DNA of 45,725 nucleotides from Nitrosomonadaceae bacterium (GTDB lineage: Bacteria > Pseudomonadota > Gammaproteobacteria > Burkholderiales > Nitrosomonadaceae): assembly GCA_014237605.1 (NCBI GenBank), contig JAAZZR010000006.1, forward strand, positions 1-45,725, given 5' to 3'. Within the stretch, counting starts at the first letter, position 1; each line of letters opens with the position of its first letter. Shown here piece after piece: positions 1 through 45,725 of this stretch. A program made the position numbers and the translations under genes. The notes under the pieces were generated by a model. It had not been told where the DNA came from, did no database searches, and saw nothing but the letters and a program-made list of their open reading frames with translations.

Positions 1-470
1 GTCCAAGTTCCTGGTACCGAAGCAGGCTTGCGGTGATGAGTATCAAAACGCTGGACATCCACATAGACCCAATGTGAAGACATTTCGTATACCCATTCTT
101 GTCGCCAGTGCTTAATTATCATGCCACTGGCTCCAACTAAGATATGCTGCATTGATATACGTGAATTACTATCATCCGCCAGCACTACTACTTCAAATCC
201 CCCGGAATGTTTAGGGTCATTTCTTACATATCCAGCCTTAAGTACTGCCGTCTCATGAAAATTAAAACTTACCTGATATTCGCCCAGCATTGACAGAATA
301 GCGCGTCGATCACAGTCAAATGCACGCTCATTCGCCTTACAGCCAGCAACAGGACGCTCAAGAGACGGGAAACCAGCAGCCTTCTCACTCTTTACAAAAT
401 ACGTCTTATTTGCACATGCAGTAAGTAGCAGAACAAATAAGAATAGGGAAATATGACGAATAGTTTTAAT
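1..470 (-). CDS. DUF6607-like lipoprotein, truncated by the window edge (C-terminus missing)
   Basis: Reverse-strand reading gives ..KTIRHISLFLFVLLLTACANKTYFVKSEKAAGFPSLERPVAGCKANERAFDCDRRAILSMLGEYQVSFNFHETAVLKAGYV...SMQHILVGASGMIIKHWRQEWVYEMSSHWVYVDVQRFDTHHRKPASVPGTW, open to the edge. It has a lipobox (LTAC). Family call is from memory of the RAILxMxGEYxVxFxFxET pattern. There is no ATG; ATT at 470-468 follows an AGGGG Shine-Dalgarno-like sequence. Confidence 0.7.
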   Translation of the reverse strand, partial: MKTIRHISLFLFVLLLTACANKTYFVKSEKAAGFPSLERPVAGCKANERAFDCDRRAILSMLGEYQVSFNFHETAVLKAGYVRNDPKHSGGFEVVVLADDSNSRISMQHILVGASGMIIKHWRQEWVYEMSSHWVYVDVQRFDTHHRKPASVPGTW

Positions 471-730
471 GATAGCCCCTAAGAATTTAATTTTATATAA
501 GTTAAATATCAAATGTACTAATTGGTACTCTTTAAAAAATGCATCGTGCCATCTAAAATTTCATATGCAAAACAAAATAATTCAGAATAACGAGCTTACA
601 TTAGTTAAGAGCATTCTGGGTGCAGAAAGTTCAAGCCATCAGCCCAATCACAGAAACCTAGACGTTATAAATATAACAATACAGAAAGACTATATTTTAC
701 TAAGGAAATATTGAAAAATGGATACTTAAT

Positions 731-931
731 TTAGTGCGCTCTCTTATCTGATACAGCCACCGCTCCTAACTCATGCATCGAATTTAGCCACGCCGGATAC
801 TGCTCAAGAGTTATTCCAACTGATTCTGCCAATTCAGCAGCATCTACCCAATCAACAGCACCATCAGTATCTTCAGTTAGAACAAGAACACGCTTGTTTA
901 TTTCAGAGGAAGAAGAAAGTAATTTTTTCAT
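731..931 (-). CDS. small hypothetical protein (66 aa)
   Basis: ORF track; ATG start; not overlapped by a better ORF. Confidence 0.5.
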   Translation of the reverse strand: MKKLLSSSSEINKRVLVLTEDTDGAVDWVDAAELAESVGITLEQYPAWLNSMHELGAVAVSDKRAH

Positions 932-971
932 ATTATTAATATATGGGCATTCAAAATAATCACAAGACCAT

Positions 972-1226
972 TTATTTCTGATCCCACTCGAATCCTTTTT
1001 TTCTCATGCAAGTCAGCATACTATTTCTCCTAGCACGTATCCAAGATGGACCTATTTGGTTTCCATTCAAATTTTGAATTGCTTCTTCAGTTGCCTTTAT
1101 CTGACATTGTTTTTTTTCAATGCTGTAGTCAATATTCTCATCACCATTTAGCGTGTATTTTCCATTGTAGGGCGTTGATGCGCACCCGCATAATGTGATT
1201 AAAATTAAAAAACTTACTCGTCTCAT
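972..1226 (-). CDS. small hypothetical lipoprotein
   Basis: Signal peptide with lipobox (LCGC): MRRVSFLILITLCGCAS. Confidence 0.6.
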   Translation of the reverse strand: MRRVSFLILITLCGCASTPYNGKYTLNGDENIDYSIEKKQCQIKATEEAIQNLNGNQIGPSWIRARRNSMLTCMRKKGFEWDQK

Positions 1227-1287
1227 TTTTTGGGATTACTATGTATGCCTTTTAGTCACCCATAAAAATTTTATGCCATCAGGTCTT

Positions 1288-1527
1288 TCAATTCATTTCT
1301 CTTCTATCTTTTTTACTTGAAATACCCATAAATTTACGCACTATCCAGCCAATTACTGAAGTAATTATCAGAATAAAAAAAAGTCCACCAAACGTCACAC
1401 TAGCAAAATAAATTGGATTGCCTTGCATATCGCTATCTAACCCTCTAACAATCCAGAAAATAATCCAAGTTGCGGCTACTATCTTTGAAATACGCCTAGC
1501 AGCTTCAAAAATATTGATCTTTATCAT
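1288..1527 (-). CDS. small hypothetical membrane protein (two predicted TM segments)
   Basis: ORF with two hydrophobic segments and a charged C-terminus. Confidence 0.5.
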   Translation of the reverse strand: MIKINIFEAARRISKIVAATWIIFWIVRGLDSDMQGNPIYFASVTFGGLFFILIITSVIGWIVRKFMGISSKKDRREMN

Positions 1528-2068
1528 ATGGTTTTATATTTACAGATATACTCTAGGACATCCCTTAGGAATATCAGTTCAATATCCTACACCTATATAT
1601 TTTATAATTAATAAATTAAACTCTCGTTACATAATGCCTTCTTATTATGCAATCAAAATATAGATATATCCATATCTAATATATGGCTTACACTTCTATT
1701 TTTATCTGTTAAGTAATTATTCATATACATTGCATACAAATATATATGAATAGCATTCGCCCTAAATTCTTTTCAACCTCTTAATAAATATAAAGGACCT
1801 GCACACATACTATGTTCGTTGCCATAATGACTAAGTCAGAATTAACATTCTTCCCGTACCCAACTGCACTTCATCACAATCTTAATATAAGGATATTTTG
1901 ATAACTTAGATACAGGTTTCCAGTAATAATATGTACCAAAGCCTTACATTGGCAGGTTGTCTTTAACCCTTATTCAAAAATAAGCTTAGTAAGTGTATGC
2001 TCTTCGCCAACAATTCAGAGTTTACATGGAATATTCTTGATTGTTACCTGCTATAAGAGACAAATAAA

Positions 2069-2950
2069 TTGCTAACTGAACAAAAAAATACTTTCCCAAA
2101 AGTAGCCCTATTTATTGGTGCGGGAATATGGGGGCTACTGTGGTATCCCTACCGACTACTTGAGCAGGCCGAAATAAATGGGCCAGCTTCTGCAACAATT
2201 ACCTATTTATTTGCACTATTACTTGGACTGGTGGTATTTAGGAAAAATTTACGAATTTCACACCTATCTGATGGCAACCCATATTTATTACTCTGGATCG
2301 GATTATTAGTAGGATGCGCTTGTATGGCCTACATACTTGGCGTAATTCACGGTGAGGTAATGCGAGTATTGCTGTTATTCTATCTTGCACCGCTATGGAC
2401 GATTATATTCTCTCGTTTCTTGCTGAAGGAGAAACTAAGCACATATGGATATTGGGTAATATGTATTTCCCTGTCTGGCGCAACAGCTATGCTGTGGCAG
2501 CCTGGAAATAATTTTCCTTTGCCTTCTTCCTATGGTGACTGGATGGGACTGGCAGGCGGATTTGCATTTGCGTTGTCTAATGTATTGATCCGTAAAGATC
2601 AAGGCCACAGTGTTCAGCTAAAGTCTCTAGCAGTATGGTTAGGGGTAGTAGTAGTAGGACTAAGCTACAGCTTATTTCTTCCCATGACTCACCTATTAAC
2701 TGAGATTTCCCTGAACTCATGGCTATTGCTATTAGGAACAGGATTAGCCGTTTTTATTTTAAGCCTAGTTCTTCAATACGGATTGACTCATGTTCCTGCT
2801 AATCAAGCTATTGTACTTTTACTTTTTGAACTAGTAGTAGCAGCAATTGCATCATATCTCTTAACAAATGAGTCCATGACTCTCAAGGAATGGATAGGCG
2901 GAGCAATGATTGTCTCTGCCAGCTTATTTTCCTCAAGGATGAACCGATAA
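2069..2950 (+). CDS. EamA/DMT-superfamily transporter
   Basis: About 10 hydrophobic segments, EamA-like pattern (LLFYLAPLWTIIFSRFLLKEKLS..., LLFELVVAAIASYLLTNESMTLKEWIGGAMIV); TTG start. Confidence 0.85.
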   Translation: MLTEQKNTFPKVALFIGAGIWGLLWYPYRLLEQAEINGPASATITYLFALLLGLVVFRKNLRISHLSDGNPYLLLWIGLLVGCACMAYILGVIHGEVMRVLLLFYLAPLWTIIFSRFLLKEKLSTYGYWVICISLSGATAMLWQPGNNFPLPSSYGDWMGLAGGFAFALSNVLIRKDQGHSVQLKSLAVWLGVVVVGLSYSLFLPMTHLLTEISLNSWLLLLGTGLAVFILSLVLQYGLTHVPANQAIVLLLFELVVAAIASYLLTNESMTLKEWIGGAMIVSASLFSSRMNR

Positions 2951-3052
2951 TCCGTAAAATTGTCCAAGAAACCAGGTACATTTATATGTTCTGTAACTTA
3001 ATCTTCCTGTAATCTACATATAATTAAAAAATCTAATGTTTCTGGGAAAAAT

Positions 3053-3568
3053 ATGAAAATATGTTTATACCTGTTTTGTCTATTTTTAGGTGCCTGTACC
3101 AACATGCCAAAGGCAATACAGCATATGAATGTAGTAGACATCACCTATTCTCAGGCCAGCCAGAATATCGAGAGCCATAATAATGTTCCTGTTCGCTGGG
3201 GTGGTATTGTTATTGATGTAGAAAATGAAGAGGACTTTAGCTTGATTCAGGTACTGTCCTATCCCCTAAATTTTTCAGGTCGCCCCCAATTAGATGAATC
3301 GCATGGCGGACGATTTGTAATTAAAAGCACAGAATTTCTTGATCCCATGGTTTATGCCAAAGATAAAGAAATTAGCGTTGTAGGGACACTAGATGGTGAT
3401 ATTCAGCGTACCGTGGGGAAAAAAATTATCCAAGTCCCATTGCTACAGTCTATAGGAATTCATTTATGGCCAAAGCAGCAGAGCAACCATTATGGATTTG
3501 GGCCACATCATTATTATTATAGTTACCCATTTTTCCGGGGAGGATACTATTACCCATATCGGTACTAA
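3053..3568 (+). CDS. Slp-family outer membrane lipoprotein
   Basis: Lipobox (LGAC) and Slp-like core (VRWGGIVIDVENEEDFSLIQVLSYPLNFSGRPQ..SHGGRFVI). Confidence 0.8.
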   Translation: MKICLYLFCLFLGACTNMPKAIQHMNVVDITYSQASQNIESHNNVPVRWGGIVIDVENEEDFSLIQVLSYPLNFSGRPQLDESHGGRFVIKSTEFLDPMVYAKDKEISVVGTLDGDIQRTVGKKIIQVPLLQSIGIHLWPKQQSNHYGFGPHHYYYSYPFFRGGYYYPYRY

Positions 3569-3611
3569 AAAATACCAATAAAATTCTTTGTATCAAGATG
3601 CTATTTTCTCA

Positions 3612-4922
3612 TCAATCTCTGCTGCTACCTCTACTCCGCTCAATATCAATTTCCGTAACCAAGCTACTATGATTCCCCCATGCATTTCTGATATAAGAGA
3701 CTACTAGGGCCATTTCTTCATCATGAAATATTTGCTGGAAAGGTGGCATCCCATATGGCCTTGGATTTCCAATTGTACTTGGAGGGAATCCTCCCTTCAT
3801 TACACTCAGTATTGTGTTAAGAGGTGAAGCCATAGTTACACTTCGGTTTCCTGCTAATGACGGGTAAACCCCAGGAATTCCTCTACCAGAAGACTGATGA
3901 CAATCTTCACAATATTTTGTATATATCTTACCCCCTTGTGCAAGCCGACTTCGTATATTTCTAGACAAAATCGGGAAGCTCTCAGCAGATGCAACATCCG
4001 AATTCTCTTTTCCAATAGATTTAAGATAGATAGCTATGGCACGTATATCCTCCGGCAATACAAACTGAAGACTTTGTCTGATTACTGTTGCCATATGGCC
4101 AGAAGCCACTGCGTCTTTTGTTATCCCAGATGTAAGAAGTTCAGTGATTTCATTTATCTCCAGCTCTCCACTACCTGCTTCTAATCTAGAGGTTAAGGAC
4201 GGCGCATACCAGCTCACACCTGTCATTTTCTTTCCAATAAATTTTTCTTCTTGGCTTGCTCCTAAAAAGTTGCGAGAAGAATGACAGGCGCTGCAATGCC
4301 CGAGCCCCTGTACTAAGTAAGCCCCACGATTCCATTCTTTACTCTTAGAGTTATCCGGATTAAAAATTCCCTCTTTGAAATACAGTTTTCTCCAGAAATA
4401 TAAAAGTGGTTTTAAGTTATATGGAAAGAAAATTTTACTAGAAGGGTTGTCTTTCGAAACTGGCTCAAGCGACATAAGATAATCAAATATTGCATCTGTA
4501 TCTTTTCTTGTTACTTTAGTATATTCAGTATAAGGAAAAGAGGGATAAAGCATCCGTCCATCTGGGGACTCGCCCCGATGAAGGGCCCCCCAGAAATCCT
4601 CTTTACTCCAATAACCAATACCTGTTTTCTTATCTGGCGTTATATTTGGTGTAATAAAAACTCCAAATGAGGTATACATTTTTTTCCCGCCAGCAAATGA
4701 AACCCCACCCTTAGCCGTATGGCACCCCATACAGTTTCCAACTCGGGAAAGATATTCACCAAGTGATCTATTCTGATCAGAAGCTGTGGGAATCAGTTGT
4801 ATAGATTCTGCATAGACCGGAATAGGCGCAAATATTAAAGCGAATAAAACTATTATGAGACTACCCACTGATACTATATGTTTTTGGATATAGATTTTAG
4901 ATTGCTGAATTAAGTATTTCAT
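3612..4922 (-). CDS. c-type cytochrome with three CXXCH motifs (ncgC-like)
   Basis: Heme motifs CMGCH, CSACH, CEDCH; N-terminal membrane/signal segment; ATGA overlap with the upstream cytochrome gene. Confidence 0.85.
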   Translation of the reverse strand: MKYLIQQSKIYIQKHIVSVGSLIIVLFALIFAPIPVYAESIQLIPTASDQNRSLGEYLSRVGNCMGCHTAKGGVSFAGGKKMYTSFGVFITPNITPDKKTGIGYWSKEDFWGALHRGESPDGRMLYPSFPYTEYTKVTRKDTDAIFDYLMSLEPVSKDNPSSKIFFPYNLKPLLYFWRKLYFKEGIFNPDNSKSKEWNRGAYLVQGLGHCSACHSSRNFLGASQEEKFIGKKMTGVSWYAPSLTSRLEAGSGELEINEITELLTSGITKDAVASGHMATVIRQSLQFVLPEDIRAIAIYLKSIGKENSDVASAESFPILSRNIRSRLAQGGKIYTKYCEDCHQSSGRGIPGVYPSLAGNRSVTMASPLNTILSVMKGGFPPSTIGNPRPYGMPPFQQIFHDEEMALVVSYIRNAWGNHSSLVTEIDIERSRGSSRD

Positions 4923-5650
4923 TCTGAATGCATATTTTCAGGGTCAATATTACTACAGCGATGAGAGAATTCTGATGCAAGCGCTCCGGGTAAACTTGGT
5001 TCGCCAGAAACAGTCTGAATAGCAAGCCACTTCGCAATAGCATTAATTTCTTCATCAGTTAGTCGTTTAGCAATTTCCGACATGCAATTGGAGTTCTGGC
5101 CTCGCATTAATCCTCCATTCCGCCAACTTCCAAATTGAGCAGAAATATAGGCATGAGACAAACCAAGCAAGCCCGGAACAAATGGCTTTATTCCCATTAA
5201 TGCCTCTCCATGGCATGATTTACATGCTGGAATATCCCTTCCTGGGTCTCCTAAATGAATGAGTGAATCAGCAAGCTTAATTTCTTCTGGACGAATATCA
5301 ATCTTTTCAGGTAATGGATATGGCAGCTGTAAAGAGGAAAAATAACGTGCTATTTCTAGGATGTACTCATCAGACATATTTTCCAGAAGAATGGCCATAG
5401 GTTGATAATATCGCCGTCCATCTCTGAAATTTCTCATCTGATTAAAAAGATACCCTGCAGGCTTCCCAGCTATTCTCGGGTAATATGCATCACGTCCTAC
5501 CCTGTCTTTATTACTATGACAAATAGTACATGCCTTAACCCGTTCTTCCATTGTATCGGGCACAGTAACCGATAAGCTTTCTGAGGCACTCACTAAATTT
5601 GAAATAAAGAAGGAAATAATTAGACAGCAATGTTTCATGCGTAATATCAA
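4919..5650 (-). CDS. diheme cytochrome c, c4-like (ncgB-like)
   Basis: CTICH and CKSCH motifs; signal peptide; between multicopper oxidase and triheme cytochrome genes. Confidence 0.85.
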   Translation of the reverse strand: MILRMKHCCLIISFFISNLVSASESLSVTVPDTMEERVKACTICHSNKDRVGRDAYYPRIAGKPAGYLFNQMRNFRDGRRYYQPMAILLENMSDEYILEIARYFSSLQLPYPLPEKIDIRPEEIKLADSLIHLGDPGRDIPACKSCHGEALMGIKPFVPGLLGLSHAYISAQFGSWRNGGLMRGQNSNCMSEIAKRLTDEEINAIAKWLAIQTVSGEPSLPGALASEFSHRCSNIDPENMHSE

Positions 5651-5719
5651 GAATGATCTTATGTATTAAATGTTAGATGTGATTATTTCTTGATATATTT
5701 TTTTAAACATACTTTATGC

Positions 5720-6709
5720 TCAGGGTAATACATGCCATCGCGCGGACATACCTGCCAGCATATGATCATTAACGTGACAATGTAAAAGCCAACTGCCTGG
5801 TGAACGGGGAGTCATATCAACTGAAACCATACTAGCAGGAAGAACTTCAATTACATCAGTTCGATGCCCTTGATTCAGTACTGTTTGTCCATGCCAGTGA
5901 ACCGTATGATTATCCTGTTCATTACCTAAGGCAGCTACGTGCCATCGCACACGCTCTCCTATTTTGGCCTCATATCCATTAAGGTTTCCAAAAATACGCC
6001 CATTAATCGCATGCTTTAACCCACTTTCTTCGCCATTCTCCTCATTAAATATCATAAATAATGAAATAAATTCATGATCTACATCACGCGGAAAAGGATT
6101 CGAATGGGAGACTTCCATCCCTTTTCTGGTAATAATAATAGCGCCAACTAGACCCAGGTTCATCTCTTCTTCCCCTAGAACATGAGAATGATAGAGCCAG
6201 ACAATTGATGAGGGATCATTGGGTCCTGGGCCAGAGTCTTCATCAACACCCCAAGTATATTTATAAGCCTCTCCGGGCAAAACATTGGCCCCTTTGTTAT
6301 GGCCATCAGCCCCTTCGTCATCTTTACTGTAAAGTACCCCATGAGGATGCATGGAAAGCGGCCGATCTGTTCTATTCAAAAAATGAACAACTATATTATC
6401 TCCCACTACACCCCGTATCTGTGGGCCCAATATTCCCATCCAATCTTCTTGGGGCAAAGGGACGGCATAGGTATTATCTGTGTAACCTATATAACGATAT
6501 TTCTTGTATTTTAAGGAGTCTCCCCAAACCCCAAGACCTTCATCGGGATGAATCTGATTCCGAGCAGAGGGGGCATAATCCCAAGATACTTTTTCTGCAG
6601 CAATCCAATACTCTCTTACTGATGCTTCTACCTGGAACGAGGATAAAATACCTAGTACCAGAAAGAATTGGATAATAGCCCTATTGCTATACCTAAAATT
6701 AATAATCAT
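5720..6709 (-). CDS. two-domain multicopper oxidase (ncgA-like)
   Basis: Copper motifs MHPHG, WLYHSHV, HTVHWHG and LLHCHVNDHMLAGM. The track start at 6739 is TTG; ATG at 6709 precedes a signal peptide. Confidence 0.85.
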   Translation of the reverse strand: MIINFRYSNRAIIQFFLVLGILSSFQVEASVREYWIAAEKVSWDYAPSARNQIHPDEGLGVWGDSLKYKKYRYIGYTDNTYAVPLPQEDWMGILGPQIRGVVGDNIVVHFLNRTDRPLSMHPHGVLYSKDDEGADGHNKGANVLPGEAYKYTWGVDEDSGPGPNDPSSIVWLYHSHVLGEEEMNLGLVGAIIITRKGMEVSHSNPFPRDVDHEFISLFMIFNEENGEESGLKHAINGRIFGNLNGYEAKIGERVRWHVAALGNEQDNHTVHWHGQTVLNQGHRTDVIEVLPASMVSVDMTPRSPGSWLLHCHVNDHMLAGMSARWHVLP

Positions 6710-6829
6710 CTCTAATTTTATTTGTACTAAATTTGCCAAATCTATTAGATTTTAGAATAGGGCAAGAAGCGATAAGACTAAAGCTTCTAATGATTTGGCC
6801 AGATAAATTTCTCTAGAAGTATATCAGAA

Positions 6830-8998
6830 TTAAAATTGCCCTCTAATTCCTATTAAAAGGGCGCGCCCAGGGCGTGGTGCAAAAGCTTTTAGATATGAAG
6901 TATGGAGACGCACATCCTCATTCATTAAATTTTTACCTTGTAGAAAAACTGTAAGCTTAGTAGACCGATTCATTTTCATAGTATAACCAGCAGTTAAATT
7001 TATCATCGTGTACCCACGAGTACTTGTTTCTACAGCTGCAGTTTTATTTTGTTTTAATACATGGGTAGTCATTAAATTAAGTTTCCAAGGACCAGCTCTA
7101 TGATTCCACTCTAGCCCGAACCTTTGTGGAGTAGTGCGGGGAACATTGCCATTATTATGATTTAGTCTTGCCCGTACATAATCTGTAAACAAACGCAAGT
7201 CTAGTACCTTAGGCTTAAAAATAAATTTTATCTATGCTTCTACGCCATAAAAAGTTGCACCTCTCTGAGTAACATTCTGAACTAGAAGCTCTCCGTCTGG
7301 GTCTGCATCCCCTTCTTCATCAACACGGTCTGCAATACCATTACTATCAGCATCCGCGCTAGCCCAATATATATAGTTCTCATAATAGTTATAAAAGAAA
7401 TTGGTCTGCCATCTTATCCCACCCGAGGTTTTGCTCAATGTAAAATCAAGATTATTTGAGGTTTCTTTTTTAAGTCTCTGGCTGCCAGTTTGGAATGTTT
7501 CTGTGGCATGGTGCGCGCCACTTGTATAGAGCTCTTCTGTTGCCGGTGCACGCTGCCCTCTCGTTCCAGTGAGTCCGATACTATATCCATCTACGGGTTT
7601 CCATTTCCCACCAATCGATACGCCATAAAGGTCATACTTACGAGAATCGTTAGCAGACTTTGGATCTACTGATGCATGCTCATAACGCCCGCCTACATCA
7701 AGATGAAAATTATTCCAATGTCGTTCTTCAATCAGAAAAACACTGGTATTTCGTGAGTTTGTTTTTGGTACGATCGTTTCTTCTCCTATTGCAGAAAAAT
7801 CGCGATCTTTAACCTGGACACCAATTACGCCTTTGAAACCTTTTACTGGTCTATGTGTAAGCTCGGCTCGACTATCGATTCCCTGATTTCTAAAAACCGA
7901 TCCCAACTCGCCTGAACCTTCAAACTCTGAATGCCGGTAATCACTATACCCCATCTTTACTTTCAATTTTTCAAAGCCAATGACAGGACGGTTTAATTCT
8001 CCAGCTATATCATAACGATTCTTTACAAGATCAATCCTCGGAGCCTCTTCACTGGGAACACCATATTTACTTTCCGATCGTGAAAGTGACCCCCCTATAT
8101 ATCCTCTTGAGCCTAAAATTGAGCCGCCAATGGACCCTCCTCCCGAATTTGTACCGCTATTCTTGACCTTACCTCTTTTGCCGTGGTCTGGTTCATTTCT
8201 ATTTTGATTTCCAGGAATACCGTAATCATTAGTTTTTCTTCTGAAACCACTGGCGTTTAACGATATATGATTACCAATACTTCCACTTGCATTAAAAGAT
8301 CCTGACTTCTCTTGTGTAGATGTATTTCCACGCGCTCCAAAAGTACCAGTTAATTTCTTAAATATCCTCCTAGGAATCTTGTCAGTAACTACATTAACTA
8401 CCCCGCCTATTGCACCCCCTCCATACATGAGTGTTGATGGGCCGCGTAGGATCTCTATTTTTGATGCATTGATTGATTCAACTGTGACAGCATGATCTGT
8501 GCTGAGAGACGAAACATCCAGCGTATCTATACCATTTTCCAAAATCATAATTCGTGGGCCATCCAGCCCCCGAATAAGCGGTCTACCCGCTCCAGGCCCA
8601 AAAGAACTAGAAGCAACACCGAGCTCTCCTGATAGAGTATCTCCCAGACTTGTTTCTTGTTTGTATCGTAATCGATCACCTTCTAATATAGAAACTGGCT
8701 GCGCCATATCTAATTCAGAATGATTCCCAAATGGGCTGGCCATTATTGTAACTTCTGGTAACGCTGTTTCTTTATGATTATCATCAGCTTGTACATTTTG
8801 AATACTTAGTTTCATACAAACTAAAACTAAAACTAAAACAGCTAATTTTTTTAATACTGCCAAAACAGGCTCTGCTTTATACCAAACAAAATATCTGGTT
8901 CTCATAAGCAAAAAATAATGAATTAATAGCAACATAGTTGCATTAATTAAGGAAACACCTTTTAGGCTTTGTAACACTATAACCCCCACATCAAACAA
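6830..8998 (-). pseudogene. znuD: ZnuD-like TonB-dependent receptor interrupted by an in-frame TAG
   Basis: The 588-aa N-terminal part (plug domain, ...ILRGPSTLMYGGGAIGGVVNVVTDKIPR...) ends ..GATFYGVEA* at 7232-7234. The same frame continues IKFIFKPKVLDLRLFTDYVRARLNHNN...GRALLIGIRGQF to 6830. Confidence 0.8.
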
Positions 8999-9082
8999 TT
9001 ACGTAAGTTATGGTTTAAATGCATTATCTCAATAAAAGGCAATGCATCCAGACCACCAGATCAAAAACAAATTGAGCTGAAA

Positions 9083-9412
9083 CTACGCTAGCGGGGGCGC
9101 CCGTTTGAGGTATATCGATAAGAAGTGAAAATGAACATGTCTCCTTCTTAATTCGCGCAACCATCCCTGTTTCATTTGATCAACAGAGAAAATAGTCAGG
9201 ATTAAGAAGATAATGCTAAATGCAGTTAAGGCCAAACAATCAAGACATAGTTGATCAAGATCAGTGTCTTCCTGATCATGATTGTTACCCACCTGAGATA
9301 GATTAATAATATCCGTGTCATTAACATGTGTTAATTCATGTGCCGCTTGGAAGACAGGCACCGATATGATAGCTATGGCTAGAATAAGGTATAGAGAACT
9401 TCTTCGTATCAT
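9083..9412 (-). CDS. hypothetical protein with His/Asp-rich segment and CLDCLAL motif, between zur and the TonB receptor
   Basis: N-terminal signal, HELTHVNDTDIINLSQVGNNHDQEDTDLDQLCLDCLAL, then a TM segment; same strand as both neighbours. Confidence 0.65.
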   Translation of the reverse strand: MIRRSSLYLILAIAIISVPVFQAAHELTHVNDTDIINLSQVGNNHDQEDTDLDQLCLDCLALTAFSIIFLILTIFSVDQMKQGWLRELRRRHVHFHFLSIYLKRAPPLA

Positions 9413-9438
9413 TACAGATCTTATTAGTATTAATTAAA

Positions 9439-9861
9439 TTATGCGCACTCGGCACACAGCCCCTTTACAGTCAACTCTACTTCATGAGACTGGTAGCCTG
9501 GTGGCAAAGGTGAGCTATATTTTGCCTTTACATCGCTTAGACATGTAACTGCTGCACAAATCGAACATTTAAAATGAGCGTGCTGGTGTAAGCCCGTATA
9601 AATATTAGTACGAAAGCGCCATTTCCGGTCACCACTTATTACCTTATGAGCCAGATCTTTTTTATTTAACCACTCAAGGATACGGTAAAGTGTGACTCGA
9701 TTAATCGCACTGTCATCACCTAATTTTTCTTCAATTTCATGGTGTGAGATAGCCTTCTTCTCAGCAAGCAAAATACCAAGAACAAGAACCCTTCCACGAG
9801 TTATTCGATCACCGGTATGGCGGATCATTTCTTCTGCCTGTTCATAGAAATTAGTTAGCAT
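9439..9861 (-). CDS. zur: Fur-family transcriptional regulator, probably Zur
   Basis: Fur winged helix (INRVTLYRILEWLNKKDLAHKV), HQHAHFKCSICAAVTCL and C-terminal CAECA metal ligands; next to a ZnuD-like receptor. Confidence 0.8.
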   Translation of the reverse strand: MLTNFYEQAEEMIRHTGDRITRGRVLVLGILLAEKKAISHHEIEEKLGDDSAINRVTLYRILEWLNKKDLAHKVISGDRKWRFRTNIYTGLHQHAHFKCSICAAVTCLSDVKAKYSSPLPPGYQSHEVELTVKGLCAECA

Positions 9862-9871
9862 TTTATTTTGC

Positions 9872-9884
9872 GCAACTTAGTTGC
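9872..9884. promoter_or_regulatory. Candidate operator upstream of the Fur-family gene (GCAACTTAGTTGC)
   Basis: Perfect 5-3-5 inverted repeat 10 bp upstream of the zur start. Confidence 0.4.
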
Positions 9885-10278
9885 ATTTAATATAAACGTT
9901 TAACCTAAAAATTGCAAGCCACTTGTCTCTAAGAAAAAAGGAAACTCCGAAAGATGCTGAACCAGCAGAAAATAGCGTCACATTATAAATATAATAAAGA
10001 AGAGAAGTACTATGTACTGATATTATCAAGACAAATGAAGCAAGCTAGATCGATTACTACTATTTTACAAAGGTAGTCTCAAGAACGCACCGAAAAATTC
10101 CTTTACCATTTTCTTCGATGCATACATGGCCACTGATAATTAGAAAGAATAGTTATCAACACTATTATAAGGATAATTATCTCTCAATAACTTACTGAAA
10201 ACAGAGTAAGATTTATTTGAGCATGGTTAAATATAGTAAACTTAATTTTATTCTTCAGAAGATTTACAGCTGGTTCTC

Positions 10279-10313
10279 TTGTCCACAGTAACTGTGGATA
10301 AGTTTGTGGATAA
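10279..10313. promoter_or_regulatory. DnaA-box cluster
   Basis: TTGTCCACA (10279-10287), TGTGGATAA (10293-10301) and TGTGGATAA (10305-10313), then AT-rich sequence; a near-match TTATCAACA lies at 10153-10161. Confidence 0.6.
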
Positions 10314-10821
10314 GTTGCATTTAAAGTCGTTAAGCTACCATTTAATAAGGATATTTATTAATTAGATTAAATTTTAAACTAAGAATTTATTGTTTAAAAA
10401 CAATAGGTTATTTTAACAATCAAGACCCATGCGGGTTTGCGCCATATGTTTATGCAATAAAGGCATTAAATGTGGACTACTACGTAGAATCTCTATCAAG
10501 CTGTACCTCTATATGACCCTATATAGACCCATTGATCCAATTTGTCGTCTGACACACAGGCATTTTTTGACCCATCGATATTTATTCTCGATTGACTGAC
10601 AGGAAATATCTGACTCTTTGGTGTAATGACAAGAAAGCCAACCTTAAGCGGGTAGGTAAAAAGGCAAAGACTGTCAATAATAATTAATATATGAAGAGAA
10701 GGTAGTAATTAAACTTAGAAATTAAATTGTTAACGGACAACTTAGACTAAAAAATTAAATATGATGAATCGGTAGAACAACCCTTAATCATTATTCATTA
10801 CTAACAAATTTACTTAAAAAT

Positions 10822-11103
10822 CTAATTTTTATCAGCAGCAGCAGCAGCAGCAGCTCCCATCAGCTGCGCTTTCGATTTTCTACCAGGGGCTGCAGGAGGA
10901 ATATACCCAGCTATCCGGCAACTAGTTCCTTCAATTGTCTTCCCCTTCTCATGCCTAATTAAATGGCATGTCATTATCTCTCCCTTCGTAGCAAGCTCTT
11001 CCAAATGAAGACGAACATTAGCGAGAGAAATGCCTGTAGCGGTAGCAATCTCCATATCAAGCTTTTCACCATTCTTTTTCAGGTACTGTAGAATTTCATC
11101 CAT
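10822..11103 (-). CDS. Small winged-helix/ArsR-like DNA-binding protein with C-terminal poly-alanine
   Basis: MDEILQYLKKNGEKLDMEIATATGISLANVRLHLEELATKGEI fits a winged-helix fold; C-terminal A7 encoded by GCT repeats. Confidence 0.65.
   Translation of the reverse strand: MDEILQYLKKNGEKLDMEIATATGISLANVRLHLEELATKGEIMTCHLIRHEKGKTIEGTSCRIAGYIPPAAPGRKSKAQLMGAAAAAAADKN
10833..10853. repeat. (CAG)7 trinucleotide microsatellite
   Basis: Seven uninterrupted CAG units read directly, encoding seven GCT alanine codons on the minus strand. Confidence 0.95.
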
Positions 11104-11570
11104 AGGGTCATCACTAAAACATTTTGGTGGATAGGTCTCTAAATTGTATCTATGATACTGCCAATTAATTTATACAAATTTTCTGATTATATTCAGACAG
11201 CCATGAATAGCTTGAAGGCGGCGCTGCTAACCCTTATACAAATTAAATCTGGAAGCCTGTAATTCTACCATATTTTTATTTATCTGAGTAATCTGTTCTC
11301 TCTATATCAACAAAGATCGGGCCTATTGATTCATTGCTACTAACATCATACTAGTACATCTCACAAAAAATAAAGAGAACCAGGTTGGGCAAATACTCTA
11401 AGCGGGCTTGATAGATTAGGCCATAAAAAGATAGCTACTTATAGGCAGCCTCATTGGAACAACCTGCTTCAGAATACCTCGCGCGCATGAAAATATATCC
11501 GTTATACTTTGCTCAAGGTTAGACTTCCCCTAAATTGTAATAATAAAAATTAAAAAAATCGCAAGTCGTC

Positions 11571-12551
11571 ATGGATGACAGCTTGTTTTCAACAACTCTA
11601 GGATACTCTTCTAATTTTTCTATGGCCTCAGGATCAAAGAAAATTATTATTGCAGCATTAATAGGCAATGCGCTGATTTCCATAACGAAATTTGTTGCCG
11701 CAAGTATAACTGGCAGCTCTGCTATGTTATCAGAGGGAATCCACTCTGTAGTCGATACAGGAAATCAGATTCTTCTTCTCTACGGATTAAAACGTGCAGC
11801 ACAGCCTGCAAGTCCACAGTTTCCATTTGGGCATGGAAAAGAAATATATCTATGGAGCTTTGTTGTTGCCATTCTAATTTTTTCTGTTGGTGCTGGAGTT
11901 TCGATTTATGAGGGCGTTTATCATATCCGTCATCCCTCCGCACTACATGATCCTACAATTAATTATATTGTGCTTGGACTTGCTATGATTTTTGAAGGAG
12001 GCGCTCTTTATTTTGCCTTGAAAGAATTTAATAAAGTCAGGGGACCATATAGCTATGTTGAAGCTGTCCAACGGGGAAAAGACCCTTCTATGTTCGTGGT
12101 TCTATTTGAAGACTGCGCCGCTATGCTTGGATTATTTGTGGCCCTTGTAGGAATCATATTGGCACAAATTACGGGAGATCCATTATGGGATGGAGTTGCC
12201 TCTGTCATTATCGGACTAATTCTAGCTTTCACTGCTGCTTGGCTGGCTCATGAAACAAAAGGTCTCCTGATCGGAGAGGCCGCAAATAAAGACATAGTCG
12301 AGGGTATACATAAAATCGCATCAGAGCAGGAATCAATTGAAAAAATAAATGAGGTTCTTACACTACATATGGGTCCAGAATTTATTCTGGTTAATATGAG
12401 TATTTCTTTCAAGAGTCATCTGCCTGTTGGTAACATAGAAAAAGCAATAGAAATTATCACAAAAAATATTAAAGAAGAATTCCCTATAGCAAAGAAAGTC
12501 TTTATTGAAGCTGAACCAGCCAAATTAGAACCTAATAAAGACTCAATTTAA
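11571..12551 (+). CDS. Cation diffusion facilitator (CDF) family transporter
   Basis: CDF signatures SSAMLSEGIHSVVDTGNQILLLYGL and FEDCAAMLGLFVALVG; C-terminal cytoplasmic domain. Confidence 0.9.
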   Translation: MDDSLFSTTLGYSSNFSMASGSKKIIIAALIGNALISITKFVAASITGSSAMLSEGIHSVVDTGNQILLLYGLKRAAQPASPQFPFGHGKEIYLWSFVVAILIFSVGAGVSIYEGVYHIRHPSALHDPTINYIVLGLAMIFEGGALYFALKEFNKVRGPYSYVEAVQRGKDPSMFVVLFEDCAAMLGLFVALVGIILAQITGDPLWDGVASVIIGLILAFTAAWLAHETKGLLIGEAANKDIVEGIHKIASEQESIEKINEVLTLHMGPEFILVNMSISFKSHLPVGNIEKAIEIITKNIKEEFPIAKKVFIEAEPAKLEPNKDSI

Positions 12552-12596
12552 TACCGCAACATTTTGACCATGCACTAAACCCTAATAAAACTCTTT

Positions 12597-12636
12597 TGCG
12601 ACAATCCGTCGCACTCAAAAAATAAGAAGTTATGCT
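12597..12636 (+). promoter_or_regulatory. Candidate promoter/operator of the cytochrome c peroxidase gene
   Basis: Palindrome TGCGAC-AATCC-GTCGCA (12597-12613); its GTCGCA arm sits 17 bp from TATGCT (12631-12636). Confidence 0.35.
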
Positions 12637-12731
12637 AGAATCTGCGGCCATTCTGATAAATTAGTTATTTTTTTGATTGATTTGTCAGACCTAATTAATT
12701 TGACTTTAACTAAGCTTTAAGGAGTATACAT

Positions 12732-13727
12732 TTGATCTTGAAAACACTATTTACGGCGTTACTATCCTGTAACCTTTTTTTCTTTTCTTCTGTTTCATTC
12801 GCAGAAGAGCCTATTAAACCGATTAAAGCAGCCGTACCTAAAGATAAGGGGATGGTTGAGCTAGGAAAAATGCTATTTTTTGATCCGCGCCTGTCTAAAT
12901 CTGGATTTATTTCCTGTAATTCTTGTCATAATCTAAGCATGGGCGGGACAGACAATATAAAAACCTCTATAGGACATAAATGGCAACAAGGTCCTATTAA
13001 TGCGCCAACAGTACTAAATTCCAGTATGAATTTAGCTCAATTCTGGGACGGTCGTGCCAAAGGCTTAAAGGAACAGGCAGGAGGACCAATTGCCAATCCC
13101 GGTGAAATGGCATTTACTCATAAGCTAGCTGTAGATGTTTTACATTCCATTCCACAATACCGTGGCCGTTTTAAACAAGTATTTGGAGCAGAAAATATTT
13201 CTATAGATATGGTAACGGACGCTATTGCGGCATTTGAAGAAACTCTAGTTACACCTGATTCAAGATTTGATAAATGGCTTAAGGGCGACAAAGAAGCTAT
13301 TGATCAAGCCGAGCTAGAAGGTTATAAATTATTTAAAGAAAGTGGCTGCGCTTCTTGCCACCATGGTACAGCTGTTGGTGGAGCCTCTTTCCAAAAACTG
13401 GGAGTTCTCGCCCCCTACAAAACTACAAGTAAGGCAGAGGGGCGTAAAGAGGTAACCGGTAAAAATACAGATCGTTTTGTATTTAAGGTGCCAACTCTTC
13501 GTAATATAGAACTAACTTATCCCTATTTTCATGATGGTGCAGTAGCCACCTTAGAAGAGGCAGTGAATAAAATGGGCCAGTTACAACTAGGGATTGATTT
13601 TAGTACTGAAGAAAATGCTAAGATCGTGGCATTTTTAAAAACATTAACTGGAAAGCAACCTGATTTTAAATTGCCAGCCCTTCCACCTTCCGTAAATGAA
13701 ACTCCGAGACCCGTACCATTTGATTAA
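12732..13727 (+). CDS. Di-heme cytochrome c peroxidase (CcpA/MauG family)
   Basis: CNSCH and CASCH heme motifs, LGKMLFFDPRLSKSGFISCNSCHNLSMGGTDN; TTG start after AAGGAG. Confidence 0.9.
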   Translation: MILKTLFTALLSCNLFFFSSVSFAEEPIKPIKAAVPKDKGMVELGKMLFFDPRLSKSGFISCNSCHNLSMGGTDNIKTSIGHKWQQGPINAPTVLNSSMNLAQFWDGRAKGLKEQAGGPIANPGEMAFTHKLAVDVLHSIPQYRGRFKQVFGAENISIDMVTDAIAAFEETLVTPDSRFDKWLKGDKEAIDQAELEGYKLFKESGCASCHHGTAVGGASFQKLGVLAPYKTTSKAEGRKEVTGKNTDRFVFKVPTLRNIELTYPYFHDGAVATLEEAVNKMGQLQLGIDFSTEENAKIVAFLKTLTGKQPDFKLPALPPSVNETPRPVPFD

Positions 13728-13749
13728 TGTATTAGAATAGGTCTACTCT

Positions 13750-13787
13750 AAATACAATTGGCAACCTTAAGGTTGCCAATTGTATTT
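13750..13787 (+). terminator. 38-bp perfect palindrome, probable terminator of the cytochrome c peroxidase gene
   Basis: AAATACAATTGGCAACCTT|AAGGTTGCCAATTGTATTT; 19-bp arms, no spacer. Confidence 0.7.
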
Positions 13788-13814
13788 TAGGTAAGACAAA
13801 TCAAATAAATTAAT

Positions 13815-14204
13815 ATGAATAAACTATTATTAATTCTAATTCTGACAATCATCAGCAGTAATGTATTAGCCGATTGGACACTTGTGCGAACCGGGAAAGA
13901 GTCCGATGAATATGTAGACTCAGCAACTATCCGCATATCAGGCAATCTAGCCAAGATGTGGAGCCTGACAAATATCTCAAAAAATATAAAAAATATAAGG
14001 CCGGGAGAAAAAGCTTTTGCTGTTAAAACAGTGCGCGAATATGACTGCAAAGAGCATAAAAGCAGAGCACTTTTTGTTGCTTGGTATAACGATTATATGG
14101 GAACTGGTGGAATTGAGCGTTCGTCTGAAAGTCCTGATGCAAAGTGGAAAGAAGTAACGCCAGGTATCAGAGAGTCTAGCTGGAAAATAGCATGTGGAAA
14201 ATAG
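13815..14204 (+). CDS. Secreted surface-adhesin E-like protein
   Basis: Signal peptide then DWTLVRTGKESDEYVDSATIRISGNLAKMWSLTNI...VREYDCKEHKSR pattern. Confidence 0.7.
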   Translation: MNKLLLILILTIISSNVLADWTLVRTGKESDEYVDSATIRISGNLAKMWSLTNISKNIKNIRPGEKAFAVKTVREYDCKEHKSRALFVAWYNDYMGTGGIERSSESPDAKWKEVTPGIRESSWKIACGK

Positions 14205-14228
14205 AGTAATTTAGAATAATTCAGAGTT

Positions 14229-14564
14229 TTAGTCTGGAGGACTAAACTGCCTATTATTTAAATTATATTTACTCTTACCCCAACATTGACCGCCTTCAAA
14301 AGTAGAAGATATTACGCTTTTATCCTGAATTTCAAATGTAGTTTCGCAAGTAATTCTTTCTTCTATCAATCCAAACATAGCTGTATCTGATTTAGAGTAC
14401 ATTAGAAATCTACTATCTCCAGACCCATGAATCTTAGATGGGATACCCCACGTTCTAATTAATTCAGCTTCAGGTATTCCATGATAAGACTCGACTATGC
14501 TGTTATAGGCTGTAAACGTTGCGCAGCCAGATAATATAAACCCAAATAATGCTATTATTTTCAT
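14229..14564 (-). CDS. Hypothetical lipoprotein
   Basis: MKIIALFGFILSGCAT lipobox; ESYHGIPEAELIRTWGIPSKIH. Confidence 0.65.
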   Translation of the reverse strand: MKIIALFGFILSGCATFTAYNSIVESYHGIPEAELIRTWGIPSKIHGSGDSRFLMYSKSDTAMFGLIEERITCETTFEIQDKSVISSTFEGGQCWGKSKYNLNNRQFSPPD

Positions 14565-14648
14565 CGTTATTAATTGCAAACCTATTAGTCACAGTTATTC
14601 TTCGCGGGCAGTTGTATATTATTGAGAACCAACTTTTAGTATAAAGCA

Positions 14649-14681
14649 GATATTTTATGGATATTTTATGGATATTTTACG
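14649..14681. repeat. 11-bp tandem repeat, three units (gatattttatg)
   Basis: Direct reading; the third unit differs at one base. Confidence 0.8.
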
Positions 14682-14710
14682 CTAGAAGTAGAAAACTGGT
14701 AGCAATTCAA

Positions 14711-14745
14711 AAAAAAATGAGCAGGCTGTTAAGCCTAACTCATTG
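14711..14745 (-). terminator. Rho-independent terminator of the tRNA gene
   Basis: Minus strand GAGTTAGGCTTAACAGCCTGCTC followed by ATTTTTTTTT. Confidence 0.7.
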
Positions 14746-14751
14746 AATTAA

Positions 14752-14827
14752 TGGTGGCGAATCAGGGATTTGAACCCCGGACCAACGGATTATGATTCCG
14801 CTGCTCTAACCACTGAGCTAATTCGCC
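14752..14827 (-). tRNA. tRNA with CAU anticodon (Met, or possibly tRNA-Ile2 read with lysidine)
   Basis: GGCGAATTAGCTCAGTGGTTAGAGCAGCGGAATCATAATCCGTTGGTCCGGGGTTCAAATCCCTGATTCGCCACCA; all arms and CCA encoded. Confidence 0.95.
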
Positions 14828-15059
14828 ACTTGAAACTACCTTTACTAAAAACGCCCTATGATTATAGAGAACATCATCAGGGCGCTAATTGTAACCCGAA
14901 ATAAACTTGTTTGGCACTGTTACTGTGCGCACGTTTGGGCGATATAAAGATTTAATACGATTATTCTACAATACTCCTACAGAATTCTTGCATCCCATCT
15001 TGGCATTAAATCAGCCTTGCTTTATCGCGACATATGCTAAGCACCTGTATAATCTATTT

Positions 15060-16229
15060 ATGAAATTTGATGTTGTAATCATTGGGGGTGGAATTGTTGG
15101 CTCAAGCTTGGCCCTAGCACTTAAAGATAGCGGCCTAAATATAGCATTGATCGAATCACGCCCCCCCTCCACCTTCCCTGACGATAAAAGCTGGGACAAT
15201 AGAATCTATGCAATTAGCCCTGGTAGTGTCTCATTTCTAGAAGATCTAGAAGTTTGGACAGCAATTAACAAAGATCGAATTACTCCAGTCCATGACATGG
15301 AGATATTTGGTGATGATGATTCTGCACGTCTAAATTTCAGCGCTTACGATGCAGGAATGACAGAACTAGCATTTATAGTTGAAAACCGACAACTGCAAAC
15401 AGCGGCATGGAATGAACTGGAAAAACAGAGCGCAAAAATAGAAATTTTCTGTCCTATGCAATGCACTTCCATAGAATGGGATGAAACTCATGCTAGTGTT
15501 CAGCTGTCAGATGGACAGTTATTACAAACCGCCCTTGTTATTGGTGCGGATGGTGTAAATTCGTGGGTACGAAATCAAGCAAAAATTGAAGTCTCGCAAC
15601 ACTCATATCAACAAAATGGAATTGTGGCAAATTTCAGTACAGAATTATCTCATCAGAATATTGCCCGTCAATGGTTCCGTCGTGATGGGATACTCGCCTT
15701 ATTACCTTTACCTAGCAAAATGGTATCTATGGTGTGGTCAGCAAATGAAGAACAGTCTACTCGCCTAAATAGCTTATCTGAGGAAGAAGTCTGCCAACAG
15801 GTTGAAGAGGCCTCTAGTCATTCCCTAGGCAAGTTACAACTCATTACTAAGCCTGTTTCTTTTCCACTAAACTCTGTACATGTAAAGAATTTGATAAGCC
15901 CTCGTCTCGCACTTATAGGAGATGCTGCTCACGGCATTCACCCTCTTGCTGGGCAGGGTGTAAATCTTGGCCTACGTGACGCACGTAAATTAGTATCAAC
16001 TATTATTGAACGGGGAGCCAGATCTGATTGTGGCGATTATATGCTGCTTCGCCAGTACGAGCGGGCGCGAAAGGAAGATATTCTAGCGATGGAGTTTGCT
16101 ACAGATAGTTTACAAAAATTATTCAGCAATAAAAATCCAACACTTACTCGTCTCCGTAATTTAGGACTGGGACTCACTAACGAATTTCCATTATTAAAAA
16201 AACGTCTCATACAGCATGCACTAAATTAA
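15060..16229 (+). CDS. UbiH/UbiF-family FAD-dependent hydroxylase (ubiquinone biosynthesis)
   Basis: MKFDVVIIGGGIVGSSLALAL Rossmann motif, GDAAHGIHPLAGQGVNLGLRD; the track start at 14907 is too early. Confidence 0.9.
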   Translation: MKFDVVIIGGGIVGSSLALALKDSGLNIALIESRPPSTFPDDKSWDNRIYAISPGSVSFLEDLEVWTAINKDRITPVHDMEIFGDDDSARLNFSAYDAGMTELAFIVENRQLQTAAWNELEKQSAKIEIFCPMQCTSIEWDETHASVQLSDGQLLQTALVIGADGVNSWVRNQAKIEVSQHSYQQNGIVANFSTELSHQNIARQWFRRDGILALLPLPSKMVSMVWSANEEQSTRLNSLSEEEVCQQVEEASSHSLGKLQLITKPVSFPLNSVHVKNLISPRLALIGDAAHGIHPLAGQGVNLGLRDARKLVSTIIERGARSDCGDYMLLRQYERARKEDILAMEFATDSLQKLFSNKNPTLTRLRNLGLGLTNEFPLLKKRLIQHALN

Positions 16230-16267
16230 GAAATTAATATAATTATTCATAAATTTGACTACGTGAT

Positions 16268-16978
16268 ATGCACATTAAAATACTATTTTTCTCTCTACTA
16301 ATATTTATATATTCTGGTATAGCGAACGCGGATGAAGCATCATTAAAAAAATCACTCGCCCCTTATTTTCCCAATGAAAAAATTGAAGTACTAAAGAAGA
16401 TTCCTTCTCTACAGCTATATGAAATCACGGTTGGAGATCAGATTTTGTATGTTGATGAGAAGGCAAAATACTTGTTTTCTGGCCATCTTTTTGATTTAAA
16501 GAATGAAAAAAATCTCACTGAAGAACGTTTACAAGAAATAAAAAGTGCGCGAAAGGTGGATATTAATTCTCTACCCTTTGAATATGCAATTCAAGAAGTT
16601 AAAGGGAACGGAAAACGGAAACTTGTTATTTTTTCTGATCCTAATTGCGGCTACTGCAAGCGCCTAGAAAAAGAGTTGATTCATATTAATAATGTCACAA
16701 TTTACACATTCCTCTACCCGATTCTCAAGGGATCCAAAGAAATTTCTGAAACAATATGGTGTTCAGATGATAAGCTAAAATCCTGGAATAATTTCATGCT
16801 AAATGGTACAACTCCTACCGGAAGAAATTGTGAGGCACCAATTGATGTGCTCCTCAAAATTGGAAAACAGCATGGATTTAATAGTACTCCGACAATAGTT
16901 TTCGCTAATGGAAAAGTTGTACCGGGAATGATATCTGCAGAAATAATTGAGAAAAAACTAAATGAGTCTACAAACTGA
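16268..16978 (+). CDS. dsbC: Thiol:disulfide interchange protein DsbC
   Basis: FSDPNCGYCKRLEKEL active site, DsbC N-terminal domain. Confidence 0.9.
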   Translation: MHIKILFFSLLIFIYSGIANADEASLKKSLAPYFPNEKIEVLKKIPSLQLYEITVGDQILYVDEKAKYLFSGHLFDLKNEKNLTEERLQEIKSARKVDINSLPFEYAIQEVKGNGKRKLVIFSDPNCGYCKRLEKELIHINNVTIYTFLYPILKGSKEISETIWCSDDKLKSWNNFMLNGTTPTGRNCEAPIDVLLKIGKQHGFNSTPTIVFANGKVVPGMISAEIIEKKLNESTN

Positions 16979-16981
16979 TTA

Positions 16982-17030
16982 GGCAGGAAAGGCAACTTAT
17001 TGAATTAAACCTTTCCGCCCATAATTTTTT
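16982..17030 (+). terminator. Candidate terminator downstream of dsbC, overlapping the mltA 3' end
   Basis: GGCaGGAAAGG ... CCTTTCCgCC then ATAATTTTTT. Confidence 0.4.
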
Positions 17031-18220
17031 GGCATGAGTACCCACATTTTTCCAGTTTGTTTCATTTTTCCGGCCTGGTCTGCAGCTTCTTTCCCGAAGC
17101 CCCAAAAAAAATCTCCACGAACACCACCTTTGATGACACCACCGGTATCTTGAGCTACCATTAACCGATCAAGTTTCTTACTACTATTAGGCCATGTGGT
17201 TGAAAGAAATACTGGCGCGCCCTGTGGGACAGCACGAGGATCAATTGCAAGGCTTCTTCCTCCAGTTAAGGGAACTCCAAGCGCCCCAATTGGCCCCGAT
17301 ATGCCTGCAGGTAGTTCACGAAAAAAAACATAGCTTGGATTCTGATGTAGCAGTTCATTCAATTTTTTAGAGTTCCTTATACCCCAAGCTTTAATTCCTT
17401 GCATAGAGGCCTTAGCCAAAGGTAGCTCTCCGCGTTTAACCAGTAATTTCCCAATAGATTGATAGGGATGGCCATTTTGATTATGGTAACCTACCCGCAC
17501 AATCTCACCACTGTCCATTTCTATCCGTCCTGATCCTTGAATTTGCAGGAAAAATAACTCAACAGCATCCTCAACCCATAAAAGTTCATGCCCTTGTAAA
17601 GGAGATGGGTCACTCTCGATCTCTGCACGACTGTAATAGGAAACTATTTTTTGACCTTCTAGTCTCCCTCTTAACCGTAAATGTTTAAGCTTTGGGTGTG
17701 CATTTCCCAAATCTACAACAAGTAACTCTTTGGGCGACTTATAGAGAGGGAAACGATATCGATCTGATAATTTACGACTGCCTTTTAATAAGGGCTCATA
17801 ATAACCAGTAATAAGGCCATCACTGCTACCATTAGAATTTAATACCTGATGTGGCTTAAAATTATGTTCAAAGAATTTATGTAATATAGCGTTATCATTT
17901 CTCGGTATTGAGGTCGCAAGTTCACAAGGTCTCATCCATAGCTTCTGATTCCTTAAAACTCTACAGCTCTGTAAAAAAGCATCTAAAGCTAGACGAATGT
18001 CGTCGCCCCTCCACCCGGGCAATGTATTCCAATTAGTTACTTTTAATGTTGCCACATCTGGTGAGACAACATGAGGCGGAATAACTCGTGAGACAGTATG
18101 AGGTGGAACTACTGGTGTTAGCGACCCTTTTGGATCAGAAAAAGGAATTATTGGTCCAGTTGAGCACGCATTAAGAAACAGTATAAGTGTGGCACTATAA
18201 AATCTTAATTGGTTTTTCAT
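16997..18220 (-). CDS. mltA: Membrane-bound lytic murein transglycosylase A
   Basis: LITGYYEPLLKGSR, LLWVEDAVELFFLQIQGSGRI, VAQDTGGVIKGGVRGDFFWGFG. Confidence 0.95.
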   Translation of the reverse strand: MKNQLRFYSATLILFLNACSTGPIIPFSDPKGSLTPVVPPHTVSRVIPPHVVSPDVATLKVTNWNTLPGWRGDDIRLALDAFLQSCRVLRNQKLWMRPCELATSIPRNDNAILHKFFEHNFKPHQVLNSNGSSDGLITGYYEPLLKGSRKLSDRYRFPLYKSPKELLVVDLGNAHPKLKHLRLRGRLEGQKIVSYYSRAEIESDPSPLQGHELLWVEDAVELFFLQIQGSGRIEMDSGEIVRVGYHNQNGHPYQSIGKLLVKRGELPLAKASMQGIKAWGIRNSKKLNELLHQNPSYVFFRELPAGISGPIGALGVPLTGGRSLAIDPRAVPQGAPVFLSTTWPNSSKKLDRLMVAQDTGGVIKGGVRGDFFWGFGKEAADQAGKMKQTGKMWVLMPKNYGRKGLIQ

Positions 18221-18270
18221 TGAATATTAGTTAAAGTTGTACTTTATAAATATACAGGAATCATTAAAAA

Positions 18271-18372
18271 ATGTGGGTAATACTATTAGAAATATTTGTG
18301 GCAGTAACATTAGCATTCATTATCATATGGTGGACTGTCCCTCGAAAGAAAAATGATAAGAAGAAAGACTGA
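18271..18372 (+). CDS. 33-aa single-TM small protein with basic tail (absent from the ORF track)
   Basis: ATG...TGA encodes MWVILLEIFVAVTLAFIIIWWTVPRKKNDKKKD; AGGAA upstream. Confidence 0.55.
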   Translation: MWVILLEIFVAVTLAFIIIWWTVPRKKNDKKKD

Positions 18373-18490
18373 TATTAAATATTAAAATATCCCTGGTTCC
18401 TACTAGTATCTACAAATACAATTTATATTCATTTATGATTCCCTGTTAAGGAGCATAATAAATCTCTACTCTCTTATAGTTAGTAGCAGA

Positions 18491-18877
18491 TTAATTCTGT
18501 GTAAAGAATTTCATAGTAAGCATTCCCAGTACTGTCATCATCAGCGAACCAAAAATATGAGAAGAAATAATGGCGAAAGCCCAGCTATACTGCTCGCGTA
18601 ATAACAACGTAACAGTTTCAACAGAGAATGTAGAAAAAGTAGTCAGGCCACCTAAAAACCCAGTAATAATAAACAACCGAGCCTCTGTAGGTACTGTGGT
18701 GTTCTGAAAAAAATATTCGGCTGCTATGCCGATGAAATAGCAACCAATCAGATTTGCCGCCAAAGTACCCAAAGGAAGAATCGGGAAGATTGCGTTTAAC
18801 ATCAAACCAAATCCCCAGCGAAGCCATGCTCCTAATGCCGCACCCACTCCTATTGCAATTAACGCGTAGACACCCAT
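18491..18877 (-). CDS. crcB: Fluoride exporter CrcB/FluC
   Basis: GAALGAWLRWG, PLGTLAANLIGCYFIG, TGFLGGLTTFSTFSVET. Confidence 0.95.
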   Translation of the reverse strand: MGVYALIAIGVGAALGAWLRWGFGLMLNAIFPILPLGTLAANLIGCYFIGIAAEYFFQNTTVPTEARLFIITGFLGGLTTFSTFSVETVTLLLREQYSWAFAIISSHIFGSLMMTVLGMLTMKFFTQN

Positions 18878-18972
18878 TCGCTACCCAGAAATTAATAATT
18901 TTTGAAGATACAGTAATAATAAGCACTGATTATCATATCGGAACCCACATAAAGTTCATGCGAGCATGGCCC

Positions 18973-20655
18973 TTAATTCTTACTTTCTCGTAACATTTCA
19001 GCTGCATGTTTACGGGTAGTCTCTGTAATTTTCACACCACCCAACATACGTGCGATTTCTTCTATTCTTTCCTCATCCTTAAGTACAGTAACATGGCTCA
19101 GAACATTTCCACCATTATCCGAATCACCAAATTTAGCTACCTGCCATTGCTGATTACCTGCAGAAGCAACTTGCGCTAAATGTGTAACACACATCACCTG
19201 ACGTTCTATCCCTAATTTTTTTAAAAGCTCTCCGACAATCTCTGCGACTCGCCCGCCTATACCTGCATCAATCTCATCAAATATTAACGTTGGTACTACA
19301 CTAACCTCACTAGTAATAACCTGTATCGCGAGACTTATACGGGACAATTCTCCACCAGATACAATTTTTGCTAAAGGACCCAAGTTCATACCCTGATGAG
19401 GAGACACTTCAAACTCAATTTTCTCCATGCCGTGTACATTTCCTTGCTCCAAAGGCACCTGCTTAACTGAAAATTTTCCACCTTCCATCGCTAAAGTCTG
19501 CATAGCAACAGTCACCTGCTGAGTAAGCTTTTGGGCCGCGCCATCTCTCACTGTACTCAATTTTTTTGCAAGCTTAAGGTATATATCTTTAGCAATTGCC
19601 TCCTCCTTTATCATCGCTTTGCCATCACCAATTTGATTAAGTCCATCTAATTTATTAGTAAATATTTTTAATAAATTAGGTATTTCATCCGGGACAACAC
19701 GATATTTTCTAGCGGCAGCATGAACAACAGTTAGCCGTTCTTCCATTTCTTGCAAAACTTTTGGATCTAGCTCAAGACCCTGTTTATACCGTTCCAACTC
19801 ATAGACTGTTTCTTGTAATTGAATTTGCGCAGAATCCAGCATATCAAGCACACCTTTTAGGTCGGCATCGTATTGGAGCAAACCTTTTAAATGAGAGACC
19901 ACTAAATTAATCTGAACAAGAGATGCAGATTCACTCTCTGATAAAATCTCTAAGCATTTATGAACAGCCTCTATTAGGCTTGCGGAATGAGCTAATCTAC
20001 TATGATCAGACTTAAGGGTCTGCCACTCATTAGGGGAAAAATTTAATGACAAAAGCTCTCGACTTTGTAATTCCAGCTCCTCTCGCTCCTGCTCAAAGGA
20101 AGTGGTATTCTGCTCCCATTCTATACGTCTCTTTTGTAAGCCCTGCCAACGAAGAAAACTAGTAGCCACCTCCTTTACAAGCTCACCACCTCCAGAGAAT
20201 CTATCTAATAAGTCCCGTTGCTCTTCAGTACGTAATAATGATTGATGCTCATGCTGTCCATGTATATCGACTAGTTTTCCCCCTGCCATACGTAGTTGCT
20301 GTAGGGTTACAGGACGACCATTAATAAAACCACGGGAGCGCCCGCCAGCTTCTATGATCCGACGCATTAAGCATACATTTACTTCATCCCCATGCCCTTC
20401 TAGATCATTTTCGCGTAGCCAAACCAGTAATTCTGGAGATTCACTCACATCAAACTCTGCACTTATTTCAGCACGCTTACTACCATTGCGCACCTGACCT
20501 GCATCGCTGCGTTCACCTAATGAAAGTGAAAGTGCATCTATCAAGATCGATTTGCCTGCCCCAGTTTCTCCTGTAAGAACAGTGAATCCTCGGCCAAACT
20601 CCACCTCCATCCTATCAACAATAACAAAATCTCGAATGTTTAAGAACCTTAGCAT
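18973..20655 (-). CDS. recN: DNA repair protein RecN
   Basis: MLRFLNIRDFVIVDRMEVEFGRGFTVLTGETGAGKSILIDAL Walker A; GGELSRISLAIQ; start moved to ATG at 20655. Confidence 0.95.
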   Translation of the reverse strand: MLRFLNIRDFVIVDRMEVEFGRGFTVLTGETGAGKSILIDALSLSLGERSDAGQVRNGSKRAEISAEFDVSESPELLVWLRENDLEGHGDEVNVCLMRRIIEAGGRSRGFINGRPVTLQQLRMAGGKLVDIHGQHEHQSLLRTEEQRDLLDRFSGGGELVKEVATSFLRWQGLQKRRIEWEQNTTSFEQEREELELQSRELLSLNFSPNEWQTLKSDHSRLAHSASLIEAVHKCLEILSESESASLVQINLVVSHLKGLLQYDADLKGVLDMLDSAQIQLQETVYELERYKQGLELDPKVLQEMEERLTVVHAAARKYRVVPDEIPNLLKIFTNKLDGLNQIGDGKAMIKEEAIAKDIYLKLAKKLSTVRDGAAQKLTQQVTVAMQTLAMEGGKFSVKQVPLEQGNVHGMEKIEFEVSPHQGMNLGPLAKIVSGGELSRISLAIQVITSEVSVVPTLIFDEIDAGIGGRVAEIVGELLKKLGIERQVMCVTHLAQVASAGNQQWQVAKFGDSDNGGNVLSHVTVLKDEERIEEIARMLGGVKITETTRKHAAEMLRESKN

Positions 20656-20678
20656 AGTGATAAAGAAACGACTTATTT

Positions 20679-21551
20679 TTAGGAAAACCCACTCCACCCA
20701 AGCTTCTCTCGCAACATACGATAGTAGCTGTGACTAGAGGAGTGAAGTAACCTTGCAGTATGAGGAGATCGGCGAATTACTACCTTATCACTTTTATTTA
20801 AATTGAAATGAGAATGGCTATCTGAATGGATACGAGCACCTCCAGCACGGTGCATCAAAATTTCAACCGTAGCCTCGGGCCCTACTACGATGGGTCGGTT
20901 ACTTAATGTATGCGGGCTAACTGGTACTAAAGCAATCAAATCGAGCCTAGGATGTAAAATCGGCCCCCCACATGATAGGGCATAAGCTGTAGAACCTGTA
21001 GGAGTAGCGACTATCAGGCCATCTGATCGTAAAGAATATACATACCCTCCATCAATATGTACTTCAAACTCAATCATGCCTCTACCATTCCCCCTATTTA
21101 CAGCCACATCATTGAATGCTAAAGCACTAAATAAATTATCCTTACCACGTATCACTTCAGCAGAAAGCAACATCCGCCTCTCAGTAACATAATTACCTTC
21201 AAAAATAGAACTTAAGGTCTCTAGCATGGTCTCAATAGAAAGGTCTGTGAGAAACCCAAGCCGACCCTGGTTAATTCCAACCAGCGGCACATCAAAAGGA
21301 GCCAACCGGCGTGCAATATTGAGCATAGTGCCATCACCACCTAGAACAATTGCCAAATCAACCTTCACACCAATTTCATCTAAAGTCAGTATAGGATATT
21401 TTTTTCCCGGAATATTTGACGCAGTAAGACTATCCAATACCACAATAAGATTGCGGCTTTCTAAAAACTTTCCTAGACGCAGAAGTGGCGCCATAATTTC
21501 AGGATTCTTATACTTACCAATTAGAGCTATAGTTTTAAATAAAGAATTCAT
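20679..21551 (-). CDS. nadK: NAD kinase
   Basis: LGGDGTMLNIARRL, GINQGRLGFLTDL, DGLIVATPTGSTAYALSCGGPI; start moved to ATG at 21551. Confidence 0.95.
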   Translation of the reverse strand: MNSLFKTIALIGKYKNPEIMAPLLRLGKFLESRNLIVVLDSLTASNIPGKKYPILTLDEIGVKVDLAIVLGGDGTMLNIARRLAPFDVPLVGINQGRLGFLTDLSIETMLETLSSIFEGNYVTERRMLLSAEVIRGKDNLFSALAFNDVAVNRGNGRGMIEFEVHIDGGYVYSLRSDGLIVATPTGSTAYALSCGGPILHPRLDLIALVPVSPHTLSNRPIVVGPEATVEILMHRAGGARIHSDSHSHFNLNKSDKVVIRRSPHTARLLHSSSHSYYRMLREKLGWSGFS

Positions 21552-21713
21552 TACAAAGTTAAATATGAACCAATCATAATATAAATTTAGTGGAGCTACC
21601 TTCATGATTAAACCATATTGGGCATCACGTGACAAAGAATTCAGATTCAGAATAAAAAATTTTTTTACTTATCCTTTGGTCCAAGACCCTCAGTCCTCGT
21701 GTAGAATATTTCA

Positions 21714-22733
21714 ATGCTTAATGAACGCGCCAAAATCTTACTAAAAACATTAATTGAACTCTATATCAGAGAAGGTCATCCAGTAGGGTCTCATTCGCTT
21801 TCCAAATTCCCAGGATTGAATCTAAGTCCTGCTACCATACGTAATGTTATGGTAAGCCTTGAGAAAATGGGTTTTGTTAGTAGTCCTCATACCTCCTCTG
21901 GACGAATCCCTACTCCACTTGGCTATCGATTATTTGTGGACACCTTACTGGTTGTAAAGCCTCTTGACTCTATTGAAATTCATCATCTAGAAAATCAATT
22001 GCCTCCAAATACTCCATCTCGTTTGATTAACTCAGCATCTCAGTTATTGTCTGAATTAACACATTTTGCAGGCATAGCTGTAACCTCTAAACACAACAAT
22101 ACAGTATTTCGTTATATTGAATTCATGACCTTATTTGAAAAACGAGTTCTACTCATTATTGTCACTCCTGAAGGCGACGTACAAAACCGAATAATCTTTA
22201 CTGATAAAATATATAGTCAAGCAGAATTAATAGAAGCTGCTAACTTCATCAACCAAAATTATGCTGGCTGCGCATTAAAAGAAATTCGGAGCCGCCTCCG
22301 TAACGAACTGAAGAAATTACATCGCGACATGAGTAGCCTTATGACCACAGCTATTGAGGCAAGTAGTGAGGCAATTAATGATAGTAGTGAGATTATGGTA
22401 GTGACGGGTGAACGCAGACTACTTGATGTACAAGATTTATCAAGTAATATGGTAAGCTTAAAAGAGCTATTTAGTCTATTTGAGCAAAAAACTGCGTTAC
22501 TACGATTATTAGAATTTAGCCAAAAAGCACAAGGCGTACAGGTATTTATTGGGGGCGAATCAGATATGGCGACTCCAAATGAAATTAGCGTTATTACTGC
22601 ACCCTACGAGGCAGATGGAAAAACTATTGGCACAGTTGGTGTAATTGGTCCTATTCGAATGGCTTATGAACGTGTTATTCCAATTGTAGACGTAACAGCT
22701 AAGCTGCTTTCCAACGCGCTATCCCACCATTAA
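21714..22733 (+). CDS. hrcA: Heat-inducible transcription repressor HrcA
   Basis: LSPATIRNVMVSLEKMGFVSSPHTSSGRIPTPLGYRLFVD. Confidence 0.95.
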   Translation: MLNERAKILLKTLIELYIREGHPVGSHSLSKFPGLNLSPATIRNVMVSLEKMGFVSSPHTSSGRIPTPLGYRLFVDTLLVVKPLDSIEIHHLENQLPPNTPSRLINSASQLLSELTHFAGIAVTSKHNNTVFRYIEFMTLFEKRVLLIIVTPEGDVQNRIIFTDKIYSQAELIEAANFINQNYAGCALKEIRSRLRNELKKLHRDMSSLMTTAIEASSEAINDSSEIMVVTGERRLLDVQDLSSNMVSLKELFSLFEQKTALLRLLEFSQKAQGVQVFIGGESDMATPNEISVITAPYEADGKTIGTVGVIGPIRMAYERVIPIVDVTAKLLSNALSHH

Positions 22734-22792
22734 TTTAGCTGATGCGATCCATCTATACTGTTTTAAATTCAACATTCTAAATACCATTAAAA

Positions 22793-23887
22793 ATGAACCC
22801 AATGTCTTCTCAATCTAATTACCAACATGGATCTTCTAGTAAGACTGGTATCTTGCTCGTAAATCTTGGCACTCCAGATGCCCCGACCGCGAAAGCTCTG
22901 AAACCGTACCTTAAAGAGTTTCTAAGTAATTCAAGAGTAATTGAAATTCCTAAGTGGGTCTGGTGGCCAATACTAAATATTATCATCCTAAATACTCGCC
23001 CCAAGAAATCTGCAGAGAAGTATTCTTTAGTTTGGACAAAAGAGGGCTCACCGTTGAGAGTCCATACTGAGCGACAGACCAAATTGCTGCTAGAGCTCAT
23101 TGGAGAGCGTATGAAACCAGCCCCATTGGTAGAATATGCTATGAGTATAGGAAACCCATCTATTTCAGAAGTACTAGCACGAATGAAACAACATGGTTGC
23201 GAACGTATCTTAGTATTACCGCTCTACCCTCAATATGCAGCTAGCAGCACTGCAGCAGCACTTGACGGTGTATTTGACCAGTTAAGAAAAATGCGAAATG
23301 TCCCAGCTATCCGGACGGTCAAACATTACCATGACCATCCTGGTTATATTAGTGCTCTCGCACAAAATGTACGTGATTATTGGATGAAGAATGGAGAACC
23401 AGATAAGCTGGTCATGAGCTTCCACGGTGTACCGCGATTCAGCTTGGACAAGGGAGATCCTTACCATTGCGAATGCCAGAAAACAGGCAGACTTTTAGCC
23501 GAAGAACTTAATTTGGATGCAGAAAGATTCCAAATTTGCTTTCAGTCCCGTTTTGGTCGGACTGAATGGTTAAGACCATATACAGCGGAAATACTAGAAC
23601 AACTTGGCAAGAATAATACTAGAAGAATCGATGTAATTTGTCCCGGTTTTGTTTCTGACTGCCTTGAAACACTGGAAGAAATAGCTATAGAAGGAAAGGC
23701 CACATTCATTCAAGCTGGAGGTCAAGAGTTTCATTATATCCCTTGCCTTAATGAACGTGACGATTGGATACATGCCTTAACTGATATCGCTCTCACTAAT
23801 TTAGAGGGCTGGATTGGCTTAGAAGACTCAAAGGAAAATACTGAGCAATCACGGAAATTAGCTATTGAAATGGGGGCAAAAAATTAA
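22793..23887 (+). CDS. hemH: Ferrochelatase
   Basis: [58 protein letters not shown]. Confidence 0.95.
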
Positions 23888-23943
23888 CAAGAGAAATAAT
23901 TAGTGCAAAGATCCTAACGATTCTCTACTGCATATGGATCCAT

Positions 23944-24612
23944 TCAACGCTCAATTCTGCTTTTATTTTTTCTGTTTTTCTCAAACCAAACTCGAACGAA
24001 TTGTATAATGCCTGGAATTATTGAAATAAAAACGATCCCAAGGATGAACAAAGAAAGATTATCCTTAACTATAGGTACATTTCCAAAGAAATAACCACCA
24101 AAAACAAAGAAATTAATCCAAAATAAGCCACCAATTGCACTATATGACATAAAAGTCGTATAAGTCATATGTCCAATACCTGCAACAAATGGTGCAAAAG
24201 TACGAAAAATGGGTAGGAAACGAGCAAATATTATAGTCTTTCCGCCATGCTTCTTATAAAATAAATTGGTTCTATCTAGATGCTTGCGATTTAATATGCG
24301 CGAGTCAGTCCGTGAAAAAATCTTGGGCCCTAAATAACGCCCGATCCAATAATTTGTATTATCTCCTGCGAAGGCAGCAAGCATTAGAAGCATTACCAGA
24401 AACTGCACATCCATTACACCATTTGCTGCAACTGCACCTGCAACAAACAACAGAGAGTCTCCTGGTAGGAAGGGCATTATAACCAGCCCAGTCTCACAAA
24501 AAATAATCAAAAACAATACAAGATAAACCCAACTCTCGTAATTTTCAATCAACCAGACAAGATGGCGGTCTAAATGCAGAACGATATCGATGAAGCCGGT
24601 AAGAAGTTCCAA
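23944..24612 (-). CDS. DedA-family membrane protein
   Basis: ETGLVIMPFLPGDSLLFVAGAVAA, FARFLPIFRTFAPFVAGIGHM. Confidence 0.9.
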   Translation of the reverse strand: MELLTGFIDIVLHLDRHLVWLIENYESWVYLVLFLIIFCETGLVIMPFLPGDSLLFVAGAVAANGVMDVQFLVMLLMLAAFAGDNTNYWIGRYLGPKIFSRTDSRILNRKHLDRTNLFYKKHGGKTIIFARFLPIFRTFAPFVAGIGHMTYTTFMSYSAIGGLFWINFFVFGGYFFGNVPIVKDNLSLFILGIVFISIIPGIIQFVRVWFEKNRKNKSRIER

Positions 24613-24650
24613 AATATCCCAATAAAAAACGTGACAAATCGATAATTAAA

Positions 24651-25586
24651 TTAAGGCACAGCCTCTTCTTTTGTCTCTTTCTTTTCTATTTTAACAAGAT
24701 CTTCACGTGTAACACCCAGTAGCATGACTATAGGGCTTGCTACCAGCACCGCAGAATATATACCGAAACAAATGCCAATAGTAAGCGCTAGAGCAAAGTA
24801 ATGTAACGCCTCACCGCCAAAAAAAAGCATTGAGCATACTGCCATCTGAGTGCAGCCATGGGTAATAATAGTGCGCGACATAGTACGGGTAATTGCATTA
24901 TCAATAACCTGCTCTACTGAAGCCTTACGCATTTTACGAAAATTCTCACGTATACGATCAAATACTACTACCGATTCATTTACCGAATAACCTAGAATTG
25001 CTAGTACTGCAGCAAGTACTGTTAATGAAAACTCCCACTGAAAAAAAGCAAAGAAGCCAAGAATTATTACTACGTCATGTAAATTTGCAATAATAGCGGC
25101 AACACCAAACTTCCATTCAAAACGCATAGCAAGGTATGCAATGATTCCTAATGAAACAATCAGCAGGGCAAGCGCACCATTTTCAACTAATTCCTCGCCC
25201 ACTTGTGGACCAACAAACTCTACTCGACGCATTTCTACTGTACTGTCTTCCTGACGCAATGCTTTCATCACAACCTCTGACAGCTGAGCGCTAGATATTT
25301 CAGGCTTAGTAGGCAAGCGTATTAGCACATCACTTGAATTTCCAAAATGCTGGACACTAGCATCCGGCATTCCAATGCCAGCAAGGGTATTCCGTACCTT
25401 ATTCAAATCAGCAGTCTGACTGTAGCCAACTTCCATCACCGTTCCACCGGTAAAATCGACACCTAAATTTAATCCCTTAGTAACGAGAAAAAACACGGCA
25501 ATAATGAAAGTTAAAAGTGAAATAGTGGTCGTATATTTACCCCAACTCATAAAGGGAATATCACGCCTGAACCTGAAAAACTCCAT
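24651..25586 (-). CDS. secF: Protein translocase subunit SecF
   Basis: GLNLGVDFTGGTVMEV, GYSVNESVVVFDRIREN. Confidence 0.97.
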   Translation of the reverse strand: MEFFRFRRDIPFMSWGKYTTTISLLTFIIAVFFLVTKGLNLGVDFTGGTVMEVGYSQTADLNKVRNTLAGIGMPDASVQHFGNSSDVLIRLPTKPEISSAQLSEVVMKALRQEDSTVEMRRVEFVGPQVGEELVENGALALLIVSLGIIAYLAMRFEWKFGVAAIIANLHDVVIILGFFAFFQWEFSLTVLAAVLAILGYSVNESVVVFDRIRENFRKMRKASVEQVIDNAITRTMSRTIITHGCTQMAVCSMLFFGGEALHYFALALTIGICFGIYSAVLVASPIVMLLGVTREDLVKIEKKETKEEAVP

Positions 25587-25639
25587 AGAAAACCTTTAGA
25601 TTCTTACAAAATTATAGTTACCATTTAATATCACGGATA

Positions 25640-27484
25640 TCATCGCTTGTTACTTGTCGGCTTCCATACCTGCCCAATAGGAACAGTCTCCAATTTTCGA
25701 CGTTTCCCATACAATAAATTAACTAAGGAGCGTGACACCATGATTGCGCTAAACATCGAAGTCAAGATTCCCAGGCACAGCACTACTGCAAAACCTTTTA
25801 TCGGACCGGAACCAAAAGCAAATAACGCGATTCCAGCAATTAGGGTGGTAATATTTGCATCCAATATCGTGCCAAATGCTCGTTCATATCCAGCATTAAT
25901 TGCTGCCTGTGGCGAGATGCCAATACGCAACTCATCACGAATACGCTCATTTATTAGAACATTAGCATCGATAGCCATGCCTATTGTAAGTGCTATTGCC
26001 GCCATACCGGGAAGCGTTAAGGTGGCCTGTAAAATTGAAAGAAGGGCGATAAGTAATAATAAATTTACACCAAGCGCAGTTACCGAGATAAAACCAAAAA
26101 TTAAATAATAAGCGGTCATGAAAATAGCAATGGCCGCAAAACCAAATAAAGTAGAATTAAAACCACGAGAAATATTTTCTGCGCCGAGACTAGGACCTAC
26201 AGTTCTCTCTTCAATAATATCCATTGGCGCCGCTAATGCACCAGCACGTAGCAATAGTGAAATATCTCTTGCTTCCGAAATAGACATATTTCCTGTAATT
26301 TGTACCCGCCCACTAGGTATTTCTTCCTGTATTACTGGTGCAGTAATTACTTCTTTCTGATTTTTCTCAATTAGGAGTATTGCCATACGCTTCCCGACAT
26401 TTTCTCGCGTCAGTTGCTTAAAGGTACGAGCACCATTATTGTCTAAATTTAAATGTACGGCCGGTCGATTATTGTTATCGAAACCTGGCTGTGCATCATT
26501 AATACGGTCTCCCGTTAACATCACCTGTTTCTTTACTAACACAGGCCCGCCACCGCGCTCGGTGTAAAGTTCTGAGTCAGAGGGATTCTGGCCGCTCAAT
26601 GCTAAGCTCACATCATGCTCCTCATCAACCATGCGCAATTCCAGCGTAGCTGTTCGACCCAGGATATCCTTAGCTTTTGCAGTATCCTGTACGCCAGGTA
26701 ATTGAACTACTACACGATCAGCTCCTGCTTGCTGAATAATAGGCTCGGCCACACCTAGCTCGTTAACACGATTACGCAGTGTAGTAATATTCTGCTGCAC
26801 AGCAGAATCCTGCATACGTTTTAATGCTGTTTCCTTGAGAGATACTGCAAGGTGAAACTCATCTTCCAAATCGTGTTCACGCAGGCTTAGATCTTCATAA
26901 TTATTCTTGATTTCATCAGTGGCTTTATCACGTGACTCAAGATCACGAAACTTCACAATAATCTGTAAGCCTTCTCTACTTACTCTCTTATAACGAATTT
27001 TCTCTTCTCTCAAGCTGGATCGTATATCAGCGCTAAAACGGTCAAGAGACTTAGAAAGCGCACCTTTCATATCTACCTGTAACAGGAAGTGTACGCCCCC
27101 ACGCAGATCAAGCCCGAGATACATTGGTAACGCACTGATATCAGTTAGCCATTGAGGAGATTCTGAAAGTAAATTTAGTGCGACTACATATCCGTTACCA
27201 AGCCCTGCCTGTAATATATCTTTTGCTTTGAGCTGAATATCCGTATCTGAGAAACGAACCTTGACACTATTTAGCTCAAATAACATTCCGTTAACCGGTA
27301 TATTATTCTTCTTTAGGATACCTTCGACCCGCGCAAGCAACGAAGTGTCAGCCTTATCAGTACTACGCATAGGCGAAATCTGAATTGCTGGTGATTCGCC
27401 ATAAAAATTAGGCAACGTATAAAGCAGTCCGAGCAGAACTGAAATTAAAACAATTAAGTATTTCCAGAGTGGATATCGGTTCAT
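25640..27484 (-). CDS. secD: Protein translocase subunit SecD
   Basis: LGLDLRGGVHFLLQVD, GMAIDANVLINERIRDELR. Confidence 0.97.
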   Translation of the reverse strand: MNRYPLWKYLIVLISVLLGLLYTLPNFYGESPAIQISPMRSTDKADTSLLARVEGILKKNNIPVNGMLFELNSVKVRFSDTDIQLKAKDILQAGLGNGYVVALNLLSESPQWLTDISALPMYLGLDLRGGVHFLLQVDMKGALSKSLDRFSADIRSSLREEKIRYKRVSREGLQIIVKFRDLESRDKATDEIKNNYEDLSLREHDLEDEFHLAVSLKETALKRMQDSAVQQNITTLRNRVNELGVAEPIIQQAGADRVVVQLPGVQDTAKAKDILGRTATLELRMVDEEHDVSLALSGQNPSDSELYTERGGGPVLVKKQVMLTGDRINDAQPGFDNNNRPAVHLNLDNNGARTFKQLTRENVGKRMAILLIEKNQKEVITAPVIQEEIPSGRVQITGNMSISEARDISLLLRAGALAAPMDIIEERTVGPSLGAENISRGFNSTLFGFAAIAIFMTAYYLIFGFISVTALGVNLLLLIALLSILQATLTLPGMAAIALTIGMAIDANVLINERIRDELRIGISPQAAINAGYERAFGTILDANITTLIAGIALFAFGSGPIKGFAVVLCLGILTSMFSAIMVSRSLVNLLYGKRRKLETVPIGQVWKPTSNKR

Positions 27485-27538
27485 GTTATAGGTAAGTACA
27501 AATAAAAAGACGATAGGGAAGGAATCGCACTCCTCCTC

Positions 27539-27964
27539 TTATGTTTCAGCTTCACTATTATTATTTTTCTTTTCCGTTATGATTTTCTCAGCTTTATTTT
27601 TGTTATTTTTCTTTTTCATTGTACCCTTCAAGGTTTCCTTCTCAATGGTTTTCAAAGTTCCTTTTGGTAGAAGAGTTTGAACTGCTGTCTTCAAAATAAG
27701 AATCCCTATTTCTGGGGAAACTTCTAGAACCACATGGCTCTCAGTAATTTTGGTTATCCTCCCTAATTGACCGCCACTTGTTACGACCTCATCACCCTTC
27801 TGTAGACCCTCAACCATTGCCTTCTGATCTTTTGTTCGCTTTGTCTGGGGACGAATTACCACGAAGTAGAATATTGCTATGACTAACGCTATCAGAGGTA
27901 GCTCCATTAACATACCTGCTCCAGCTGGGGCAGCAGCCTGTGCATAAGCGTCACTAATCAACAT
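27539..27964 (-). CDS. yajC: Preprotein translocase subunit YajC
   Basis: FYFVVIRPQTKRTKDQKAMVEGLQKGDEVVTSGG. Confidence 0.95.
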   Translation of the reverse strand: MLISDAYAQAAAPAGAGMLMELPLIALVIAIFYFVVIRPQTKRTKDQKAMVEGLQKGDEVVTSGGQLGRITKITESHVVLEVSPEIGILILKTAVQTLLPKGTLKTIEKETLKGTMKKKNNKNKAEKIITEKKNNNSEAET

Positions 27965-28001
27965 AGTATTTCTCCATGGGAGTTTTCAAAGGAGATGCAT
28001 T

Positions 28002-30142
<2,141 letters not shown>

Positions 30143-30322
30143 CCGATATATTATAACGGCGTACTATATATCTACCCATATTGGTTGCAACTTCATATGT
30201 TCTTTACTTTAGTTATGATCTTATAGCCATAATATAGATGAAAAATTCTCTGCAATAATTAACTTGGTAATTACATAAAATATAGACCGTATATATGTCA
30301 CAGTATCTCTAAATGCAGGACT

Positions 30323-31441
30323 ATGAATCCTAAAATCAACCATGTAAAAAATGCCGTTGTTATGGCTATTATTTTGCTAACCAGCAGAGGAATATATGCA
30401 CAAGAAATCATAACAATTGCAAATGACCTGATATCACCATTCAAAATTAGCGGGTATGTTGAAGCATATGGTTCTACTGCTTTGAACAATCCTCCTAATA
30501 ACAGGAAACCATCTCTATTTGTAAGCCATAACCGAAATAATGAGCCAGCAGTAAATCTGGCATTCTTAAAAACAGAATATGACACTGAAAATATTAAAGC
30601 CAATTTTGCATTGGCTGTAGGCACCTACATGCGTGCTAATTATGCAGCAGAATCAGGCTTACTGAAGAATCTCTATGAGAGCAGCATTGCACTAAAAGTC
30701 TCAAGAAAAAATAATACATGGATTGAAATGGGTGTTTTTTCTTCCCATATTGGATTTGAAAATGCTAAAGGTAGTGATAACTGGACTTTAACAAGGAGTC
30801 TCACAGCTGAAAATATCCCCTATTATGAATCCGGTGCAAGAATTAGCCATACTTCAAATGATGAAAAGTGGTTTATGAGTTTACTCATTCTAAGTGGATG
30901 GCAGCGTATTAAACCTGTTGATGGAAATACCCTTCCCTCATTTGGAACACAAATTACTTACAGCCCTTCTTCAAGGATAACTTTCAACAGCAGTACATTT
31001 ATTGGTACTGACTCACCTAATCAGAGAAGGTTGATGCGATATTTTCATGACTTCTACAGCACCTTTAAACTGAGTAGCAAGCTTGCTGCAACAATTGGTT
31101 TTGATATTGGCATGGAACAGAAGAGCAAAGGCTCGTCAACTTTCAACACATGGTTTAATTCGACGGCTATTATGCGCTACACCCCTACAACAAATACGGC
31201 TATAGCCTTAAGAGGAGAGTACTTCGATGACAGAGATAGTGTACTTCTATCTTCTACATCACCGAATGGCTTTAGAACATGGGCCTTCTCTGCAAATTTT
31301 GATTGGAACATCACGAAGAATTTTCTCTGGCGAGTCGAGGCGAGATCTCTTATTAATAAAGATAATATTTTTACCAGACAGGACGGTACTATCACAAATA
31401 ATAATACAATCTTCACGACAGCACTGGCTATAAATTTCTGA
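30323..31441 (+). CDS. Putative beta-barrel porin (OmpL-like/BBP2 family)
   Basis: FKISGYVEAYGSTALNNPPNNRKP...VNLAFLKTEYDT...NLYESSIALKV; ends in an aromatic residue (..INF). Confidence 0.75.
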   Translation: MNPKINHVKNAVVMAIILLTSRGIYAQEIITIANDLISPFKISGYVEAYGSTALNNPPNNRKPSLFVSHNRNNEPAVNLAFLKTEYDTENIKANFALAVGTYMRANYAAESGLLKNLYESSIALKVSRKNNTWIEMGVFSSHIGFENAKGSDNWTLTRSLTAENIPYYESGARISHTSNDEKWFMSLLILSGWQRIKPVDGNTLPSFGTQITYSPSSRITFNSSTFIGTDSPNQRRLMRYFHDFYSTFKLSSKLAATIGFDIGMEQKSKGSSTFNTWFNSTAIMRYTPTTNTAIALRGEYFDDRDSVLLSSTSPNGFRTWAFSANFDWNITKNFLWRVEARSLINKDNIFTRQDGTITNNNTIFTTALAINF

Positions 31442-31686
31442 TAAAACGCAGTTTAAGTATAGCTAATTTAGTCATCATAAAGTTTCCATTGCACCGCTTC
31501 TTAATACCTTGAAGAAGGCAGGAAGATACATCGGGGCCCTATAAAAACCCAATTATATATTTGTTATCACAACACTCCTGCGATAGTCTGAGTTACAATT
31601 AATCATAATCTCCTAGACTATTTATAAGCCTATATTTATTTGTATAAATTAATTTTTCAAGCTTCTAATCTGGTGAGATAGAGTTT

Positions 31687-31773
31687 GCCGGGATGGCGGA
31701 ATTGGTAGACGCACGGGATTCAAAATCCCGCGAGGGCAACCTCATGGGGGTTCAATTCCCCCTCCCGGTACCA
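31687..31773 (+). tRNA. tRNA-Leu (CAA anticodon)
   Basis: GCCGGGATGGCGGAATTGGTAGACGCACGGGATTCAAAATCCCGCGAGGGCAACCTCATGGGGGTTCAATTCCCCCTCCCGGTACCA with long variable arm. Confidence 0.97.
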
Positions 31774-31910
31774 AATATAACTACTATCATAATTAAATAG
31801 CCATTATGTCGTTAAGTAAACTAATCGTCGAATTTATAAGAAGAAATGGGGCTTGAAATCTATCGAATTAGATTGTCTAATCCGGCTCAATTCTAGCCAT
31901 ATGATAAGCA

Positions 31911-32087
31911 TCACCAGTCCATAGGATCAACATCACCATTCCACATGGGGTCATCATCTTGATTCCAATCTAGAGTGGCGTCTTGATTAGTCATACTATC
32001 TCCGTAAAGATTACCCCCTGCATATTCATCCAGATGAATACATCCCGTATTTATTACGAATACTAATGCTATTAATAATTGCTTCAT
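31911..32087 (-). CDS. 58-aa acidic, Trp-rich candidate small lipoprotein (absent from the ORF track)
   Basis: ATG...TGA encodes MKQLLIALVFVINTGCIHLDEYAGGNLYGDSMTNQDATLDWNQDDDPMWNGDVDPMDW; signal sequence ending in TGC (imperfect lipobox). Confidence 0.6.
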   Translation of the reverse strand: MKQLLIALVFVINTGCIHLDEYAGGNLYGDSMTNQDATLDWNQDDDPMWNGDVDPMDW

Positions 32088-32405
32088 TTAATCTTTTTAG
32101 TACTAATCGTCAACCCCCTAAATAAAAATGGAATTGGTTCCGGGTAAGAATGTAATTTGCCATCAAATTTTTTATTTTCTTCTTTTCTATCTCCAGTAAT
32201 CTAGATATTAATTTTTAGACTCTATTTAATCTTTCTAAGTTCAATATGGTTGGCACACTCAGCCACAAAAAACAAGAGCAAACGAAAATAGATAAGGCTA
32301 TGATTCATATTGTTGTTACTTACTCTACATTAAAAGAGAAATTCAGATAGGTTATATGAATTTCCACCCTACTAACTCTTGCCATTCAAAAGGCCTAAGA
32401 GTAAA

Positions 32406-32430
32406 CTTGATTAATTGTTACAAAATCAAG
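32406..32430. promoter_or_regulatory. Candidate operator upstream of umuD (CTTGATT-N11-AATCAAG)
   Basis: 7-bp inverted repeat immediately before the umuD start. Confidence 0.3.
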
Positions 32431-32434
32431 TCTT

Positions 32435-33037
32435 ATGATGGCCGATACTATAAGAACCCATGGAGGCAGGCGCTCAGGTGCTGGACGCAAACCAGGCAGT
32501 AGCATAGCTCAACCCACTACAGTCATACGTGTTCCGGCAAACGCAGCTAAAATTATCAAGAGCTTTATTTCTACTCTAACAGAAGAGCGCCCGTTACAAA
32601 CACACACTAAGCTCTCTGAGCTAATCCAATTCGTACGAACTAAACAACATACCGTTTTTCCACTCTACACATCAAAAGTAGCCGCCGGCTTCCCATCTCC
32701 AGCTGATGATCATGTTGAGAAACGGCTCAATCCAAGCGACTATCTTGTGGAAAATGATGCCGCAACTTTCTTCGTACGCGTCAAAGGTGACTCAATGACA
32801 GAGGCCGGCATCTTCGATAATGATGTGCTAGTTATTGACCGCTCAAGAACCCAACAGAATGGAGATATTGTCCTTGCAATACTAGATGGGGAATTTACCG
32901 TAAAAATTTTAGAGAAATCTAAAGAAGGTATAACACTTATTCCAGCTAACCAAAATTATTCAGTTATTGAAATCAAAGAAGAGCAGTCCTTTGAGATTTG
33001 GGGTGTTGTCACCGGATCCATGCGAAAATTTAAATGA
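32435..33037 (+). CDS. umuD: UmuD-like S24 peptidase (LexA/UmuD family)
   Basis: [14 protein letters not shown]-terminus, [22 protein letters not shown]; 4-bp overlap with umuC. Confidence 0.92.
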
Positions 33038-34320
33038 ACCGCTCTATCGCTCTCGTTGACTGTAATAATTTTTATGTAAGTTGTGAACGAGTATTCAATC
33101 CAAAATTAAAAAATAAACCGGTAGTAGTACTTTCCAATAATGATGGTTGTGCAGTTGCTAGAAGCGAAGAGGCAAAGGCACTTGGCGTGAAAATGGGAGA
33201 GCCTTGGTTTCAGTTTAAACGCTTAGCAGAAAAGCATAATATTATTATCTGTTCTTCTAATTATGCACTGTATGCCGATATGTCCGATCGAGTTATGAGC
33301 GTTCTCTCCAAATTTAGCCCCAACCAAGAAATATACTCTATTGATGAATGCTTTCTAGATCTCACCGGATTCTGCAAAGATGACCTAGCTACCTATGCAA
33401 AAAAAATCTGCAGATGTATTCAACAACAAACGGGGTTGCCTGTATGCATAGGAATTGGAGCATCAAAAACACTAGCAAAGCTTGCGAACTACATTGCTAA
33501 AAAAAATTTAGCATTCCAAGGCGTGTGCAATTTCAATGCCATGGTGATACAGGAACAAAATAAATGGCTACACAAGATTAAAATTGAAAAAATATGGGGC
33601 ATTGGCAAACAGCTTTTGCCAAAATTACAACAGATTGGTATTTACAACATCAATGACCTGAAAAATATTAATCCGCGCATACTAGATTTGAAGTTTTCTA
33701 TCTCTTTGAAAAGAACCATCTACGAGCTTAATAATATAGTTTGTTTCAAATTGGAGGGAACAACCACGAAAAAAAAACAGATAACCTGCTCCCGCTCTTT
33801 TGGTCTACTGATAACTAGCTTTAAAAGTCTAGAGCAATCCATAGCTCTCTATGTCACCCGCGCTGCTGAAAAATTACGCCGACAAAATTCATATACGAGA
33901 TCAATCCATATTTATATCTGTACCAGTCCATTCAATAAGAAAGAATCTTATTACGAAAACAGCATAACCATTCCATTGCCAGAGCAAACAGACAATACTC
34001 TGACACTTATACAATTTTCATTATTCGGATTGCGTAAAATTTACCGAAACGGATATAAATACCAAAAGGCAGGAGTCATCCTATCTAAAATCGTATCAAG
34101 TAAAAAATATCAACCTGACCTATTTAGTAAAAAGGAGAAGCGAAGAAAATCAAATAACCTAATGGCAACGCTTGATCAAATTAACACGCTAATGGGAAAG
34201 AAAATATTGATAATTGCAGCCGAAGGAATAACACAACCATGGAAGATGAGACAAAATAACATGAGCCCAAGATATACGACTAACTGGAATGATTTGATAG
34301 TAGCTAATCAGCTTATATAA
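33034..34320 (+). CDS. umuC: DNA polymerase V subunit UmuC (Y-family)
   Basis: [51 protein letters not shown]. Confidence 0.95.
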
Positions 34321-34444
34321 AGAAGCTCTAGACCACTACTGAATTTCTGTAATTTATACAACAGCGGACTCTCAACCCTTACAAAACCTCCATAAATTGG
34401 ATTTTCCAATAAAAAAGCTTCTATAATTAAGCCAAAGCATCCCA

Positions 34445-34494
34445 TTAGCCTATATAGATGGTAGGCTCCCTCACGTTAGCCCATATAGGTGGTA
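34445..34494. promoter_or_regulatory. Two 19-bp direct repeats, 31 bp start-to-start, upstream of the hopanoid cluster
   Basis: TTAGCCTATATAGATGGTA (34445-34463) and TTAGCCCATATAGGTGGTA (34476-34494), 17/19 identical; each can fold into a small hairpin. Confidence 0.55.
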
Positions 34495-34580
34495 TAGGCG
34501 CTTATATTTAATTTATGCAACTTACGTGCTAGAATGTGGTCTATAGATAGTTTAACAAGATATTAAACAAGGAGAATAAC

Positions 34581-35519
34581 ATAAAGACCATACTTGCTAA
34601 TCCGAGAGGGTTCTGTGCAGGCGTAGTACGCGCGGTAGAAATCGTGGAGCAAGCACTGTTACTTTATGGAGCTCCAATTTATGTTTTACACCAGATTGTT
34701 CATAACCAACAGGTAATCCAAGATCTGGAAGCGCGCGGAGTCATTTTTACCGAAGACATGAAAAGCATCCCGCCCAGAACGGTAACTGTCCTCAGTGCTC
34801 ATGGCGTATCCGATGCCGTTATGGAAACTGCCAAAGCTCAAGATTTGGAGATTATCGACGCGACCTGTCCGCTTGTTACCAAGGTTCATTTACAAGCTAA
34901 ACGTTATAGCAAAAGTGGGCATGAAGTGGTAATTATTGGCCATCGAGGCCATGTTGAGGTGGAAGGAACATACGGGCGAGTGCGTGGAACAGTCCATGTG
35001 GTTGGTACTGTAGAAGATGTTCAGGCTCTAGTTGTTTCTGATCCGAAGCGAGTGTCCTATGTGACCCAGACTACTCTTAGTCTAGATGATACACGTTCCA
35101 TCGTGGAGGCCTTGAAAGATCGTTTTCCGGAAGTAAAGGGTCCTGAATTGTCCGATATCTGCTATGCAACACAAAATCGCCAGAATGCTGTGCGGAGTCT
35201 TGCAGAAAAAGTTGATGTCATTCTGGTAGTCGGTGCTCGAAATAGCTCCAATTCTGCACGTTTACAGGAAGTAGGTGAAATGAGTGGCGTAGATGCTTAT
35301 TTAATTCAAGATGCTAACGAAATTTCACCAGACTGGTTTGCTAATAGCTCCGACATAGGTGTAACTGCCGGCGCCTCCACTCCTGAAATATTAGTACAGG
35401 GTGTTCTTGATCGTTTACGGAGTCTCGGAGTGAACAGCATCGAAGAGATGGAAGGAGTATCGGAAGACATCACATTTAAGCTTCCCGCATCGCTATTGAA
35501 AGAACAGAGATCTTTGTAA
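34581..35519 (+). CDS. ispH: 4-hydroxy-3-methylbut-2-enyl diphosphate reductase (IspH/LytB), apparent ATA start
   Basis: In-frame IKTILANPRGFCAGVVRAVEIVEQ... upstream of the track start; AAGGAG at 34569-34574 is 6 nt before ATA at 34581. The track start at 34644 would delete the conserved NPRGFCAG cysteine. Confidence 0.93.
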   Translation: MKTILANPRGFCAGVVRAVEIVEQALLLYGAPIYVLHQIVHNQQVIQDLEARGVIFTEDMKSIPPRTVTVLSAHGVSDAVMETAKAQDLEIIDATCPLVTKVHLQAKRYSKSGHEVVIIGHRGHVEVEGTYGRVRGTVHVVGTVEDVQALVVSDPKRVSYVTQTTLSLDDTRSIVEALKDRFPEVKGPELSDICYATQNRQNAVRSLAEKVDVILVVGARNSSNSARLQEVGEMSGVDAYLIQDANEISPDWFANSSDIGVTAGASTPEILVQGVLDRLRSLGVNSIEEMEGVSEDITFKLPASLLKEQRSL

Positions 35520-35595
35520 TCACAACAATAAATTCTAATATAACTATGAATGACTATCATTCGGCCTATTAAATTAATCTTGGAGAGGTTTGCTC

Positions 35596-36705
35596 ATGGG
35601 AGTTCCAATACGTCAACAACTAGCTGTGGCCAGCTATTTATTAAAACAGAAATTTAATCGGGTAAAAAAATACCCGATGGTTTTGATGCTGGAGCCACTC
35701 TTTCGTTGCAATTTGGCCTGCGGAGGTTGTGGGAAAATAGATTATCCTGATGAGACCTTAGATAAACGTCTTTCATATGAAGAATGTATGCAGGCTGTAG
35801 ATGAATGTGGTGCGCCGATGGTATCAATTCCGGGTGGGGAACCACTGATCCATAAAGAAATGCCACAAATAGTCGAGGGTATTGTAGCGCGTAAAAAATA
35901 TATATATCTATGTACAAATGCACTTTTATTGAAGAAAAGAATTAATGATTATAAGCCATCCCCCTATTTAACTATATCTGTCCATCTAGATGGAATGAAA
36001 GAAAGGCATGATAATTCTGTCTGCCAAGAAGGAGTCTTTGATCGGGCAGTTGAGGCCATAAAGATAGCTGTAGAAAAAGGCTTTAGAGTCACTGTGAACT
36101 GCACTCTCTTTCAGGGGGAGACCCCAGAAGATGTTGCTGAATTTCTTGACTACGCTATGACTCTAGGTATAGAGGGAGCAACTATTGCACCCGGATTTAG
36201 TTATGAAAAAGCACCCCAGCAAGATGTATTTATTAAAGGAGAAGACACCAAAAATCTGTTCCGAGGTATTTTTAAACTTGGCAAAAAACGGGACTGGAAA
36301 TTAAACCATTCCACACTATACCTTGATTTTCTTGCAGGCAATCAGAGCTATGATTGCACCCCATGGGGGAATCCAACCCGTAATATATTTGGCTGGCAAA
36401 AACCCTGCTATTTACTATCGGATGAAGGCTATGCATCTAGTTTCCAAGAGCTTCTAGAGGACACTCCTTGGGAGAAGTATGGGAATACTAATAACCCAAA
36501 ATGTGTGCAGTGTATGGCGCACTGTGGTTATGAAGCAACTGCAGTTGAAGATATGTTGCAACATCCTCTGAAAGGACTACTTACATCTATACAGGGTCCA
36601 AAAACTGTAGGGGCAATGGTAGCTGAACCAGTTCCCAAATGGATAACCGAAGAACAAGGAAAAAAAAGTACACTTTCAAAAATTCCTGTTACAGTTAAGC
36701 TATAA
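35596..36705 (+). CDS. hpnH: Adenosyl-hopene transferase HpnH (radical SAM)
   Basis: MGVPIRQQLAVASYLLKQK...LEPLFRCNLACGGCGKIDYP (CxxxCxxC), GGEPLIHKEM. Confidence 0.95.
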   Translation: MGVPIRQQLAVASYLLKQKFNRVKKYPMVLMLEPLFRCNLACGGCGKIDYPDETLDKRLSYEECMQAVDECGAPMVSIPGGEPLIHKEMPQIVEGIVARKKYIYLCTNALLLKKRINDYKPSPYLTISVHLDGMKERHDNSVCQEGVFDRAVEAIKIAVEKGFRVTVNCTLFQGETPEDVAEFLDYAMTLGIEGATIAPGFSYEKAPQQDVFIKGEDTKNLFRGIFKLGKKRDWKLNHSTLYLDFLAGNQSYDCTPWGNPTRNIFGWQKPCYLLSDEGYASSFQELLEDTPWEKYGNTNNPKCVQCMAHCGYEATAVEDMLQHPLKGLLTSIQGPKTVGAMVAEPVPKWITEEQGKKSTLSKIPVTVKL

Positions 36706-36758
36706 TTATCATTAGCTTATACTTGAATATCGATTTAGTAGTTTTTTATAAAAACAGA

Positions 36759-36792
36759 AATGATTTGTTTAGTATAAACTGAACAAATCATT
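36759..36792. promoter_or_regulatory. 34-nt hairpin in the hpnH-hpnM intergenic region
   Basis: AATGATTTGTTTAGT-ATAA-ACTGAACAAATCATT; 15-bp stem with one T-G wobble, 4-nt loop. Confidence 0.6.
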
Positions 36793-36971
36793 ATCTCTTT
36801 CACCAGTTACACTAATTAGCGGTATTCTCTTCTTTTTGGTAAAAAAGTTTACTCAAACAAGCTATATTTTTACAAGTAATTTCCTTGCTCAGCCCCCTTA
36901 CTATATACTTAAACATAATCAGAATTTATTAGACATATTTTCTATATGCATATGTTGAGAAGCCAAAAATT

Positions 36972-37646
36972 ATGAAAATTTCTCTAGAAGCCAGATCAGC
37001 TTTGCATCTTCTTATAGTGATAGCAATGCTTCTGTACATGCCGGTGGCTTGGACCCAAGAACCAGACACTACTAACCCCACCAAAATCATAAAGAGTCTG
37101 CACGGTTCCTTGCTAGAGGCAATGCGGGGAGGAGAAAAACTTGGATTCCAGGGTCGCTATAAATTATTGACTCCAGCAATTGAGAACTCTCATGATCTTG
37201 ACTTCATTGCAAAAACTATTCTAGGAAGACAATGGACTAAGCTAAGCGGTGAGCAGCAACAAATTCTTATTAGCCACTTCCGCGAACTCAGTATTGGCAC
37301 CTATTCAGGGTGGTTCAAAGAATATAATGGTGAGCAATTTAAATATATTGAGCAAAAAAAAATGCCTAGAGATTATATATTGGTACGCAGCCAATTTACC
37401 CGCTCTAATGGTGATACTGTAAGCTTCGACTACCTGCTCCGTCAGAATAAAAAAGGCTGGAGAATCATTAATATTTTGGCCGATGGCGTCAGTGATCTTG
37501 CACTGAAACGTGTAGAGTACCGTTCCATTCTTAAACAAAAAGGCTTTAAAGATTTTATCGATATGCTCAAGAAAAAAATTGAGTTGGCTAAAAAAAAATT
37601 AAGTGCTAATCATACAAACCACTCCCTGAAGGACAGCCCACAATAG
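36972..37646 (+). CDS. hpnM: Hopanoid-associated MlaC/Ttg2D-like protein HpnM
   Basis: Signal peptide; MlaC-like core FIAKTILGRQWTKLSGEQQQILISHFRELSIGTYSGWF; cluster context. Confidence 0.85.
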   Translation: MKISLEARSALHLLIVIAMLLYMPVAWTQEPDTTNPTKIIKSLHGSLLEAMRGGEKLGFQGRYKLLTPAIENSHDLDFIAKTILGRQWTKLSGEQQQILISHFRELSIGTYSGWFKEYNGEQFKYIEQKKMPRDYILVRSQFTRSNGDTVSFDYLLRQNKKGWRIINILADGVSDLALKRVEYRSILKQKGFKDFIDMLKKKIELAKKKLSANHTNHSLKDSPQ

Positions 37647-40294
37647 TGGAAGCTTCGAAAGGACATATCTACAGCATCTTTGGACGTTGGGCTGCCGCTT
37701 CATATCTATACGCGCCATGGATAATTCTTATAGTGGTACTTGCCGCTATGAGCTGTTCCGTATATATATCACGTAATCTTGGTATGAATACAGATACCAC
37801 AGAGATGCTCGCAGAGCATCTGCCATTTCGTGTCAATCTGAAACACTACAATAAAACGTTCCCCCAGGAAATGGAGAGCATGTTAGTGGTATTAGATGCC
37901 CCTACGCCGGAACAAGCATATGATACCGCCGGTCGCCTTTCCTATCTCCTAAGAAATGATACGCAAAATTTCCAAGATGTATACGCCCCAAATGTGGATT
38001 CTTTTTTCATACAGAATAGCCTACTTTACGAGAGCATTCCTGAGCTGGAAAAAATTGCTGACCATATGGCTAATGCACAACCACTGATTTCCCATATTGC
38101 TCAAGACCCAACATTGCAAACTTTTATTTCTGTACTCTCTGGAGCGACAGATGAATTACGTAAGGGGCGCAATCTGGAGCTAGGGCCTTTATTTCATAGT
38201 TTGAGTGAGACTTTAAATGCGAGGCTTACAGAGGTGCCACGCGTTCTTTCATGGCAAGAGCTATTCCGAGGCAAGCCACAAAAGAACAGATATCAAGAAT
38301 TTATTATGGTAAAACCAAAACAGGATTTTACCCAGCTATATCCTGCTGAGAAATCAATCTCTGCAATACAAGCTGCTGCAGCTAAAATTGGCTTAACAGA
38401 TGATAGCCCTATACAAATGCGCATTACTGGTGAGGTAGCCTTAGCTGATGAAGAACTCAACAGCTCACTGCGCGGCATGGAATATGCGGGAATAATTACG
38501 TTTGTATTAATTTCATTAGTACTTTTTTTTGCAATGCGTACGATTAGGCTGTTACTTGCAGTAATAATCTGCCTTATCTTAGGTCTAATTTTTACTGCAG
38601 CTTTTGCTACGGCTGCAATCGGCCACTTGAATATTATTTCTATCGCTTTTGCAATACTGTACATTGGTCTTGGTGCTGACTTTGCAATTCATTTTCTACT
38701 ACGGCACAGAGAAATAATAGAGAGAGGGGTATCAAAAAAAGATGCTATCTACGAATCCGGAATTGTAGCTGGGGGCGCATTAACTGTATGCGCCTTAACT
38801 AACGCTATTGCCTTCTATGCTTTTATACCTACTGATTTCAGCGGAGTAGCTGAATTAGGAGTGATTTCTGGAACTGGAATGCTGATTAGTCTACTGGTTA
38901 CCCTTACTATTGGCCCAGCTCTGCTGCGCTATATACCTAAACAGTCTAAATTGAAATCCAACATTGATGTCTCTCTTAGCAGAGTACTCGAAATATCATT
39001 TAAATGGCAAAAATTAATATATACCACTATCTTCCTTGGATTATTATCTGCAGTCATACTCTTTCCTCAACTAAAATTTGACTATAATTTATTGAATATG
39101 CAGGACCGTACAGGAGAGGCCGTAAAAACCTTTAAGGAATTACTGTCGGAAGTAGATAACTCGCCCTGGTATGTAGCTGTATTAGCTAAAAATCGTAAAG
39201 AAGCGGATCTTTTGGTAGAAGATCTAACAAAACTAGAGGAGGTAAAAAGAGTAGTAACTATTCTTAATTTTGTACCGGAAGAACAGGAAATGAAACTCCC
39301 ACTTATTGAAGAGATGGCGATTACCACCGGACCGATCACCATATCGATGCCATCGCATGAGAATAATAAACAAACACTGATAAAGCAACAAAAAGAATTA
39401 GATAGGCTTAGTAACACTCTAGGCCATTTCATTACTGAGAAGCCTGACCATATTTTATTGATTCCTGCCCGTGCTCTGAAGAATTCATTGGAAACACTTT
39501 TTGAACACCTTAACAAAAATGATACTGCAAATAGAGAGAAGCTATTACATTCGGTAGAAGAAGATTTGCTCGTAACTTTACCTACTTCTTTACAACGTAT
39601 GCAGACTGCTATTGGGGCTTCTACCACATTCAGTACAGAAGATCTTCCAGCACCTTTAATAAGCCGCTGGTACAGCCATGCTGACGAATACAAAATAGCT
39701 GTCTACCCGTCAGAGGATATAGATGACAACGATGCACTAAAACGCTTTGTTCGAGCAATCCAGAAAGTTGCACCGCAAGCTACTGGGGGTCCCATGGTAA
39801 GCCTGGCAGCTGGTGAAGCTGTCGTACAAGCATTCATACAAGCATTTTCATTAGCTTTAGCTGGCATAGTGATAGCACTATTAATCTTATTGCGGAGTGT
39901 GAAATATACTCTTCTGGTACTAGTACCACTTCTTCTTTCAAGTATATTTATTGGTATTTTCTCCGTATTGTTCAATCTACCATTTAATTTTGCAAATATT
40001 ATTGCCCTTCCATTATTACTCGGTATTGGACTAGATAGTGGCCTACATATGGTTCACCGGAGCCGTAGTGATAAACTAGTAGGCGAAACTCTGGCCCATA
40101 CTAGTACGGTGCGCGCCGTTTTTTATAGCGCACTAACTTCCCTTGTCACCTTTGCAAGCTTAATGCTCTCTTCCCATCAAGGCACTGCTAGCATGGGAAT
40201 ATTACTTACTGTAGGATTGACTTGCACTCTTATCTGCACGCTCTTTATATTACCTGTTCTGTTAAATGCCTCGACCAAAAAAATAGAAGCTTAG
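37646..40294 (+). CDS. hpnN: Hopanoid transporter HpnN (RND/MMPL family)
   Basis: 882 aa, RND topology, MNTDTTEMLAEHLPFR, IGLGADFAIHFLLRHRE; GTG start overlapping the hpnM stop. Confidence 0.92.
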   Translation: MEASKGHIYSIFGRWAAASYLYAPWIILIVVLAAMSCSVYISRNLGMNTDTTEMLAEHLPFRVNLKHYNKTFPQEMESMLVVLDAPTPEQAYDTAGRLSYLLRNDTQNFQDVYAPNVDSFFIQNSLLYESIPELEKIADHMANAQPLISHIAQDPTLQTFISVLSGATDELRKGRNLELGPLFHSLSETLNARLTEVPRVLSWQELFRGKPQKNRYQEFIMVKPKQDFTQLYPAEKSISAIQAAAAKIGLTDDSPIQMRITGEVALADEELNSSLRGMEYAGIITFVLISLVLFFAMRTIRLLLAVIICLILGLIFTAAFATAAIGHLNIISIAFAILYIGLGADFAIHFLLRHREIIERGVSKKDAIYESGIVAGGALTVCALTNAIAFYAFIPTDFSGVAELGVISGTGMLISLLVTLTIGPALLRYIPKQSKLKSNIDVSLSRVLEISFKWQKLIYTTIFLGLLSAVILFPQLKFDYNLLNMQDRTGEAVKTFKELLSEVDNSPWYVAVLAKNRKEADLLVEDLTKLEEVKRVVTILNFVPEEQEMKLPLIEEMAITTGPITISMPSHENNKQTLIKQQKELDRLSNTLGHFITEKPDHILLIPARALKNSLETLFEHLNKNDTANREKLLHSVEEDLLVTLPTSLQRMQTAIGASTTFSTEDLPAPLISRWYSHADEYKIAVYPSEDIDDNDALKRFVRAIQKVAPQATGGPMVSLAAGEAVVQAFIQAFSLALAGIVIALLILLRSVKYTLLVLVPLLLSSIFIGIFSVLFNLPFNFANIIALPLLLGIGLDSGLHMVHRSRSDKLVGETLAHTSTVRAVFYSALTSLVTFASLMLSSHQGTASMGILLTVGLTCTLICTLFILPVLLNASTKKIEA

Positions 40295-40517
40295 AAATAA
40301 CAAACCCTTTCCTATTACAGTGCGCACTGAAATTAAGGCAGTAATCGGCTGGTACTAAACTGGGTTAATAATATATTGAAATAGCCTTATACCCACCCGC
40401 GCGCCCTTACAACAAAACCTTTCATAAATATCATAATCAAAAGCAGCTCTTTTTGCTGTACAGAACCACTCGAAACGAATTACTATAACGAGAATATAGA
40501 AAAGGCTAAAAATAGGT

Positions 40518-41465
40518 ATGAAACCAAGCTATTTAAATGCTGTTTTGCTGATATTATTTACTGCATTAGCTACAGGCTGCGCGACAGTTTTATCTGAGCC
40601 CAAGGAAGATAAAAGCACAGGATACTCTTACTCCGGAAAAACATTTGATTCTGATAATCAAGAAATTATAGCTACTGATAAAGAAATTATAGCTACTGAT
40701 AAAAAAACTATATCTGCTGTTGAGGATCCCTGTTTAGAAGGGGATCCTTATGAAGACATTAATCGTCGCTTTTATGACGTAACCGAAGATATTGACCGAG
40801 GTATATTCGAACCCGTTGCTGACACATATATAGAGAATATCCCTGATTCGGTGCGAGCATCAGTTGGAAATTTCTACTCTAACCTTGCATATCCGAATGT
40901 GGCTCTAAACTCTTTACTACAAGGCAAAGTAAAACAAGGGGTGGGAGACAGCTTGCGTTTCATTGTAAATACTACAGTAGGCTTAGGCGGGATATTTGAC
41001 CCAGCAAGCTCTGTAGGTTTGGAAAAACACGATGAAGATTTTGGGCAAACATTAGGGGTTTGGGGCGTTGACAATACGTCTTATATGTACATACCTATTT
41101 TGGGACCAAGCAGTAACCGTGATCTAATTGGCCTTCCTGTCACCATAGCATCAAATATGTTATTTTATGCAGGGTTTTTTGTTGGTGCTCCAGTAACTGT
41201 TCCCTTAGGTCTTCTAGCTGCAGTTGATAAGCGTGCGCAGTTTACAGAGCAGATGCGTATTCGTGATCAGGCTGCATTAGATCGTTATATATTCACTCGT
41301 GAAGCATATTGGCAATATCGAGAAAACCTTGTATTAGATGGCAAGCCACCAACTGAATCTTATGATAATCTCTTTCCTGATGAAGACTTTCTAGACCCTG
41401 ATGAAGACTTTCAAGATACATCAGATAGATACTTCAAGGAACCCTGCCCTAAGAAATCTTCATAG
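40518..41465 (+). CDS. mlaA: MlaA/VacJ-family lipoprotein
   Basis: Lipobox (ATGC), DPYEDINRRFYDVTEDIDRGIFEPVADTYIENIPDSVR, NVALNSLLQGKVKQG, FGQTLGVWGV. Confidence 0.92.
   Translation: MKPSYLNAVLLILFTALATGCATVLSEPKEDKSTGYSYSGKTFDSDNQEIIATDKEIIATDKKTISAVEDPCLEGDPYEDINRRFYDVTEDIDRGIFEPVADTYIENIPDSVRASVGNFYSNLAYPNVALNSLLQGKVKQGVGDSLRFIVNTTVGLGGIFDPASSVGLEKHDEDFGQTLGVWGVDNTSYMYIPILGPSSNRDLIGLPVTIASNMLFYAGFFVGAPVTVPLGLLAAVDKRAQFTEQMRIRDQAALDRYIFTREAYWQYRENLVLDGKPPTESYDNLFPDEDFLDPDEDFQDTSDRYFKEPCPKKSS
40661..40702. repeat. 21-bp perfect tandem duplication within mlaA
   Basis: agaaattatagctactgataa twice; in frame (EIIATDK EIIATDK). Confidence 0.95.
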
Positions 41466-41618
41466 TATTTTTATGTGCAATAAGCCTGACAAAATTCCTT
41501 CTTATACAAAAAAGAAATCGCATCAGACAGTATAATTTAACAGCTATAATAAAAATATTGCCAGCTTATTGTTTACAACAACAAATCGACTCAGTCTGAT
41601 ACACCAGAAGGAAATTTA

Positions 41619-43604
41619 ATGAAAGAAACAAATAACGCTCTTACTAATCTGAGCCAGGAAGATACTAGTTTTACGTCTGATACAACCACCTCTGACTTCC
41701 AACAACCACTAGATTTTGACAAGAAAGAACTAGCTGATGCCTTGGCATCGGCACGCAAAGCACTACTAGCATTACAAAAAAAAGATGGCCACTGGTGCTT
41801 TCCACTCGAGGCAGATTGTACTATTCCAGCCGAGTACGTGTTGATGATGCATTTCATGGATGATATAGATACAGACCTTGAAATAAAATTAGCTCGGTTT
41901 ATCAGGTCAAAGCAAGACAAGGAACATGGTGGCTGGCCCCTATACTATGGCGGTCACTTTGATCTGAGCTGTACTGTCAAAGCTTATTATGCTTTAAAAC
42001 TAGTCGGCGACTCCCCAGAGGCTCCACATATGGTAGCTGCTCGTACAGCTATTCTGTCACATGGTGGCGCATCAAAAGCAAATGTTTTTACCAGAATCTT
42101 ACTTGCGATGTACGGCCAACTCCCCTGGCGTGGCGTTCCTTTTATGCCGGTAGAGATTATTCTACTGCCGAAGTGGTTCCCATTTCATCTGAGTAAAATT
42201 GCTTATTGGTCACGTACAGTGACGGTACCGCTGACAATCTTATGTAGCTTAAGAGCAAAAGCTGCTAATCCACATAAAATTAATGTTCGCGAGCTTTTCA
42301 CTATAGATCCAGAGAAAGAACGCGATTATTTCCCAGTACGAACCCCTCTGAACCGATTATTCTTATTTATTGAACGTACTGCCTCACTATTTGAGCCATT
42401 TATTCCAAATATATTACGTCGCATTGCTCTACGCCGAGCAGAACGCTGGATAATAGAACGACTTAATGGCGAATGTGGTCTAGGAGCAATTTTTCCCGCA
42501 ATGGTAAATGCAAATGAGGCTCTCTCACTACTAGGTTATCCTTATGAACATCCGTACCGAGAACAGTGTCGCAAAGCTTTATTAGGGTTATTGGTTGTTG
42601 ATGATGAGCAAGCCTGGTGCCAACCATGCACATCTCCTGTGTGGGATACTGTCTTAGCAAGCTTGGCATTACAGGAGGATATTGGTGCAGATCAAAAACA
42701 TGTCCGTAAGGCTCTAGACTGGCTAGTCCCTCTCCAAATACTAGATGCTCCTGCTGACTGGCGGGAAGAAAATATAAAACTGGCTGGCGGTGGCTGGGCT
42801 TTTCAATACGCAAACCCACATTACCCCGATCTTGACGATACAGCAGCGATAGCCTGGGCAATGCACCAGGCAGACCCTCATATTTATCATAAAAGTTTAT
42901 CAAGAGCTGCCAGCTGGCTTAGTGGTATGCAATCTAAAAATGGTGGATTTGCTGCTTTTGATGTCGATAATATTTATTATTACCTTAACGAAATTCCATT
43001 CTCTGATCATGGCGCTTTACTTGATCCGCCCACTAGTGACGTAAGTGCCCGTTGTACTGGTTTTCTGGCTTTATATGGGGATCCTGAGCAACAAGATTCA
43101 ATGAAGCAAGGATTATCGTATTTGTTCAATGAGCAAGAACCGAGTGGTGCCTGGTTTGGCCGATGGGGGAGTAATTATATTTATGGAACCTGGTCAGTAC
43201 TAGAAGCCTTGAGACTAGCAGAAATAGATACTTCCCATGAGTCTATTACTCGTGCTGCAAAGTGGCTAAAATCAGTTCAGAGAGAAGATGGTGGGTGGGG
43301 CGAGAACAACGATACCTACTTTGCACCAAAACTAGCAGGGCTCTTTAGAACAAGTACTTCATTTCAGACTGCCTGGGCGTTACTTGGACTAATGGCAGCA
43401 GGAGAAACACATAGCGAAGAAGTTAGTAAAGGAATTAAATATCTTCTAAGTCGGCAGGATAATAATGGATTATGGGATGACCCATGGTTCACAGCGCCGG
43501 GATTTCCGAGAGTTTTCTATTTAAAATATCACGGATATTCAAAATATTTCCCATTGTGGGCTCTAGCAAGATATAAGACATTTACCCAGCAGGATATTAG
43601 GTGA
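41619..43604 (+). CDS. shc: Squalene-hopene cyclase
   Basis: Multiple QW repeats, DLDDTAAIAWAM (DxDD), DGGWGENNDTYFAPKL. Confidence 0.97.
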   Translation: MKETNNALTNLSQEDTSFTSDTTTSDFQQPLDFDKKELADALASARKALLALQKKDGHWCFPLEADCTIPAEYVLMMHFMDDIDTDLEIKLARFIRSKQDKEHGGWPLYYGGHFDLSCTVKAYYALKLVGDSPEAPHMVAARTAILSHGGASKANVFTRILLAMYGQLPWRGVPFMPVEIILLPKWFPFHLSKIAYWSRTVTVPLTILCSLRAKAANPHKINVRELFTIDPEKERDYFPVRTPLNRLFLFIERTASLFEPFIPNILRRIALRRAERWIIERLNGECGLGAIFPAMVNANEALSLLGYPYEHPYREQCRKALLGLLVVDDEQAWCQPCTSPVWDTVLASLALQEDIGADQKHVRKALDWLVPLQILDAPADWREENIKLAGGGWAFQYANPHYPDLDDTAAIAWAMHQADPHIYHKSLSRAASWLSGMQSKNGGFAAFDVDNIYYYLNEIPFSDHGALLDPPTSDVSARCTGFLALYGDPEQQDSMKQGLSYLFNEQEPSGAWFGRWGSNYIYGTWSVLEALRLAEIDTSHESITRAAKWLKSVQREDGGWGENNDTYFAPKLAGLFRTSTSFQTAWALLGLMAAGETHSEEVSKGIKYLLSRQDNNGLWDDPWFTAPGFPRVFYLKYHGYSKYFPLWALARYKTFTQQDIR

Positions 43605-44308
43605 ATATTGTAGGCATTGTCGTAGCCATGCGAATTGAAGCCCGCTGCCTAACTAATCGCCACTTACCTATCGGGGAGATAATAAATTTAGGAAATAATT
43701 CAAAGATATGTTTGTGTGGTATGGGCGGAAATGCTGCAAGAGAAGCAGCAATAAAATTACAGGAAGAAGGTGCAACCTCTCTGCTCAGTTTCGGAGTTTC
43801 GGGTGCACTAGACTCTAAGTTGCGCCCGGGCGACTTGCTCCTTCCTCAATCAGTTTATAATGAACGCTTGTTGCCTGTATCCTTAGCCTGGAGAGATCGG
43901 GTACAAAAGTGCCTACCTTCTAATTTACGCGTCATTGGTGGCAAATTAGCAACAAGTAAAAAAATTCTTACTTCATCAAATGAAAAATGTGATTTTGCAA
44001 AAATTACCGGGGCTTCTGCGGTAGATCTAGAAAGTGGTGCAATAGCTGAAGTAGCTGAAGATTCAGATATTCCGTTCCTTGCGATACGTGTAATTTCAGA
44101 CCCTATTGAATTTTCCCCGCCACTAGCCCTACTAGATGCAGTAAACCCGGATGGCAGCGCTAAGATAAGTCAAATAATATCTTTACTACTACATCGGTCT
44201 GTGACTTTAAGTACATTACTGCGCCTTGGAAGAGATGTACGTACTGCTCGTGCCACTCTGGCAACAGTGGCATTACACGCCGGAATTGAATTAGGAAATC
44301 CCGCCTAA
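43601..44308 (+). CDS. hpnG: Hopanoid phosphorylase/nucleosidase HpnG
   Basis: GVVAMRIEARCL-like N-terminus, CGMGGNAAREAA, DLESGAIAEVAEDSDIPFLAIRVISD; overlaps the shc stop. Confidence 0.88.
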   Translation: MNIVGIVVAMRIEARCLTNRHLPIGEIINLGNNSKICLCGMGGNAAREAAIKLQEEGATSLLSFGVSGALDSKLRPGDLLLPQSVYNERLLPVSLAWRDRVQKCLPSNLRVIGGKLATSKKILTSSNEKCDFAKITGASAVDLESGAIAEVAEDSDIPFLAIRVISDPIEFSPPLALLDAVNPDGSAKISQIISLLLHRSVTLSTLLRLGRDVRTARATLATVALHAGIELGNPA

Positions 44309-44423
44309 CAATCTACAACTGCACACTAGGACAATAAATAAGCCCTGAATCTAGGCCTCAGAAAACCGAATTTCGAATCAATTTACGAATCACAAAGGTA
44401 TAAATATTTAGGAATAATATAGA

Positions 44424-44500
44424 TGGGGTGGCTGATGGGGCTCGAACCCACGACAACCGGAATCACAATCCGGGACTCTACCAGCTGAGCTACAGCCACC
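44424..44500 (-). tRNA. tRNA-His (GTG anticodon)
   Basis: GGTGGCTGTAGCTCAGCTGGTAGAGTCCCGGATTGTGATTCCGGTTGTCGTGGGTTCGAGCCCCATCAGCCACCCCA, including G-1:C73. Confidence 0.97.
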
Positions 44501-44561
44501 ATCTGAGAAACTAAAAAACTCAGCCTTTGAAACCAAAAAATAAACGGTTTCAGAAACTATC

Positions 44562-44638
44562 TGGTGTGCCCGACAGGAATCGAACCTGTAACCCCCAGCT
44601 TAGAAGGCTGGTGCTCTATCCGGTTGAGCTACGGGCAC
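44562..44638 (-). tRNA. tRNA-Arg (TCT anticodon)
   Basis: GTGCCCGTAGCTCAACCGGATAGAGCACCAGCCTTCTAAGCTGGGGGTTACAGGTTCGATTCCTGTCGGGCACACCA. Confidence 0.97.
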
Positions 44639-44676
44639 TACTCAAACCGGGTATGCCCAATTTAATTGGGTGAAAT

Positions 44677-44753
44677 TGGTCGGGGTGGAGAGATTCGAAC
44701 TCCCGACATCCTGGTCCCAAACCAGGCGCGCTACCAGGCTACGCTACACCCCG
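44677..44753 (-). tRNA. tRNA-Pro (TGG anticodon)
   Basis: CGGGGTGTAGCGTAGCCTGGTAGCGCGCCTGGTTTGGGACCAGGATGTCGGGAGTTCGAATCTCTCCACCCCGACCA. Confidence 0.97.
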
Positions 44754-44962
44754 GGGAAGGCCGTTACTATACCTTTCCACTAATGAAAGGTCAATTTTTC
44801 TATTTAATTTATTAAATTTTTTTGAGCATGAGCATTAGCTACGAGCAGACACTACTTCCGCCTAAATTAATTACATGATTAGACTTAAAGATCTTTATTC
44901 AGAATTATCTCTGAATCAAAAACCTTTACGGATTTTTTCTGACATCTATCTTAGGCCTAATT

Positions 44963-45490
44963 TTGTACAGATCACTTAAAAAATTTCAAAACAACTTGCT
45001 GTATACTGCGATTTCTGATATTAAAGCGTCTTCAATTGAAATCAGAAAAGAAAAGGAATTCCAAGAAATGCCGCAACAACAACCTAAATCAACTACTCCC
45101 TATAAAATGAAAAAGGGAGAGAGCTACATGAATAATAAGCAACTAGCACATTTTCGTAAAATACTTGAAGATATTAAACTTGAGTTAGGACAGGATATAG
45201 ATCGTACAGTTCATACCATGCAAGATGAAGCTACAGTCTTTGCAGATCCTAATGACCGAGCAAGCCAAGAATCTGATATGGCACTGGAACTTCGCAACCG
45301 AGATCGAGAACGTAAGCTTATCAAAAAGATTAACGAGACTATTGCCAAAATTGATTCTGATGATTATGGTTATTGCGATACCTGTGGTATCGAAATTGGA
45401 CTGAAACGTCTTGAAGCTCGCCCAACAGCTACTCTTTGTATAGACTGCAAAACACTAGACGAGATAAGAGAAAGACAACTAGCCAAATAA
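44963..45490 (+). CDS. dksA: DksA/TraR-family RNA polymerase-binding protein (true start probably 45069 or 45129)
   Basis: [68 protein letters not shown]; four-Cys zinc finger. Confidence 0.9.
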
Positions 45491-45546
45491 AAAACCAAAT
45501 ACTGCAACTTAAACTAATTCTTTATAATCTATTATTATATTTAAAC

Positions 45547-45725
45547 TCAGCTGTCTTTATCTTCTTCCGTAACTGTTTTCATACTAAGGCGTAGTCTTCC
45601 CTTGTCATCAGCTTCTAATACTTTGACGCGTACAAGTTGACCTTCTTTCAGATGATCAGCCACACTATTAACACGTTCATTAGCAATTTGTGAGATATGC
45701 AACAGTCCATCCTTTCCGGGCAAGA
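45547..45725 (-). CDS. pnp: Polynucleotide phosphorylase, C-terminal S1 domain (partial, cut by the window edge)
   Basis: Reverse strand: [58 protein letters not shown]; not in the ORF track. Confidence 0.9.

Follow-up and report, generated by a model that had tools for sequence, protein, structure and literature searches.

The locus described here raises the question of what a cluster of DnaA boxes does when it adjoins AT-rich DNA but no dnaA gene lies near it. The window, which is the whole stretch of 45,725 nucleotides that was analysed, corresponds to contig C95 in the draft genome (1.27 Mb, 128 contigs) of a Nitrosomonadaceae bacterium. A sequence-only reading had placed such a cluster in a gene-free gap and proposed either a chromosomal origin separated from dnaA or a DnaA titration or reactivation site resembling datA or DARS. 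Its description of the region is borne out. The ORF list of the window shows neither dnaA nor, at 9862-10821, any ORF reaching 80 aa; three DnaA boxes lie within 35 bp (10279-10313), the last two 12 bp apart from start to start; and the GC content at 10300-10399, to the right of the boxes, is 20% versus ~39% for the window. In E. coli, where DARS has been worked out, Hda makes ADP-DnaA and DARS restores ATP-DnaA. The analysis indicates that 10279-10313, together with the right arm to ~10498, is very probably a DnaA-reactivating sequence (DARS), and that the genome has two such sites, the other lying at C51:14218-14423.

What exceeds chance in the window is the three-box arrangement, not the number of single boxes. 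Single DnaA boxes occur at chance level (5 found, 5.3 expected), whereas the three-box arrangement, with up to two mismatches allowed, has two occurrences in the genome and a reversed control pattern has none. On the plus strand the core reads TTGTCCACA, 5 bp, TGTGGATAA, 3 bp, TGTGGATAA. The position of box I reads TTNTCCACA, and that of box II TGTGGATAA, in all 21 of the 21 aligned family copies. A further box, TTATCAACA, had been reported to the left of the cluster and is indeed present at 10153-10161, but it is not conserved, even the nearest relative having TTATCAGCA instead. This lack of conservation and a single mismatch to TTWTNCACA exclude it from the box count. A noncoding-RNA reading of the gap was dropped, as Rfam returned no family match for 9862-10821 up to E = 1. 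The features of the region are collected in the table.

Table. Features of the DnaA-box locus and its immediate neighbours in the window.
Feature	Coordinates	Strand	Basis or remark
DnaA box I, TTGTCCACA	10279..10287	+	8/9 to TTWTNCACA
DnaA box II, TTATCCACA	10293..10301	-	Perfect; head to head with box I, 5-bp spacer
DnaA box III, TTATCCACA	10305..10313	-	Perfect; oriented like box II, 3 bp from it
Conserved right arm, putative regulatory region	10314..10498, right end approximate	.	Alignment and A/B block comparison
Weak candidate IHF site, TAACCTATTGTTT	10398..10410	-	1 mismatch to TAANNNNTTGATW
Weak fourth DnaA-box-like site, TGTGGACTA	10471..10479	-	Alignment; TGTGGATTA in most relatives
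Fur-family regulator gene, left neighbour	9439..9861	-	Pfam FUR 2.4e-9; context only
Small winged-helix-type regulator, right neighbour	10822..11103	-	FaeA-like 1.5e-4, SufR-like 2.3e-4; context only

Several genes around the gap have features of their own. The small regulator on the right ends in a C-terminal alanine run coded by a GCA/CAG-type repeat. Next to the Fur-family gene, the reading frame of a ZnuD-like TonB receptor (6830-8998, minus strand) appears to be broken into ORFs 7232-8998 and 6830-7198, which may reflect a frameshift or faulty assembly. At 3612-6739 (minus strand), a gene for a multicopper oxidase stands with two for cytochromes c, a set that recalls ncgABC of Nitrosomonas, and no nirK was seen in the window.

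The geometry of the core is that of the E. coli DARS. On the plus strand, the DARS1 core reads TTATCCACT-5-TGTGGATAA-3-TGTGTATTA and the DARS2 core TTATTCACC-5-TGTGGATAG-3-TGTGAAGAA, and the window core matches both in box number, box directions and both spacings. The assignment of box III in DARS1 depends on the spacing that DARS1 and DARS2 share. The two E. coli sites are described as having equal box spacing and a box I that opposes boxes II and III, an arrangement that lets ADP-DnaA meet head to head; the same source gives the head-to-head boxes I and II as the hallmark of DARS (PMC5742627). In a published deletion of the DARS2 region with DnaA boxes I-III, the mapped homology arms enclose precisely the DARS2 core (PMC4585315). 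Both arms are on the same strand as printed, which is odd for a primer pair; the mapped place is unaffected. An opposite-strand reading of the E. coli cores, with a 1-bp spacer between boxes II and III, was rejected: DARS1 fits the other strand with 3 rather than 7 mismatches, and in DARS2 the arms of the deletion enclose a 5/3 core at another place in the gap.

The right arm of ~185 bp consists of an AT-rich tract to ~10420 followed by a CATGCGGGTTTG motif. Longer copies of the element align over core and arm and share fixed motifs (TTAAG..., CATAA, AAAACA-N4-GTTA, TGCGGGTTTG and TGTGGATTA). In a block comparison of the site in the window (site A) with the second site of the genome (site B), identity is 89% in the core and 80% and 77% across the arm; similarity falls to shuffle level left of the core and beyond +240, so that the flanks are unrelated. 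The weak IHF-like site, ~120 bp from the boxes, keeps the same offset in both sites and in some relatives. It counts for little because it is absent from some copies and because AT-rich DNA often yields such matches. An unsystematic comparison brought out no likeness between this arm and those of DARS1 and DARS2.

The IHF-like site at an equal offset in sites A and B, together with the high affinity of the boxes, would also suit a datA-like DnaA titration or inactivation site, which stores DnaA or promotes ATP hydrolysis. This alternative, raised by the sequence-only reading, is disfavoured because head-to-head boxes I and II are the DARS hallmark given in PMC5742627. The opposition of box I to boxes II and III points the same way, and the exact DARS spacing is kept throughout the class, which simple titration would not need. 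A datA-like function is therefore very unlikely.

The DARS reading is also consistent with how the element recurs. Matches to 10274-10493 were found in 31 of the 61 genomes searched, the source genome included, some of them limited to the 36-bp core. Site B is 83% identical, and both sites are also present in the relative G005 with matching neighbours. Site A lies between the Fur-family gene and the small regulator, and site B between adk and one ORF without assignment; in other relatives, core and arm adjoin an ABC-F gene in one genus and exbB and xseA in two genera. Since the neighbours change while core and arm persist, the unit is the core plus arm and not the promoter of one gene. A mobile repeat was rejected: the genome has only two copies, both have counterparts beside matching genes in G005, and the alignment shows no terminal repeats.

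Control of adjacent genes by DnaA, with the element acting as a promoter or switch (for instance of xseA in sister genera), would explain why, in many relatives, the arm runs up to the start codon of xseA, with the conserved TGTGGATTA just upstream. It is nevertheless hardly probable, as the same core and arm stand beside Fur-family, adk, ABC-F or xseA genes according to genus, and xseA of this genome is on another contig that lacks the core. A member of the same genus (G003; L287, contig C17) carries a decayed DARS-like core before xseA, with 5 mismatches where shuffled sequences have at least 8. This decayed core, and the lack of one at xseA here, suggest that the core-plus-arm module moved within the genus.

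The spacing of a DARS core is conserved well beyond these relatives. Surveys of 250 genomes of the order and 203 of the class used exact box matches with free spacers (2-9 and 0-6 bp), and hits were counted by hand. Matches occur in 71 of the order genomes, where 91 of 93 have 5/3 spacing, and in 93 of the class genomes, where all 126 do. The reversed control pattern has no match in either set. More than half of the sampled class genomes lack a match, because exact-match surveys miss degenerate cores. A two-box search with free spacing gives mostly 5-bp spacers among the matches listed, and the core carriers among the matches listed include Acinetobacter, Pseudomonas, Methylomonas, Nitrosospira and Burkholderia. 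The two remaining order matches have 5/1 spacing (a 1-bp spacer between boxes II and III) and both lie on contig C7 of G050, at positions 101 and 14030.

Synteny links these cores to a known DARS locus. In Rodentibacter the core lies upstream of uvrB, the DARS1 locus, and is oriented as E. coli DARS1; the uvrB gaps of both organisms carry GGTTAGATAAA at a like distance. The 5 and 3 bp spacers are common to the window, site B, DARS1, DARS2 and Rodentibacter. Beta lineages have two recurring core loci, exbB-xseA and priA-hemE, and priA adjoins cores in several gamma genomes too. Exact core geometry, class-wide conservation, the pairs of sites and DARS1-locus synteny together lend strong support to the proposal of a DARS-like site.

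Two further arrangements were seen at the priA-hemE locus. Duganella, Collimonas, Rugamonas and Noviherbaspirillum genomes (L150, L156, L191, L199, L216, L218, L139) carry DARS-like cores in pairs, ~410-465 bp from one another; wherever priA and hemE are both visible, the pair lies between them. A record labelled Desulfobulbus (L212) shows a beta-like priA-core-hemE arrangement and is probably a mis-binned contig.

The site is noncoding and lies away from oriC, as judged from the separate dnaA locus and from the position between oriC and terminus in complete relatives. In these relatives, the main sites are far from dnaA, mostly mid to late on the replichore. For xseA-linked copies the distance from dnaA is ~0.5-0.75 of half the chromosome in the complete or near-complete genomes G015, G033, G035 and G027, and larger in G031 and G016, with rounded genome sizes used where exact sizes were not shown. 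Further short cores lie nearer dnaA in G015 and G019. On the same measure, E. coli DARS1 stands at roughly 0.66 and DARS2 at roughly 0.41 from oriC.

The dnaA gene of this genome lies on contig C37 in the canonical order dnaN-dnaA-rpmH-rnpA; the dnaA-rpmH interval holds a pair of perfect, inverted DnaA boxes spaced 12 bp apart. GC skew changes across dnaA from -0.118 to +0.159 here and from -0.127 to +0.148 in G005. The near-complete relatives G031 and G016 also switch at dnaA and show no switch at the element; G015 was left out of this comparison as its skew is too weak to judge. A skew minimum near 10.3 kb, suggested as a sign of an origin, does not appear, as the cumulative skew has no lasting minimum there and falls on to ~34 kb. 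A chromosomal or secondary origin, in which DnaA on the boxes would melt the adjoining 20% GC tract, is exceedingly improbable and the proposal is rejected, since the skew switches at a dnaA locus with boxes of its own and an element expected once per chromosome occurs twice. Finding DnaA boxes clustered next to AT-rich DNA does not in itself establish an origin.

The proteins of a DnaA cycle are encoded in this genome. Besides DnaA, it has an Hda that, despite being truncated at the end of a contig, still exceeds the TIGR03420 cut-off, homologues of both IHF alpha and IHF beta, and a Fis homologue whose top match is Fis but which falls below curated cut-offs. If the site operates as a DARS does in E. 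coli, ADP-DnaA, made after initiation by Hda (RIDA), would bind the core, and the two DnaA molecules facing each other on boxes I and II would release ADP. Apo-DnaA would then rebind ATP, and the resulting ATP-DnaA would permit another round of initiation at the oriC beside dnaA. The arm would presumably bind bending or stimulating factors that set the timing, for which the encoded IHF and Fis homologues are candidates. We infer both ADP release at this site and the role of the arm by analogy.

DARS is already known, and beta species are already mentioned in a review, making this site a further member of a described class. In the parts of the literature consulted, detailed treatment of DARS conservation stays within gamma species resembling E. 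coli, beta species being named in a single sentence of a review; a search covering mainly open-access papers found no survey of DARS beyond E. coli-like species. The strict 35-bp geometry, matched exactly in a little under half of the sampled class genomes, offers a simple DARS detector. Its class-wide occurrence suggests DNA-mediated recharging of DnaA as a general feature of the class, slow-growing nitrifiers included. A broader scenario, plausible enough to state but still tentative, is that DARS is an ancestral, class-wide system of Gammaproteobacteria sensu GTDB with exbB-xseA and priA-hemE as its old beta loci. In this small-genome nitrifier genus, the core-plus-arm module may have relocated as a whole, the site linked to xseA decaying meanwhile, and the arm may respond to different factors or sites from those known for the arm of E. 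coli DARS2.

Among known systems, E. coli datA resembles the window site in being a DnaA-box cluster outside oriC. It differs, as compared by description from the parts of the literature consulted, in having boxes around a single IHF site and a role in ATP-DnaA hydrolysis, with no head-to-head 5/3 core described there. Since the genes beside the element change from genus to genus, it cannot be assigned as an orthologue of DARS1 or of DARS2 in particular. E. coli DARS2, between rppH and mutH with its core at 2969135, has the same core geometry as the window; its ~400 bp arm carries proven IHF and Fis sites, whereas the IHF site of the window arm is only a weak candidate. E. coli DARS1, upstream of uvrB (NC_000913.3 813107), is intergenic with no dnaA nearby, like the window core. 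Its neighbours are different and its arm is ~50 bp, and the boxes in the window are closer to the consensus than those of DARS1.
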